Below are positions 1 through 53,451 of a DNA stretch of 53,451 nucleotides, piece by piece. The translations under genes and the position numbers were made by a program. Each line of letters starts with the position of its first letter. Within the stretch, counting starts at the first letter, position 1. Location of the stretch: the IMG/VR virus record IMGVR_UViG_3300048927_000744, positions 1 to 53,451 of that record; one strand, given 5' to 3'. The notes below the pieces were generated by a model. It saw nothing but the letters and a program-made list of their open reading frames with translations, had not been told where the DNA came from and ran no database searches. The stretch comes from a virus.

Positions 1-1050
1 CTATTTTGATGGTTTAGCAGTGGCGCCAATCCTCCTGTAAACCCGCTTTGTGATCTCCTGCTTACTGTGCCCCAGTAGCAGGCTTGCGTCGCCAATATCG
101 ATGATTTCCGATGCTGCTTTCGGTCGGATGTCGCGAAACTGAAAACCGCCAATCTTCGCGGCGAGGAGCGGATCGCCCTCTTCGATTGCTTTGGCACAAG
201 CTTTCTCCCGCGCCTTGTCCCAGCGCAAGCGCAGCATTCCTTTCGTCATTCGCTTTCCGTGCCTGTTTATCAGCAGGTACTTCGAGACGTGGCCGGCATT
301 CCTCTCCGTAATTTCCCGAATCAACCTGCCCAAGCTGTTTTCTCCCTCCTCTGTGTACATCAGGATCCTAAGCTTAAGCCCTGTCTTGCCTTGCGTGACC
401 AAGAAGTAATCGCCCTCAATGTCGTCCCTGCGCATGACGATTACGTCTGCTGGCCGCTGGCCTGTCAGGTAGCCCAGGTCCATGGCTTCCTTGAGTTCCG
501 GCTCAGCCATCCCGTAGACCGCATCCCAAACCGCGGCGTTGGCATAGTAATCACGTGGCGTTTCCTTGTTCTTGCGGATGCCCTGGCACGGATTCTCCCG
601 CTCGGTCAGGCCCCATTCCCGCGCCATGTTGAACACGTGGGAGAGTAAGGCGATCTCCCTATTGGCCCGTACCTTGGCTGTACGGGCGTCGCGGTATCCG
701 GCGATATTGGCTGGTGTGATTGAGTCGATGGGCGCCCCGTCAAACATGGGCCGCAATTGTTTGAGCTCGGCTAGGTTATCCTTCTGGGTACGCTCGCCTT
801 TTTTCGGAATGACGTCGCGAACGTATCGATCAAAGATCCCCTTCATCATCGTCAGATCGGCTGGCTTTTCCTTGGACTCAAGCTCTGCCCACTTCAATCG
901 GGCTTTGCTCAAGTCTCCCCCAAGCGGGATTTCCTTACCCGTTGAGTCTCTGTAGTAATAACCAACCCACACTTTACCGTTCTTGCGAGGGCGCTTTCTC
1001 CGCACCATTCCCGGCGGTAAGTCCCTGTTCTCAGTGTTTCGAGGTCGCAT
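1..1050 (-). CDS. Prophage tyrosine integrase, 349 aa
   Basis: Site-specific recombinase expected to integrate and excise the prophage. The N-terminal part (about residues 15-60) is basic and looks like an arm-binding domain. A core-binding region follows (about 65-160), and the C-terminal part holds the catalytic set: R199 in GQRPAD, K222 in QGKTG, R309 in RDIRP, H328 in LLGHS and nucleophile candidate Y338 in KRVYRR. The usual His three residues before the second Arg is replaced by R306. Its stop is at the window edge, so the attachment site and the presumed tRNA target lie to the left. The start at 1050 lies just downstream of the preceding leftward gene, whose stop is at 1052. Seen: motifs. 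Known: tyrosine recombinase family. Confidence 0.95.
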   Translation of the reverse strand: MRPRNTENRDLPPGMVRRKRPRKNGKVWVGYYYRDSTGKEIPLGGDLSKARLKWAELESKEKPADLTMMKGIFDRYVRDVIPKKGERTQKDNLAELKQLRPMFDGAPIDSITPANIAGYRDARTAKVRANREIALLSHVFNMAREWGLTERENPCQGIRKNKETPRDYYANAAVWDAVYGMAEPELKEAMDLGYLTGQRPADVIVMRRDDIEGDYFLVTQGKTGLKLRILMYTEEGENSLGRLIREITERNAGHVSKYLLINRHGKRMTKGMLRLRWDKAREKACAKAIEEGDPLLAAKIGGFQFRDIRPKAASEIIDIGDASLLLGHSKQEITKRVYRRIGATAKPSK

Positions 1051-1051
1051 C

Positions 1052-1549
1052 TCAGTTCACCCTGGAGAAGTCAGGTGTCCAAGCTGGTCGCGGCGGCGGT
1101 GTGCTCTGCTCTGCAGACGTTGGATTGGTCATGCCAAGCTTCATGCGAGCGTACATGCGTCCGACCAATGGGCGGCCACCACGGCTCTCAACGAATACCC
1201 AATTGCGGTCGTTGAGCCATCTCCGTTGATGGGCTCGCTGCTTGTATCCAGTAAGGTCGGCCAGTTCTTCGTCCGAGAAAATTTCAGTTTCTAAAGTTCT
1301 GGTGCGTGAATGGTGCGTATACCCCACGGCAGGCTGCGCGAGCGGGCGTTCCTGAGCGTTTAGCGTTGCATCAGCGAGCGCTGCCCCGCGCAGCTTTTCG
1401 TGGGGTACAAGTGCCTCGGCAGTGGCGCTGGAAGGAGCAGTAATGCCTGCTGCTGCGCAGCAGAGACTGTTTGTTTCTAGCGTGTCGCCACCATTGGTTG
1501 TGCGGAGCAAAGCGGGCAGGGCGTTGGTGTTGTCCTGGTGGTTCTTCAT
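1052..1549 (-). CDS. DUF4224-like phage protein, 165 aa
   Basis: Early phage gene upstream of the integrase. The middle contains a DUF4224-type block (EIFSDEELADLTG, then a basic segment and NW), a small domain common in Pseudomonas and enteric prophages next to integrase or recombination genes. The flanking 80 residues are low-complexity and poorly conserved in appearance. I chose the ATG at 1549 because it overlaps the stop of the upstream HD gene (ATGA at 1546-1549), giving translational coupling; an in-frame ATG at 1672 would overlap that gene by about 125 bases. Function is unknown; an excisionase or accessory DNA-binding role is only a guess from position. Confidence 0.7.
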   Translation of the reverse strand: MKNHQDNTNALPALLRTTNGGDTLETNSLCCAAAGITAPSSATAEALVPHEKLRGAALADATLNAQERPLAQPAVGYTHHSRTRTLETEIFSDEELADLTGYKQRAHQRRWLNDRNWVFVESRGGRPLVGRMYARMKLGMTNPTSAEQSTPPPRPAWTPDFSRVN

Positions 1550-2088
1550 GCCGCTTTCCTCCGGTGTTCTATAGCGAGTTGGTCCATCAGGCGCTGGTGA
1601 TAGGTGAGTCGAGCTTCTGCTGCAGGCCAAGGGCGGATGGTTTCGGCCATGGGTTCGATGCCGACCAAGCAATCCCAGATAGCCGGATCGGTTGGCATGA
1701 GGTCGCGGCGTTCGGTAGCGAACGCTATCAGGTCGGCTTTGTGGACGCTGGTGGGGAGTTCTGGTGCTATGTCGAACCGATCACAGACGCGCCACCAGAT
1801 GCAGTCCTCAAAGTGTTCATAGGCACTGATCCATTGCTTAACTGGTCGCGTCATGTCGCCCAGGTACGCCTCGGGTGCGTCATGAAGCAAGGCCGCGAGT
1901 TTGTGTTCCTCCGGCACCAGCTCGGCGACGATGCAGCTGTGTTGTGCCACGCTGTAGAACTCGCGGGTGTGGCCGTTGAAGCGGCAAAGGTGTGCCAGCG
2001 CGTGCGAGATGTCCCGTGGATCGATCATGTCGGCGTCGGGTTCAAGCAGGTCAAAGTGTTTGCCTGAGTGAGTAAGGATCCAGTTCAT
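1546..2088 (-). CDS. HD-domain phosphohydrolase, 180 aa
   Basis: Metal-dependent phosphohydrolase of the HD superfamily, resembling YfbR-type 5'-deoxynucleotidases carried by phages. The metal-binding set is visible: H50 in SVAQHS, H69-D70 in LLHDAPEAYLGD, and a later Asp near 138 (HKADL). Length fits single-domain HD enzymes. A phage could use such an enzyme to adjust nucleotide pools; that is inference. It sits in a leftward operon with 4-base overlaps on both sides (ATGA), so it is co-translated with its neighbours. The start ATG at 2088 overlaps the preceding stop. Confidence 0.85.
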   Translation of the reverse strand: MNWILTHSGKHFDLLEPDADMIDPRDISHALAHLCRFNGHTREFYSVAQHSCIVAELVPEEHKLAALLHDAPEAYLGDMTRPVKQWISAYEHFEDCIWWRVCDRFDIAPELPTSVHKADLIAFATERRDLMPTDPAIWDCLVGIEPMAETIRPWPAAEARLTYHQRLMDQLAIEHRRKAA

Positions 2089-2306
2089 GCTGCCTCCTTA
2101 ACGAGATCGGCCAGCAGCAGAGCGTTGTCGGTTGCCTTGTGCAATTGGCGCAGGGCGTCATACCCAATCAGGGCTTTCAGCTGCCGATCAAATTCCTTGT
2201 TATAACGGGTCAGGGCGCGAAGATCCTTGGTGGCCTTTGCATGTTGCTGTTGCAGTGTGCCGGCGGCCTGGGGCGTTAGGCGCAGCATCGGAATGGTGCG
2301 GCTCAT
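2085..2306 (-). CDS. Small hypothetical early phage protein, 73 aa
   Basis: I do not recognise this protein. It is short, helical in appearance and charged, with a Leu-rich stretch in the C-terminal half (LRQLHKATDNALLLADLV) that could form a coiled coil. Its stop overlaps the ATG of the HD phosphohydrolase by 4 bases, and its own start overlaps the stop of the upstream gene, so it belongs to the same leftward early operon. No catalytic motif or membrane segment is visible. Confidence 0.6.
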   Translation of the reverse strand: MSRTIPMLRLTPQAAGTLQQQHAKATKDLRALTRYNKEFDRQLKALIGYDALRQLHKATDNALLLADLVKEAA

Positions 2307-2884
2307 ACGTCACCGCCGATTGCTTTTTGATTTCGGGTATGAAGTTCCGCTTCGGTTCGAAAAAATAGCAGTGCTTTGCGGGCTTCTGCAGGACACATTG
2401 CTTCGGTTGGCCCTCGCTCTATCACCCATCGGCCTTGGGGCTCAGTGATTGAGCTATTTGCTGGGGTCGGTTCCAGCTTTGGTGCTGCTGGATCTAGTAA
2501 CGCCGCCATGGCGAGTGCTTGGTCGCGCAGAGCTAGCGAGTCACGTTCGAGCTTCTTGCCGGTGCGGAACGCGCTGAATGTCTCGGCTGCGATACGCAGC
2601 TTTTCGGCGATATCCAATAGAGTTTTGCGAGCTGGCTCTCCCAACTTCGATGCATCCAATGCCCGCATGTAGTGGGCAAATAGTTGCTTGTGGTGAGTCT
2701 GGGCTTGCTCAATCGATAGCTCCAAGTCCCGGATGACGCCCGAGCTATCTGATTGCTGAATAGACTTGCCTTCATCGATGCCTTCGATGCGACCATCAAT
2801 CAAGCCCCCTCGATAGCCGATCCAATAAAGGATCGCGGCTGCGAAAATGATGCTGATCAATGCGCAGATTTGAATTGCAGTCAT
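2303..2884 (-). CDS. Hypothetical membrane-anchored early phage protein, 193 aa
   Basis: The N-terminus carries one clear hydrophobic segment (about residues 3-21, ending WIGYRGG). A long charged, helix-prone cytoplasmic part follows (about 40-130), consistent with a coiled coil, and the tail is polar. I chose ATG 2884 because it places the hydrophobic helix at the N-terminus; an in-frame ATG 90 bases upstream would add a Pro-rich extension and overlap the next gene. Its stop overlaps the following start (2303-2306). No known family is apparent. Confidence 0.65.
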   Translation of the reverse strand: MTAIQICALISIIFAAAILYWIGYRGGLIDGRIEGIDEGKSIQQSDSSGVIRDLELSIEQAQTHHKQLFAHYMRALDASKLGEPARKTLLDIAEKLRIAAETFSAFRTGKKLERDSLALRDQALAMAALLDPAAPKLEPTPANSSITEPQGRWVIERGPTEAMCPAEARKALLFFRTEAELHTRNQKAIGGDV

Positions 2885-2936
2885 GTGGTGTGCTCCTGGC
2901 GGTGTTTTGGCTGGTGGTGGCAGCCGATTGATTGGG

Positions 2937-3134
2937 TTATTCGTCGTCTGGATCTGGTGGATCTGCCAGGCCACACATCAGCTTGGCCTGATAGGGCATG
3001 TAACCCTCCTCTCGGAGGGCGTCGTAGCGCTGATAGTCGGCGGCAAAGTAGCTGCACTCATCACACAGTCGGCTGGCCTGTTCTTCGGCAGACAACGGTG
3101 TATCGCAGTGTCGGCATTGATCTAGCAGTGACAT
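2937..3134 (-). CDS. Small two-CxxC zinc-ribbon-like protein, 65 aa
   Basis: A short protein with two CxxC pairs (CRHC near residues 6-9 and CDEC near 23-26), the layout of a small zinc ribbon. The C-terminus is acidic and Pro-rich. Such proteins are common among phage early genes, where they may bind DNA or act on host RNA polymerase; nothing here decides which. I chose ATG 3134, which starts just after the PrtN-like gene ends at 3136. An upstream in-frame ATG at 3179 would overlap that gene. Confidence 0.55.
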   Translation of the reverse strand: MSLLDQCRHCDTPLSAEEQASRLCDECSYFAADYQRYDALREEGYMPYQAKLMCGLADPPDPDDE

Positions 3135-3135
3135 A

Positions 3136-3459
3136 TCACGGCTCGTCTTCGACGGCTTCTGGTCGCGGCATATCTTCATCCGCCTTGTAGGCGCGAATGT
3201 CGATTAGCGAGGCCACATGCTTGATATGAGCGTACTTCGGTGCCTTTCGGCTGTTGACCAGCGTTGTCACGGGCAGTTGAATTCGGCCTGTGGTAATTGC
3301 GTCGGCAAAAGATCCTTCGTTGAGGTTCCGGAAGTACCGTTCGCGCAACTTTTCCACCGGGATTAGAACGTCACCAAAGGTCCGGTACAGCAGTTCGACT
3401 GTCACCGGATCGGGTGCGGGCAGCAGTCTTAGTGGCTGTTGGTTAGCGTGTGCAGTCAT
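3136..3459 (-). CDS. prtN: PrtN-type pyocin activator, 107 aa
   Basis: Transcriptional activator of the PrtN family, which in P. aeruginosa switches on pyocin genes when the PrtR repressor is removed after DNA damage. The diagnostic core is present: TVELLYRTFGDVLIPVEKL near residues 20-38, then YFRNLNEGSFADAI and the basic segment with NSRKAPKY. The length matches the family. I chose ATG 3459; a further in-frame ATG at 3492 would add 11 residues overlapping the neighbour. It lies in the leftward operon downstream of the LexA/CI-type repressor. It may therefore control late phage genes or cross-talk with resident pyocins (inference). Confidence 0.88.
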   Translation of the reverse strand: MTAHANQQPLRLLPAPDPVTVELLYRTFGDVLIPVEKLRERYFRNLNEGSFADAITTGRIQLPVTTLVNSRKAPKYAHIKHVASLIDIRAYKADEDMPRPEAVEDEP

Positions 3460-3613
3460 TGGGTTTCTTCCGTTGAGGATGATTCCAGGCATTCAGGCAA
3501 TGGCGTTTAGTCAGCTCCCGCAGATGCTCCGGCACTTCGAGGAGCGCGGCGTTGCGCTCCTCGCGTGTGCGCATGGCGACGATCTGGCGGGCGTACTCCC
3601 TAGGCCACGTCAC
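3443..3613 (-). CDS. Small basic early phage protein, 56 aa (GTG start)
   Basis: A short basic protein beginning MTWPREYARQIVAMRTREER and ending in a Lys/Pro-rich tail. I do not know a function. This sequence type recurs in Pseudomonas prophage early regions. The start is taken as GTG at 3613, which overlaps the stop of the upstream KilAC-like gene by 14 bases. The longer open frame upstream of it is out-of-frame shadow of that gene. Its end overlaps the PrtN start, so translation is probably coupled. Confidence 0.55.
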   Translation of the reverse strand: MTWPREYARQIVAMRTREERNAALLEVPEHLRELTKRHCLNAWNHPQRKKPNDCTR

Positions 3614-3887
3614 GGTTATCAGCCGGGATGGCTGGTAGTTCGAGGCCGAGCAGTTCGGCCAGCCAGCGAATACCGGCTTGCCGAACCTTGGTCGACTGGC
3701 TGTACTGCATGCCCGCTTTCTCGTGATACCAGTTGCTGTCTTTGATCCGCAGGTACTCCCGGTCACGCACGGGGAAAGCCGGCAGGTTGCGGTCGTTGAG
3801 CAAGCCCTTGTCACGCATGAGCGCGATCAGCTTGGGACGGGTCAGGCCGAAGTACTTGGCGGTTTTTTGGAGGTCACGTTCCATCAC
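3600..3887 (-). CDS. KilAC-type antirepressor-like DNA-binding protein, 95 aa
   Basis: Resembles the KilAC domain found at the C-terminus of phage antirepressors. It begins with an HTH-like segment (KTAKYFGLTRPKLIALMRDKGLL). The family's typical continuation follows: a basic DREYLRIKDSNWYHEK segment, then STKVRQAGIRWLAELL. The usual N-terminal Bro/antirepressor domain is absent, so this is a stand-alone KilAC unit of the expected size. It probably acts in lysogeny control or early transcription; which target it binds is unknown. The start is ATG 3887, with a second Met immediately after. Confidence 0.7.
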   Translation of the reverse strand: MMERDLQKTAKYFGLTRPKLIALMRDKGLLNDRNLPAFPVRDREYLRIKDSNWYHEKAGMQYSQSTKVRQAGIRWLAELLGLELPAIPADNRDVA

Positions 3888-3893
3888 GGCCTC

Positions 3894-4475
3894 CTAAGCT
3901 GCATGCGCGGCAGGGGTCGCCACGGTAGCTAAGTGAGTGATGGATTCGGCCACCATGGAATAGATATCCACGTCACTTCCGCATACGGTGAAACACTTGG
4001 TGCGCGGCTTCTTCACGCCGATGCTCATGATTGTGGTAATTCCAGCGCGGGTCTTGTTACGGTGGACTGCCAAGTTAATGGGCAGCTCAAAACCCATATC
4101 GAGACTGAGTGCGCCGCCGGTGCGGATCAGCTCGAATACCTGCAGCTTGTGTTCAGTCTGGAATAGGCCATAACGGCGCTCAGCGTGCGGCGGAGACGAA
4201 GGATCGACGGAAGTGGTTGGCCCGTTGACGATCTCCTCAATGAAGTCAGCAAGCTTGAGGTGCATCTTCTTGCTGTTGGTCAAGGTCAGTGTGTGGCGTT
4301 CGCTGCCCAGCTCAACGGTGAAATGCGTGTCTATTTTTCGGCGTTCGACCTGCAGTCGGAAGGCCATGACGTCGCGTTGGGTTTCGGCGCGCAGATGGTG
4401 GTTGAAGGTTTCGGTCAGACAGACCTGAGCCTTGAGCAGTGTCAGGGTGCGGTTGTCGAGTTTGTACTTCTTCAT
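3894..4475 (-). CDS. Hypothetical early phage protein, 193 aa
   Basis: I do not recognise a family. The protein is soluble-looking, starts with a basic helix (MKKYKLDNRTLTLLKAQ) and has alternating beta-like segments in the middle (HFTVELGSERHTLTLTN, GLFQTEHKLQVFELI). No cysteine cluster, membrane segment or nucleotide-binding motif is visible. It lies second in the leftward operon, whose first gene is only a few bases upstream (ATGA overlap at 4472-4475), and precedes the KilAC-like gene by 6 bases. Confidence 0.6.
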   Translation of the reverse strand: MKKYKLDNRTLTLLKAQVCLTETFNHHLRAETQRDVMAFRLQVERRKIDTHFTVELGSERHTLTLTNSKKMHLKLADFIEEIVNGPTTSVDPSSPPHAERRYGLFQTEHKLQVFELIRTGGALSLDMGFELPINLAVHRNKTRAGITTIMSIGVKKPRTKCFTVCGSDVDIYSMVAESITHLATVATPAAHAA

Positions 4476-4648
4476 GCCGCGTGCCCTCCGCCATTTGGAT
4501 CGAATGGCACAGTTGCGGAGCGCTGTTTCAGCTTGGGTTTGGAAGCGAAGAAAGCGCAGCCGCAGTGTTGTGCCAGGCGGCGGATTTCGAAGATGCGGGA
4601 GGGGTTAGCAGCGGCCGGGTGGACGTGCAGGGTGGCAGTGGTGTGCAT
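4472..4648 (-). CDS. First gene of the leftward early operon, small hypothetical, 58 aa
   Basis: A short His/Ala-rich protein with one CxC pair (HCGCAFF) and a Gly-rich tail. Function unknown. ATG 4648 was chosen because it lies 39 bases downstream of the operator pair at 4687-4724 and follows a Shine-Dalgarno-like GAGG. Its stop overlaps the next gene by 4 bases. It is the promoter-proximal gene of the block that the repressor presumably silences. Confidence 0.5.
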   Translation of the reverse strand: MHTTATLHVHPAAANPSRIFEIRRLAQHCGCAFFASKPKLKQRSATVPFDPNGGGHAA

Positions 4649-4686
4649 GGTATTGCCTCGCTCTGTGGTGGAAGAGTAAGGCAAGT

Positions 4687-4724
4687 AAACAACATGTTTG
4701 GTTTTTGGTCAAAACATTTTGTTT
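4687..4724. promoter_or_regulatory. Left operator pair, AAAC-N5-GTTT x2
   Basis: Two perfect inverted repeats with identical half-sites and spacing sit 25 bp apart (centre to centre): AAAC 4687-4690 with GTTT 4696-4699, and AAAC 4712-4715 with GTTT 4721-4724. They lie between the end of the repressor gene and the first leftward early gene, the expected position for a left operator/promoter. The same motif recurs in the rightward regulatory region. Binding by the repressor or the Cro-like protein is inferred. Confidence 0.65.
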
Positions 4725-4728
4725 GGTT

Positions 4729-5511
4729 TCAGATGAGAGAGGGGCCTTTCAGTGGCCGTATCGATGACCACCAGAAAATCCGGCCCAGAATCACAACGCG
4801 TTGAGCCATTATTTGATCAAAATCGTAGTCTTCGTCAGCGTACTCGTCGGAATTGAAACTCCTCATTTTTATCCCATTAGGGGTGCGCTGAAGAAATTTG
4901 ATGCGGAAGTGTCCATCGTGATCTATCGCGTATATTTCTCCATCAATTATCCTGGTCATTCCCTTATCGATACCGACTGTGGCACCAGAAAGAATCAGTG
5001 GATGGTTGCTGTTGCCGCTATTTGTGGCAAACACCGCGTTCGAAGGATCAACGCCACAACTTCTCATGGTAGCCCTCGAAAATCGCAGTTTTGGTCCAGT
5101 AATCTCTTGAACCTCGGTGCGCGCAACCTTCCCTGGTCCCGACGAGAGTTCGACTTCCTTATATAGCCTCAACTCAACCTCATCCTCTTCAAGTGGGGTG
5201 CTTGAATCCCACGGGGCCATGGGTTCAAGGACATACAGGGGAGAGTCATTAGCCGCTTGTGGCGCTTTCCCTCGTGCAGTATTCGGTGTCCGCATAGGGA
5301 CATCTTTCCCCTCAAGCCAATCGCGTTCCACTACCAAAGTCATAGCGACTTGGCCTGCCATATAGGCAGGGACACCTCTCGCCTTCCAGTTGGTGACGTT
5401 CTGATCGTTTTCCAGATCAAGCAGCCGGGCGAGTTCCGCGCCAGAGAGTCCGGAGTCTTCCAGGGCTTGACGAAAGCGCTGGCCTTTTAGGCGTTGTGGT
5501 TGTTTGTTCAT
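4729..5511 (-). CDS. LexA/CI-type prophage repressor with S24 autoprotease, 260 aa
   Basis: Lysogeny repressor of the CI/PrtR type. Residues about 11-58 form an HTH (FRQALEDSG..GAELARLL..NVTNW). A linker of about 60 residues follows, then a LexA-like S24 domain with probable catalytic Ser168 in SGNSNHP and Lys205 in FRIKFL. RecA-stimulated self-cleavage after DNA damage would induce the prophage (known for the family). I chose ATG 5511 over an upstream Met at 5550 because the latter would run through the operator. Perfect AAAC-N5-GTTT sites lie on both sides, and a degenerate one (5512-5524) abuts its start codon, suggesting autoregulation. Confidence 0.9.
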   Translation of the reverse strand: MNKQPQRLKGQRFRQALEDSGLSGAELARLLDLENDQNVTNWKARGVPAYMAGQVAMTLVVERDWLEGKDVPMRTPNTARGKAPQAANDSPLYVLEPMAPWDSSTPLEEDEVELRLYKEVELSSGPGKVARTEVQEITGPKLRFSRATMRSCGVDPSNAVFATNSGNSNHPLILSGATVGIDKGMTRIIDGEIYAIDHDGHFRIKFLQRTPNGIKMRSFNSDEYADEDYDFDQIMAQRVVILGRIFWWSSIRPLKGPSLI

Positions 5512-5598
5512 AAACAGAATGTTACAGCCCTTGCACAAAAATGATAACAAACGTATTGTTTGGCTGTGTCATTCGTTTTGTTTGCATAAGGTGATGTC
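5512..5598. promoter_or_regulatory. Divergent control region with right operator
   Basis: The 87-bp space between the repressor and Cro-like gene holds one perfect operator (AAAC 5549-5552, GTATT, GTTT 5558-5561). A near match directly upstream of the repressor start (AAAC 5512-5515, GTTA 5521-5524) and a half-site rich stretch at 5571-5583 are also present. This is the expected arrangement for competing lysogenic and lytic promoters. I cannot place the promoters exactly. Confidence 0.65.
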
Positions 5599-5856
5599 AT
5601 GACTACGCCTGACCAGGTGTTCGATTTGATAGTGCTGGTCGCTGAGCGGGCCGGTAAAAGCCCCTCGCAACTCGCACGAGAATGCGATGTAAGCCCTCAG
5701 CGCTTTTTCAATTGGCGACATAGAGGGGTTCCTGTTGCTCAGGTTCGTCCCCTTGCGAAAGCTTTGGCGTGGGGACTTTTGCCTCATGAATTGAGACCTG
5801 ATTTGCCAGATATTTTTCCAGTGCCGGTTCAAGGTGTTTCGGCACAGGCGGCATAG
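5599..5856 (+). CDS. Cro/YdaS-like early regulator, 85 aa
   Basis: Small HTH protein transcribed divergently from the repressor. The HTH spans about residues 20-45 (SPSQLARECDVSPQRFFNWRHRGVPV), with the NWRHRGVP signature of YdaS/Cro-type phage regulators, and the tail is Pro-rich. By position it should antagonise the repressor and commit the phage to lytic growth. The ATG at 5599 is preceded by AAGGTGATGTC, giving a reasonable ribosome binding site. Assignment is by motif and synteny. Confidence 0.85.
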   Translation: MTTPDQVFDLIVLVAERAGKSPSQLARECDVSPQRFFNWRHRGVPVAQVRPLAKALAWGLLPHELRPDLPDIFPVPVQGVSAQAA

Positions 5857-5955
5857 AGCGCTAAGAAAAAAGGCGACCCTAGGGCCGCCCAGTTCCTCCC
5901 GGCACACACCACCACAGTGCTGTCGGGTCGCGACGAAGGTAGGAGGGCACACCAC

Positions 5956-6096
5956 ATGCAAACCACCTCCCTTTATCGCGCTGCCAAGACACGGATGTCT
6001 TGGGTTGCTGCCTTTTCCACCACAGATTGGGCAGCTGTTGCGCCAGAGGTGAGAGACGGATCACTCACCTCGGCACGGTGCCGGTTTCGATCTTGA
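5956..6096 (+). CDS. Possible small ORF, 46 aa
   Basis: A short frame starting with ATG 5956, preceded at good distance by a strong AGGAGG-type site (5941-5946). The predicted product starts MQTTSLYRAAK and has no recognised domain. It lies in the 334-bp interval (5857-6190) between the Cro-like and CII-like genes, which otherwise shows only GC-rich inverted repeats (for example a GGATGTCTTGGG area and CCGGCG near 6100) and no other feature I can support. The ribosome binding site is the main argument; the coding content is unremarkable. Confidence 0.35.
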   Translation: MQTTSLYRAAKTRMSWVAAFSTTDWAAVAPEVRDGSLTSARCRFRS

Positions 6097-6190
6097 GGAT
6101 CTTGCCGGCGTTTGGACCCTTTCAAGCCACGCGGCAAATGTAACACCACAGCACGCCGCGCGGCACTGGCAACTTATAAGGATTAATGCC

Positions 6191-6709
6191 ATGAGCCGAA
6201 TTGCTCTGAGTTGCGTTGATCGAGCACAGCGGGAAATCCTGACGCTCGAATTAGCGCTTTACCACGCCGCACGGGATTATCCGGGTGGCGCCGCTGCAAT
6301 CGCCGCCACCACCGGCCGCAATGCCACAACGCTGCAACACAAGTTGTCTCCTACGCACCCCTCGCACACGGTCAATATCCAAGAATTTGGAGAGATCCTC
6401 GAACTGACTAAGGACCGTCGGATTCTCGACGCTGTGCACGGCCTTGTTGGCGACACGATCTGGCAGGAGCTGGCCGAGTCGTACACCAATGACATGCCCG
6501 AAACCCTTACCACCGGGATTGCGCAGTTCTTCCGGCAGGTAGCGGACCTGTCCGAAACTTGGGCCAAGCATATTGGCGACGGCAAAGTCGACGACGGTGA
6601 GTTGGCTGAGATACGCCAGTTGGTGTTTCGCGGCATCCAGGGTTTGTTGGGTATGTACAACCGCGCCCGCTACGTCAACCAGACTACTAGTGGGGTGGAC
6701 CGTGGCTGA
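6191..6709 (+). CDS. Phage regulatory CII-family protein, 172 aa
   Basis: Matches the phage CII regulatory family seen in P2/186-like and Pseudomonas prophages. An N-terminal HTH-like region (DYPGGAAAIAATTGRNATTLQHKLSPTH, about residues 31-58) is followed by a helical segment with NIQEFGEILELTKD and a C-terminal helical region. In 186, CII promotes establishment of lysogeny; here the same role is inferred. It is preceded by AAGGATT about 7 bases upstream of ATG 6191, and the next gene starts inside its last codons (6702). Confidence 0.8.
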   Translation: MSRIALSCVDRAQREILTLELALYHAARDYPGGAAAIAATTGRNATTLQHKLSPTHPSHTVNIQEFGEILELTKDRRILDAVHGLVGDTIWQELAESYTNDMPETLTTGIAQFFRQVADLSETWAKHIGDGKVDDGELAEIRQLVFRGIQGLLGMYNRARYVNQTTSGVDRG

Positions 6710-6929
6710 TATTGCTGACTTTGCAAATGACCTGGTGCAGGAGCGACTTGATCAGGCTTTGGCTGCTCGCGCAGCCCAGCTTTCTGCCACGACCCTGCAT
6801 TCGTTGATGTTCTGTGATGAATGCGATGAGCCAATCCCGGAAGCTCGTCGGTTGGCACAGCCCGGTTGCACTCACTGTATTGAATGCCAATCCGCAGACG
6901 ATCTGAGGGCTTCCCGTTATGCTCGATGA
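6702..6929 (+). CDS. TraR/DksA-type C4 zinc-finger protein, 75 aa (GTG start)
   Basis: A compact DksA/TraR-family protein. The N-terminal half is helical (FANDLVQERLDQALAARAA). The C-terminal part has the C4 zinc finger, CDEC and, 16 residues later, CIEC, with the family's EPIPEARR segment between them. Phage and plasmid TraR proteins bind the RNA polymerase secondary channel and shift host transcription, so it may favour phage promoters (family knowledge plus inference). GTG 6702 gives the standard N-terminus MADIADFAND; it overlaps the CII-like gene, and its end overlaps the primase start by 11 bases. Confidence 0.85.
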   Translation: MADIADFANDLVQERLDQALAARAAQLSATTLHSLMFCDECDEPIPEARRLAQPGCTHCIECQSADDLRASRYAR

Positions 6930-9141
6930 GGTAATTAATCAGTTCGCGGATTATGGTCTTGAGCCTGATCAGCCATTGGTTTTCGGCAAACTCACTCGCT
7001 GCAAAACCACCCAGGACAAGGGCAAGGAGAAAAATGGCTGGTATGTTGTCCACGAACACCGCACCGAGAAGAACGAAACTCTGATATTCGGTAGTTTCGG
7101 TGATTGGCGATCTGGCGATACCCAAAAAATCAAAGTAAAGGCCGGACGCATGAGCCCGGAAGAGCGCGAGGTAATGCGTGCTCGCCAGGAAGATGCAAAG
7201 CGCAAGGCTGCCGAAATCGCGGCCAACGCGTCCCGCCGAGCGGCCAATCGTGCCTCGGCATTGTTCCAACGCATGCCAGAAAAGGGTAAAAGCGCCTACC
7301 TGGATCGAAAGCAGATCGTAGGCTTTAAGGTTCGCTATGCGCCACGCACAGGCGCATTTTTAGTGCCCATGTGCAACGTGCGCGATCAGATCGTCGGCCT
7401 GCAGGTGATCTTCCCCGCGAAGCAAGAGGACACCGGGCGCGACAAAGCGTATTGGCCCTACGGTATGTCGAAGGAAGGCGCTTTCCACTTGATCGGCCCG
7501 CACCCTGAACCGGGTGAGCCTGTGCTGGTGTGTGAGGGTTATGCCACGGGTGCAAGCCTGCACATGGCGACGTCACTGACAGTCGCCATCGCCTTCGATG
7601 CAGGCAACTTGCTGCCGGTCTCCAAGGCCATGCGCGAGCGCTTCCCTGGCTGCCCGCTGATCATCTGTCGCGATGACGACTGGAAGACTAAACGCCCGAA
7701 TGGCGAACCCTGGAACCCAGGCGAAGAGAAGGCTAACAACGCCGCGCTGGTTGTCGGCGGCCAGGTGGTTGCCCCTGTGTTCTCCATCGAGCGCGAGATC
7801 AAGTGGACGGACTTCAACGACCTGCATGTTGCCGAGGGATTGGAGGCTGTCCGCCGCCAGGTGTTGGCGGTGGTCAAGCCTCCTGCAGCTGGTGGTTGGA
7901 AAGACCAATTGGCCCGAACTGAAAACGGCTCCCTGATAGCGCACATGCAGAACGTCGAATTAATCCTCGGCAACGATGAGCGCTGGGCCGGCGTGATCGG
8001 CTTCAGTGCTTTCAGCTCCAAAATCGTCAAGTTACGGGCGGCGCCATACGGAGGCGGTGTTGGCGACTGGGCAGATATCGATGACATGCTTGTAATGAAG
8101 TGGCTCGCACAACAGTACAACCTTCGGGTCAAGGCCAGCAGCGTGATCGAAGCGGTTAGTGTGGTTGCCCATGATCATGCCTTCCATCCTGTACGCAATT
8201 ACCTCCATGGTCTGGAATGGGACCGTGTTCCACGATTGGCTACCTGGTTGACTGACATCATGGGCGTTGAAGCAACTGACTACAGTTCGAAGGTTGGTAA
8301 GCGCTGGATGGTGTCAGCGGTCGGGCGCGTGATGCAGCCAGGTTGTAAGGCTGACTCGGTGATGATCCTCGAAGGGGCACAGGGCGCTGGTAAATCAACA
8401 GCAATGTCTGTGCTTGGCGGTGCCTGGTTTATGGACACACCTTTCGCCCTGGGCGATAAGGATGGCTTCCAGGCGATCCGTGGTAAGTGGATCATTGAGC
8501 TGGGGGAGCTGGATAGTTTCAACAAAGCTGAGTCGACCAAGGCGAAGCAGTTCTTCTCTGCGTCGACTGACACCTATCGCGAGAGCTATGGCCGAAGAAC
8601 GATGGACGTTCCACGCCAGTGTGTTTTTGTGGGTACGACGAACCAAGACGAATATCTCAAAGACGCCACGGGTAACCGGCGTTACTGGCCTGTCGCGTGT
8701 ACCAAAGTCGATTTGGAACAGTTGCGCGAAGTCCGCGACCAGCTCTGGGCCGAAGCCATGTTCTGTTATCAGTCCGGTGACATTTGGTGGGTCAACCGGG
8801 ATGAGGCTCCACTATTCGCCGAGGCGCAGGAGTCGCGCTTTGTCGTGGATGAGTGGGAAGGTCCGGTCGTCAAGTGGTTGGAAGAATCTCAGATCGGCGC
8901 GACAGCGAGCGGCGAGGATATTTTAGCTGGCGCGCTGAAACTCGATTACGGCCATTGGGGTAAGCCCGAGCAAATGCGCGTGGGGGCAATCATGCATCGC
9001 CTCGGATGGCGAAAGGTGCGACTGCCGCCGTTGCCGAAAAGTGGTATTCGGCCATATGCCTACAAGAAGCCAGATGATTGGGGTAATGCCTCAGCGCTGC
9101 AGGTTGATAGCGCACGGGATGAGGAGCCTTGCTTTGATTAA
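6919..9141 (+). CDS. Primase-helicase: TOPRIM plus VapE/VirE helicase, 740 aa
   Basis: Bifunctional phage replication protein. The TOPRIM primase region is visible at about residues 200-255, with the key Glu206 in VCEGYATG and the acidic cluster D252-D254. A C-terminal superfamily 3-like/VapE helicase follows, with Walker A at 486-494 (GAQGAGKST), an acidic strand in KWIIELGELD (about 520-530) and a sensor-like VFVGTTNQDEYL. N-terminal residues about 75-115 form a charged helix. It resembles the stand-alone replication proteins of satellite P4 and many Pseudomonas prophages, which can initiate at their own origin. The iteron-like array just downstream (9524-9802) is a candidate origin. Confidence 0.9.
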   Translation: MLDEVINQFADYGLEPDQPLVFGKLTRCKTTQDKGKEKNGWYVVHEHRTEKNETLIFGSFGDWRSGDTQKIKVKAGRMSPEEREVMRARQEDAKRKAAEIAANASRRAANRASALFQRMPEKGKSAYLDRKQIVGFKVRYAPRTGAFLVPMCNVRDQIVGLQVIFPAKQEDTGRDKAYWPYGMSKEGAFHLIGPHPEPGEPVLVCEGYATGASLHMATSLTVAIAFDAGNLLPVSKAMRERFPGCPLIICRDDDWKTKRPNGEPWNPGEEKANNAALVVGGQVVAPVFSIEREIKWTDFNDLHVAEGLEAVRRQVLAVVKPPAAGGWKDQLARTENGSLIAHMQNVELILGNDERWAGVIGFSAFSSKIVKLRAAPYGGGVGDWADIDDMLVMKWLAQQYNLRVKASSVIEAVSVVAHDHAFHPVRNYLHGLEWDRVPRLATWLTDIMGVEATDYSSKVGKRWMVSAVGRVMQPGCKADSVMILEGAQGAGKSTAMSVLGGAWFMDTPFALGDKDGFQAIRGKWIIELGELDSFNKAESTKAKQFFSASTDTYRESYGRRTMDVPRQCVFVGTTNQDEYLKDATGNRRYWPVACTKVDLEQLREVRDQLWAEAMFCYQSGDIWWVNRDEAPLFAEAQESRFVVDEWEGPVVKWLEESQIGATASGEDILAGALKLDYGHWGKPEQMRVGAIMHRLGWRKVRLPPLPKSGIRPYAYKKPDDWGNASALQVDSARDEEPCFD

Positions 9142-9499
9142 GCGAATCGATGAAATGCTCAAGCTCTGGGCGCAGGATCTGCATTCGCCAGTGCCCGAAG
9201 GCTCTAGTGGGCCAAGTGGCGGCAACATGATTGCCATGCTGATGGAGTGCAAAGGGGAGTTGATACGCGGCACGCGTGGCAGTCGGGTACTGTTAGATGA
9301 ATCGGCCGACATTGAGCTCATCGTCAACAAGCACTTGCCGCCGCAGCTGTCGGTCGTCGTGCGTGAACACTACTGCAACCACGAAAGCTTCCTGTCGCAG
9401 AAGTACACCCACTGTGGGTGTAGTCGCGATACCTACTATCAGCGCCTGCATGAAGCGCACCTGCACATTGCCGGCATGCTGATGGGGAAGGCTGCGTGA
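9119..9499 (+). CDS. Q-like antiterminator, 126 aa
   Basis: Located between replication and late genes, the position of a Q-type late antiterminator. The C-terminal half has an HTH-like stretch (FLSQKYTHCGCSRDTYYQRLHEAHLHIAGML) similar to region-4-like helices of phage Q proteins. A KHLPPQLSVVVREHYC segment precedes it. The start is uncertain: ATG 9119 overlaps the primase end by 23 bases, but a TTG at 9134 preceded by GAGGAG is equally plausible. Late-gene control by antitermination downstream (terminator at 9975) is inference. Confidence 0.6.
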   Translation: MRSLALIKRIDEMLKLWAQDLHSPVPEGSSGPSGGNMIAMLMECKGELIRGTRGSRVLLDESADIELIVNKHLPPQLSVVVREHYCNHESFLSQKYTHCGCSRDTYYQRLHEAHLHIAGMLMGKAA

Positions 9500-9523
9500 C
9501 CTTTCGCACACTTGCGCCTACAA

Positions 9524-9802
9524 CTGTCCTACTGTCCGGCCTTGCCCTACCTCAAGTTTGCAAGGTAGGACTGCTGGAGGCCGCGCATTCCGTGGCCTGT
9601 CCTACCTCCCTACCTAATATCGCACAACGCACACATGAGCGTAGCGCGTCGCATCACGCGCCGCTGGCGCGCATGCGTTTTTTTAATTTTCTCTCTTTAC
9701 ACGAGAAAAAGTTAAAAGAGGTAGGGCAGTAGGGCAAGGCCCCGAATTCAGCGGGCTCCAGCTGTCCTACCTCCCTTCTGAATAGTGGGGCAGGTAGGAC
9801 AG
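9524..9802. repeat. Iteron-like CCTACC repeat array around an AT-rich core
   Basis: A short motif, (T/C)CCTACC, recurs in both orientations: 9525-9532, 9544-9551, 9564-9571 (inverted), 9599-9606, 9608-9615, 9720-9727 (inverted), 9729-9735 (inverted), 9763-9772 and 9793-9800 (inverted). The pair 9762-9772 (CTGTCCTACCT) and 9792-9802 (AGGTAGGACAG) is a perfect 11-bp inverted repeat. Between the two clusters lies an AT-rich tract (about 9675-9720). No gene is supported between 9500 and 10017. This is the architecture of an iteron origin, directly downstream of the primase-helicase gene. Confidence 0.6.
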
Positions 9803-9974
9803 CGCCGGAGGCACTGGAAGCCGAAATAAAGATATTCACCGACATTGCCTAGGCGTAGACCAGACATTCACCGGGTGGCATTAAAACAGGGTTGCTGCCA
9901 CCGGAATCCACCTGTAAAAAGTAGTCATCTTCGATAGGTGCGACCGCAAGCAGCGGGACACACCACCACACTAG

Positions 9975-9998
9975 ACCCGGCCATTGCGCCGGGTTTTT
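9975..9998 (+). terminator. Intrinsic terminator ahead of the late operon
   Basis: A perfect 7-bp stem, ACCCGGC (9975-9981) and GCCGGGT (9988-9994), with loop CATTGC, runs into TTTTT. It lies 20 bases before the holin start, where a late antiterminator would act. It could end early transcripts or leader transcripts of the late operon. Confidence 0.75.
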
Positions 9999-10017
9999 GC
10001 GTTTATGGGGTAGGGCG

Positions 10018-10362
10018 ATGACGAACGAGCAGCAAGCGCTTATTGAGATGCCGGTCTGGATGGTGATCCTACTGTCCCTGGTCGGCGGGATTTCCGGCGA
10101 GGCATGGCGGGCCGATAAGGCGGGGGTAAGCGGCTGGTCCCTGGTCCGCCGCTTGCTGCTTCGGTCCGGGGCCTGCGTGGTCTGCGGGCTTTCCACCATG
10201 ATGTTGCTGCACGCGTCAGGCATGTCGGTCCTGGCAGCGGGAAGTATCGGATGCCTCACCGCGATGGCCGGCGCCGATGTCGCCATCGGTCTGTACGAAC
10301 GCTGGGCCGCCAAGCGTTTGGGCGTGTGCGATGTGCCGCCCTCGGGCGGTGGTCAGGCGTGA
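10018..10362 (+). CDS. Phage holin (LydA/HP1-like), 114 aa
   Basis: Small membrane protein expected to permeabilise the inner membrane at lysis time. Three hydrophobic segments are visible: about residues 13-26 (VWMVILLSLVGGIS), 50-66 (ACVVCGLSTMMLLHASG) and 68-90 (SVLAAGSIGCLTAMAGADVAI). The tail is short and polar. This is the pattern of LydA-type holins that open the late operon in Pseudomonas prophages, far from the endolysin at 31845. ATG 10018 was chosen over an upstream TTG because it follows a GGGGTAGGGCG ribosome-binding stretch. Confidence 0.75.
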   Translation: MTNEQQALIEMPVWMVILLSLVGGISGEAWRADKAGVSGWSLVRRLLLRSGACVVCGLSTMMLLHASGMSVLAAGSIGCLTAMAGADVAIGLYERWAAKRLGVCDVPPSGGGQA

Positions 10363-10569
10363 TGCGCTGGAGGCCACGTAATACGTGGCTTGTAGCGATA
10401 TGAACCAAAATGAAGCGCCGAAAAGCCGCCGGGGACCCTGGGGGCATCCGAGGGACACGGGGCATGAAACCCGCGGGAAAGTGTTAGCGGGAAGATTGCC
10501 AACTTACTGAAATTTCAATCATTGAAATCTTGAAAGGATTCATTGAAATACGTTGAAAAAGGAGGGCTC
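10363..10569 (+). other. Possible cos/packaging leader upstream of terminase
   Basis: This interval lies just upstream of the small terminase gene, where lambda-type phages carry cos. It shows a perfect hairpin (GCCACGT 10373-10379, ACGTGGC 10383-10389) and a very GC-rich block (about 10420-10475) with several short G/C runs and near-palindromes. A tiny 36-codon frame at 10400-10510 is Arg/Gly-rich and looks non-coding. The cos interpretation is inference from position and the GpA-type terminase; I cannot define the cut site. Confidence 0.3.
10512..10549. promoter_or_regulatory. ATTTCAAT palindrome plus direct repeat
   Basis: A perfect 17-bp palindrome, ATTTCAAT-C-ATTGAAAT (10512-10528), is followed 12 bp later by another CATTGAAAT (10541-10549), all within 60 bases of the small terminase start. 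It is AT-rich in a GC-rich setting. It could bind a regulator or terminase protein; which one is unknown. Confidence 0.5.
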
Positions 10570-11172
10570 ATGACAGAACCAACCTACCTGTCAAAGAGCG
10601 CCTTCGCGGCCCGACTTGGCAGGTCGCCGAGCTACATCACCTGGCTAAAAGACAACAACCGGCTCGTGCTTTCACCCAACGGCAAACAGGTTGATGTGCA
10701 TGCCACCGAAGCGCTGATCCGCGACACCGCTGACCCGAGCAAGGCCGCCGTCGCTGACCGCCACCAACAGGACCGGATTCAACGCGACGTTTACAGTCAA
10801 CTTTCCACCTCGGTGGAGCCGACTTCCACGGCTGCGCCGCCGCAACTCATTAGTTCGGATGGCAAGCAGCCGGACTTCCACAAGGCCCGCGCCCTGCGCG
10901 AGCAGAGCCTTGCGGAGTTAAGCGTTATTGAGTTGCGCACTAAGCAGGGCTCGCTGGTCGAGCGTGAGGCTGTAGAAGTTAGCGCTTACAACGCGGGGCG
11001 CCTCTTGCGTGATCAGCTTCTACGGCTCTCGACTCAGCTGTCATCCGAATTCGCCGCTATGACGGATCCCTGGGAAATCGAACGTCATATGACGGCGGAG
11101 TTGCGTCGTACGCTTGAGGATGCCGAGCGACTATCTGCTGCAGACCTCGGTAAAGCAATTTCAGTGAGCTAA
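10570..11172 (+). CDS. Terminase small subunit, 200 aa
   Basis: DNA-recognition subunit of the packaging motor. The N-terminus has a winged-HTH-like region typical of Nu1/DUF1441 proteins (LSKSAFAARLGRSPSYITWLKDNNRLVLSPNGKQ, about residues 5-40). A flexible polar linker follows, then a C-terminal helical part (LREQSLAELSVIELRTKQGSLVEREAVE) typical of the oligomerisation and large-subunit contact region. ATG 10570 follows a strong AAGGAGGG site. It lies directly upstream of the GpA-type large subunit, matching lambda nu1-A order. Confidence 0.85.
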   Translation: MTEPTYLSKSAFAARLGRSPSYITWLKDNNRLVLSPNGKQVDVHATEALIRDTADPSKAAVADRHQQDRIQRDVYSQLSTSVEPTSTAAPPQLISSDGKQPDFHKARALREQSLAELSVIELRTKQGSLVEREAVEVSAYNAGRLLRDQLLRLSTQLSSEFAAMTDPWEIERHMTAELRRTLEDAERLSAADLGKAISVS

Positions 11173-11176
11173 CGCT

Positions 11177-13204
11177 ATGTCAGAAGAATTCCCGGACGGC
11201 ATTGAGGTATACCGCGAATCGTTTTTCCGTGGCCTTCGACCGGATCCTGATCTTTGGGTTGACGAATGGGCCGACGAGTTCATGCGTATTCCCAAAGACA
11301 CGGGAGCACCGGAACCTGGGCAGTATCGGACCGCACGTACACCTTACGCCCGTGAGCCCATGCGTTGTTTGTCACCGGCACACCCGTGTCGTCGTGTGGT
11401 CACCATGGTGGCCTCACAGCTTATGAAAACCCAGATCGCTTTGAATTGGATTGGAGCCCTGATCCATATGGCCCCCTCCAACATCCTGGCGTTACTACCC
11501 AATTTAACCTTGGCAAAGCGTGTGTCCGGGCGGATAAAAAAGACGATTAAAGCAACCCCCGTGCTCAGTGAACGCGTGGCCGCTAATCGTTCCCGCGACA
11601 CTTCCAACACGATGGATACCAAAGAGTTCGAAGGGGGTTCGCTGTACGTTAACACCGCTGGTTCGGCAGCCAACTTGTCAGAACTGTCCGCACGCTACAT
11701 CTATGGTGATGAGGTGGATCGGTGGGAAAACGATGTAGGGCATGAGGGTGATCCTGTTGCGCTGGCAGAGACCCGCGCGACAAACTTTGGCCGCAATGCA
11801 AAGATTTACTTCTCCAGCTCCCCCACCATCAAGGGGGCATCACGTATTGCTGAACTCTTCGAAGCCAGCGACCAGCGGTATTACTACGTTCCATGCCCGA
11901 CCTGCGGCTATATGCAAGTCTTGGAGTGGGAGCGGCTGCTTTATGGTGAAGACTTCAGTAACGTGCATTATCGATGTGCCGGTCCTGAATGTGACGTACT
12001 GATCGAAGAGCACAACAAGAGCACTATGCTTGCTCGTGGCGAATGGCGTGCACACGGCAAGGGTGGAGGACAGACAGTCGGCTTCCATCTCAACGCTCTG
12101 TATTCGCCAATTGGCTGGCTGTCCTGGCAGTCGTTGGCGATGGAGTTCGAAGACGCTAAGAAGTCTCAGAAAACCGGTGAAATGGCGCTGATGCAGGTGT
12201 TCTACAACACCCGTCTCGCTAAGGTCTGGGACAGTGCTCAAGAGCAAACCAAAGCCGAGGTCTTACGCGACCGGTCGAGGCTAGAACGTTACGGTTTAGG
12301 TTCGATGCCATCAGCGGTGTTGATGCTGACGGGGGCGGTCGATGTCCAGGCTAACCGCTTGGAGCTAATGATCATGGGCTTCGGTGTGGGTATGGAGCGC
12401 TGGGTAGTTGACGTCCAGGTGATCTGGGGAGACCCCGCAAAAGAAAGTACTTGGTTGGTGTTGGACGAAAAACTCAAGGCCCGTTACCGGCATCCATGCG
12501 GAGTTGGCCTTGCAATTCTCGCAACAGCGGTCGACTCCGGCGGTCATCATACCGATGAGGTGTATCAGTTCTGCCGACTACGGCGTTGGCGCAATGTGTT
12601 TGCTGTCAAAGGGGCCAGCAAGCCCGGCAAAAATGTCATTGCACAACGTCCGTCCATGATGGATGTGACCTGGAAGGGCCAGACCGAACGCAATGGCGTC
12701 GAGCTGTGGTTTGTGGGGACAGACACTGCGAAGGATTGGATCTACAACCGCTATCCATTTGAATCGGGTCCTGGTGCGCTCCACTTCCCGAACGATCTGC
12801 CGGACGAGTTCTTTGACCAATGCGTAGCAGAGCATAAGGTCGCTCGCAAAGTCAGGGGTAAGGTGCGCACTGAGTGGGTAAAGGGGCATGGCGCACGCAA
12901 CGAAGCCCTCGACCTCATGGTGTACTGCTTAGCCATGGCGCATTACTTGGGCATCAATCGTTATCACGAACATGACTGGGACCGGGTGCGCCAGGCGTTG
13001 GCCCAATCCGGCTTGTTTGACGATGCCTTGGGCATCAAGCCTGTTCAGGCTGAGCGTGTCGATGAAGATATGGCCCCCGCGCCTGTGGCCGTAAGGCAAA
13101 CCCAGCCAGCACCACCAACCGTTGCCACTGTAGTGCAATCACGGCCAGCCACAACACCACCTCAACGCCGCAGTTCTGCCAGCGGCTACCTGAAGAGACG
13201 CTGA
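11177..13204 (+). CDS. Terminase large subunit, GpA family, 675 aa
   Basis: ATP-driven packaging motor and nuclease of the lambda gpA family. The N-terminal ATPase shows a P-loop-like ASQLMKTQ (79-86) and Walker B-like RYIYGDEVDRW (D178-E179), followed by CxxC pairs typical of this family (CPTCGY and a later Cys pair, about 238-265). The C-terminal nuclease begins near GAVDVQANRLELMIMGFG (about 385-400). Length matches the family (about 640-690). The last 50 residues are Pro/Ala/Gln-rich. A GpA terminase implies cos-type packaging. Confidence 0.93.
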   Translation: MSEEFPDGIEVYRESFFRGLRPDPDLWVDEWADEFMRIPKDTGAPEPGQYRTARTPYAREPMRCLSPAHPCRRVVTMVASQLMKTQIALNWIGALIHMAPSNILALLPNLTLAKRVSGRIKKTIKATPVLSERVAANRSRDTSNTMDTKEFEGGSLYVNTAGSAANLSELSARYIYGDEVDRWENDVGHEGDPVALAETRATNFGRNAKIYFSSSPTIKGASRIAELFEASDQRYYYVPCPTCGYMQVLEWERLLYGEDFSNVHYRCAGPECDVLIEEHNKSTMLARGEWRAHGKGGGQTVGFHLNALYSPIGWLSWQSLAMEFEDAKKSQKTGEMALMQVFYNTRLAKVWDSAQEQTKAEVLRDRSRLERYGLGSMPSAVLMLTGAVDVQANRLELMIMGFGVGMERWVVDVQVIWGDPAKESTWLVLDEKLKARYRHPCGVGLAILATAVDSGGHHTDEVYQFCRLRRWRNVFAVKGASKPGKNVIAQRPSMMDVTWKGQTERNGVELWFVGTDTAKDWIYNRYPFESGPGALHFPNDLPDEFFDQCVAEHKVARKVRGKVRTEWVKGHGARNEALDLMVYCLAMAHYLGINRYHEHDWDRVRQALAQSGLFDDALGIKPVQAERVDEDMAPAPVAVRQTQPAPPTVATVVQSRPATTPPQRRSSASGYLKRR

Positions 13205-13205
13205 T

Positions 13206-13412
13206 ATGTCATTTACTAAAAAGCACCTCGACGCGGTTGAGGCGGCCATCGCTCGCGGTGAAAAAACCGTGCGCTACACCGACCGCACCGTGGAGTACCG
13301 TACCGTCGACGAACTGCTTAAGGCGCGTGAAGAGATTCGTTCGTCGCTAGCCAGTTCGGCCGCACCGCGTTCGCGCGTGGTTCGCCTGTACCACGCAGGG
13401 AAGGGAGTCTAA
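13206..13412 (+). CDS. Head-tail joining protein gpW family, 68 aa
   Basis: Small connector-associated protein of the lambda gpW family, which completes the portal before tail attachment. The conserved pattern is present: LDAVEAAIARGEKTVRYTDRTVEYRTVDELLKAREEI. The length (68 aa) equals the lambda protein. It lies between the terminase and portal genes as in lambda, starts 2 bases after the terminase stop and touches the portal start, so it is probably co-translated with both. Confidence 0.88.
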   Translation: MSFTKKHLDAVEAAIARGEKTVRYTDRTVEYRTVDELLKAREEIRSSLASSAAPRSRVVRLYHAGKGV

Positions 13413-14893
13413 TGGCTCGACACTTTCCGACGTTGACCCGCAACGGCTTCGTGTTGCCGTCGAACATCAAGGCCAGTTACGAAGGCGCCGGAGAAGGGCG
13501 CCGTTCCACTGGCTGGGATGCTCCTGACAACGGGATCAACAGCATTAACACCCCGGCACTGCGCAACCTCCGGTCGCGCTCACGGGCAGCGGTTCGTAAT
13601 GACCCGTATGCCTTCAACGTGATCGACAAGCGCGTCAGCAACCTTATTGGCACGGGCATTACGCCTCGACCTACGACGGACGACGATGCTTTACGCAAGT
13701 CGCTGCAGGAGTTGTGGAGCGATTGGGTCGATGAATCAGACGCGGATGATCGCACTGACTTCTACGGCCAGCAGGCCCTGGTGGCGCGCACGGTTGAAAC
13801 TTCGGGCGAGTGCTTTGTACGGCTGCGTCCGCGCAGCCTAGACGAGGGGTTGGCGGTTCCGCTGCAGCTCCAGATTCTGGCCCCGGAGTTTGTCCCGCAT
13901 GACAAGTACGAGAAAACCAAAACCGGCAACGTTATCCGCGCCGGGATTGAGTTCAACCCAGGTGGTAAGCGGGTGGCGTATTGGATGTATCTGTCGCATC
14001 CGCGCGATGCATCATCGCTGAACGCTGGCTATAACCAGTTGGTCCGCGTGCCGGCCGCACAGGTGCTGCACATATTTGAGCCGGTAGAGCCCGGCCAACT
14101 GCGCGGTGTGCCGCGATTGTCGCCAGTACTCAAGCGTTTGCGAAGTCTCGATAACTACGACGACGCAGTGTTGTTTCGCCAGGAAGTAGCCAACCTGTTT
14201 GCCGGCTTTATCAAACGGCCTACGCCGGAGTCTGGACCGGTACCCAGGGACCCGGTGACAGGTGCGCCATTGAGCATGGATCGCGATGGTTTCACCCCGA
14301 TGGTGGCGCTTGAGCCAGGCACCATGCAGGAGTTGGGGCCAGGTGAAGAGGTGGAGTTCTCCAAACCACCGGATGCGGGTAACAACTATCCAGACTTCAT
14401 GCGGCAGCAACTGATGGCCGCAGCCGCCGGTTCCGGTACGCCTTACGAGATCCTCACAGGCGACATGCGCGGTATCAACGACCGAGCGCTACGTGTCGTG
14501 CTCAACGAGTTTCGGCGCCGCTTGGAACAACTGCAGTTCAGCGTTTATGTCCACCAGCTCTGTCGCCCAGTGCGGGCCGCCTGGATGGACATGTCCGTGT
14601 TGTCAGGTGTGCTGGTGCTGGGCGATTACGCGCAGAAGCGCCGCGACTACCTGCGTACTCGTTGGGTGCCACAAGGCTGGGCTTACATCCAGCCAGTACA
14701 GGACGTGCAGGCTCGACGGATGGAAGTGCAGGCCGGCTTCGCTTCGCGCAGTGAGATGGTCCTGCGAACCGGCTACGACGCTGAAACGGTCGATCAGGAA
14801 AACGCCGCCGATCTGGCGAGAGCCACAGCGCTGGGCCTTAACTACAACACCCTTGATGCCGTCGAAACAATCGACGACAAGGAGCAACCATGA
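13412..14893 (+). CDS. Portal protein, lambda gpB family, 493 aa
   Basis: Dodecameric portal through which DNA enters the head. Family features include an early RSRAAVRNDPYAFNVIDKRVSNLIGTGI block (about 55-85), a central HIFEPVEPGQLRGVPRLSPVLKRL segment (about 215-240), and the GTPYEILTGDMRG.NDRALR motif (about 345-365) that is highly characteristic of lambda-type portals. Length matches. Start ATG 13412 overlaps the gpW stop; the stop overlaps the protease start (14890-14893). Confidence 0.93.
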   Translation: MARHFPTLTRNGFVLPSNIKASYEGAGEGRRSTGWDAPDNGINSINTPALRNLRSRSRAAVRNDPYAFNVIDKRVSNLIGTGITPRPTTDDDALRKSLQELWSDWVDESDADDRTDFYGQQALVARTVETSGECFVRLRPRSLDEGLAVPLQLQILAPEFVPHDKYEKTKTGNVIRAGIEFNPGGKRVAYWMYLSHPRDASSLNAGYNQLVRVPAAQVLHIFEPVEPGQLRGVPRLSPVLKRLRSLDNYDDAVLFRQEVANLFAGFIKRPTPESGPVPRDPVTGAPLSMDRDGFTPMVALEPGTMQELGPGEEVEFSKPPDAGNNYPDFMRQQLMAAAAGSGTPYEILTGDMRGINDRALRVVLNEFRRRLEQLQFSVYVHQLCRPVRAAWMDMSVLSGVLVLGDYAQKRRDYLRTRWVPQGWAYIQPVQDVQARRMEVQAGFASRSEMVLRTGYDAETVDQENAADLARATALGLNYNTLDAVETIDDKEQP

Positions 14894-16038
14894 GTAAAAA
14901 ATCGCGACCGCGCGTTTACAACCGCGCAGGCAAGCAGGTGCAGGTCAAAGACAAGACCTGGTATGCAGTGCACGCCAGCGGCGAGGCTGCCGAGCGAGTG
15001 ATCGAGGTATTTGTTTACGGCGAGATTGGCACTTGGGGCATAACCGCCAATCAATTTGTGCAGGACCTGCGTGCCATTGACGACGGCGTTTCGCCAGTGA
15101 TTGCAGCGTTCAACAGTATTGGTGGGGATTTGTTTGACGGGTTGGCGATGCACAACGCGCTGTCGCGCTTGGGCGAGCGCTGCACTGGCCGGATTGATGC
15201 ATTAGCCGCAAGCGCGGCCAGCGTGGCTGTGTGCGGTGCGCACCGAGTAGTGATCGCGTCCAACGCTATGTTGATGATCCACAACCCCTACACCTACGCC
15301 GGTGGCGACGCTGATGATTTCCGTCGAGTCGCTGATGTGCTGGACCAAACGCTGGAAGCGATCATTGCGGCCTACAAGGCCAAGGCGCCGGAAATTGATG
15401 ACGCGGAGCTGCGTCGCCTGGTCAACGCAGAAACCTGGCTGACGGCCAATGAGGCTGTAGCACTGGGCCTGGCTGATGAGGTCGGCGACGGCCTCAAAGT
15501 CAAGGCATGCCTCGGCCAAGGCGCGGTGCTGCAGCGCTACCAGCACGCCCCGGCTGATCTGCTGGCACAGCTCGACGAACCACCCGAGGCGGATCCTGAT
15601 CCGGTCGATCCACCACTGGTACCGCCGGTAGTCGACTCGGCCAAGTTGGCATTGATGATTACTCAGCGGTGCGCGGCGGCGGGCATCAGCAACCTGGTCG
15701 AGCCATTGCTAAGCTCGACACAGCTCGAAAGCGTAGAGATCGTCCTAGCCGGCCTGGCTCGTGCCAAGGCGGTGAATGACCTTTGTGTGGCCGCCCGCTT
15801 ACCGGAGTTCAGTGCCGAATACGTTGCGGCGGGACTGGATGCTGCAGCAGTTCGAGCGCGTCTGTTCGACAAGATTGTTACCAGCGGCAAGGGCTTTGAA
15901 ATCGATAACAGCCTGCCGCTGGACAACGACCCGGTGCCCAAGGTGCTGGCTAAACAAACTGATCCCACCTCGATATGGGCTTCGCGACAAGCGGCTCAAT
16001 CTGGCACTGCGCGCGGCGCGAAAGGAGCAAGACCATGA
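14890..16038 (+). CDS. Head maturation protease, ClpP/S14-type with scaffold-like tail, 382 aa
   Basis: Prohead protease that processes head proteins. The ClpP-like fold spans about residues 30-205. The nucleophile Ser lies in ALAASAASVAVCGA (about 107-120), the His in AMLMIHNPYTY (about 134-140), and a later acidic residue in the AEAxxxGLADEVGDG region (about 180-198). A Pro/Asp-rich linker follows (about 225-250), then a C-terminal helical region plausible as built-in scaffold, as in lambda C/Nu3. Stop overlaps the next start by 4 bases. Confidence 0.88.
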   Translation: MSKKSRPRVYNRAGKQVQVKDKTWYAVHASGEAAERVIEVFVYGEIGTWGITANQFVQDLRAIDDGVSPVIAAFNSIGGDLFDGLAMHNALSRLGERCTGRIDALAASAASVAVCGAHRVVIASNAMLMIHNPYTYAGGDADDFRRVADVLDQTLEAIIAAYKAKAPEIDDAELRRLVNAETWLTANEAVALGLADEVGDGLKVKACLGQGAVLQRYQHAPADLLAQLDEPPEADPDPVDPPLVPPVVDSAKLALMITQRCAAAGISNLVEPLLSSTQLESVEIVLAGLARAKAVNDLCVAARLPEFSAEYVAAGLDAAAVRARLFDKIVTSGKGFEIDNSLPLDNDPVPKVLAKQTDPTSIWASRQAAQSGTARGAKGARP

Positions 16039-16379
16039 CCATCAAAAAAGAGCCGATCCACACAGGCGAATTTCTTCTGTCCGAAGGCAATGGGAACATT
16101 TCGCGGGAGACGATCAATGTCGCCGCAGGCCCCGCACTGAACCCGGGCCAAGTCCTCGGACTGGTCACGGCTTCGGGTGAGTTCGCGCCGTATGCCCCGG
16201 CCGCTGAAGACGGTACCCAGACGGCCGTGGCGATTCTCTACGGGCCATTGGGCGAGTCAGACATCGTGCGTCGGGGACGCGCCGTGGTGCGCATGGCGGA
16301 GGTCAGCGAAGTGCATCTGACCGGGCTCGACCCTGAGGCCGAAAAAGACCTGGCTACCCATTTCCTGATCGTCCGCTAG
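16035..16379 (+). CDS. Head decoration protein gpD family, 114 aa
   Basis: Lambda gpD-type capsid-stabilising protein. It has the family's early GEFLLSEGNGNISRETINVAAG block and the later ILYGPLGESDIVRRGRAVVRMAEV segment. The length (114 aa) is close to lambda gpD (110 aa). ATG 16035 overlaps the protease stop. Its position between protease and major capsid gene matches lambda C-D-E. Confidence 0.9.
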   Translation: MTIKKEPIHTGEFLLSEGNGNISRETINVAAGPALNPGQVLGLVTASGEFAPYAPAAEDGTQTAVAILYGPLGESDIVRRGRAVVRMAEVSEVHLTGLDPEAEKDLATHFLIVR

Positions 16380-16400
16380 GACCCTCAGTCACGTTACCCA

Positions 16401-16426
16401 GCCTGCCTTGAGCGGGTTTTTTCATT
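16401..16426 (+). terminator. Intra-operon hairpin and T-tract before capsid gene
   Basis: A short stem of the CCTGC / GCGGG type (one G-T pair) leads into TTTTTT, then CATTTCTGGAG and the capsid ATG at 16441. It may act as a weak terminator, a processing site or insulator. The same layout recurs at 19513, 24055, 30714 and 31808. Confidence 0.5.
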
Positions 16427-16440
16427 TCTGGAGAGTACCC

Positions 16441-17436
16441 ATGGCCGACATCGCCATTTTTGACGACGAAGCGTTTACCGTGACCGCGCTGACTGCTGCA
16501 CTCAACGATCAACCCTACCTGCCGGGCCGCATCAGCGAGCTGGGCCTCTTTCGCGAGGAAGGTATCACCACCCTAACGGTCCAGATCGAAAAGGACGGCG
16601 ACACCCTGGCCTTGGTACCTGCCGGTGAGCGCGGTGGCTCAGGCCTGGTGGTTGCAGCCAGTAAGCGTAACCTCATCCCGTTTAACACCGTCCATCTGCC
16701 GGAACGCTTTACTATCAAGGCCGACGAGATCCAGGGCATCCGCGCCTTCGGTACCCGCACCGAGTTGCAGGCGGTGCAGGATGTGGTCAATACCCGTCTT
16801 GCCAAAGCGCGCCGTCAACTGGACGCGACCCATGAGTTCCAGCGCATGGGCGCGCTCAATGGCTTGATCCTGGATGCTGATGGTAAGACGGTGCTATTGG
16901 ATCTCTATGATCGCTTCGGCGTGAAGCGTCAGAAAATGTCCATGGGCTTGGCTGACCCAGCCACGGAGCTGCGGGTCAAATGCGGCGAAGCTCTGGATAT
17001 GCAGGAAGATGCTCTCGGCAGCGTGACTAGCACCGGTTCGCGCGCTTTCTGCGGCAAGAACTTCTGGAACAAACTGATGGTGCACAAGTCGATCAAAGAG
17101 ACCTACCTCAACAGCCAGCAGGCGGCGGCTTTGCGGGGCGACGCTCGAGAGAGCTTCGAGTTCGGCGGCATCATCTGGGAGCGCTACCGTGGCAAGGTCG
17201 CCGGAGTGTCTTTCGTCCACGACGACAAGGCGCTGCTGGTCCCTGAGGGTGTGCCCGATCTGTACATCTCCGTGTTCGCACCGGCGGACTACATGGAAAC
17301 GGTCAACACCCAGGGCATTCCGTACTACAGCATGATCGAGCCGCTGCCGTTCAACAAAGGTATGGCCGGCGAAGCCCAATCCAACCCGTTGCACCTGTGC
17401 ACCCGACCGCGCGCACAGATCCTGCTGGAGCTCTGA
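16441..17436 (+). CDS. Major capsid protein, lambda gpE family, 331 aa
   Basis: Principal head subunit of the gpE family. Family blocks include an N-terminal ALTAALNDQPYLPGRISELGLF segment, HLPERFTIKADEIQGIRAFG (about 80-100), and a C-terminal YYSMIEPLPFNKGMAGEAQSNPLHLCTRPRAQI block (about 297-328). Length is close to lambda gpE (341 aa). ATG 16441 follows CTGGAGAGTACCC, a better start than an ATG 33 bases upstream that would sit in the hairpin leader. Confidence 0.93.
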   Translation: MADIAIFDDEAFTVTALTAALNDQPYLPGRISELGLFREEGITTLTVQIEKDGDTLALVPAGERGGSGLVVAASKRNLIPFNTVHLPERFTIKADEIQGIRAFGTRTELQAVQDVVNTRLAKARRQLDATHEFQRMGALNGLILDADGKTVLLDLYDRFGVKRQKMSMGLADPATELRVKCGEALDMQEDALGSVTSTGSRAFCGKNFWNKLMVHKSIKETYLNSQQAAALRGDARESFEFGGIIWERYRGKVAGVSFVHDDKALLVPEGVPDLYISVFAPADYMETVNTQGIPYYSMIEPLPFNKGMAGEAQSNPLHLCTRPRAQILLEL

Positions 17437-17438
17437 TC

Positions 17439-17759
17439 GTGAGTTTTCGCGATCTGATCGCCGAGGTCGACGCGGTGGTGTTCGAAACGCTGGGCGACAC
17501 GGCTCGGATCGAGGGTCGCGAAGAACCGGTCTTGGGCATGTTTGCCGCGCCCTGGTTACAGCCGAAGCTCGGCAAGCTCAATACCGGCTTACGTGAGCCT
17601 CGGTTCGAGATCCGCGTCAGCGATTCGCACGGCCTTGTCCGAGGGCTGTTGGTCAGCATCGATTTGCCGGCCTTGGATGGTGGTGGCGATTACGACTTGC
17701 TGCAGCTGGAACCGGGCGGCGACGGCCTGGTCGCCTTGATCCTGAGGTTGCGCCCATGA
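17439..17759 (+). CDS. Head-tail joining protein, FII-like, 106 aa (GTG start)
   Basis: Small protein at the lambda FII position, between major capsid and gpZ genes. It has beta-rich character (VFETLGDTARIEGREEPVLGMFAAPWLQPKLG..REPRFEIRVSDSHGL) as in FII-type connector proteins that form the neck. GTG 17439 starts 2 bases after the capsid stop and gives MSFRDLIAEVD. The stop overlaps the next ATG by 4 bases. Family assignment rests on size, order and weak sequence resemblance. Confidence 0.7.
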   Translation: MSFRDLIAEVDAVVFETLGDTARIEGREEPVLGMFAAPWLQPKLGKLNTGLREPRFEIRVSDSHGLVRGLLVSIDLPALDGGGDYDLLQLEPGGDGLVALILRLRP

Positions 17760-18415
17760 GCATCGATAGCTACGTCAAACCCTCGGCCGGCGGCGGGATG
17801 ATCTCTATCCAGTCGTCAGCTGCAGATCTCCAGGCTTTTCAGGACTTCGCCAAGTTGGTGCCCAAGGCAGCTGCTGCTGCCCACCGACGCGCGATCAACA
17901 AGACGTTGGGCTGGTTGCGCACGCACATTGCCCGTGCAGTCAGCAGGCAGGAGCGCATTGCTGTCGCGGCAGTGCGTCAACGGTTGCGCAGCTACCCAGT
18001 GTCCGGCGGGGCGTCCAGCGGCAAGCTGTGGTTCGGCTTAAATGCCATCGAGTCCAGCCGGATCGGCCGGGCGCGGCAAACTGGCAGCGGTGTTTCGGTC
18101 GCGGGGCGGCGTTACCAGGGCGCGTTCCTCAAGAAGGTCTACGGCAATAAGCCAGACATCTGGATTCGTACGGCGAGCAAACACTTCAATGCCGATGATT
18201 ATCCCGACAGCACCGTGTCACCTGGTCGTGGGCCGAGTTCGGGGTGGGTCGCGGAGAACGGTAGCCGCTTTCCGTTAGCCAAGGCCAAAGTGTCTCTGGA
18301 ACAAGCCCGTCCTCACTTTGAGAGCTGGGTAAAAAAGGCCGATGAGCGCTTGCTGGAGATCCTGAAACAAGAGCTCAACTTTGAGCTGCAGAAGCACCTC
18401 AAGAGGATCGGGTAA
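17756..18415 (+). CDS. Minor tail protein Z-like, 219 aa
   Basis: Resembles the prophage minor tail protein Z (gpZ) family that sits at the head-tail interface. Features include a basic AAAAHRRAINKTLGWLRTHIARAVSRQ helix near 40-65, VRQRLRSYP, GRRYQGAFLKKVYG and a C-terminal helical tail. Many Arg/Lys residues fit a DNA-proximal neck role. Length (219) is close to lambda gpZ (192). It is translationally coupled to both neighbours. Confidence 0.75.
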   Translation: MSIDSYVKPSAGGGMISIQSSAADLQAFQDFAKLVPKAAAAAHRRAINKTLGWLRTHIARAVSRQERIAVAAVRQRLRSYPVSGGASSGKLWFGLNAIESSRIGRARQTGSGVSVAGRRYQGAFLKKVYGNKPDIWIRTASKHFNADDYPDSTVSPGRGPSSGWVAENGSRFPLAKAKVSLEQARPHFESWVKKADERLLEILKQELNFELQKHLKRIG

Positions 18416-18930
18416 TGGCTGACGAACCTTTTAGCCTGGACCAGCTTTACCAGGCGGTCGAGCAACACCTGGTGATTCATCTGCCAGGGGTTCAGATGGT
18501 AAGTGCCTGGCCGAACATTCAGGATCGCATTGCTTTACCGGCAGTGTTTCTGGAGCTGGCCGAGATTGAGCCCGGTACCGATATCGGCACGGGCGAAACC
18601 ACTTTGGTTTGCAAGTTCGAGGCGCGCATCATCGTTGACCCAATCTATCCCCTGCATCAGCAACAGGCGGTGCACTTGGCGACCCAACTCGCCGTTCTGC
18701 TGCGTGCTCAGACCTGGGGGCTGGAGGTCGAGCCTGCTGAGTTCGTTCAGGCTTTGCAGGATTGGACGCAACCAGCGTTGGATGGTTACACCGTGTGGCT
18801 GGTGGAATGGACGCAGCAGGTGTACCTCGGTCCTGAAGAGTGGCCCTGGCCTGATCAGCCGCCGGGCATGCTGTTGTTTGGCTTCAATAACGATGTCAAA
18901 GAGGACTTTGTTCCTGCGGAGGATTTGTGA
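18415..18930 (+). CDS. Probable tail terminator/completion protein, 171 aa
   Basis: Lies where a tail-terminator gene is expected, between gpZ-like and baseplate V genes. Sequence is mixed alpha/beta with a LYQAVEQHLVIHLPGVQMVSAWPN start and many Trp and acidic residues in the C-terminal half. I do not recognise a specific family; gp37/gpU-type terminators have similar size and placement. Overlaps both neighbours by 1-4 bases. Confidence 0.55.
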   Translation: MADEPFSLDQLYQAVEQHLVIHLPGVQMVSAWPNIQDRIALPAVFLELAEIEPGTDIGTGETTLVCKFEARIIVDPIYPLHQQQAVHLATQLAVLLRAQTWGLEVEPAEFVQALQDWTQPALDGYTVWLVEWTQQVYLGPEEWPWPDQPPGMLLFGFNNDVKEDFVPAEDL

Positions 18931-19493
18931 GCGGCTACGTTGCTGCCCAGCACGACCGCATGCTTGCGGGGGTGGTCAAGGATTGCTTTGTGGTTGCGGT
19001 CGATCTGGCTGCCTCCCCGCCGGTATGTCGGGTTTCGGATGGCGAATGGACTAGCGCCTGGGTGCGTTGGCACAGCATCGCCGCCGGCAAGGCCAGGCAT
19101 TGGCGGGCACCGTCTATGGGCGAGCAGGGGACACTGGTTAGTGCCAGCGGTGACGTGTCACAGGGCACGTTCATACCGGGCTTGTATGGCAACGCCGGTC
19201 CGCCGCCGGATAACCGAGATCATGTGGAAGTTTGGCGGTTTGATGATGGCGGCTCGCTGATTTACGACTGGCAGGCCAAGAGCTACAGCATCACTTTACC
19301 CAGCGGCTCGGTGACGATCAAAGTCGCCAGCACGGAGGCGGTTATTAGCGATAGCGCCGTCACCGTCACTACGGGGAATATCAACCTCAAAGCGGCGGTG
19401 ATGATCGACGGAGCGTTACACGTCACGAAAGGCATCACCAGTGCCGGTGCGATCATCGACGCTGGTGGCAACAGCAACCACCACACGCATTAA
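18927..19493 (+). CDS. Baseplate assembly/spike protein V, 188 aa (GTG start)
   Basis: Membrane-piercing spike of a contractile tail, P2 gpV type. The N-terminal OB-like domain includes VRWHSIAAGKARHWRAPSMGEQGTLVSASGDVSQGTFIPGLYG (about 48-90). The C-terminal part has the repetitive beta pattern of a triple-stranded beta-helix (SITLPSGSVTIKVAS..AVTVTTGNINLKA). It ends in NHHTH, the HxH motif that coordinates iron at the tip of P2-type spikes. First gene of the P2-like tail module. Confidence 0.9.
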   Translation: MSGYVAAQHDRMLAGVVKDCFVVAVDLAASPPVCRVSDGEWTSAWVRWHSIAAGKARHWRAPSMGEQGTLVSASGDVSQGTFIPGLYGNAGPPPDNRDHVEVWRFDDGGSLIYDWQAKSYSITLPSGSVTIKVASTEAVISDSAVTVTTGNINLKAAVMIDGALHVTKGITSAGAIIDAGGNSNHHTH

Positions 19494-19512
19494 TTTCAAC
19501 TAATAACAGCTC

Positions 19513-19532
19513 GCCCGGTGCGGGCTTATTTT
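19513..19532 (+). terminator. Hairpin and T-tract after gpV
   Basis: Stem GCCCG (19513-19517) / CGGGC (19521-19525) with loop GTG, followed by TTATTTTA and then CCTGGAG before ATG 19549. One of five similar intergenic modules in the late operon. Confidence 0.55.
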
Positions 19533-19548
19533 ATGCCTGGAGAAACAC

Positions 19549-19809
19549 ATGGCCAAAATCGTCGACGCAATTGTCACCGACGAACCAGCGTTTGCACCAC
19601 AGGTGCGGGAACCGCTGTTGCTCAATACACCCGCGACATCGGAAGTCCTGAAGTTCCGCGACAAGGTCTTCACGTCGCGGCTGCTGATCGTTCCCGGTAC
19701 CGACCGCACCCTGCAGGTGATCAAGGCGGTGGTAGAGGTTTCAGTGTCGGACACCGACGCGGTCAAGTTCCTGAAAGATAACGCGGAATTCGAGCTGCTG
19801 AAGGAGTGA
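19549..19809 (+). CDS. Small tail-module protein of unknown function, 86 aa
   Basis: Lies between gpV and gpW baseplate genes, where classical P2 has none. The sequence is acidic and beta-prone (VFTSRLLIVPGTDRTLQVIKAVVEVSVSD), ending in an acidic helix. I do not recognise it. A structural or chaperone role in baseplate assembly would fit the position. ATG 19549 is preceded by CTGGAGAAACAC. Confidence 0.6.
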   Translation: MAKIVDAIVTDEPAFAPQVREPLLLNTPATSEVLKFRDKVFTSRLLIVPGTDRTLQVIKAVVEVSVSDTDAVKFLKDNAEFELLKE

Positions 19810-19814
19810 TTTAG

Positions 19815-20141
19815 ATGATCGGAATGGATCGCCACACCGGCCAACCCATTTCCGGCATTGCGCACTTGCGCCAATCCGTTCCAGACATTTTGGGCACGCC
19901 GTTGGGCAGTCGCCGGCATCGGATGGATTACGGCAGCAAGCTACGGCGGTTTGTTGACTTGCCTGTGACTGAGGGCTGGAAAAGTGCGGTACAGGCTGAA
20001 GTCGCCCGCGCCCTAGGGCGCTGGGAGCCGCGTTTGAAACTGGATCAAGTGCGTGTCGTTTCCGTTATCGGCGGGCAAATCAACCTGAAAATCGTCGGGC
20101 AGTACCTGGGCGACAGCGTCACGCTGGAGGTGGCCGTATGA
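19815..20141 (+). CDS. Baseplate protein W (gp25-like), 108 aa
   Basis: GPW/gp25-family baseplate wedge protein. It has the signature early block IAHLRQSVPDILGTPLGSRRHRMDYGSKL (about 14-42), with the RxxxPxYG-type pattern, then RFVDLPVTEGWKSAVQAEVARALGRWEPRL. Length matches P2 gpW (115 aa). Stop overlaps the J gene start (20138-20141). Confidence 0.92.
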   Translation: MIGMDRHTGQPISGIAHLRQSVPDILGTPLGSRRHRMDYGSKLRRFVDLPVTEGWKSAVQAEVARALGRWEPRLKLDQVRVVSVIGGQINLKIVGQYLGDSVTLEVAV

Positions 20142-21019
20142 GTATCGTGGATCTGTCGTCGTTGCCTGCGCCGACCGTGTTGGAGCCGCTGGACTTCGAA
20201 GAGGTATTTCAGGAGGGATTGGGGGTCTTTCGTGGATACATGGGCGGCAACTGGACTGCCGCGCTGGAGAGCGATCCGGTGCTTAAGGTGCTGGAGGTTG
20301 GCGCTTATATCAAGGTCGGCAACCGCGCTCGGGTCAATGACGCCGGCAAGGCGGTATTGTTGGCGCACGCCATACGTGGCGACCTCGATCACCTGGGGGC
20401 CAACGTCAACCTGAAGCGCCTGGTTATCCAGACCGAGGATCTCCTGGCGGTTCCGCCTGTTCCGGAAGTCAAAGAGGATGACGATCCGTTCCGAGAGCGC
20501 ATCCAGTTGGCCTATGAGGGGCTGACCACAGCCGGCCCACGTAACAGCTACATCTTGCACGCACGCAATGCCTCGGGGCTGGTAGCGGATGCCACTGCCG
20601 AAAGCCCGGCGCCTTGTTACGTTACGGTAACGGTGCTGGGTTTAGACGGCGAAGGTGAAGCGCCTCCGGATCTGCTCGCCACGGTGTCTGCGGCGCTGAA
20701 TGACGAGGATGTGCGGCCGGTGGGGGATCGTGTGACGGTGCAGAGCGCCCAGGTGATCCGTTACCAAATTGAAGCCATTCTGCACATGACCAGCGCTGGC
20801 CCCGAGGCTGATGCCAGTTTGGCCGAGGCGAAAAGTCGATTGGCGGCGTGGATCAACCCGCGCAAACGGCTGGGTATTGAGGTGGCACGCTCAGGCGTAG
20901 ACGCCCAGTTGCACGTTGCCGGCGTTTCCAGGGTTGAGCTCGTCGGATGGCAGGACCTGGCCCCGACCAAGGCTCAGGCGGCGTTCTGTACGGGATACAC
21001 CGTGACGCTGGCGGGCTGA
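20138..21019 (+). CDS. Baseplate assembly protein J, 293 aa
   Basis: P2 gpJ-family wedge protein linking the baseplate to tail fibre protein I. Typical features include the conserved middle RVNDAGKAVLLAHAIRGDLDHLGANVNLKRLVI (about 62-95), FRERIQLAYEGLTTAGPRNSYILHARNAS (about 118-146), and a C-terminal ARSGVDAQLHVAGVSRVEL segment. Length is as expected (P2 302 aa). Part of V-(86 aa)-W-J-I order. Confidence 0.93.
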   Translation: MSIVDLSSLPAPTVLEPLDFEEVFQEGLGVFRGYMGGNWTAALESDPVLKVLEVGAYIKVGNRARVNDAGKAVLLAHAIRGDLDHLGANVNLKRLVIQTEDLLAVPPVPEVKEDDDPFRERIQLAYEGLTTAGPRNSYILHARNASGLVADATAESPAPCYVTVTVLGLDGEGEAPPDLLATVSAALNDEDVRPVGDRVTVQSAQVIRYQIEAILHMTSAGPEADASLAEAKSRLAAWINPRKRLGIEVARSGVDAQLHVAGVSRVELVGWQDLAPTKAQAAFCTGYTVTLAG

Positions 21020-21020
21020 C

Positions 21021-21710
21021 ATGAAAAGCCTACTGCCGATCAACAGCACGCAACTGGAACGGGCCATGGAGGCGACGTTCTTCGAAAAAACGATTGTTCC
21101 GCTTCGCGACCTTTACAACGCTGATACCTGCCCGGTGCATTTGCTGCCGCATCTGGCCTGGGCATGGTCAGTTGATCGCTGGGACTACCGATGGACCGAG
21201 GCGACCAAACGTGCCGCCATCAAAGCCTCTTATTACATTCATGCCCACAAAGGCACCATCGGCGCGTTACGCCGTGTGGTCGAGCCGCTGGGCTATCTAA
21301 TCGAGATTATCGAGTGGTTCAACATGAGGCCCGAAGGGGTGCCCGGCACCTTTGCATTAAAAGTCGGGGTGTTGGACACCGGTATCACCGAGGAAATGTA
21401 TCAGGAACTGGAGCGGCTGATTGATGACGCCAAGCCGGTTAGCCGGCATCTAACCGGGCTGGCTATCAGCCTAGAAACCACCGGCTCTATAAACGTCTTC
21501 GCAAGTGCTTATGACGGTGACGAAATTGATGTTTATCCGCCGGTACTCCGGGATATCGAGACAACCGGCGTTATCGGTGGTGGCGGTCGCGAACACAGCA
21601 TAGATGAGCTTGAGGTTTATCCGCTGACACCTTCCTTTATCTCGGTTGATTGTTATGTCGGTGTTCCTGGCCGCGAACATTCCATAGACCTTTTGGACGT
21701 ATACCCATGA
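21021..21710 (+). CDS. Tail protein I with C-terminal repeat extension, 229 aa
   Basis: P2 gpI-family baseplate protein. The family core spans about residues 1-170, including LPHLAWAWSVDRWDYRWTEATKRAAIKASYYIHAHKGTIGALRRVVEPLGY. The last 50-60 residues hold a short repeat: EIDVYPPVLRDIET, EHSIDELEVYPLTP and EHSIDLLDVYP. This could be a beta-structured attachment for the fibre. Stop overlaps the fibre start by 4 bases. Confidence 0.88.
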   Translation: MKSLLPINSTQLERAMEATFFEKTIVPLRDLYNADTCPVHLLPHLAWAWSVDRWDYRWTEATKRAAIKASYYIHAHKGTIGALRRVVEPLGYLIEIIEWFNMRPEGVPGTFALKVGVLDTGITEEMYQELERLIDDAKPVSRHLTGLAISLETTGSINVFASAYDGDEIDVYPPVLRDIETTGVIGGGGREHSIDELEVYPLTPSFISVDCYVGVPGREHSIDLLDVYP

Positions 21711-23593
21711 TTGATGCCAATTCGCAGTTCTTCGCCATCCTGACGGCCGTGGGGGAGGCCAAACAAGTTAAAGCCGATGCAGGGTTGATGACTTGGAAGC
21801 TAACCCACATGGCCGTGGGCGACGCTAATAACACTGATCCAATACCTGATCGTTTGCAGAAGGTGTTGATCAACGAGCGCCGCCGTGCGCCGCTGAACAT
21901 GCTGGGCCCTGATCCGGCTAACCCCGGCATTCTTGTGGCCGAGCAGATTATTCCGTCTGACGAGGGCGGTTTTTGGATTCGGGAATTGGGGTTGTTCGAC
22001 TCCGACGGGGATCTGGTGGCGGTAGCCAACTGCGCGCCGAGCTTCAAGCCGAAGCTTTCCCAGGGCGCCGGCCGGACGCAGACCGTCCGCATGAACTTCA
22101 TCGTCAAGAGTTCCACGAACGTGGTGCTGAATATCGATCCTTCGGTCGTGACGGCAACGCGCAGGTATGTGGACGAATCCATAGCCGGGGCCATTAACAA
22201 GCTGGATTTTAAACAGTCGGTATTGGTCGCAACCACAGGGCCTGTGGTCCTAGCGGGCGTTCAAGCCATCGATGGGTTCGCGGTGCCTGCGGGATCGCGG
22301 GTGCTGGTAAAAGATCAGGTGCAGGCGAAAGACAACGGTTTGTACGTAGTTGGGCCTGATAGCTGGGTGCGTTCTGGCGATGCCGACACCAGCGACAAAG
22401 TAACGCCGAACCTGATGGTGGCAGTGGAGCGGGGCACGGTAAACGCCGATACCCTCTGGCAGCTCGTCAGCGACGGCCCGCTGGTGCTCGGCACGTCGCC
22501 TTTGGCCTTCCAGTGGCTTGGCGGGCGGAACGCACCTACCAGCCCTGTAGATGACCGTTCGAAACTGGTGGTTAACACTGAGGCGTTGCGGGCGCAAATT
22601 GAAAGCCCTAAACAGGACTTTCCCGTCCATGTTTACCGTAAGAATCGGTTAATCAATGGCGCATTCCAGATTTGGCAGCGTGGGAAAGCCGGGGTTGTTG
22701 GCAAGGCAAATGGCGATCCAGAAAGCGCCTTCGGTCCAGACCGGTGGCAGATTTACAGCCCCACCAATGCCGTGTGCAATTGGAGCCAGTTGCAATTGGA
22801 GCAAGATGCCAATATCAACGAAGCTAAATATTGCCTGCGCCTGAACCGGCAGGGTGCTGGGCAAGGCTGGAACCTGAGCCAGCGTATCGAAAACGTCGAG
22901 ACGCTGGCGGGCGGGAAGGTGACAATTTCGTTTTACATGAAGACCAGCGTCCCGCATACGTGCGCTGTGATACTTCGCCAAAACTTCGGGGTAGGCTCCA
23001 CTGAGCCTAATGTTGATGTGGGTACTTCGGTAGAGCTGACAACAGTATATAAAAAATATGCTGTTACCCTTGATCTTGGCTCTGTTGCTAATAAGAACAA
23101 GGGGAGTTCTAACGATTTTCTAGAGCTGATTTTTGCCAGCTGGGGGACGGGCGCTCATGTTACTGATATCACTAACATCCAGATTGAAACAGGCAGCTTA
23201 GCGACGCCTTACGATTATAAGACGGTGCATGAAGAACATCGCGCTTGTATGCGATATTTCGAGAAGTCGTTTCTTCAAGATCATCCAATTAAATCAAATA
23301 ACGGGCCTTCGACGTGCATTGCGACGTTTACGCAGTCAGCGGCTTCGCAGGCGTCACAGTCTGCTTTGCGCATGGAGTTCCGTGAAATCAAGCGCGTGGT
23401 GCCTACGCTAAAGTTATTTTCCCCTGGGGAAGCAACTTCTGAAATCTGGGCTCAGTCTCTGGGTAAACCCTGCATTTCAACGAATATTCAAAGTTTATGG
23501 GCGGCAGGTTTTTCATTGTCTTGTATTCCCCCGGCTGGCTCAGTGCCTGGGTATACGCTACAGGTCGAGTGGACAGCGGACGCTGAACTTTAA
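21707..23593 (+). CDS. Tail fibre protein, 628 aa
   Basis: Receptor-binding tail fibre. Residues 1-160 form the P2 gpH-like collar/attachment domain (VGEAKQVKADAGLMTWKLTHMAVGDAN, EGGFWIRELGLFDSDGDLVAVAN). Residues about 170-290 form a second domain common in fibres (KQSVLVATTGPVVLAGVQAIDGFAVPAGSRVLVKDQVQ..DNGLYVV). A C-terminal receptor-binding part starts near RLINGAFQIWQRGKAG (about 310) and looks like a jelly-roll carbohydrate-binding module. Base composition becomes AT-richer after about 23040, a common sign of exchange of fibre tips. Confidence 0.88.
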   Translation: MIDANSQFFAILTAVGEAKQVKADAGLMTWKLTHMAVGDANNTDPIPDRLQKVLINERRRAPLNMLGPDPANPGILVAEQIIPSDEGGFWIRELGLFDSDGDLVAVANCAPSFKPKLSQGAGRTQTVRMNFIVKSSTNVVLNIDPSVVTATRRYVDESIAGAINKLDFKQSVLVATTGPVVLAGVQAIDGFAVPAGSRVLVKDQVQAKDNGLYVVGPDSWVRSGDADTSDKVTPNLMVAVERGTVNADTLWQLVSDGPLVLGTSPLAFQWLGGRNAPTSPVDDRSKLVVNTEALRAQIESPKQDFPVHVYRKNRLINGAFQIWQRGKAGVVGKANGDPESAFGPDRWQIYSPTNAVCNWSQLQLEQDANINEAKYCLRLNRQGAGQGWNLSQRIENVETLAGGKVTISFYMKTSVPHTCAVILRQNFGVGSTEPNVDVGTSVELTTVYKKYAVTLDLGSVANKNKGSSNDFLELIFASWGTGAHVTDITNIQIETGSLATPYDYKTVHEEHRACMRYFEKSFLQDHPIKSNNGPSTCIATFTQSAASQASQSALRMEFREIKRVVPTLKLFSPGEATSEIWAQSLGKPCISTNIQSLWAAGFSLSCIPPAGSVPGYTLQVEWTADAEL

Positions 23594-23605
23594 AGGTAGG
23601 TATCC

Positions 23606-23995
23606 ATGGATAACATGCAGTACAAACATAGTCCGGCGGGCGTGCGGCGCCTTCCCGATGGCGTGTTTATTCCCCAGGACATGGGCAATAAAGACTGGGT
23701 TTCCTATCTGGAATGGGTGGCCGAAGGCGGTAAGACACAGCCGATATCGACGGCTGAAGAAGTTGCCAGCGCCGAGCGCCGGTGGCGCGACGGTGAGCTG
23801 GAAAGCGTCAAGTGGTTGCGCGAGCGTCACCGTGATGAGTTGGAGCTGGGCGGCGCTACGTCGCTCACGGCTGACCAATACGGCGAGCTGCTGGCTTACA
23901 TGCAATCGCTGCGTGATTGGCCCCAAGCTACGAAATTTCCTGGCACGAAATACCGTCCCACCCGGCCAGCCTGGATAGATCAGCAAAGCCAATAA
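23606..23995 (+). CDS. Tail fibre assembly chaperone, 129 aa
   Basis: Small protein directly downstream of the fibre gene. It matches phage tail assembly chaperones of the APC type: VFIPQDMGNKDWVSYLEWVAEGG, then a helical SAERRWRDGELESVKWLRERHRDELELG and DQYGELLAYMQSLRDWPQ, with a conserved Trp/Pro-rich end. Such proteins fold or trimerise the fibre and are exchanged together with it. ATG 23606 follows AAAGGTAGGTATCC. Confidence 0.82.
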   Translation: MDNMQYKHSPAGVRRLPDGVFIPQDMGNKDWVSYLEWVAEGGKTQPISTAEEVASAERRWRDGELESVKWLRERHRDELELGGATSLTADQYGELLAYMQSLRDWPQATKFPGTKYRPTRPAWIDQQSQ

Positions 23996-24020
23996 CGCCC
24001 CGCATCGTCGGGGCGTTTTG
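23994..24020 (+). terminator. Strong intrinsic terminator after fibre module
   Basis: A 9-bp perfect stem, AACGCCCCG (23994-24002) and CGGGGCGTT (24009-24017), loop CATCGT, ends in TTTTG. It overlaps the stop region of the chaperone gene. Confidence 0.8.
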
Positions 24021-24054
24021 TATCCCGTTATACGTAAAACGAACACCCCTCCCG

Positions 24055-24077
24055 GCCTCGCTTAAGCGGGGCTTTTT
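24055..24077 (+). terminator. Second hairpin with T-tract before sheath gene
   Basis: Stem GCCTCGC / GCGGGGC (one G-T pair) with loop TTAA, then TTTTTCG and TTTCTGGAG leading to ATG 24099. Same layout as the other late intergenic modules, and tandem with the terminator at 23994, so the sheath block may have its own promoter or depend on read-through. Confidence 0.6.
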
Positions 24078-24098
24078 CGTTTCTGGAGATTGAGCTTT

Positions 24099-25265
24099 AT
24101 GAGTTTCTTTCACGGCGTTACCACCACAGATATCAAGACAGGCGCGCGCACCATCTCCCTGCCGTCGTCTTCCATCATCGGACTTTGCGACACCTTTGTG
24201 CCGGGCGCCCTCGGCGGCGGTACTGCCAAGGCCGGCGAGCTCAAGTTGATCACTTCTGAGCGCGAGGCTATTGCTGCCTTCGGTGCTGACTCGGCGATCA
24301 CCAAGGCCTGTAAGGCGATCTATACCAAGGCCAAAGCGGTGATTGTTGCCATTGGTGTCCCGAAGCTGGAGGACGCGGCGCTGCAAACTTCGGCGATTAT
24401 TGGCGGTGTTCTTGCCTCGGGTCAGCGTACTGGCCTGCAGGCTTTGCTCGATGGGAAAAGCCTGTTCAACGCGCAGCCGCGGCTGTTGATTGCTCCGGGT
24501 CACACCGCCACCCAAGCGGTGGCTACCGCGCTCGATAGCCTGGCGCAGAAGCTGCGGGCAATCGGCATTCTTGACGGACCTGGAACCACGGATGAGGCGG
24601 CAATGCTCTACGCCGATAACTTCGGCAGTCGCAACCTGTTCATGGTTGACCCTGGAGTTCAGTACTGGGACACCGAGCTCAGCAAGACTGTTGATGCGCC
24701 GGCCTCGGCCTGGGCGGCGGGCTTGTTCGCCTGGACCGATGCCGAATATGGCTTCTGGGCCTCGCCGTCGAACAAGGAGTTCACCGGCATCACTGGGACA
24801 ACCCGTGCTGTCGAGTATCTGGACGGTGATGAGACGTGCCGTGCCAACCTGCTGAACAACGCCAATATCACCACGATCATCCGCGACGATGGCTATCGCT
24901 TGTGGGGCAACCGCACGCTATCGAGCGATCCGAAGTGGGCGTTCGTTACGCGCGTTCGCACGCTGTTCATCCTCATGGATGCGGTGCAGGCCGGCCACAA
25001 GTGGGCCGTAGACCGCTCGATCACCAAGACCTACGTCAAGGATGTAACTGACGGACTGGACGCTTTTATGCGCGACCTGAAAGCCCAGGGCGCGATTATC
25101 AATTTTGAGGTGTACCCGGACACTGAGCTGAACACAGCCAGCCAGATCGCTCAGGGCAAAGTTTATTGGCGCATTCGTTTCACCGACGTGCCGCCTGCAG
25201 AAAACCCGAATTTCCTTTTCGAAGTCACCGATCAGTGGATGACCGAAGTTCTCGAAGCAGCCTAA
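24099..25265 (+). CDS. Contractile tail sheath protein FI, 388 aa
   Basis: P2 gpFI-family sheath subunit. Typical features are the N-terminal FFHGVTTTDIKTGARTISLPSSSIIGLCDTF, the central APGHTATQAVATALDSLAQKLRAIGILDGPGTTDEAA, and the conserved C-terminal AFVTRVRTLFILMDAVQAGHKWAVDRSITKTYVKDV. Length is as in P2 (396 aa). A sheath proves a contractile (myovirus-type) tail. ATG 24099 is chosen over TTG 24090 because of CTGGAGATTGAG upstream. Confidence 0.95.
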   Translation: MSFFHGVTTTDIKTGARTISLPSSSIIGLCDTFVPGALGGGTAKAGELKLITSEREAIAAFGADSAITKACKAIYTKAKAVIVAIGVPKLEDAALQTSAIIGGVLASGQRTGLQALLDGKSLFNAQPRLLIAPGHTATQAVATALDSLAQKLRAIGILDGPGTTDEAAMLYADNFGSRNLFMVDPGVQYWDTELSKTVDAPASAWAAGLFAWTDAEYGFWASPSNKEFTGITGTTRAVEYLDGDETCRANLLNNANITTIIRDDGYRLWGNRTLSSDPKWAFVTRVRTLFILMDAVQAGHKWAVDRSITKTYVKDVTDGLDAFMRDLKAQGAIINFEVYPDTELNTASQIAQGKVYWRIRFTDVPPAENPNFLFEVTDQWMTEVLEAA

Positions 25266-25277
25266 GGGGCCTAGTCA

Positions 25278-25781
25278 ATGATTCCTCAAACTTTGTTTAA
25301 CACGAACCTGTTTGTCGACGGCGTGAACTTCGCCGGCGATGTGCCGAGTCTGACCCTGCCCAAGCTGACGGTTAAGACCGACGAATATCGTGCCGGTGGT
25401 ATGGCCGGTGCAATTGAGATGGCCCAGGGTTTGGAAAAACTGGAAGCGTCCTTTGTCACTAAGGGTGTGCGTCGAGAGTCGTTGAAGCACTTCGGCCTGG
25501 CCGATGGCACGGCCTTCAATGCGACGTTCCGAGGGGCTTTCAGGGGGCAAAAAGGGGCAGTGACGGCTGTCGTCGCCACCCTGCGAGGTTTGCTTAAAGA
25601 GGTCGATCTTGGGGATTGGAAAGCCGGTGATCCTGCTGAGATCAAGCATGCCGTTGCGCCTTCTTACTACAAGCTCGAAATCGACGGTCGCGTCATGTAC
25701 GAGATCGACATGGTCGCGGGCGTTCAAGTAATCGACGGTAAAGATCAACTCGCTGACATTCGCACCGCGCTCGGCCTCTAA
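25278..25781 (+). CDS. Major tail tube protein FII, 167 aa
   Basis: P2 gpFII-family tube subunit that forms the inner channel within the sheath. The start MIPQTLFNTNLFVDGVNFAGDVPSLTLPKLTVKTDEYRAGGMAGAIEMAQGLEKLEASF is typical, and the C-terminus has YKLEIDGRVMYEIDMVAGVQVIDGKDQLADIRTALGL. Length equals the family (about 170). It directly follows the sheath gene. Confidence 0.95.
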   Translation: MIPQTLFNTNLFVDGVNFAGDVPSLTLPKLTVKTDEYRAGGMAGAIEMAQGLEKLEASFVTKGVRRESLKHFGLADGTAFNATFRGAFRGQKGAVTAVVATLRGLLKEVDLGDWKAGDPAEIKHAVAPSYYKLEIDGRVMYEIDMVAGVQVIDGKDQLADIRTALGL

Positions 25782-25795
25782 GGGAATAGATCCAA

Positions 25796-26395
25796 ATGAA
25801 TAAAGCAACTTTTAAAGAAGTACCGGCCTGGCTGTCGCTCACTGCACTCGCTGCCGTCGTGACCCTCACGCGGCCGAGCAATGCCAACGGCGTGCAGGTC
25901 GAGACCTTGACCTTGCGTGCGCCGCTTGTGCGTGAAGTGCGGGCAGCCGACCGCGCCTCTAACGGCGACGAAGAACAGCGTGAGCTGATGTTGTTCGCGG
26001 GATTGGCAGAGGCGGGCGTTAAGGATCTGGAAGGGCTGAAGCTTGCGGACTACCGCCGTCTTCAATCTGCCTATTCGCACTTGGTACCCGATACTGACTA
26101 TTCGGCGTCGATGCCATCGTGGTTGTCGGTCACCACCGACCAGGCCGTGGTTACGCTTTCCTGTTCGAGTGAAATCAACGGGGTGACGGTCGATAAATTA
26201 GCTCTGCGATCTCCGACGGTGGGCGATGTTCGCACGGCTAATCGCGAGTCGGGCGGGGATGACGAACAGCGCGAACTGGTGTTGTTTGCCGCGCTTGCCG
26301 GTGTACCTGTCGCGGATCTGGAGGGCCTGAAGCTGGTGGATTTTAACCGCCTGCAGGCCGGCTATTTTCGTATGGACCAAGACGACGGGGTTTGA
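25796..26395 (+). CDS. Tail assembly chaperone gpE-like, internally duplicated, 199 aa
   Basis: Tail assembly chaperone at the P2 gene E position. P2 gpE is about 90 residues; this protein is twice that because the domain is duplicated. Residues 21-93 and 118-190 align throughout: VTLTRPSNANGVQVETL with VTLSCSSEINGVTVDKL, and DEEQRELMLFAGL..KDLEGLKLADYRRLQ with DDEQRELVLFAAL..ADLEGLKLVDFNRLQ. It ends at TGA 26393 in GGG GTT TGA C, where the following frame continues open (see 26391-26507). The two copies have diverged, so the duplication is old. Confidence 0.8.
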   Translation: MNKATFKEVPAWLSLTALAAVVTLTRPSNANGVQVETLTLRAPLVREVRAADRASNGDEEQRELMLFAGLAEAGVKDLEGLKLADYRRLQSAYSHLVPDTDYSASMPSWLSVTTDQAVVTLSCSSEINGVTVDKLALRSPTVGDVRTANRESGGDDEQRELVLFAALAGVPVADLEGLKLVDFNRLQAGYFRMDQDDGV

Positions 26396-26507
26396 CCCTG
26401 GCGTCATCAAAATGGCCGCGAAACGTCTAGCGGCGGAAACAGGATTTTCCGCTGCTGAGATTCTGTCGATGCCGTTTGCAGAAATGGTGTGGTGGCTCAC
26501 GGATTGA
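26391..26507 (+). CDS. Candidate frameshift extension of gpE (E'-like), 38 codons
   Basis: Immediately at the gpE stop the +1 frame is open for 38 codons, giving FDPGVIKMAAKRLAAETGFSA and ending in a small hydrophobic/aromatic FAEMVWWLTD. P2-like phages make an extended E+E' chaperone by ribosomal frameshifting here. The junction GTT TGA C resembles the prfB type +1 site (slippery codon followed by TGA C). The frame could also be read as a separate 31-residue protein from ATG 26412, but no good ribosome binding site precedes it. Frame direction is +1 (or -2), unlike the -1 of P2. Confidence 0.5.
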   Translation, partial: FDPGVIKMAAKRLAAETGFSAAEILSMPFAEMVWWLTD

Positions 26508-26545
26508 GCTGCCTTCGGTAATACTGTGCAAATGGGGGCCATGAC

Positions 26546-29500
26546 ATGGCGAACAAAATCGCCCTCGGGCTGGTGATCGGCGGTGCCGTCAGCGCGACTG
26601 TCGGTGCTGCGTTCAAAGATGTGACGGGGCGTATCAAGCGTCTAGAGGCGGAAGGTCTCAAGGCTCGAGTTCTGCAGCGTACTATTGGCGACACCATTCG
26701 CTTGCGCGATGAATGGAAGAAGGCCCACGACAGCGGCTCAGAGGGGGCGTCCAAGCTGTTGGGCCGGTTGAACTCCAACCTCGATAGTTTGAAAAAGCAG
26801 GGGATCGAGGTTGGCCGGTTGGAGAAAGCCTATCGGTCACTGGGGCAGACGGCCAACAAAGCTGAGCTTAAAGCCAGGGGGCACCAGCAGCTTGATGCCG
26901 GTAAGAATGGCATGAAAAGCGCGGTCGGCGCCGCTGTTGTTGGCGTCGGTGTGCTGGCTGTGCCGACGAAGGTTAGCGCAGACTTTGGGGCCATTGTTCG
27001 TGATATCGCGATCAAGGCTGGCATTGCCAACAAGCCACAAGAAAAGGAGATGTCGCGCAAGATTATCGATACTTCGCGCGACACTGGCATGGCGCGCAAT
27101 GACGTGGCCGACGTCGTTAACCAGTTGGTCGGCGCCGGTATGGAGTTAAGCAAGGCCCTGGAATATGCGCCGGTCGCAGCCAAGTTTGTCGTGGGGCAAG
27201 GTTCGAGCGGTGTCGATACGGCCAAGATGATCAACGCGTTGGGGCAGAACGCCAAAATCACCGACCCCAAGCAGATGCAGCAGGCCCTTGAGGCTATTGC
27301 CTACCAAGGGCAAGCGGGTAGTTTTGAAGCGGCCGATATGGCTAAGTGGTTCCCTGAGCTGTTGGCGAACATGGGCAGCCTCGGCATAACTGGCATGGAT
27401 GCGGTGACGCAGCTGGGGGCCATGCTGCAAGTGCAGATGAAGTCTGCCGGCGGCGCCGATGAGGCGGCGAACAACCTCAAGAACTGGATGAGCAAAATTG
27501 GCTCCGGCGATACCGTCAAGGCATATGCGAAGGCCGGTATCGACTACAAGGGTTCGATGCAGACCGGTTTGCAAAACGGAATGTCCACGCTTGAAACCAG
27601 CATGTCGCTGGCGCAGAAGTACATTCAGGCCACTGATCCGAAGCGCGCGGCTGCAATGGCTGAGGCGACTGCAAAGATCAGTAAGGAATCCGACCCGGAG
27701 AAAGCCAAGGCCATGATGGCCTCGTTAGAAGAGTCACTGCGCACCGGTGACCTGTTCGCCGACATGCAGGTGAAGGCAGCGCTTTCTGCCTATATGCAGA
27801 ACAAGGCGTTGTACAGCCAGCTCAAAAACGATTCGCGTGACGCTACGGGCATTCTCGACAAAAACCTCAGCGAGCGACGTGAGGCATCGTCACAGAAGTG
27901 GGCCGAAATGGCTCAGTCGATGGATGATGCAATGCGCAGCGTTGGGGACGCTTTGCGCCCGGTCACAGACACCGTGGCTGAAGCTTTGACCAAAGTCACC
28001 AAGGGTATTACCTCGCTGTCTGACAGCGCGCCTGGGGTGGTGACTGGCATCGTTGCTGTCGGTGGCGGGCTTGTCGCGCTCAAAGGCCTGCTCAGTTCTT
28101 TCAAAATTGCCAAAGGGTTGCTCAACGTTGCCCGTGGCACGCTGGGTGGTAAGTCCGGCGAAGTGCAAAAAGTCTTTGTGACCAACTCCAAGGATGGCGC
28201 CGTGGGTGGCGAACCCAAAGGCAAAGCCGGGAAAGCCCTGTCGTTAGTTGAGACCGGTCTTAAGGCGGTGGCTTCGCTCAAGGGTGAGCCAGCCGATGGC
28301 GAGGGAAAGGATGACAAGAAGCCCGGCAAGTTTGACCTTGTCGCAACTGGCCTTAAGGTCGTTTCGCTGGCTAAAGAGGCGGCGTCTGCGGACAACGAAG
28401 GCACCGGCGATGTCGATTCAGGGGCGGGAGAGGGTGTCGTCCAAAAAGTTTTCGTCGTTAATGCGAACGCAATGGGTGGCCTCACTGGCGGGTCGGGCGA
28501 ATCACGTCGGCGTCGTCCCGGTTCAAGACGTAATCCTCCGCGCCGTCGGCCGTCACCACCTCGTGCGGGTGGCCCACCACGTCCTCGTGTGGCGCCGCCG
28601 CGACCGCCAGTGCCTCGGTCTGCGTTACCGGCCCCGCGTCCATTGATGCCACGGCCTGCGCCTGCGATGCCGGCACCGCGTCCACCGATGCCACGGCCTG
28701 CGCCTGCGGTACCGGCCCCGCGTCCACCGATGCCACGGCCCGCTCCTGCGGTACCGGCCATACGTCCATCAGTGCCAAGTCCTGCTGCGCCGGCCTTGCA
28801 TCCGACAGTGCCACGGCCCCCGGTGCCTGTTCCTGTCCCACATGCGCCTATTCCGTCAATTTCTGTTCCCAGTGGTGCGATGGCTAAACTGGGCGGGGTC
28901 GTGCAAGCGGTCGGCAAGATCGGCAAAGCCGCCAAGATGATACCTGGTGGCTCGCTGATGGAGGCCGGCGCCATGGCCTTCGACACCTATGAGAATGCCA
29001 AGACCAAGGACGAAAAGGCCGAAGGTTATGGTGCTGCAGCAGGCAATCTTGCCGGCACCATGGCCGGAGCTGCGGCAGGGGCGGCTATTGGCTCGGTGGT
29101 ACCTATCATCGGGACCGCTATTGGCGGGCTGGTGGGTGCTTATTTGGGCAGCATGGGTGGTTCGGCGCTGGGTGGTGCTGCGGGTAAGTCGTGGTTTGGA
29201 GGTGAAGATGAAAAGCCTGCGCCACCTGTAACGCCGTTGCTGATGGCGCCTCGGCCGGGCCCCGCTATTCCAAGCTTGGCCGCCATGGGCAAGTCATTCA
29301 ATAGCGCGAACGGGTCGGGTGCATTGCTGATGGCGCCGGCACCTCAGGCTCCTGTGCTGGGGGATGTAGCACGCTCCCTTGCGGTGTCAGCACCGAGCAA
29401 ACCGGCAGCAGAGGCGATTCAATCCAAAGAGCCGGAGAAGCCTGTCCCGGCCAAAGTGGATCAGAAGTTTGAATACTCGCTGACCATGCCGATTACGGTG

Positions 29501-29620
29501 CAAGGGGATGTGAAAGATCCGCAGCGCTTGGCGCAGGACCTCATGCCGCACATGCGGCTAATGATGGCGGATGCGGCGAAACAAAACGCCGCGAAGCTGT
29601 ATGACGAACCGCACCTGTAA
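26546..29620 (+). CDS. Tail tape measure protein, 1024 aa
   Basis: Length-determining protein of the tail, P2 gpT-like/TP901 core type. The N-terminus is amphipathic and coiled-coil (about 20-110). A conserved core follows (about 130-400: IVRDIAIKAGIANKPQEKEMSRKIIDTSRDTGMARNDVADVVNQLVGAGM and MAKWFPELLANMG). Hydrophobic stretches occur near 490-520 and a Gly/Ala-rich membrane-like segment at about 835-885. An unusual Arg/Pro-rich insert at about 652-772 includes three 14-residue repeats. Gene length of about 3 kb predicts a tail of roughly 150 nm if the common rule of thumb holds. Confidence 0.9.
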   Translation: MANKIALGLVIGGAVSATVGAAFKDVTGRIKRLEAEGLKARVLQRTIGDTIRLRDEWKKAHDSGSEGASKLLGRLNSNLDSLKKQGIEVGRLEKAYRSLGQTANKAELKARGHQQLDAGKNGMKSAVGAAVVGVGVLAVPTKVSADFGAIVRDIAIKAGIANKPQEKEMSRKIIDTSRDTGMARNDVADVVNQLVGAGMELSKALEYAPVAAKFVVGQGSSGVDTAKMINALGQNAKITDPKQMQQALEAIAYQGQAGSFEAADMAKWFPELLANMGSLGITGMDAVTQLGAMLQVQMKSAGGADEAANNLKNWMSKIGSGDTVKAYAKAGIDYKGSMQTGLQNGMSTLETSMSLAQKYIQATDPKRAAAMAEATAKISKESDPEKAKAMMASLEESLRTGDLFADMQVKAALSAYMQNKALYSQLKNDSRDATGILDKNLSERREASSQKWAEMAQSMDDAMRSVGDALRPVTDTVAEALTKVTKGITSLSDSAPGVVTGIVAVGGGLVALKGLLSSFKIAKGLLNVARGTLGGKSGEVQKVFVTNSKDGAVGGEPKGKAGKALSLVETGLKAVASLKGEPADGEGKDDKKPGKFDLVATGLKVVSLAKEAASADNEGTGDVDSGAGEGVVQKVFVVNANAMGGLTGGSGESRRRRPGSRRNPPRRRPSPPRAGGPPRPRVAPPRPPVPRSALPAPRPLMPRPAPAMPAPRPPMPRPAPAVPAPRPPMPRPAPAVPAIRPSVPSPAAPALHPTVPRPPVPVPVPHAPIPSISVPSGAMAKLGGVVQAVGKIGKAAKMIPGGSLMEAGAMAFDTYENAKTKDEKAEGYGAAAGNLAGTMAGAAAGAAIGSVVPIIGTAIGGLVGAYLGSMGGSALGGAAGKSWFGGEDEKPAPPVTPLLMAPRPGPAIPSLAAMGKSFNSANGSGALLMAPAPQAPVLGDVARSLAVSAPSKPAAEAIQSKEPEKPVPAKVDQKFEYSLTMPITVQGDVKDPQRLAQDLMPHMRLMMADAAKQNAAKLYDEPHL
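28628..28753 (+). repeat. Three 42-bp tandem repeats in tape measure gene
   Basis: Units at 28628-28669, 28670-28711 and 28712-28753 encode PAPRPPMPRPAPAV-type 14-mers, with a degenerate fourth copy starting at 28754. They lie inside a Pro/Arg-rich low-complexity insert (about 28499-28860). Repeats in frame with 42-bp period suggest expansion by slippage or unequal recombination. Confidence 0.85.
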
Positions 29621-29629
29621 GGAGGCCCC

Positions 29630-30475
29630 ATGGCTTATTTGGAACAGATGCAATCGGGCCTCAAGTACCTGGTCGAAGCAGGGGAGGCTGGTAGGCGTAG
29701 TGCAGACGGCATGCTTGGACCGGTCAACGGCGCAATCAGGGAGTTAACCGGCGCCGCGTCAGAACTGGAAAACATCCCGTTCGTGGGGCCTGCTGTCGGT
29801 GCCAAGTTACAACGGGTGATGCGCGGTGTGGATGCAGCACAGGCCAAGGTCGGCCAGGTGGCGTCCGTTTACGGCCGGGCGACGAGGGCGGCCACCGAGA
29901 TTCAGGAACGGATGGGCGTGCTGAAGGAACAGGCAGGCAAGGCTGCGACGGCGATCAACAATGTCGCCGGCAAGGTCAGTCCTTCATTGGCGAACATCGT
30001 GCCTACCAGTGCCTTTGCCAAGGATGCAACGCCGGCACCGGAAGCGGTGAAGCCGTTCCCGCACCTGCTGATCATCCAGCCCAGGGACCCCAAGATTCAG
30101 CCGTATTATTTCAACTTAGACACGGCGGCCTTCGACGAGCTGAGTCGCTCGACTGAATTCCGTTGGGCTTCCCAGGAGCGACTGTCGCGGCGACCGGCGC
30201 AGCAAGCCGTGGGCCTGGGTGAGGAAAAGCTCACACTCAAAGGAACGATATACCCAGGCTTCAAGGGGGGCCTCAAGCAGCTGGACACCTTGCGCACCAT
30301 CGGCGGCCGGCTGCAGCCGCTGACCCTGACCACTGGCTATGGCGAGGTGATCGGTACCTGGTGCTTGAAGGCAATCAACGAGGAACAGGGCGCGCTGTTG
30401 CACGGCGGGATTCCCCGTAAACAAGGGTTCACTCTGGAGTTTGCGCGCTATGGCGACGACATGCAGAACGTCTGA
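29630..30475 (+). CDS. Tail protein U with N-terminal extension, 281 aa
   Basis: The C-terminal half (about 140-281) matches P2 gpU: FELSRSTEFRWASQERLSRRPAQQAVGLGEEKLTLKGTIYPGFKGGLKQLDTLRTIGGRLQPLTLTTGYGEVIGTWCLKAI. P2 gpU is about 160 aa, so roughly 120 residues are extra at the N-terminus; that part is Ala-rich, helical and partly like a coiled coil. It may add a connection to the tape measure. ATG 29630 follows AAGGAGGCCCC. The end overlaps gene X by 26 bases. Confidence 0.85.
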   Translation: MAYLEQMQSGLKYLVEAGEAGRRSADGMLGPVNGAIRELTGAASELENIPFVGPAVGAKLQRVMRGVDAAQAKVGQVASVYGRATRAATEIQERMGVLKEQAGKAATAINNVAGKVSPSLANIVPTSAFAKDATPAPEAVKPFPHLLIIQPRDPKIQPYYFNLDTAAFDELSRSTEFRWASQERLSRRPAQQAVGLGEEKLTLKGTIYPGFKGGLKQLDTLRTIGGRLQPLTLTTGYGEVIGTWCLKAINEEQGALLHGGIPRKQGFTLEFARYGDDMQNV

Positions 30476-30656
30476 CGGGGACATGCTCGATGTCATCTGC
30501 CACAACGTTTACGGCCATCTAAATGGCAGTGTCGAGGCGGTGCTTGATGCCAATCAGGGGTTGGCAGACGAGCCACAGCCTTACCGCACTGGTGTTGTGA
30601 TCGTGCTGCCGGATCTGCCCAGTCCGACCGAGGAAGGGATTAGTTTGTGGGATTGA
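30450..30656 (+). CDS. Tail protein X, LysM-like, 68 aa
   Basis: P2 gpX family, a small LysM-like tail protein. The sequence contains DGDMLDVICHNVYGHLNGSVEAVLDANQGLADEPQPYRTGVVIVLPDLP, which matches the family over its whole length. ATG 30450 is chosen; it is embedded in the end of the U gene in another frame, a typical coupling in P2-like operons. Confidence 0.88.
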   Translation: MATTCRTSDGDMLDVICHNVYGHLNGSVEAVLDANQGLADEPQPYRTGVVIVLPDLPSPTEEGISLWD

Positions 30657-30713
30657 CCCTGGACGACAGCGTCGGCAGCCAGTTGCGTTAAGCGTAACGA
30701 CACTTTGTGTTTA

Positions 30714-30735
30714 ACCCGTCTTGTGCGGGTTTTTT
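30714..30735 (+). terminator. Hairpin and T-tract before gene D
   Basis: Stem ACCCG (30714-30718) / CGGGT (30726-30730), loop TCTTGTG, then TTTTTTATTGG. Same type of intergenic module as at 16401, 19513, 24055 and 31808. Confidence 0.6.
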
Positions 30736-30749
30736 ATTGGACAAAATCC

Positions 30750-31796
30750 ATGACTCCTACTTTTCGAATCGTTGCCGACGGCGCCGATATCACAGCCAAG
30801 ATCAATGATCGACTCTTGTTGCTGCGTACCTCTGACAAGCCGGGTATGGACTCCGATGAGTTTGAATTGCGTATTGATGACCGTGACGGCCAGGTGCAGT
30901 TGCCTCGGCGAGGTAGCTCAATCGAGATCTACCTGGGCTATGCCGAAACGTCTCTGATGCGCCTTGGGCGTTATGCGGTGGACACGGTCGAAGTGTCCGG
31001 CCCGCCGGACACGATTGTGATCAAGGGCAAGGCCAGCGATATGCGCGGCAGTGGCAAGACCATCCGCAGCGGAAGCTGGGAGGACGTGCCGCTGTCGAAG
31101 ATCGTTGCCGACATCGCGGCGCGCAATGGCTGGCAGGCGGTGTGTCCGGTAGCGACGAAGGTCGCCCGTGTGGATCAGCTCAACGAGTCCGATTTTAATT
31201 TCATCACGCGCCTAGCCAAGCAATACGACTGCACGGCCAAGGTCGCGGACGGCAAGCTGTTGGTGATGCCGCGTCAGGGAAGTCAGACCGCCAGCGGCAA
31301 AACGTTCGGCGCAATCACCCTGACCCGTAGCGACCTCAGTCGCTGGCAGTTCAGCCTGGGGGATCGCAACTCGCACAAGGCCGTGTCGACCAAGCATCAG
31401 AACAAGAAAGACGGCAAGCTGGCGGTGGTCACCATCGACAACGACGATGCCCCGGATGGCTTGCCGGCGGTGCATACAGATCGACATATCTATCCGAACA
31501 AGACCGCCGCCGAGGCTGCGGCCAAGGCGCGATTGGCGGCGTTCAATCGCTCGACCGCCGATGTGCGTTTCGAGATGCCAGGCCGCACAGACATTTTTGC
31601 CGAACGCCTGATCAACGCCCAGGGCTTCAAGGTCGGTCTCGATGGCGAATACCTGGCGGATTCGGTAGAGCAGGTGTTTACCCAATCCGGCTGGTCGACC
31701 ACAGTCGAGTGCAATGCCGGCAAGAAAGGTAAATCCAAGGGCAAGAAAAAGAAGGAAACGAAGCCGCTCAAGGTTGTGAGCGTTGAGAGGCTGTAG
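30750..31796 (+). CDS. Late control/tail hub protein D, 348 aa
   Basis: P2 gpD-family baseplate hub (T4 gp27-like), historically named late control protein. The family core is visible: FRIVADGADITAKINDRLLLLRTSDKPGMDSDEFELRIDDRDG (about 5-48), GRYAVDTVEVSGPPDTIVIKGKASDMRGS (about 71-100) and LNESDFNFITRLAKQYDCTAKVADGKLLVMPRQG (about 145-178). The C-terminal tail is Lys-rich. ATG 30750 gives the normal start, preceded by a weak ribosome binding site. Confidence 0.93.
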   Translation: MTPTFRIVADGADITAKINDRLLLLRTSDKPGMDSDEFELRIDDRDGQVQLPRRGSSIEIYLGYAETSLMRLGRYAVDTVEVSGPPDTIVIKGKASDMRGSGKTIRSGSWEDVPLSKIVADIAARNGWQAVCPVATKVARVDQLNESDFNFITRLAKQYDCTAKVADGKLLVMPRQGSQTASGKTFGAITLTRSDLSRWQFSLGDRNSHKAVSTKHQNKKDGKLAVVTIDNDDAPDGLPAVHTDRHIYPNKTAAEAAAKARLAAFNRSTADVRFEMPGRTDIFAERLINAQGFKVGLDGEYLADSVEQVFTQSGWSTTVECNAGKKGKSKGKKKKETKPLKVVSVERL

Positions 31797-31807
31797 TGGA
31801 TCCCATC

Positions 31808-31829
31808 GCCGCCTGAGTGCGGCTTTTTT
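31808..31829 (+). terminator. Terminator-like hairpin before endolysin
   Basis: Perfect 5-bp stem GCCGC (31808-31812) / GCGGC (31819-31823), loop CTGAGT, followed by TTTTTT and TGTCTGGAG before ATG 31845. Confidence 0.65.
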
Positions 31830-31844
31830 ATGTCTGGAGTTTTT

Positions 31845-32408
31845 ATGTCGGTCACCGAACAACAGCTGCAACGCATCATGCCGAACGCCCGCCGCCAAGC
31901 GGGCGTTTTTGTATCTGCCCTCAATACGGCGATGGTCAATCGCCAAATCAACACGCCGAACCGTCAGGCCGCGTTCCTGGCCCAGGTCGGTCATGAGTCG
32001 GGTCAACTGCAGTACGTTCGCGAGCTGGGGGGCGATCAGTACCTGAGCAAATACGACACCGGCAACCTGGCTACGAAGCTCGGCAACACCCCGGAAGCCG
32101 ACGGTGATGGTCAGCGCTACCGTGGCCGTGGACTGATCCAGATCACCGGCCACGACAACTATCTGCGCTGCAGCCTGGCACTGTTCGGTGATGAGCGATT
32201 GCTGCGCACCCCCGAGCTGCTCGAGCAGCCGCAATGGGCGGCAGAGTCAGCGGCGTGGTTCTGGTACGTGAATGGGCTGAATGCGCTCGCGGATCAGGAC
32301 CAGTTCAACACCATCACCCGCCGGATCAATGGTGGCCTCAATGGCCTGGAGGATCGGCTGCAGCTGTGGGCCAGGGCGAGGGCGGTGTTATGCGTTTCTT
32401 CGATCTGA
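31845..32408 (+). CDS. Endolysin, glycoside hydrolase family 19, 187 aa
   Basis: Peptidoglycan-cleaving GH19 (chitinase-like) lysozyme. Conserved core: FLAQVGHESGQLQYVRELGG (about 42-62, with probable catalytic Glu50 in HESGQL), RYRGRGLIQITGHDNY (about 92-108) and WFWYVNGLNALADQDQFNTITRRINGG (about 138-165). No signal peptide, so export depends on the holin at 10018. ATG 31845 is preceded by CTGGAG. The end overlaps the Rz gene. Confidence 0.93.
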   Translation: MSVTEQQLQRIMPNARRQAGVFVSALNTAMVNRQINTPNRQAAFLAQVGHESGQLQYVRELGGDQYLSKYDTGNLATKLGNTPEADGDGQRYRGRGLIQITGHDNYLRCSLALFGDERLLRTPELLEQPQWAAESAAWFWYVNGLNALADQDQFNTITRRINGGLNGLEDRLQLWARARAVLCVSSI

Positions 32409-32932
32409 TCCCCGCGCAGTTCCGTATCGCTGCCGTCGGCGTGCTGTTGTTGATGGTGATTGCCGGATCTGCTGCGTTGGCCTGGACTGCCCAGGACTGG
32501 CGTTATGGCCGGGAGCTGGAGCGTCAGGCCCGGCTACACGCGGACACCCTCAACGAGTTATCCCAAGCGTCTGCCGCCCTGCAGCGTACCGAGCAGGACA
32601 AGCGTCTGGCCTTGGAGCAGCGCCTGCAGAACAAAGACGAAACCCACTACAAGGAATTGATCGATGAGCAAACCAAGCAGGCTCGTCTGCGTGATCGCCT
32701 GGCTACTGCTGATCTGCGGCTGTCAGTCGTACTCGCCGCCACCGACGCCACCAGCGGCTGTTCAGTGCCAACCACCGCCACCTCCGGCCGCGTGGTTCAT
32801 GGCACCGCAAGAGCCCAACTTGACCCAGCGCATGCTCAACGAATTATCGGAATCACCGATACCGGCGACCAAGGATTGATCGCCCTGCGGGCTTGTCAGG
32901 CCTACGCAAAAGAAGTTTCTACACCGAAGTAA
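32390..32932 (+). CDS. i-spanin Rz-like, 180 aa
   Basis: Inner-membrane spanin. An N-terminal membrane segment (about residues 12-30: IAAVGVLLLMVIAGSAALAW) is followed by a long charged coiled-coil helix (about 35-110) that spans the periplasm, with later AARAC-type ending typical of Rz proteins. It partners the lipoprotein encoded inside it (32664-32879) to fuse inner and outer membranes. Start ATG 32390 overlaps the endolysin. Confidence 0.88.
   Translation: MRFFDLIPAQFRIAAVGVLLLMVIAGSAALAWTAQDWRYGRELERQARLHADTLNELSQASAALQRTEQDKRLALEQRLQNKDETHYKELIDEQTKQARLRDRLATADLRLSVVLAATDATSGCSVPTTATSGRVVHGTARAQLDPAHAQRIIGITDTGDQGLIALRACQAYAKEVSTPK
32664..32879 (+). CDS. o-spanin Rz1-like lipoprotein, 71 aa, nested in Rz
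   Basis: Fully embedded in the Rz gene in another frame, as in lambda. It has a lipoprotein signal (basic start, hydrophobic CVIAWLLLICGC with lipobox Cys at about 20) and a short Pro-rich mature part (SPPPTPPAAVQCQPPPPPA), the hallmark of Rz1. Start ATG 32664. The embedded lipobox and Pro-rich stretch make this a confident call. Confidence 0.88.
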   Translation: MSKPSRLVCVIAWLLLICGCQSYSPPPTPPAAVQCQPPPPPAAWFMAPQEPNLTQRMLNELSESPIPATKD

Positions 32933-33081
32933 AAGGAGCGGCCGGGCAGGATGCGTCAACATCTAACCCGGCCACCTTCCCCGCAGATCGTCCCTGCAAG
33001 TCCAGCCAAGGCTCCTGCTTCGTGCACAAAGCGGAGCGAGCCTAGCACTGTTTATCCATACAGCAAAGGTCTTGCTTTTAT

Positions 33082-33876
33082 ATGTCCACACCCATCATCC
33101 CTTGGATGGGCGGCAAACGCCGCCTGGCCGACCGCCTTATCCCGCTCTTCCCACCTCACGAATGCTACGTTGAAGTATTCGCCGGCGGCGCCGCGCTCTA
33201 CTTCATGCGTCCCCAGGCCGCGCCTGTTGAAGTCCTCAACGACATCAACGGCGACCTGGTGACGCTGTACCGCGTAGTACAGAACCACCTGGAAGAATTC
33301 GTGCGCCAGTTCAAATGGGCGCTCAGTTCTCGCCAGGTGTTCGAGTGGCAGAAGATGACCCGCCCGGAAACCCTCACCGACATTCAGCGCGCCGCCCGGT
33401 TCTTCTACCTGCAGCATCATGCCTTCGCCGGCAAGGTGACCGGGCAGACGTTCGGCACCGCCACCACGGGCCCGGCCATCAACCTGCTGCGGATTGAGGA
33501 GAACCTTTCTGCAGCTTGGCAGCGGTTGTCCGGCACCTACGTTGAGAATCTTCCTTGGTTGGACTGCGCTGAGCGCTACGACCGTGCACACACCTTTCAC
33601 TACATGGATCCGCCTTATTGGCAGACGGCAGGCTATGGCGTGGATTTTCCCTTTGAAAACTATGAGCGCATGGCCGAGTTCATGCGGCGTTGTAAAGGCA
33701 AGGTGATGGTCAGCATCAACGACCACCCAGACATTCGGCGTGTTTTTGACGGCTTCCATTTTGAAACAGTCGATATCCGCTATAGCACGACCAATCAGCG
33801 ACAGGGCAAAGCCGAGATCAGTGGGGAGTTGGTGATTATGAACTGGGAGCCGGCGGCACTGGGCGGCTTGTTTTGA
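33082..33876 (+). CDS. DNA N6-adenine methyltransferase, Dam-like, 264 aa
   Basis: D12-class adenine methylase. N-terminal PIIPWMGGKRRLADRLIPLFP and the FAGGAALYF motif I (about 33-41) bind SAM. DPPY at 176-179 is the catalytic motif IV, followed by the family-typical NDHPDIRRVFDGF. The Dam family methylates adenine, often GATC, but specificity cannot be read from sequence. It lies at the end of the late block after an A/T-richer spacer, so it may protect phage DNA or alter host gene control. No partner nuclease is adjacent. Confidence 0.9.
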   Translation: MSTPIIPWMGGKRRLADRLIPLFPPHECYVEVFAGGAALYFMRPQAAPVEVLNDINGDLVTLYRVVQNHLEEFVRQFKWALSSRQVFEWQKMTRPETLTDIQRAARFFYLQHHAFAGKVTGQTFGTATTGPAINLLRIEENLSAAWQRLSGTYVENLPWLDCAERYDRAHTFHYMDPPYWQTAGYGVDFPFENYERMAEFMRRCKGKVMVSINDHPDIRRVFDGFHFETVDIRYSTTNQRQGKAEISGELVIMNWEPAALGGLF

Positions 33877-33907
33877 GCCATACGGCGCGAGGCTTACGAA
33901 CTGAAGC

Positions 33908-34057
33908 ATGAGCCCTGGGCCGCCCCCCATCCCACCAAGGGTAAAAGTAAACCGCGAGGACTGGTGCTGCATGGTGGACTGGAGACTTTTCAGCTCTGTA
34001 CCGCTAGTATCAATGGCTACCAGGAGAGGCGTGAGCTATGCGGCGGTTGAAGAGTAA
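33908..34057 (+). CDS. Possible small ORF, 49 aa
   Basis: A short frame starting at ATG 33908. The C-terminal part (SMATRRGVSYAAVEE) has an HTH-like flavour seen in small phage proteins. Ribosome binding is weak. It lies in the 315-bp interval between the adenine methylase and the GHKL gene, which otherwise shows a change to AT-rich composition from about 34060 and no clear hairpin. It could be a remnant or non-coding. Confidence 0.3.
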   Translation: MSPGPPPIPPRVKVNREDWCCMVDWRLFSSVPLVSMATRRGVSYAAVEE

Positions 34058-34191
34058 ATTCGCAGTCCGTTTTTTGAATTTTACTAACAGTAAGCTAACG
34101 CTGTGTTTTTACGACCAACGATGCACTGTTTTTTGGTAAAACTAACTCCAATTTTACGTACTTAGGGGTCGTTAGCCCAAGGATGAGATAG

Positions 34192-36381
34192 ATGCCTCAG
34201 GTGGCGAAAAAAAAGGTTCCAGGTTCATATTTTGAGAAATTTACCGTAGATGCAGCTCTGTTGCGTGAGCTCGGTGAAAGGCTAGTTGGTAAACCTCATA
34301 TTGCGCTGGCTGAGCTAGTAAAAAACAGCTATGACGCAGATGCGACCGAGGTGATTATAAGGTTTGACGCGGATAGTATTACGGTTATAGATAATGGCGA
34401 CGGGATGTCCCCCGACGAGTTTGTGAAGTATTGGCTCCGTGTAGGTACGACCCACAAACAAGAAAAAATACTGACTTCCAGGGATAGGCAGGTTACCGGT
34501 TCGAAGGGGGTTGGGCGGTTATCAGTTCAGTTTCTCGGAGATGAATTAGAACTGGTATCTAGAAGCAAGGACTATGATAAACAATTTTATGCTTATGTAG
34601 ATTGGTCCGGCGCTCGAGCATCCGGAGACCTCGTTGAGGCAGGGGCCGACATAGTTGAGGAGAAAAAGTTATCTCTGATTGATGGGAAATATCGGCATGG
34701 TACTTCAGTTAAGATTAAGCTGTTAAAGCAAGACTGGGAAGAGAAGGATCTTCAAGATCTAGCAAAGGAATTATGGTTCCTCAAACCTCCATCGGAATTG
34801 CTTGAGGCAGATAATCCTGAAGAGGTTCCAGATCTTTTTAATGTTGAGCTGGAAGGTGTTCCTGAAAGCTCAATGGAAAAGTTCTCTGAGCAAATGAACA
34901 AAGCTCTGCAGAATTGGATCGCCGTTATACAGGGACGGCTTAAGGATGGCCGGCATGGTGGTGAAAATAATATTTCTGTTAGGTTTAGGAATGGCGATTT
35001 ATATAGAGCTAAATTTAAGCCGGAGACTCGGTCGTTAGACAAGGTTTATTTTAAGATATATGTGTTCAAACTTTCTGGAAAGCAGTCCGGGGGGGTTCAA
35101 GTTCAAGATGCAAGGGAGTACTTCAGGAAGTTTGGTGGTGTTCATATTTACGATAATAGCTTCAGGCTGCCATTTTACGGAGGTGATGAGCAGGATTGGT
35201 TGGGTTTGGAAATGGATCATTCCCATCGCCTTAATAAATCACAACTCCTTCCTGCCAACCTTCAAGTTCAAAGTGGGCTTAACGATCTTCCCACGAATGG
35301 GCGCATATTTGGTGTTGTAAAAATATCAACGTCCCATGAGCGTAAACTGGCACCTTCCACTGATGTTGAGCGTGGGCGCTATTTAAATGTTCAGGTTACA
35401 CGTGATCGGTTGATTGATAATAAGGCTTTCGACGAGCTACAGCATACTGTGCGTTGGGCAGTAGACTTTTACGCAATGAGATCTTATGAGCGGAGGCAGC
35501 GACAGATTGCGTCAGAACGTTTTGAAATGCCTGCGACTGACGAAAAAGTTTCCGAGATTCGAAAAGAACTATTTCAAATTTCATTGACTGCTCCTCCAGA
35601 ATTAGCCGATCGGCTGGAAGAGGTTTCAGGAAAATTTGAAGAGCTTGAGGCTCTAGAAGTACAGCGGCAGAGTGCGTTTGAAGAAGAGCGTATCTTGCTC
35701 GCGGCTCTCGCTACCACAGGGATGGCAGCGTTGGCTATGGAGCATGAAATGCACAAAGAGTTAACTCTTCTTGAGGATATTAGGTCGAGATTGAAAAGCG
35801 GTGGGAAAGTATTAGACGAGCCAGAGTTGATAAAGTCCTTAGACTCTTGGGCCTATCGGACTGCAAATGCCAGAAAGCTTTTTTCTCCATTGATGCACGA
35901 GGCTGATAGAGAAAAGAGGAATATTTTCAACGCCAGAAAATTAATATCTCGAGTTGTGAGCAATTCTGAAGTTTTACTGCGTCAGGTGAAAATCGTAAAT
36001 GATGTTCCCGATACTATGAAGTTGCCATCGGCCACATTTGCTGCTTGGAATGCTATTTTTCAAAATGTATTAATAAATGCGGTGAATGCGATGCTTGACT
36101 CTAAATTAAGAGAGGTCAGGTGTTGGGGCGAGAGTGTGAATGGGAAGAATAAAATTTATGTTATGGATACTGGCGTAGGCGTTAGACTTCATGATAGTTC
36201 AGACTTATTCAAACCATTTATCCGGCGGCTGGAAATTCCTGAGGAAAGAAAGTCTTTAGGGCTGGGTGGGATGGGGATTGGGCTTACTATTGTTAAGATG
36301 GTGTCAGATTCGCTTGATTGTAAGGTTTACTTTGTTGAGCCGGTAGATAAATTTAAAACCTCTTTTACGCTAGAGTGGTGA
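34192..36381 (+). CDS. Dual-GHKL ATPase sensor-like protein, 729 aa
   Basis: Contains two Bergerat-fold ATPase modules. The N-terminal one (about 20-200) has E41LVKNSYDAD, DNGDGM (67-72) and GSKGVGRLS (103-111), as in MORC/HSP90/MutL-like proteins. A central region (about 200-430) is unassigned. A coiled-coil segment follows with AMEHEMHKEL (H518-E519), resembling a histidine-kinase phosphoacceptor helix. The C-terminal HATPase (about 610-729) has an N-box NVLINAVNAM, DTGVGV (659-664) and GLGGMGIGL (690-698). It is probably a cytoplasmic sensor kinase-like protein; no membrane segments are visible. It is coupled to the response-regulator-like gene (1-base gap). Composition is AT-rich relative to the prophage. 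Possible defence function is inference. Confidence 0.8.
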   Translation: MPQVAKKKVPGSYFEKFTVDAALLRELGERLVGKPHIALAELVKNSYDADATEVIIRFDADSITVIDNGDGMSPDEFVKYWLRVGTTHKQEKILTSRDRQVTGSKGVGRLSVQFLGDELELVSRSKDYDKQFYAYVDWSGARASGDLVEAGADIVEEKKLSLIDGKYRHGTSVKIKLLKQDWEEKDLQDLAKELWFLKPPSELLEADNPEEVPDLFNVELEGVPESSMEKFSEQMNKALQNWIAVIQGRLKDGRHGGENNISVRFRNGDLYRAKFKPETRSLDKVYFKIYVFKLSGKQSGGVQVQDAREYFRKFGGVHIYDNSFRLPFYGGDEQDWLGLEMDHSHRLNKSQLLPANLQVQSGLNDLPTNGRIFGVVKISTSHERKLAPSTDVERGRYLNVQVTRDRLIDNKAFDELQHTVRWAVDFYAMRSYERRQRQIASERFEMPATDEKVSEIRKELFQISLTAPPELADRLEEVSGKFEELEALEVQRQSAFEEERILLAALATTGMAALAMEHEMHKELTLLEDIRSRLKSGGKVLDEPELIKSLDSWAYRTANARKLFSPLMHEADREKRNIFNARKLISRVVSNSEVLLRQVKIVNDVPDTMKLPSATFAAWNAIFQNVLINAVNAMLDSKLREVRCWGESVNGKNKIYVMDTGVGVRLHDSSDLFKPFIRRLEIPEERKSLGLGGMGIGLTIVKMVSDSLDCKVYFVEPVDKFKTSFTLEW

Positions 36382-36382
36382 T

Positions 36383-37585
36383 GTGATGCGAATCGCGATA
36401 ATGGATGATGAAACGACGCGTGCGAATACCTGGAAAACTAACCTTCTAGATTTTTTGGGTCAGGGTGTTGATATTACAGTGTTTGACGTAGGCCAGGTTT
36501 CCAAACTTATTGGAGAACTACATCGCGCTCGACTTGAGTCTAGGACTCAAGAATACCGTCAGGTTGAAAGTCTTAACGGTTATGACCTCATAATAATAGA
36601 TTACGACTTGTTGGGGCTGGAGCCTGATCAAGCTGCTGCATGGGCTACGGGTGCAGAAGTTGCCTACACTATGCGACTGATGTGCAATGTTGGACCAGTA
36701 GTAGTTGTTAATCAGTTTGGTACTAATACTTTTGATTTGACCATGCGGCGCGGTATAGCGTCTTATGCCGATACAGATGTCGGTAGTCTGCAAATAACTT
36801 CTAAAGGGCTATGGTCTTCAGATGACTTTGAAGGCTTTAGGCCTTGGCACTGGCCTGACTTGCGGAACGAGTCAGCAAGATTTGAAGCTGCTTGTGAATA
36901 TGTGCTGAGTAATTTAGATTTGCCAGTGTTGAAGTCTCTTGGCTTTGACTTGAGCGATACAGAGTCTGACTCCTTTATTAATTATGAACTTGCTGCCTTT
37001 CTAGGTGCTGCAAACGGTCATGATGTGACCTTTCGCGAGCTAGTAATGAATAATGCAGGGCTGAGAGTATTCAATATTCTTGAGAAAGATCTTAGTATTC
37101 TAAAATCAATGCCGAACAAGCAAATAGCTAGAGTATCAGCAGTCATTTTAATGCACTGGTTAGAAAAAGTTGTGCTGCCTGCGCAAGAGGTTGTCGGAGA
37201 TGCGCCTCATTTGGCTATCCAGTTGCCATGGGTTCTTAAGCAGCCTAGTGACGTGGAGGAGTGGAACGCTCTGTGTACTTTGACAGCCGACAGTTTTCCC
37301 CAGGCGTTACAACCATATATTTTTACTCCGGCTTTCCTTTTTTCTAGACCCGTTTTTTGGGCGGAAAAAGCTAAGCGTGAGTCCGATATGCCTTTAGGGT
37401 TTGAGTTTTCGGAACTTCCGCTTATCCAGTTTTGTGAAAATATCTCAAGCTTTGTCTCCGAATCAGAAGCTACTAGTTTTCCCTGTGATGTAATTGCCTT
37501 TGATAAAAAAAGATGGGTAAAGATTGATGAAGTCAAGATAGGGCACAGTGAAAATTATGAGCCTCAGTCTTATCTGCTAATGTAG
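36383..37585 (+). CDS. Response-regulator-like protein with large effector region, 400 aa
   Basis: The N-terminal 120 residues look like a receiver domain: an acidic pair D8-D9 in RIAIMDDE, then a hydrophobic strand ending in the probable phosphoacceptor D73 in LIIIDYDLLG, and a later strand VGPVVVVNQFG. The conserved Lys of receivers is not obvious. The remaining 280 residues are not a known DNA-binding domain; they contain helical and Trp-rich segments. It follows the GHKL protein by 1 base and precedes the unknown gene by 14 bases, so a signalling pair feeding an unknown output is likely (inference). Confidence 0.65.
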   Translation: MMRIAIMDDETTRANTWKTNLLDFLGQGVDITVFDVGQVSKLIGELHRARLESRTQEYRQVESLNGYDLIIIDYDLLGLEPDQAAAWATGAEVAYTMRLMCNVGPVVVVNQFGTNTFDLTMRRGIASYADTDVGSLQITSKGLWSSDDFEGFRPWHWPDLRNESARFEAACEYVLSNLDLPVLKSLGFDLSDTESDSFINYELAAFLGAANGHDVTFRELVMNNAGLRVFNILEKDLSILKSMPNKQIARVSAVILMHWLEKVVLPAQEVVGDAPHLAIQLPWVLKQPSDVEEWNALCTLTADSFPQALQPYIFTPAFLFSRPVFWAEKAKRESDMPLGFEFSELPLIQFCENISSFVSESEATSFPCDVIAFDKKRWVKIDEVKIGHSENYEPQSYLLM

Positions 37586-37599
37586 TTGGGGGTAATTTC

Positions 37600-38262
37600 A
37601 TGGAAGAGAGGCAGATAACTTCTTTGGCGGAGTTTTTGGTGAATTTGCACTTTAGAAATAAAGATGTAATTCAAGGCCGTCCTGCGCTTGTCAAGTATTC
37701 GCAAATTGCGGAGTCACCAAAATCAAAAATATACTGTGATATTAATTATTCCAGCGATCAGAAGGCTAGCTTGAAGGCTAAGTTGCTGAGTTTTTTTCGC
37801 AGGCCTATTGGGTTTAGCGCAATGTTACTAGTGCATGTTGACGATAGGCGTGATTGGATCAGGCTGGTTAGGTTTGTCGGAAAAGAAGATGGGAGTGTGA
37901 ACGCCGAGACAGTCGCTCTTAGCGGTAAAGATGCAGAAAAGTTTAATGGTTTTGGCTATAGATATGAACATCCAGAGGATGCTGGAGATGAGCATAATTT
38001 TTTTCACATTCAACCGATAGTGAAAGTTTCAACAGGAGAGAGAATTCCTGGTGTTCCCATGTGGTACTCAGATAAGTTTCCAACATTTTATATGCATGCT
38101 GATAATTCGTATGAGTTGATTATATATGCTTTAAGCTCTACCTGTAGTTGGCGTCAACTTGAGCAGTATCAGCGAGCGGCACGAGAGGATTGCTGGTTGC
38201 TGAAACATCTCATAGCGCAGGGAAAAGCAGCATTACAAAGCGCACTGCCTGTGCAGCAATAA
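37600..38262 (+). CDS. Unknown protein of the GHKL cassette, 220 aa
   Basis: I do not recognise this protein. It has many aromatic and charged residues and a distinctive segment, FGYRYEHPEDAGDEHNFFHIQP (about 123-144), with several Asp/Glu/His that could bind metal. The middle is GFSAMLLVHVDDRRDWIRLVRFVG. As last gene of the three-gene unit it may be an effector or a target-recognition part. It ends about 190 bases before a convergent-type hairpin. The start ATG follows GGGGGTAATTTC. Confidence 0.6.
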   Translation: MEERQITSLAEFLVNLHFRNKDVIQGRPALVKYSQIAESPKSKIYCDINYSSDQKASLKAKLLSFFRRPIGFSAMLLVHVDDRRDWIRLVRFVGKEDGSVNAETVALSGKDAEKFNGFGYRYEHPEDAGDEHNFFHIQPIVKVSTGERIPGVPMWYSDKFPTFYMHADNSYELIIYALSSTCSWRQLEQYQRAAREDCWLLKHLIAQGKAALQSALPVQQ

Positions 38263-38453
38263 AGCTATTGCCCTACGCAAAAATTAACAACTGAGTGTTT
38301 CCGGAGTTTTAGTGTTGAGTCGGTTGTGGTGCAGTCAATTGGCTCAGAATGAGGAGTGCCGTGCTTTGAACTTTTTGGATTTGATGTGCCTGTCTCTAAT
38401 AAAGCGACATCGTCAATCATAGCTCGTCATGAGTGCTAGCTACAAATAGGAAA

Positions 38454-38472
38454 CCCAACTGCGAGAGTTGGG
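38454..38472. terminator. Bidirectional terminator hairpin between convergent genes
   Basis: Perfect 7-bp stem CCCAACT (38454-38460) / AGTTGGG (38466-38472), loop GCGAG, within the 293-bp space between the convergent unknown gene and cytosine methylase. Flanking A-rich and T-containing stretches allow termination in either direction. No other gene is visible in 38263-38555. Confidence 0.65.
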
Positions 38473-38555
38473 CTTGCCTACATGTGTGATTTTTGAATGC
38501 AAAGCTTTCGAGTCAAGAGAGCTTAAAAGGGGGTTAGGAGTTAGAGGCGCGAACT

Positions 38556-39596
38556 TTACTTCGGTTCGTAGGCTTCGACATGACGCATAAGGCTTTCACC
38601 GATAATTTCACCCAGACGCACTGGAACAGCGTTACCTATCATCCTACCCACTGCCTTAAAAGTAATCTTTCCCGTGGGCATGAATTCATAATCTCGAGGA
38701 AAAGATTGAAGAATTGCTGCCTCACGCAATGATAATGCCCTAGCTTGCTCGTAGTGACCAAAGCGGCCATTCCCGAAACCGTAGCACAAGGTAGTCATAG
38801 TTGGACTCGGCTCATTTCTTTTCATTCGGCCGTAGACGCTGGCGTAGGTCTTGCCGCTTGTCTTGCGGTGACATTCCGCAACGAGGTGCGGAGGCCAATC
38901 TCTCCAAGTACCTCCCTCGCGAGAGTGTAGAATCCTCTGCAGGTTGATTGGTGTAAGCGTGGCTGCACGATGCATTGGGTCTTCAGGGTCGCATTCGCCC
39001 GCCGCGATTCGCGGTAAGTCTCCAATCATATCTATAACGGAGACCGGCGAATCTCTATGGGAAGGTTTGATTATCTCAATCGGGCCTAGCTTGGATGCCA
39101 ATAGGACGTGTCGCCTACGGTGCTGAGGTAGCCCATATTCGACGCAAGCGACACGATTTGCCCATACGTTGTAACCCTGGCTTTCAAGGTTTTTCACGAA
39201 ATCGCCGTAGACTTTGTGTTTTGTGACGTCTGGAACATTCTCCATCGTTACCAGTTCGGGTTGTACTTCTCTAATCAGGCGCGCAAAGTGGTAAAGAAGG
39301 GGCCACTTACTGTCGGCACTGGTGTCTCTCCCTTGATTATAGGTTGAGAAGGGCTGACAAGGGGCACAGCCTGCGAGCAAGCGATAGCGTCCCTCAATTT
39401 GAGGGTACCACGCTTGGAGCTGCTCTTTGGTCAGGCTCACTACGTCCTGAGACACAAACACCGCGTCGTTGTTGACTTCGTAGGCGTGCTTGCATTGGGA
39501 CTCAATATCGTAACCAGCATGTATTGTGATACCTGCTTTCCGCATCCCAGCTGTCAGGCCGCCGGCGCCACAGAAGAGGTCAACTGCATCAATCAT
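38556..39596 (-). CDS. C5-cytosine DNA methyltransferase, 346 aa
   Basis: Dcm/M.HhaI-type enzyme that methylates cytosine at C5. All core motifs are visible: DLFCGAGGLTAGM (6-18), catalytic C80 in APCQPFST, E119-N120-V121, QHRRRH (158-163) and GNAVP (321-325). The target-recognition region lies at about 190-290. No restriction nuclease is adjacent, so it is either an orphan/self-protective methylase or partner of the convergent GHKL cassette. Start ATG 39596 is preceded by AAAAGAAGA. Higher GC than the neighbouring cassette. Confidence 0.93.
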   Translation of the reverse strand: MIDAVDLFCGAGGLTAGMRKAGITIHAGYDIESQCKHAYEVNNDAVFVSQDVVSLTKEQLQAWYPQIEGRYRLLAGCAPCQPFSTYNQGRDTSADSKWPLLYHFARLIREVQPELVTMENVPDVTKHKVYGDFVKNLESQGYNVWANRVACVEYGLPQHRRRHVLLASKLGPIEIIKPSHRDSPVSVIDMIGDLPRIAAGECDPEDPMHRAATLTPINLQRILHSREGGTWRDWPPHLVAECHRKTSGKTYASVYGRMKRNEPSPTMTTLCYGFGNGRFGHYEQARALSLREAAILQSFPRDYEFMPTGKITFKAVGRMIGNAVPVRLGEIIGESLMRHVEAYEPK

Positions 39597-39609
39597 GGGG
39601 GGTCTTCTT

Positions 39610-39810
39610 TTAAACGAGGCGCATTTTAGTCACATGGTTATGCAAATCGAGCGTTTTTTCTATCGAGGAAGACCACGCGTCCTGTTCGCAGAACCTAACG
39701 CCGTCTTTCAGAAGGACATGATCGGCAGATACGATGATACGATATCCAAGGAAATTCGTGGCCTCTAGCATAAGATATTCGATAATCTGTACCTCCTGAA
39801 CGAATCCCAT
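39610..39810 (-). CDS. Possible small gene upstream of the cytosine methylase, 66 aa
   Basis: A short leftward frame ending 14 bases before the methylase start. Sequence such as GYRIIVSADHVLLKDGVRFCEQDAW looks protein-like. The start is uncertain: ATG 39810 or ATG 39771; an AGGAGG stretch lies between them, about 19 bases before the second. It might be a control-type leader gene or the remnant of a larger gene. Confidence 0.35.
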   Translation of the reverse strand: MGFVQEVQIIEYLMLEATNFLGYRIIVSADHVLLKDGVRFCEQDAWSSSIEKTLDLHNHVTKMRLV

Positions 39811-40801
39811 GCTGGGTTTTGATCCAAGCCAGCAGGACATTTCACTGATCTCTGACGTTCCTGTACGGGATCATTCTTCCGGCAATGCGTGACTCTGTCG
39901 GTTGATGCCGATTTTACCCCATGGTGGACTCCTTGCCAGCTGGCATCAACATCTGGCTCTGAGTAAAAATGGAAAATTGGCCAGTTTGAAGGTAGGACCG
40001 CCACGCCTGCTTGATTTCCATTTCCTGTTTGTCTTTAGGGCTATTGGTTCACTGGGGGGCTCAAGAGGCTCGGGAGATTTTAGGGCAAAATTAGGGCAGT
40101 ATGTGGGCCGCTATTGGCCGCAACGCGCCGCTGGTTTTGAGGAAAAACACCATTTTTTATGGCCCGAAGCGGTCCAGTGTGGCTTAAGAGGGGGTTCGAA
40201 TCCCTATCCCTTTATGTGTCCAATCCAATGGCTGTCTTTTACCCAAAAGCGTAATGCAAATGGTAAAAAGCAGCCATTTACTTATGTCTATGAGCTGTGC
40301 CATACCCATATCAGCATGGCGACAGATAAGACTGGAATGGAAAAAGATATGGGATATAAGAGGAATCGAAGCTGCGGAGATGTAGCAACGATACTTAAAC
40401 AAACCGCAAAGTGCTTTAGCATGAGCAGGTACCCAAATCAGTTTTTGAAGTTGAGTTCCCGGTTGATTCAAAACTACCAGAGATCGCTCTGGAGTAGATG
40501 AAGATCTGCCCTTACGCGCCTTTGTGAGGTTTGTCGGACTTACACCTTGGAAGGGAATCAATGCTACTTCCAGAAAGGCGGTTACGCAATAGAACGCCGG
40601 AGCGGATTGTCCTGACCTGAAGACGATTGTCCAGGTGCTCAATGAACGTTCGGCTCCTGGGGCAAACCCGCCGCCAATCTATGCCTTTCAATGCCCATTT
40701 GACACTTTCAGCGATTTGCCAAAGACGCCCTACAGCCCTTCAGGATGGGGCCTGTAGCGCGCTCTAGTCTTGATACTCCAACACAATTGGGGTGTGCTTT
40801 G
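39811..40801. other. Gene-poor junction with att-like features
   Basis: Nearly 1 kb without a gene I can support. It has TTAGGGCA repeats at 40080-40087 and 40091-40098, and a near copy at 40035-40042, resembling integrase arm sites. A tRNA T-arm-like sequence, GGGTTCGAATCCCT (40192-40205), has no complete tRNA around it. Open frames here (e.g. 39902-40501 plus, 40184-40642 minus) have no ribosome binding sites or protein-like sequence. It could mark the right end of the prophage. Confidence 0.4.
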
Positions 40802-41014
40802 TCAGAGACGATTCGTTCGTAGCTTCGCCAAGCCCTGCTTGATGTGCCCAGCGTTTTCGCCGATCACGAATAGAGCACCACGTACGTTGTCACCGACCTC
40901 ATCCATGCCTTGCTTTTCGCTTTGGAGAGCCAACTCCATCAGAGCTGCTTCCAACGCGAGCTGATTCTCGTACATTCGTTCAAGCAAATCTGGGAGTGAG
41001 TATTCCCCTGCCAT
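40802..41014 (-). CDS. Small conserved-looking hypothetical, 70 aa
   Basis: Begins MAGEYSLPDLLERMYENQLALEAALMELALQ, acidic and helical, with an amphipathic pattern. I associate it with genes near integrase and prophage ends in Pseudomonas but know no function. ATG 41014 lies 8 bases after a GCGGGG ribosome-binding stretch; a GTG at 41023 is an alternative start. Free-standing, leftward. Confidence 0.6.
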   Translation of the reverse strand: MAGEYSLPDLLERMYENQLALEAALMELALQSEKQGMDEVGDNVRGALFVIGENAGHIKQGLAKLRTNRL

Positions 41015-41348
41015 GTGTGTCACCCCGCCTAAAAGGGCTAAGCATAGCAGTGGTCTAGTAAATTGGTGCTTGCTTAGAAATTGATACGAGAACGGCCGCT
41101 CAATGCCTCGAAAGCAGGGATAGTGGCGGTTTTGGGGAGGGCTACGGCCAATCCATCATCGGACGGATCGTTTAGCTGGCTTCCCTGCGGTCGTATGGGA
41201 TCCTAAGCTGCCTACCGCGAAGGGCAGCAGTCGGCCAAAAATGGACGCTGGTGGTAGAGTGCAGCCAGCCAAGGATTGAGCTCAGCCGTATACGAAGCTA
41301 GAGGCGATTCATTTTTCCACCAGTTGGTGTTTAATTATAGGTAAATAG
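41015..41348. other. Intergenic stretch, nothing assignable
   Basis: Divergent intergenic region of 334 bases between the small leftward gene and the RNxxxH gene. It contains promoter-sized AT-rich segments just upstream of 41349 (about 41310-41345), but I cannot place boxes, RNA genes or strong hairpins. Confidence 0.35.
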
Positions 41349-42362
41349 ATGAGCGAAACACCGCGCGCAAAGAAAAATCTACCTCGCCACGATGCAGGCT
41401 CGATGGAGCTATTGGGGGGCACTGGGCCAATCACGACAATGTGTTCTTGCGGCTCGTTCTTGGAGATTTATAAGCAGGACAAGACCTTTCGGATACAGAC
41501 ACCCGAATCAATTGATCCAGATGATACCAATCCAAATGCCCCGTGGGTTGCTTCCCCAGTGGCCGATGTTGGGTCCAGCAACCTAACGGTTGCCCGAGTA
41601 CTTCTGCAAGCTCGCGAAATGCTTGACGCCGCGATGTTCGACGAAGAACTCGACAAAGAAGCAGTGATCTTGCATCTACATAACTGCAAGGAAATGCTGC
41701 TCGCATGCGAAAGGCTGGCTACGAGACTTGCAGGACGCATTGACGAAATCATCAAGCAAATCTCCGAGCAGGGTATTTCCAAAGACAACCACGGCCGCGG
41801 CTTGAACCCTTTTCCCCAGGTTCAAGACTTGGACTTGGATTGCGGAGCGTTCCTAACTCAAGCCAATAGAGCTATCAAGCTGATCTGCGAGTTGCCAGCG
41901 TTATTTGTCAAGCTTGACAAGACTGATAGCAACTTTGACCACCTCTCAAAACGGCTGTCGGAGACACTCGGAGAGGAATCACCCATTTCCTCTTTTGTGC
42001 GCGAAAATGCAGGGGGTGTGCGCTACCTGATCGAGCTGCGAAACTTTCACGAGCATCCGAAGAAAGTAAAAACTGTGATAGAGAATTTCCGCGTTCTACC
42101 AAATGGGCAGATACAGACACCGGCCTGGTACTTAGAGGGACAAGGTAGAGCCGACCCTCATCCCATTAAAGAAGAAATAGCCGCATCAGTAAACTTTATC
42201 AGGGATGTTGCAGAGATAATGCTTATCCATCTCTTGATGTATCGGATCTCTAAGAATTTTCCCTTCTTCATCCAGGAGATACCTGAAGACGAAATAGTTT
42301 CGACCCTACCAATTAGGTACAGGCTCGCGATTGATGTCACAAGAATGCAGGTAGCAAAGTAG
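41349..42362 (+). CDS. Unknown protein with HEPN-like RNxxxH motif, 337 aa
   Basis: Largely helical protein. The N-terminus (about 1-75) holds a CSCG pair and low-complexity acidic text. Helical segments follow (about 80-145). Near residue 230 it has LIELRNFHEHPKK, an RNxxxH motif that matches the catalytic signature of HEPN ribonucleases (Rx4-6H). A C-terminal helix-rich part follows. HEPN domains are often toxins or defence effectors that cut RNA; this assignment rests on the motif only. It converges with another RNxxxH protein at 42670. Confidence 0.6.
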   Translation: MSETPRAKKNLPRHDAGSMELLGGTGPITTMCSCGSFLEIYKQDKTFRIQTPESIDPDDTNPNAPWVASPVADVGSSNLTVARVLLQAREMLDAAMFDEELDKEAVILHLHNCKEMLLACERLATRLAGRIDEIIKQISEQGISKDNHGRGLNPFPQVQDLDLDCGAFLTQANRAIKLICELPALFVKLDKTDSNFDHLSKRLSETLGEESPISSFVRENAGGVRYLIELRNFHEHPKKVKTVIENFRVLPNGQIQTPAWYLEGQGRADPHPIKEEIAASVNFIRDVAEIMLIHLLMYRISKNFPFFIQEIPEDEIVSTLPIRYRLAIDVTRMQVAK

Positions 42363-42669
42363 CTCCATGGCTGCCGAGTGAATCGCCCATTGTTTTGTAA
42401 ACGAGTCTAACTGACTGACTCCGGCTGAACACCGCCGCACAGCAGGATGAAATCAAGCTAGGCTCTAGCAAGCCGGGCATCACCGAAACTCTTTGATTCA
42501 GAGCCCCGCATCTATGATCACCTCGGACGGATTGCACCCCCGCGCCGCTGAAACAATCAGGGACAGACCACGTATTGATACTGCCTGCAGACCGCGCCTG
42601 CAGCTCTTTGTAGGTCACTGCGGCAAGAGTTGGCCAGAAGCAGACTGTCCGAGCGGTTTGTGATGGTCA
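42363..42669. other. Convergent intergenic region, nothing assignable
   Basis: A 307-base space between two convergent genes with no supported gene, RNA or clear terminator. Short palindromic CTGCAGG/CCTGCAG elements occur near 42583-42602. Confidence 0.35.
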
Positions 42670-43635
42670 TTACTCGACGGAGACCGAAAACACCTTCATA
42701 AGTTTGTTTTTGAGATTGTTGTCGCAGATCTGATAGATGTCTACTGCCCTGATCAATGCATCCACCTGCAGCTCACTGTGCTTGGGATAAGAAAGCACTG
42801 TCTCAATTTGAGAAGGTAAAAGAAATTTTGCTAAGTATTGATAAGGATTTGTACCATCCTTTACATGCGAAAGGATCATGTTCCATTTTTGATACTGGCG
42901 CAGGCCCTCATGGATTTTTGTGTACTCAAAATATTGTTGTAGGGCTTGAGTGTTTTGATCAATTACAGCGCCTTTGTGCCAAGCATAATAGGTTTGTGCT
43001 TGTTTTTTGTATGTTGTAAGTATTTCGTAAAGGTCAACGCTGTCGTCTAAGTCTTGGATGTATTTTTTTGCATTCGCGGTCCAGCTGCTCCAGGCGAGCA
43101 AATCTTCCTTGTTTATCTGAAAGTGCGCCGTCCGTGTACCAATTTCCATGTCGTAGTTTATCGACCAGTTGGCTTCGGCAATACGCCAATGTGTGTTGAA
43201 GTTCCGCAGATCCTGTAGGAAATTGTGCAGGCCAGGTGTGGTGAAGATTTCAGCTCTTTTTATGGCTGGCCCATCTACTTTGTGTCTGTTGTCAAAGTTT
43301 CTGGCGATATCTACTAAGGTCATAAGCGAGGAAGTGCAATAGTATAGTTTTCGCTTTACCTCTCTAGTGTAGTGCTCTGCCGTTTTTTCATTGCTCTTGT
43401 TCCAGAATTCTGGGTCCTTGCTCCTCTCGCCAAAAATACAAATTTCATCAATGAGTTCGGAAATGCTGGTATAGAAAATCCATACCGTGTCATCCAACCC
43501 TTTCAAGTCATTCCAGATTTTTCCGCCAGGAGTTCTATCAATTGAAGGCTGGACTTCCGTAAATTTGTGCGTCATTGCCGCCATAATCTGCTTCCGATTC
43601 CATGGATGCGAAATAGTGTCTAAGTAGCCAGTCAT
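42670..43635 (-). CDS. Unknown protein with HEPN-like RNxxxH motif, 321 aa
   Basis: Helical, aromatic-rich protein. Near residue 150 it carries FLQDLRNFNTHWRIAEANW, an RNxxxH motif in a helix, again as in HEPN nucleases, and a second helical region lies after residue 180. The sequence is otherwise unlike the 337-aa convergent protein, so the two are not simple copies. It is AT-rich. No partner antitoxin-like gene (MNT or similar) is adjacent. A defence or toxin function is inference. Confidence 0.6.
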   Translation of the reverse strand: MTGYLDTISHPWNRKQIMAAMTHKFTEVQPSIDRTPGGKIWNDLKGLDDTVWIFYTSISELIDEICIFGERSKDPEFWNKSNEKTAEHYTREVKRKLYYCTSSLMTLVDIARNFDNRHKVDGPAIKRAEIFTTPGLHNFLQDLRNFNTHWRIAEANWSINYDMEIGTRTAHFQINKEDLLAWSSWTANAKKYIQDLDDSVDLYEILTTYKKQAQTYYAWHKGAVIDQNTQALQQYFEYTKIHEGLRQYQKWNMILSHVKDGTNPYQYLAKFLLPSQIETVLSYPKHSELQVDALIRAVDIYQICDNNLKNKLMKVFSVSVE

Positions 43636-43794
43636 GTAAAACTTCCATAATGAACTAGTGTTTGCAATCTACCCGCTTGCTCAATTCTAGAAACGGCGTA
43701 ATGCGCCTTAGCGTAGCGCCTTCGCGGTCTTAGGCAACATCAGCTGAGTGTACTTTAAATCGCCCCTGATTTTCTGGACGCATCCGACTGGCTC

Positions 43795-43989
43795 CTTTTG
43801 GCCGATTCTGTTGAAAAAGTCGGGAGTGATTTTCACGGCAGAAAAGTACGCGCCTGAGCTTGAAATTTAGAGTCGGCGCAGAGGTATTCGGACTCAAATT
43901 TCACGTGGCAGCGCATAAAAAAGACGCTTTCACCGATAGTATGCTGGCAGTTTGAGAAAACCGACTTTTTCAACAGAATCGGCCGAAAG
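43795..43989. mobile_element. MITE-like element with 29-bp terminal inverted repeats
   Basis: A 195-bp segment ends in near-perfect inverted repeats: 43795-43823 and 43961-43989 (28 of 29 positions match; a 24-bp core is perfect, GGCCGATTCTGTTGAAAAAG being its start). The 137-bp interior has no gene. Similar TTCTGTTGAAAAAGTC ends occur at transposable elements in Pseudomonas, so a transposase supplied elsewhere could have moved it. I could not identify an exact target-site duplication. Confidence 0.75.
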
Positions 43990-44184
43990 CAGTCACAATG
44001 TATTTCGTAATTCTTTGGGCAATTCTGTGGCTTGCCTTCATTCGACAGGATGCTCGGGAGGACAAAAACGGTTCCCAAACTCAAAACGCACCCCCTGCAG
44101 AATGCGGTCTGTAGCCTGACCGATTGCCATGAGTAATGGAACGCCGATGGCTTTCAGGGCATTGGCCCGCTTGAATTTGCATAG

Positions 44185-44247
44185 CGGTCTTGAAAACCGG
44201 CGAACGTTAATAGCGTTCCCAGGGTTCGAATCCCTGGTTTCCCGCCG
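44185..44247 (+). tRNA. 3' fragment of tRNA-Ser(TGA), island att remnant
   Basis: Contains the anticodon loop CTTGAAA (44189-44195, anticodon TGA at 44191-44193), a long variable arm with AACG / CGTT, a perfect T-arm (CAGGG TTCGAAT CCCTG, 44220-44236) and acceptor strand GTTTCCC with GCC. No D-arm or 5' acceptor strand is found upstream, the lowest pair of the anticodon stem is mismatched, and the CCA end reads CCG. It is thus a truncated copy, as produced when an island integrates in a tRNA gene. Confidence 0.75.
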
Positions 44248-44265
44248 CGAACTCAACAAAATCAA

Positions 44266-44295
44266 GGGCTTAGGTCAATCCTAGGCCCTTTTTTT
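44266..44295 (+). terminator. Terminator following the tRNA-Ser fragment
   Basis: Stem GGGCTTAGG (44266-44274) / CCTAGGCCC (44280-44288) with one G-T pair, then seven T residues. This is the usual terminator position behind a tRNA and suggests native tRNA-flanking DNA resumes here. Confidence 0.8.
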
Positions 44296-45158
44296 ATGGC
44301 TGTTTCATACCCATCCCACCGGCACAGACCGCTCTCCCTTACTACCTTTTTAAAGATGCAACAGCTTAGTTGCGCCTTATGTCGCCTGATGTGGTCTCAG
44401 AGAAAGGCGTCCTAGCAGTTGCAGCCTACTGACGTTTCTCTCGTATTCGCTTTAGCTTACATTCATTGATGACAAGGGCGATGCGTGGCGGCTTCGGTAT
44501 GGGTGGCGGGGTGCACTCATCCCATGCCTTGGGCATTCAGAAAAACCGTTCAGCCAGTGGGTGTCTGAGATCTCCCGTCGGGCTCTCGCAAGCGATCGTT
44601 TGAAAGCGGGGCCACGGTTGGGCAGATGGTCTGAGGAAAGGCCACGAGATCTGGCCTGTCAAAATCATGTGAACGGTCTTCCCGCTTTACTCCACAGTTA
44701 AGCGCGGAAGCAGATGCAGGTGGGATGCGTCGCATGAAGCCCGTTCGTCTTCGAGTGTAGGCCGAGTGCCCATTGCCCCACCTAGCGATATTGATCGACT
44801 GCCGGCTTACGTACGTCACGCGGGTCGAATCAGCTTCGCTGAAGCCCCACCTTCGTCAGCGTCTCAGTGTTCTGGTCGTTTCGATCTCTGGCCTCTAGAT
44901 CGACTGTAAAGCTGTAATGCCCTGGGGAATGCTCTTGCTGTCATGTGTGTCTGGTGGGGGATTGTCCGTCAGTTCAGTCTTTTGGGATTCTACAAAAGGC
45001 AGAGTCGGAAAGGTATGCGTTTATTCAGGGGGTTATATTTTGAAACGGCACTCTCGATGCGCAGAAGCTCCTTAGGCGGCATTTTGTATAAGTGCTTTGT
45101 GGTGGAGGGGGCAAGGTCGATATTGGATTTTAGGTGCCAATGCTGCGGCATAAGAATG
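44296..45158. other. Gene-poor stretch before the GMT operon
   Basis: About 860 bases without a gene I can support. Short open frames on both strands (e.g. 44550-44819 minus, 44943-45191 plus) lack ribosome binding sites and read as non-protein sequence. It may be decayed host or island DNA. Confidence 0.35.
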
Positions 45159-45202
45159 AGTATGCTTAGAGCATACTCTAAGGTGCAATAAAAAAATTGC
45201 AT
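45159..45202. promoter_or_regulatory. Overlapping palindrome cluster upstream of GMT operon
   Basis: Three perfect inverted repeats in 44 bases: GAGTATGC (45159-45166) / GCATACTC (45172-45179); CTTAGAG (45166-45172) / CTCTAAG (45177-45183), which is mutually exclusive with the first; and TGCAAT (45185-45190) / ATTGCA (45197-45202) with an A6 loop. It lies 87 bases before the first GMT-linked gene. Candidate operator, attenuator or recombinase binding site. Confidence 0.6.
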
Positions 45203-45288
45203 CTTGTTGAACAGCTATTTTTTGTGTGGCAGGATGCGCGCCACTTGAACATGTGTAATAGCTGATACAGCCCAGAAGGATTGCAGCG

Positions 45289-45618
45289 TTGAGCAAAGAA
45301 TATTCAATTGATCACGATAGAATACTTCCTTCAGTATCAGTCATCCCCGGTACAGATATGATGTTAGTCGCAAGCGATATCGGTCTTTCAGTCTTGGGGG
45401 AAAAACTATGTTTTTCATTGACGGTTCATCGTCGCTTGAGTGATATCAAGATTTTTGCGGAATACCTTAAGGCTGATGGGAAGTGTGCTGCTAATTTTAG
45501 GTGCCTGATCGAGCGCTTTGAAAGCAGCACAAGTCAACGGGGTGGTGAAGTGAATTCCAAACCAGTTGAAAGCCCCCACGCTCACGCTAATATTTCAACA
45601 AAGGACATGATCCTTTGA
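45289..45618 (+). CDS. Small leader gene of the GMT operon, 109 aa (TTG start)
   Basis: First gene of the operon, with no recognised domain. The middle has VSVIPGTDMMLVASDIGLSVLGEKLCFSLTVHRRLSDIKIFAEYLK, the C-terminus is polar. TTG 45289 is preceded by AGAAGGA at 8 bases. Its stop overlaps the GmtY start (TTGA). It may be a regulator or accessory recombination factor; its conservation with GMT operons elsewhere is not known to me. Confidence 0.6.
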   Translation: MSKEYSIDHDRILPSVSVIPGTDMMLVASDIGLSVLGEKLCFSLTVHRRLSDIKIFAEYLKADGKCAANFRCLIERFESSTSQRGGEVNSKPVESPHAHANISTKDMIL

Positions 45619-47054
45619 ATGCGCTTGCCCCTTTGCGCATGAGCCATGTCGAGCTGTTTGAAACGACACGCAATGGAACTCCGACCTTCCGAATGATTTG
45701 CCCTGATCATACGATGACAGAGTTCTTTGATGAGTGGGCGTATCAACTTGCCAAATTAAAAGCATTCAAGACCACACGTACATATTGTTACGCGGTGCGT
45801 GAGATGCTGAACTATATTCATCAAGTCAGTATTCAATGTGGTGGCCTCACTGCATTGCAACTGCGAGAAGCATTAGATAGCTATGAGAGCTACTTGGTCA
45901 GCGGAATTTATAGCACATCATCCGTAGCCAGTGAGGCTGCGAGGGTGCTTGGTAGCAGAGAGCTGGGTGGCGCTTCTATTGCAGTGCATTTTGCGGGTGT
46001 AAATAATTTCATTACCGCTAGTGAGGCGATGAGGGAAGCATTGCTGCAGATGCAGGACAGCGGCTACGTCTCTGAAATGGCTATCTCGATGATGCCGCTC
46101 ACTACAACCAGGTACATGGAGGCGCCTCGGAATGTCAAGGCTGCGATCAGGGCAAACAGCTGGATGGCCGGCTGCATCGCAGGGGGCGCAAAACGGATCA
46201 AACAGAAACACCTGAGCCCAGTATCTAAGCCCTCGACGGTGGCGCGCACTGATGAATTTGGAGGGGATGAAAAAACCTTCCCGATTGACAAGTGTAGGGA
46301 TTTGATTGAAAGCGCTACGTGTCTGCGCGACAAGGTGCTGTGGAGCTTGCTAGCAGCATCCGGCTGCCGGATTTCGGAAGCGCTTACAGTGTTGTGGGAC
46401 GACATTCATATCGATACCGATAATCCGAAAAATAATAAGGTATTTATTGTTGATCCTGACACGCGTCTAGATGTTTTGATCCATTACATCCCTGAGCATC
46501 AGCTCAAAAAGCTTGATCATAAGGGGCGGGTTAAGCCTGATACGTTTTTGATCCAGCCCTTTGCTTCAATGTTCTGGCATTACTTAGGGTTGTATGACCA
46601 AGAGCAGCGTGCTCTAGAAGCGAGCAGGCACCGTCCGGTAGCGCACAGATTTTTATTTCGTAATCTTCGTGACGGAGGCCCCATGGCGATGTCTTATCAG
46701 GCCGTTTACGAGCGCTTCCGTTCAGCTGCACAGAAAATTACGGGCATGAGCTACGGCTTTCATTCGCTCCGTCATATGTACGCGTATTACCTGGTCAACC
46801 ATTGCCCTAATCCGGTTGGTCATAACAAATTCGGACTGGATTTGAAAACGGTGCAAGTCTTCATGGGGCATAAAACCATCAAGGCAACTGAGCGATACGC
46901 ACGTAAAGACATCAAAATGCTCGAGGCAACGTTCGCGGCTATCAATATGCTTCGCATGACAACAGCTAACTATAGCGTGACACACGTTCAAATTCAGCAT
47001 CTCGAGAATGAACTCAAGCAACTCAAACTCTCACTGCATAGCGACAGTAAATAA
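45615..47054 (+). CDS. gmtY: GmtY tyrosine recombinase of the Gamma-Mobile-Trio, 479 aa
   Basis: Tyrosine recombinase with the full catalytic set: R252 in SGCRISEAL, H383-x-x-R386 in FHSLRHMYAYY, H419 in FMGHKTIKATERY and nucleophile candidate Y428. An N-terminal SAM-like core-binding region (about 35-150) precedes it. It is the first of three adjacent genes of the known GMT trio, which defines mobile islands in Gammaproteobacteria that carry defence and toxin cargo. The start is TTG 45615, overlapping the preceding stop with AAGGA at good distance; ATG 45639 is an alternative. Confidence 0.85.
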   Translation: MNALAPLRMSHVELFETTRNGTPTFRMICPDHTMTEFFDEWAYQLAKLKAFKTTRTYCYAVREMLNYIHQVSIQCGGLTALQLREALDSYESYLVSGIYSTSSVASEAARVLGSRELGGASIAVHFAGVNNFITASEAMREALLQMQDSGYVSEMAISMMPLTTTRYMEAPRNVKAAIRANSWMAGCIAGGAKRIKQKHLSPVSKPSTVARTDEFGGDEKTFPIDKCRDLIESATCLRDKVLWSLLAASGCRISEALTVLWDDIHIDTDNPKNNKVFIVDPDTRLDVLIHYIPEHQLKKLDHKGRVKPDTFLIQPFASMFWHYLGLYDQEQRALEASRHRPVAHRFLFRNLRDGGPMAMSYQAVYERFRSAAQKITGMSYGFHSLRHMYAYYLVNHCPNPVGHNKFGLDLKTVQVFMGHKTIKATERYARKDIKMLEATFAAINMLRMTTANYSVTHVQIQHLENELKQLKLSLHSDSK

Positions 47055-50000
47055 TGATTAATTTGCACCCTATCAATGCAATTTGGCTTGTGGAAGAAAA
47101 TGAGGTTGCTCAGCACTTCGTTAAGGCTGTTGCGACAGTTCGAACCCTTTATAAAAAATACTATGGCGCACAGCCTGATAGCGCTGCAGATCGGGTCGAG
47201 TCTGTTTTTAGGCGTGCTCTGACCTTTGAAAGATGGGGCGTGAGTGAAGTTCAACTGACGTTAGAGGCGACGTTCCGCAATAGTAATGTGCACTGGAGCG
47301 AAGTTGATCCTAGGCTTTCGGGGCTCTCAGCCGCCTACGAAGGTTCAATTTCTCAGTTATTTCGCTTGGTTTTTATTACGTTATGGGCGCGAAAAGTTTT
47401 TGTTGCTCCTCTCGGGATGCAGACTATCGCACATATGCCAGAAGTGTTTGATATGCTTTGTGAGAAGTTGAATGTAGAAAATCTGACGTTGATTCGCGGC
47501 GTGCACCCTGAATCCAAGATCAAAAGTCTTTTCAAGAGAGAAGAGTTTGATAGTGGGAGCAGTCGCGTAAACTTCTGGCTGAGACTTCTGTTAAGCACCA
47601 CCGCCTACACCATTGAAGATCTGTCGCAATCAGATGTCAATAGCCTGTTTACAGCTGCTAACGGTTCAGGACAGTTGCCATTGCGCAGGTACTACGTCAA
47701 TGACTTCCTTCTCACACTCTCGTCTCAGAGCGCGGAAAAGAAAAAGATGGTTGAGGATGTTATCAACCAATACCAGCTTGAAAAGCGCGAGAACAAGCCT
47801 GCGAGGGTCTATAAAGGGCGGATCCGGATTGGGAAAGTACAAAAGAAAGCTGAAAGCGCGTATGAAAAGTCTTATGCGGCAGCGCAAGAGATTGCATCCG
47901 GTGTGCGAGATATGAATTTCGCAGAGGATTTTAGTACATATTTTCCCTCCCACATTTTCAAGAAAATCTTCTACATTGGAGGGGAGGGGGAAGATTCGCT
48001 TTTTTATGAGTCCTCGCGTTATCCTGTGAAAGTATTTTCCTCGATGGTAAATGGTTTTTACAAATCGTTCATGCACTCAATGAGGCTCCAGAACTCTACC
48101 AATCATGAGTTTGTACTCGGCTTGCTCATGAGTTATGTCATGTGCTATCTGCCCAATTTCTTCCTTCAACGGGATGGTGATCTCTTAGATTATCCTAAGA
48201 ATTTGAATGACTTCAATTGCACCCTTTTTTTTACCCGAGAGTCAGTTTTTCTTGAAGGGGTAATCCTATATGAAAAGGAGCCGCCAAGAACATTTATTGG
48301 TTATGTTAATGAATTTTCTCGTGTAAAAGGTTGGGGTAGCGATACTCTTTACGCTCGAGTAGGTATCATCGATCGCTTTTGTGATTATGTCGAAGACAAT
48401 AATCTGGTGTTGCCAGGTGCCGATAAGTTTAAAAATAACTTTACGAGCGCATGCTATCCAGCTGTTTCAAAAAGGTCTGGCACTGACAAAGTTCCGGTTC
48501 CAAGACCGTATTTTTCCACATTCATCAGCATGCTTGACAGTCTCGAGTATTTGGTCGATCACATTAACTGTATGCCATATTACGATGGCCAGTCGGAGCA
48601 AGATGTAAACTATGGAGTTTTGGGTGGTGAGCTTTATCAGCCTTCCACGGTCGAGCTCACTCATAGTCATGCTTGGGCGGGGTTGATCGGTCGCAATGTT
48701 AAGGGTATTGATGAGGTCAATCAGAGTCTTCTGAATTATACTCCAATCTTTTATCATGAAAATAAAATACAGACTTTCAAATTTCTCCCCCGTTTTTATA
48801 AGATTGTCGATATCGAGATTAGGGGTGTAGTAGTTAGTCGTATTTCTCCCAATGAAGTCAGGTTGACGCAGCTGATGTGTCACACTGGAATTCGCCAGCA
48901 ACATCTGATTTGGCTAGACAAAGATAGGTATGATCGTGGCGTAGATCGGTATCGCTCGCTCCCATTCCAACCCATGTTTGTCAGCTCAGATAAATCGCAT
49001 GGAGAGTGGACGGCGATTGTTGCTATGCGCGCTATCGAGATCATGGACAGGCAGCGCAAGTGGTATGATGCGTGCACTTCGCCTAGTTTCAAGCAGGACT
49101 TGTGGTATGGCATGGTTGAAGGATCCAAATTTGGTCGATATAAGCCCTTATTCAGGGGGCAAGGAAATACCGACTCCGATTGGAACAACTCTCGGCAGTT
49201 TCGTGTTTACATGTTGATTCTGCAGTATTTCATTCGCGTTCAGATGCAGGACGCCTCTGGGGAGGACTTGGTTTTCGTCAAGTCTGAGGGTGGTTCGCCT
49301 GTTCCTTTTCTCGACTATTCGCCATATTTTCTCAGAGAGCTCGCCGTCAGTGATCTGGTCAGCCCACACACCCCCCATGCATTGCGCGCGGGGTTCGTAT
49401 CTGACGCGATCAGGCTCCTACCGCCTTCGATCATCGGTCAATATTTGACAGGTCAGAGTGAGGCGCTTGTCTGGTATTACGCAATTTTTGATGGCGACAA
49501 TTTGTCTGATCACCAACAGTTGCTCGCTGATTACATGATGAAAAACATGCAGAGTATTGAGCGGGGTGATGCTCCTGAACTTGCTGAGACCGTCCTCAAG
49601 CTTCATGCTAAATTGATGACGTCTATTGAAAAAGATCCAGTGCAGGCTATTAAAACTCACGGCTTGATCAGCCTCGCGGGTGTAGCGGATGACAAGAACG
49701 GGCTTGAGACTCTGCGCGCAAGACTTTACACCAAGCTCGCGTTCAATAACTGCCATATTTGCCCGTTCGATAATCGTTGTCCGAAGGAAGTAGTCTCCAA
49801 AATCGGTGGGCACCGTCAATGCGCGTTGTGCCCTTATGCCATCCGTGGTATCGATCACTTACAGGCTGTGAGTGCAGAAAAAGATAAAGCAAAAGAGATG
49901 ATGAAGGTCGTGCTTGACAAAATTCAAGAGTATCGAGCTCTCAAGCCAAGCGCTCGCAATCCGCAAATTTTGGAAAATTTGTATGTTGAGTATGACCACC

Positions 50001-50452
50001 ATGCTTTGGAAGCTTACGCCCTGGAGGCTATTGAGCAGCAACTGTATCTGATGGCGCAAACCGGAGAGGCAAATAGTTTTTTTCTCCGAGAGAAGGATGG
50101 ACTGATGGCTCACTTCCAGAAAGTCGAGATCTCAGAATCCGACCACGTCCTGAAGCGCTTGGTCGATGTTCAGAACTTTCCGGATCTTTCCAGTCCTCGG
50201 CTTGATGCGCAGTTCGCCCAAATGAGGATGAGGATGCTTGTGAACCAAGGCAAGTATGATGAGCTACTGAAGCCTAGTAACAAACCTGCGAGTCATCAGT
50301 TGGCGTCACAGATTTCCAGCATGATGACGACGGGCATGCTCAGCGTCCGGGACGTTATGAAAATCAGTCACGACAGCGCCAATGTTAGCATGGTAGCTAG
50401 GCCCGCTTTATCACTTTCTGCTAACATGGGGTTAGCAGAAATGGGAGCATAG
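47054..50452 (+). CDS. gmtZ: GmtZ large divergent recombinase, 1132 aa
   Basis: Second trio protein. A tyrosine-recombinase-like C-terminal half is visible: R614 in HTGIRQQHLIWLD, H775-x-x-R778 in PHALRAGF and candidate Tyr808/809 in GQYLTGQSEALVWYY, where Gln replaces the usual His. A Cys cluster follows: C900-H-I-C903, C909, H920, C923 and C926, a probable zinc site. The N-terminal 550 residues are unassigned. It starts on the last base of the GmtY stop (TAATG). Probably acts with GmtY and GmtX in island movement (inferred from genetic linkage). Confidence 0.82.
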   Translation: MINLHPINAIWLVEENEVAQHFVKAVATVRTLYKKYYGAQPDSAADRVESVFRRALTFERWGVSEVQLTLEATFRNSNVHWSEVDPRLSGLSAAYEGSISQLFRLVFITLWARKVFVAPLGMQTIAHMPEVFDMLCEKLNVENLTLIRGVHPESKIKSLFKREEFDSGSSRVNFWLRLLLSTTAYTIEDLSQSDVNSLFTAANGSGQLPLRRYYVNDFLLTLSSQSAEKKKMVEDVINQYQLEKRENKPARVYKGRIRIGKVQKKAESAYEKSYAAAQEIASGVRDMNFAEDFSTYFPSHIFKKIFYIGGEGEDSLFYESSRYPVKVFSSMVNGFYKSFMHSMRLQNSTNHEFVLGLLMSYVMCYLPNFFLQRDGDLLDYPKNLNDFNCTLFFTRESVFLEGVILYEKEPPRTFIGYVNEFSRVKGWGSDTLYARVGIIDRFCDYVEDNNLVLPGADKFKNNFTSACYPAVSKRSGTDKVPVPRPYFSTFISMLDSLEYLVDHINCMPYYDGQSEQDVNYGVLGGELYQPSTVELTHSHAWAGLIGRNVKGIDEVNQSLLNYTPIFYHENKIQTFKFLPRFYKIVDIEIRGVVVSRISPNEVRLTQLMCHTGIRQQHLIWLDKDRYDRGVDRYRSLPFQPMFVSSDKSHGEWTAIVAMRAIEIMDRQRKWYDACTSPSFKQDLWYGMVEGSKFGRYKPLFRGQGNTDSDWNNSRQFRVYMLILQYFIRVQMQDASGEDLVFVKSEGGSPVPFLDYSPYFLRELAVSDLVSPHTPHALRAGFVSDAIRLLPPSIIGQYLTGQSEALVWYYAIFDGDNLSDHQQLLADYMMKNMQSIERGDAPELAETVLKLHAKLMTSIEKDPVQAIKTHGLISLAGVADDKNGLETLRARLYTKLAFNNCHICPFDNRCPKEVVSKIGGHRQCALCPYAIRGIDHLQAVSAEKDKAKEMMKVVLDKIQEYRALKPSARNPQILENLYVEYDHHALEAYALEAIEQQLYLMAQTGEANSFFLREKDGLMAHFQKVEISESDHVLKRLVDVQNFPDLSSPRLDAQFAQMRMRMLVNQGKYDELLKPSNKPASHQLASQISSMMTTGMLSVRDVMKISHDSANVSMVARPALSLSANMGLAEMGA

Positions 50453-50454
50453 CA

Positions 50455-51114
50455 TTGGTTCAGCGACTCGATCCGTTTGATAATTATAGAGCAGAGCACA
50501 AGGCATTACGCATTAGACATATTCGTAGTGCGCTTGATATTCTGTCTAAAGCTACGTATCCGAACATCACAAATTTGGCAATCGACGTTGCTAAAATTGT
50601 GAAAGAGTTTGAATACCGAGATTTCGAGTCGTTGCCTGAAAAGACTAAGGTCAAAGGCTTTAAGCCCGTTAGCCATGTCACGCTGCTTAGGAATTCCGAC
50701 TATCGTCTTTATCTAGATCGGAGCGGCAAGATAGAGGAGTCTGCAGAGGAAACGTCTGTCGTTACTACTTCGGATTTCGAAGCGCTTAAGATCCGCAATG
50801 CGAGTTTGAATGGCCAAATAGACCAGTTGAAACTCACAATCAGAAATATCGATTCTGGTGTTCTTCCTAATTCGCCAGAAGAAACGGATAAGCTTCGTAG
50901 CGAAACTGAAAGCCTTCGTGACGCTTTAACGATGGTTTGTAGGGTACTTGACAACGTTTTGGGCGAGTGTAATCAAGTCTTGATCACAGTTCCACCTGGG
51001 CAGGAAACTGAACAGCAACCGTCGCCCGGGTTGTGGGGATTATTCGATATCATCGCTACTTATGACGAGCTTTTGAAGCTTGATACTTTACGCAGACAAC
51101 TCTGCAAAGTTTAG
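50455..51114 (+). CDS. gmtX: GmtX, third protein of the trio, 219 aa (TTG start)
   Basis: Starts two bases after GmtZ, with TTG 50455 preceded by GGGAG. The N-terminus (about 15-55) has helices RHIRSALDILSKATYPNITNLAIDVAKIV, an HTH-like pattern resembling other trio-associated proteins. A coiled-coil part follows (about 110-165, EALKIRNASLNGQIDQLKLTIRN). The molecular role is unknown to me; the assignment is from order and size. Confidence 0.75.
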   Translation: MVQRLDPFDNYRAEHKALRIRHIRSALDILSKATYPNITNLAIDVAKIVKEFEYRDFESLPEKTKVKGFKPVSHVTLLRNSDYRLYLDRSGKIEESAEETSVVTTSDFEALKIRNASLNGQIDQLKLTIRNIDSGVLPNSPEETDKLRSETESLRDALTMVCRVLDNVLGECNQVLITVPPGQETEQQPSPGLWGLFDIIATYDELLKLDTLRRQLCKV

Positions 51115-51474
51115 CCCTCACGTTTCCTTGGGAGTGCCCGGAGTCGTACATTACAATGACGCCGGGGCGTGGGGCGTTGAGCACCAAGTGTTCAGCATCA
51201 ACAGGTCGCCCCAGATCTAGCAACCTCAGGCGCTCGATGATTTTCAAAGACTGGCGATGCCCCGCCTTGATATTAACCCTTGTGAAAATCGTCCTTCTGC
51301 TTTCAAGTAGTGTTTATGCCAGTAAGTCTGGTAGGGCGTAATTTTAATCCAGATTTTCCAGCCGCTTCGTACTCGCCACTTCTCTATCAATTTAGAGCGG
51401 TCAGTCGGTAAGGGCTCGTTGCTAGCACATTGGCCTAATACACTGCCCCAGAAATCCTTTTCGAGTCATTTCAG
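51115..51474. other. Interval after GMT trio, nothing assignable
   Basis: A 360-base stretch with no supported gene. Short frames on both strands, e.g. a minus-strand one (51056-51247, with VDAEHLVLNAPRPGVIVMYDSG) look like a possible decayed gene fragment. No clear terminator was found. Confidence 0.35.
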
Positions 51475-51750
51475 CTAACTCAACGGTGTAGCTTCATAGC
51501 TCAATCGTCCGAAAACGCTTATCCGATCAGCAACCAATGCACCGACTCGCTCTTGGGCAATTTTCAGTATATTCAGGATTTCTTGACTCACCTGTTTGGT
51601 GGACAGGTATTCCACGACTGGCTTGGGCGGAGGAGCAGCGTGACTCCACATTTCTATGATTACCTTGAGGAGCCCGTCTGAGCCAAAATACTTGAGAGCC
51701 ATTTCCCACAGCTGACCTTCCTGCACCATATCCAGGCGGGGCCTAGTCAT
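51475..51750 (-). CDS. Small hypothetical, 91 aa
   Basis: Helical, with a Pro-rich central stretch (SHAAPPPKPVVEYLSTKQVSQEILNILKIAQERVGALVADRI). It is divergent from the exonuclease gene with an 17-base gap, so the two may share a control region. No known family. ATG 51750 has a weak ribosome binding site; ATG 51729 is an alternative. Confidence 0.55.
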   Translation of the reverse strand: MTRPRLDMVQEGQLWEMALKYFGSDGLLKVIIEMWSHAAPPPKPVVEYLSTKQVSQEILNILKIAQERVGALVADRISVFGRLSYEATPLS

Positions 51751-51767
51751 AACGGAGTTCCAGCAAC

Positions 51768-52238
51768 ATGATGGTCTTTCTTGATTGCGAGTTTACCGAG
51801 CTCTCGGCGGCAGCGAAGCTGATATCACTGGCGTTAGTCGCTGAGGATGGGCACGAATTCTACGTGGAATTGCTCGATGCTTGGCAAGAAGAAGACTGCA
51901 GTGATTTCGTAAAGGAAACCGTGCTTCCACAGCTGTGGGGTGGGAGCTACGCGTTGCCCATTATCGAAGCCAGGATGTCGCTGCTCAGATTTCTGACGTC
52001 GTTCAAAAAAGAGATCGAGATCGTCACTGATGCCCCTCAGTTCGATTGGGAGCTTTTTTGCGACCTGGTATATGAGGACGGGCGATGGCCCAGAATCGTT
52101 CGTAATTTCCCTACTGACGCAACGACCCTTTCTCCGACTAGCGAGAGTGAAGAGCTGCCTCACCACGCCTTGCTCGACGCCAGGATCATCGCCGGCATGT
52201 TCGTATCTGTAAACCGAGGGCATCCCGGTGGAACCTGA
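51768..52238 (+). CDS. 3'-5' exonuclease, DEDDh/RNase T-like, 156 aa
   Basis: Nuclease of the DEDD superfamily. The first motif is LDCEF (D-x-E), the middle Asp is in IVTDAPQFDWELF, and the last motif is PHHALLDARIIAGMF (H...D), giving the DEDDh set. Length (156 aa) is at the small end, similar to stand-alone exoribonucleases found in mobile islands. It likely trims RNA or single-stranded DNA ends. Starts with tandem ATG ATG at 51768 after GGAG. First well-defined gene downstream of the GMT trio, so possibly cargo. Confidence 0.82.
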   Translation: MMVFLDCEFTELSAAAKLISLALVAEDGHEFYVELLDAWQEEDCSDFVKETVLPQLWGGSYALPIIEARMSLLRFLTSFKKEIEIVTDAPQFDWELFCDLVYEDGRWPRIVRNFPTDATTLSPTSESEELPHHALLDARIIAGMFVSVNRGHPGGT

Positions 52239-52857
52239 GCGGGTTAGACGGAACTATACCTCTAGCTGATTCGCTGGATTTTCTTGATCTCAGATCACAC
52301 CAAATCTCGTACAAACCACAAAAAGTAAACTCAAATACTTGGCTTTTGTTGGCAAGCCGAGCCGGGGCCTACGGCCCCAAATTAACGAGCAGGTTAAAAG
52401 GTGCGTAGGGGCAACCATAAGCGATGGTATTTGCTTGAGAGTGAGCTTAAAAAGCTGTCATATCGAAAGGGTCAGATAAAAACGGCGGCCAGCGAACCAG
52501 CCTCATTTCCAAAATGAAAAATGGGCCGGTGCAGGCAATGCTGCTTTTCTTTTGAGTTCAAAATATAGATCTCCGGTTTTGAAAAGCGAATTCAAGGGCA
52601 GAGATTTCATGATGTCGAAAAAAAGACATTAATGTCGCATTTATGTAAATATTGAATCAAGATCTGGCACCATCGCTTATGAGGTTCGCGTGCGCAGGGG
52701 GGGCTGTGGATTAAGCCGGAAATAAGGTTATCCAGTGATCGAAGCCATTTGGCGGCAAACCGATCTTTCCGCTTGGCCTCGAGTTGTCGTGTAGGCCAAG
52801 CTCAATCTCAACGCACCGCACCCTTTGAGAGCACCTGCGTCAATCCAGCATTGTCCT
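52239..52857. other. Long AT-rich intergenic region with inverted repeats
   Basis: 619 bases without a gene. Contains a perfect hairpin GGGGCC (52364-52369) / GGCCCC (52373-52378), a palindrome ACCATAAGCGATGGT (52414-52428), and an inverted copy of its 13-base part at 52669-52681 (ACCATCGCTTATG). No ribosome binding site plus ORF pair is convincing. It may contain regulatory sites of the flanking genes or a mobile-element end. Confidence 0.45.
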
Positions 52858-53355
52858 CTAACAATCAGCTCTAGATTCGGTAGCGTTAATCCTCTTCCAA
52901 TATCGATGCACAGTCGATAGAGCTAGCCCCGTCTCCCGCGCAATTTGCGATTGATTCATTCCAGCAGTCTTAAGCTCGCGAACGACGCTTTCGCTTCCCT
53001 TGTTCTGAGGCTTTCCAGGCTTACGGGGGGCAACCCCTCCATCAGTGAGCTGTTCAGCAAGAATTCCAAGACCTCCTTCTTTCTCAAACGCTTGCAGCTG
53101 CTTCAGGGCAGCATCCATGAGGACAGGGTAAGGGGTGTCTTGCTGTTGGGACATACATAGAGCTAGGAGGGCCAGAGGGTTTATTCGAAGGCCCTCAGCA
53201 AGGCTCTCGAACTTCTCAAGAGTAATGCTTGTTTCGCCTCGCTCGAGGGCGCTGAGTTTAGATTTCACGGAGGCGTCAGAAAGGTCTTCGTGCCGAAGTT
53301 GACGCTGCTTACGCAGTGCTCGGATGGCGCCTGCGAGTGCGATTCTAAGCTGCAT
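52858..53355 (-). CDS. XRE-type regulator with second C-terminal HTH, 165 aa
   Basis: The N-terminal part (about 5-62) is a Cro/CI-like HTH: LAGAIRALRKQRQLRHEDLSDASVKSKLSALERGETSITLEKFESLAEGL. A linker follows and a second HTH near the C-terminus (about 130-155: AGMNQSQIARETGLALSTVHRYW), resembling a resolvase-like or sigma region-4-like helix pair. Two DNA-binding units in one small protein are unusual. Leftward; possible regulator of nearby island genes. Start ATG 53355. Confidence 0.75.
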   Translation of the reverse strand: MQLRIALAGAIRALRKQRQLRHEDLSDASVKSKLSALERGETSITLEKFESLAEGLRINPLALLALCMSQQQDTPYPVLMDAALKQLQAFEKEGGLGILAEQLTDGGVAPRKPGKPQNKGSESVVRELKTAGMNQSQIARETGLALSTVHRYWKRINATESRADC

Positions 53356-53451
53356 GGCTCACTCAAAAGTCAGGATATAGCCACACAGTAGGGTTTCCGT
53401 TAAATACCAAAATGAGGTAGTATTGCGCATATCGCGACCAAGACGGCTCAT

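What the first reader, a model, noticed from the sequence alone, without database searches (positions are those of the whole stretch)
25796..26507. Duplicated tail chaperone gpE ending at a prfB-like +1 frameshift site
The gpE-like protein is double the usual size with two aligned copies (21-93 and 118-190). At its end the sequence GGG GTT TGA C leads into a +1 frame that stays open for 38 codons and has the aromatic-rich ending of an E' extension. P2 uses a -1 shift, so a +1 (or -2) shift at a TGA-C stop would be a variant mechanism for the conserved tail-chaperone frameshift. A ribosome-binding-like GGGG lies just upstream as in prfB, though not at the same spacing.
Basis: partly seen in the sequence, partly recalled or inferred. 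Interest (0 to 1): 0.55.

Follow-up and report, generated by a model that had tools for sequence, protein, structure and literature searches.

The report
Forward ribosome slip in tail chaperone

Summary
The sequence described is real: a P2-type tail cluster with a doubled gpE chaperone (199 aa, two PF10109 domains) and a conserved extension E' in the +1 frame. A +1 programmed frameshift is well supported, but not at GTT TGA. In 203 of 203 distinct relatives not drawn by that codon, an in-frame TTT followed by C lies at a nearly fixed distance before E'; the NTT T(G/A)A stop site is present in 172 of 203 and absent from 24 of 24 distinct R-pyocin-like loci. In IMG/VR, YFR(L/F)VQDD is written with TTT at least 120 times and with TTC never. 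Third-base change is low from that TTT to the stop (56 steps per 9 codons, against 141-294 in 69 upstream windows), as expected if both frames are translated. Best reading: tRNA-Phe slips from UUU to UUC at 26366-26369, giving gpE plus a 45-residue tail. Similar sites are known in influenza PA-X and human PLEKHM2. Related gpE genes reach a homologous extension by -1. The mechanism is inferred from sequence; nothing was measured, and an RNA element is not excluded.

The parts
25796..26395 (+). gpE, tail assembly chaperone, 0-frame product of 199 aa with two tandem Phage_TAC_7 domains
25859..26083 (+). first TAC_7 domain (residues 22-96); near its end it reads YSH in place of YFR, without TTT C
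26150..26377 (+). second TAC_7 domain; carries the slip site near its end
   Evidence: half 26105-26395, residues 16-91
26363..26371 (+). proposed +1 slip site, codons TAT TTT CGT (E, P, A sites); slippery tetranucleotide TTTC at 26366-26369
26370..26504 (+). +1-frame extension E' (45 codons, VWTKTTGFDPGVIKMAAKRLAAETGFSAAEILSMPFAEMVWWLTD); stop TGA 26505-26507
26370..26392 (+). stretch read in both frames under this model, with suppressed third-base change
26390..26396 (+).
25278..25781 (+). tail tube FII, directly upstream
   Evidence: PF04985
26546..29620 (+). tape measure protein, directly downstream; presumed client of the chaperone
   Evidence: PF10145; phrog_794, phrog_28

Best explanation
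The gene makes two products. Most ribosomes read gpE in frame 0 and stop at 26393. A minority slip forward one base while peptidyl-tRNA-Phe sits on UUU (26366-26368): the anticodon re-pairs with UUC, the ribosome goes on in the +1 frame from 26370, and it makes gpE with a 45-residue tail E'. By analogy with lambda gpG and gpGT, the shared part would bind the tape measure protein and the rarer tail would bring in the tube protein. Shown here: conservation of the frame, of the slip tetranucleotide, and of low third-base change between slip and stop. Inferred: that ribosomes slip there, how often, and what the products do.
For: In-frame TTTC before E' in 203 of 203 distinct loci (246 loci whose E' matches a protein motif; loci drawn with TTT left out), 196 at 51 nt and 7 at 48 nt. 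The codon has 0 third-base changes on the tree against 15 for the other conserved Phe (-36) of the gene. R-pyocin-like loci keep TTT in 24 of 24 although Phe is TTT 25, TTC 484 in mechanical ORFs of 150 or more codons in those loci. Third-base steps over the last 9 codons 56; 69 upstream 9-codon windows 141-294, mean 221. The drop begins at TTT (codon -10: 15 steps; -9: 0). +1-frame Trp in 128 of 128 clusters. In mechanical ORFs of 150 or more codons of 80 genome loci, TTT is rarer before CGN (18 of 229 Phe) than before other codons (446 of 2559), p 8.8e-5. E' is homologous to the -1-frame extension of related gpE (hhalign probability 94.4, E 8.5e-8). [quoted passage not shown]
Against: No protein or reporter data. 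CGC/CGT in the A site is not a rare codon in Pseudomonas as far as I recall, so the cause of a pause is unknown. A small consensus hairpin over the slip site and the stretch after it scores z -4.7 against 30 column shuffles in one window of six (consensus energy only -3.6 kcal/mol; the other five windows -0.4 to -2.9), so an RNA element could hold these codons fixed instead of +1-frame coding. The test that allowed changes are those mild in the +1 frame is borderline (Spearman 0.70, p 0.054, n 8; upstream control 0.03, n 76). Single upstream codons also have few third-base changes (5, 7 and 7 steps). In the window's own tail genes TTT is not avoided before C (6 TTT, 6 TTC, the slip site included). 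The loci are related and come from capped, best-first searches.
Confidence: 0.8

Rival explanations
1. One reading: +1 slip of the last sense codon NTT at a TGA/TAA stop in poor context, as in prfB.
For: 128 of 128 clusters end NTT T(G/A)A C/T although NTT is 12.8% (456 of 3569) of Leu/Val/Ile/Phe codons elsewhere in the gene; the first base changes 24 times, the TT never. Many loci have the exact prfB string CTT TGA C (36 of 80 genome loci).
Against: Breaks with E' kept: 10 GTA TAG, 4 NTT TAG, 2 displaced stops of 120, 8 CTG TAA, 24 of 24 distinct R-pyocin-like loci. It does not explain the fixed TTT or the low third-base change upstream. Under the favoured model the TT is the first two bases of a +1-frame Phe codon; GTA TAG gives Tyr.
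Confidence: 0.08
2. Both sites work in loci that have both: UUU_C as the main site and the shifty stop as a second route into the same frame (a variant of the best explanation, so the odds overlap).
For: Both are present in 172 of 203 distinct loci; CTT TGA C is a known shift site, and P. fluorescens prfB has CUU UGA C (PMC13245932, passages).
Against: No independent signal for the second site once +1-frame coding is allowed for.
Confidence: 0.1
3. No frameshift: E' is a separate small protein with its own start.
For: The window has an ATG in the frame at 26412; 55 of 128 clusters have an ATG/GTG/TTG in the first 14 E' codons, 22 of them an ATG. R-pyocin-like loci have a conserved ATG in the +1 frame.
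Against: 56 of 128 clusters have no ATG/GTG/TTG in the frame up to E' codon 14; 0 of 128 have one with an SD tetramer at 5-14 nt (R-pyocin-like loci not tested this way). It does not explain TTT or the low third-base change upstream of such starts.
Confidence: 0.04
4. A -2 shift as in phage Mu.
For: Same frame relation; Mu is the known -2 case (PMC5009743, passages).
Against: Neither TAT TTT nor GGG NTT allows re-pairing two bases back (reasoning). The string seen in Mu (CGG GGG CGA) is not at this junction but is in L327.
Confidence: 0.02

Closest known systems
P2 gpE / gpE+E' (PF10109, -1 frameshift)
   Same: Same place between tube and tape measure genes, same chaperone family by name, C-terminal extension homologous to that of -1 relatives
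   Different: P2 is annotated -1, as are most related genes sampled here by reading; this lineage uses +1, most likely at UUU_C. In this window the chaperone domain is doubled.
Influenza A PA-X and human PLEKHM2 +1 frameshift (UCC_UUU_CGN)
   Same: UUU in the P site followed by C; A-site codon CGN in 196 of 203 distinct loci; no proven further stimulator (PMC3498833, PMC12551717, passages)
   Different: Bacterial ribosome and phage gene; the codon before TTT is TAT or TAC in the 196, not TCC; 7 distinct loci have TTT CTG
prfB (release factor 2) +1 frameshift
   Same: +1 direction; CTT TGA C ends many of these gpE genes; the codon before the proposed slip codon is TAT in 105 of 128 clusters, as is typical before the shifty stop of prfB (PMC13245932, passages)
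   Different: The stop is not conserved across the lineage and the constraint points upstream. Anti-SD pairing at the prfB spacing is weak before NTT (-1.3 kcal/mol) and modest before TTT (-3.2, with stronger places elsewhere in the gene).
Phage Mu gp41 -2 frameshift
   Same: Chaperone named in the same Pfam family; same frame relation
   Different: Different slippery string and direction (PMC5009743 passages)
HSTV-2 (archaeal myovirus), chaperone shift called very likely +1
   Same: +1 in a tail chaperone, as stated in the review PMC5009743 (passages)
   Different: Its site could not be compared; two primary papers are not held

Membership tests
Phage_TAC_7 (PF10109) tail assembly chaperones | Pfam match above cut-off, between tube and tape measure genes | tested here: met
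   132 bits against cut-off 25, two stretches; neighbours PF04985 and PF10145
Tail-chaperone programmed frameshift (P2 E/E' type) | Conserved out-of-frame extension homologous to E' | tested here: met
Tail-chaperone programmed frameshift (P2 E/E' type) | -1 direction | tested here: not met
   E' lies in the +1 frame in the loci of this lineage examined
prfB-type shifty stop | Conserved shift codon plus stop across the family | tested here: not met
   172 of 203 distinct loci; exceptions
prfB-type shifty stop | SD-like element 3 nt before the shift codon | tested here: not met
   mean anti-SD pairing -1.3 kcal/mol at that spacing before NTT
UUU_C class of +1 frameshift | In-frame UUU followed by C at the start of the both-frame stretch | tested here: met
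UUU_C class of +1 frameshift | +1-frame coding (not only RNA-level) constraint after the slip codon | tested here: inconclusive
   Trp 128 of 128; Spearman 0.70, p 0.054, n 8; a weak hairpin covers the stretch
UUU_C class of +1 frameshift | Measured slip with Phe as last 0-frame residue | not testable with these tools
   needs mass spectrometry or reporters
Mu-type -2 frameshift | CGG GGG CGA-type string at the junction | tested here: not met
   not in the window junction; present in Mu and L327

The most novel reading that the evidence does not exclude
A UUU_C class of +1 programmed frameshifting works in bacteria with little or no further stimulation, is fixed across the Pseudomonas R-type tail lineage including R-pyocins, and arose when one gene family switched shift direction while keeping the same extension domain.
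Probability: 0.68. Interest if true: 0.72.

Novelty: new variant of a known kind. Interest (0 to 1): 0.62.

Why it matters
Tail chaperone frameshifting is widespread and, as I recall, mostly -1. A lineage that reaches a homologous extension by +1 suggests that the two products are what is kept, not the direction. The site would be a compact +1 signal in bacteria, testable with one silent change (TTT to TTC). It also suggests that R-pyocin operons, which are being engineered as antibacterials (PMC11762384, listing only), contain a fusion product that is missing from at least one public annotation (L046).

Tried and rejected
prfB-like site as the main shift site: at first it looked strongly supported, then was rejected after the TTT scans and their exceptions. 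Slip on GGG (tRNA-Gly): GGG in 23 of 128 clusters only. -2 shift: no re-pairing (reasoning). Transcriptional slippage: only four T in a row (reasoning). RNA structure: RNAalifold over six windows, z -0.4, -2.7, -4.7, -1.5, -2.9, -1.8 against 30 column shuffles each, consensus energies -2.6 to -5.8 kcal/mol; weak, not excluded, no covariation test done. Anti-SD pairing: -1.3 kcal/mol at the prfB spacing before NTT, -3.2 before TTT, a stronger place (-4.8) before the stop that includes the CAG/CAA codon that swaps freely, and the strongest (-5.9) far upstream; no stimulator claimed. AlphaFold2 of the doubled gpE: pLDDT 49.6, not used for a fold search. A Pfam match for the 37-codon part of E' alone: none. 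Papers on HSTV-2: not held. Frames in other TAC_7 genes, from samples of 274, 119 and 293 genomes with capped loci: one search read minus-strand loci in the wrong orientation; one search repeats those 34 and by eye gives 30 in -1, 3 in +1 (all of this lineage), 1 unclear (L287); one search gives by eye 19 of 20 in -1, the other (L327) Mu-type. The plus-strand rows were read by eye and not counted. One search, a regex look at 10 further regions, printed 3, one of them a tube gene; not followed.

Full report
What is there. The window is an IMG/VR virus record with a P2-type contractile tail cluster: sheath, tube, gpE, tape measure, gpU. gpE (25796-26395) is 199 aa with two PF10109 domains that are 53% identical. 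The ORF ends GAC GGG GTT TGA C and the +1 frame beyond it is open to the stop at 26505-26507. Of the 44 relatives first fetched, 25 are doubled (197-199 aa) and 19 single (18 of 102 aa, one of 97), so the doubling probably belongs to one branch.

Is the +1 frame real? Yes. All 44 first relatives have a 37-codon E' in +1. Of the best 80 of 335 found with a more distant member, 78 have it in full and 2 run off the stored stretch. Of the best 80 of 196 in genomes (Pseudomonas records and one titled Pantoea), 79 have 37 codons and one 40. E' is homologous to the extension that related chaperones carry in the -1 frame (hhalign probability 94.4, E 8.5e-8, 9 against 6 sequences). P2 itself is annotated as -1, and in phages Mica and Murka the extension lies in the -1 register.

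Where does the shift happen? In 128 clusters (203 loci kept of 205; L084 and L108 dropped because they run off) the last codon is CTT 78, GTT 41, ATT 5, TTT 4, always before TGA or TAA and then C or T. But codon counts showed a second fixed point: the Phe of ..YFR.., nine codons before the stop, is TTT in 128 of 128, with no change on a tree built without that region. The other conserved Phe of the gene has 15 third-base changes. Third-base change over the last nine codons totals 56 steps; in the 69 nine-codon windows upstream it is 141-294, mean 221. Within the stretch, sites where a silent frame-0 change would be mild in the +1 frame still vary (CGC/CGT 18 steps, CAA/CAG 14, codon -2 13), while those where it would be harsher vary little (Leu before Val 0, Val 5, Asp 5 and 1). 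The rank correlation is 0.70 with n 8, p 0.054, and 0.03 upstream with n 76: suggestive, not proof.

Separating the two sites. R-pyocin-like loci (30 loci, 24 distinct) keep TTT CGC CTG GTG in 24 of 24, against a Phe usage of 25 TTT to 484 TTC in mechanical ORFs, and have E' in +1, but their frame-0 ORF runs on to another stop. Among those 120 loci, chosen by TTT and not by the stop, the stop site is GTA TAG in 10, NTT TAG in 4 and displaced in 2, and the base after the stop is a purine in 2 others; E' stays in +1 in all, one being cut by the end of the stored stretch. A scan for broken stop sites found 10 stretches: 8 are gpE genes ending CTG TAA, in which the Phe has moved by one codon yet TTT is again followed by C (TTT CTG); 2 are unrelated. 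The single stretch found with TTC in an R-pyocin-like pattern is not a gpE gene. Taking E' by its own protein motif and leaving out loci drawn with TTT, 246 loci give 203 distinct regions; 203 of 203 have in-frame TTTC (196 at 51 nt, 7 at 48 nt) and 172 of 203 have the NTT T(G/A)A site.

Mechanism. [quoted passage not shown] Firth and colleagues describe this for influenza PA-X at UCC_UUU_CGU, with the junction peptide in hand, and suggest a class of UUU_C shift sites (PMC3498833, passages). PLEKHM2 uses UCC_UUU_CGG at about 1.3%, apparently with no further signal needed (PMC12551717, passages). In Salmonella tRNA-Phe slipped at UUU-CAA when the Gln tRNA was low (PMC3617221, passages). The window has TAT TTT CGT. 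In mechanical ORFs of the 80 genome loci, 18 of 229 Phe codons before CGN are TTT, against 446 of 2559 before other codons (p 8.8e-5); in the window's own tail genes no such avoidance is visible (6 TTT and 6 TTC before C). Separate initiation of E' is not conserved. No clear stimulator was found; a weak hairpin over the slip site (z -4.7 in one of six windows) and modest anti-SD pairing at the prfB spacing before TTT (-3.2 kcal/mol) are open leads.

What is known. The review PMC5009743 (passages) says that tail chaperone shifts are -1, -2 or +1 in different phages, with Mu -2 and HSTV-2 very likely +1, and describes +1 shifts in Listeria phage structural genes. PRFect (PMC10274946, passages) says that no general motif has been identified for forward shifts. 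A search for UUU_CG with bacteriophage and frameshifting found only PMC3498833. Searches on pyocin or tailocin with frameshift terms (3, 6 and 6 papers; 25 listed of 360) were seen as listings, with passages read only of PMC2647930 and PMC5411513; none of what I saw describes this shift. The library holds open-licence papers only and most of the listed papers were not opened, so this is not proof of absence.

Verdict. The finding is real and conserved. The direction +1 is right; the site is most likely 26366-26369 rather than 26390-26395. It is a new variant of a known kind.

Noticed in passing
L331, L349, L355, L369, L387, L388, L420, L421, L423, L441: gpE genes ending GTA TAG C in place of NTT T(G/A)A, with E' still in +1; the +1-frame Phe becomes Tyr.
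   Followed up: yes
L451-L457, L459: A small group in which the slip Phe has moved one codon (TAC AAC TTT CTG), keeping TTT C in frame.
   Followed up: yes
G305:C61, G329:C52, G346:C1:1335466-1335981, G515:C1 (two places): Other open frames of 191-226 aa with two PF10109 matches; in the one whose end was read (L304) the extension appears in -1. Doubling of this chaperone may have happened more than once.
   Followed up: partly
L327: A PF10109 gene with the Mu-type string CGG GGG CGA and a likely extension in the +1/-2 frame, perhaps a further Mu-like case.
   Followed up: partly
L046 3103-3628: A public P. aeruginosa R-pyocin-like record annotates gpE (3103-3447) but leaves the rest of E' without a gene.
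   Followed up: no
28480-28870: The tape measure gene has a proline/arginine-rich repetitive insert; long open frames lie on both strands there.
   Followed up: no
32234-32932 and 32664-32879: By eye, a spanin pair: a small lipoprotein-like ORF (LLICGCQS) embedded in another frame of a larger ORF.
   Followed up: no
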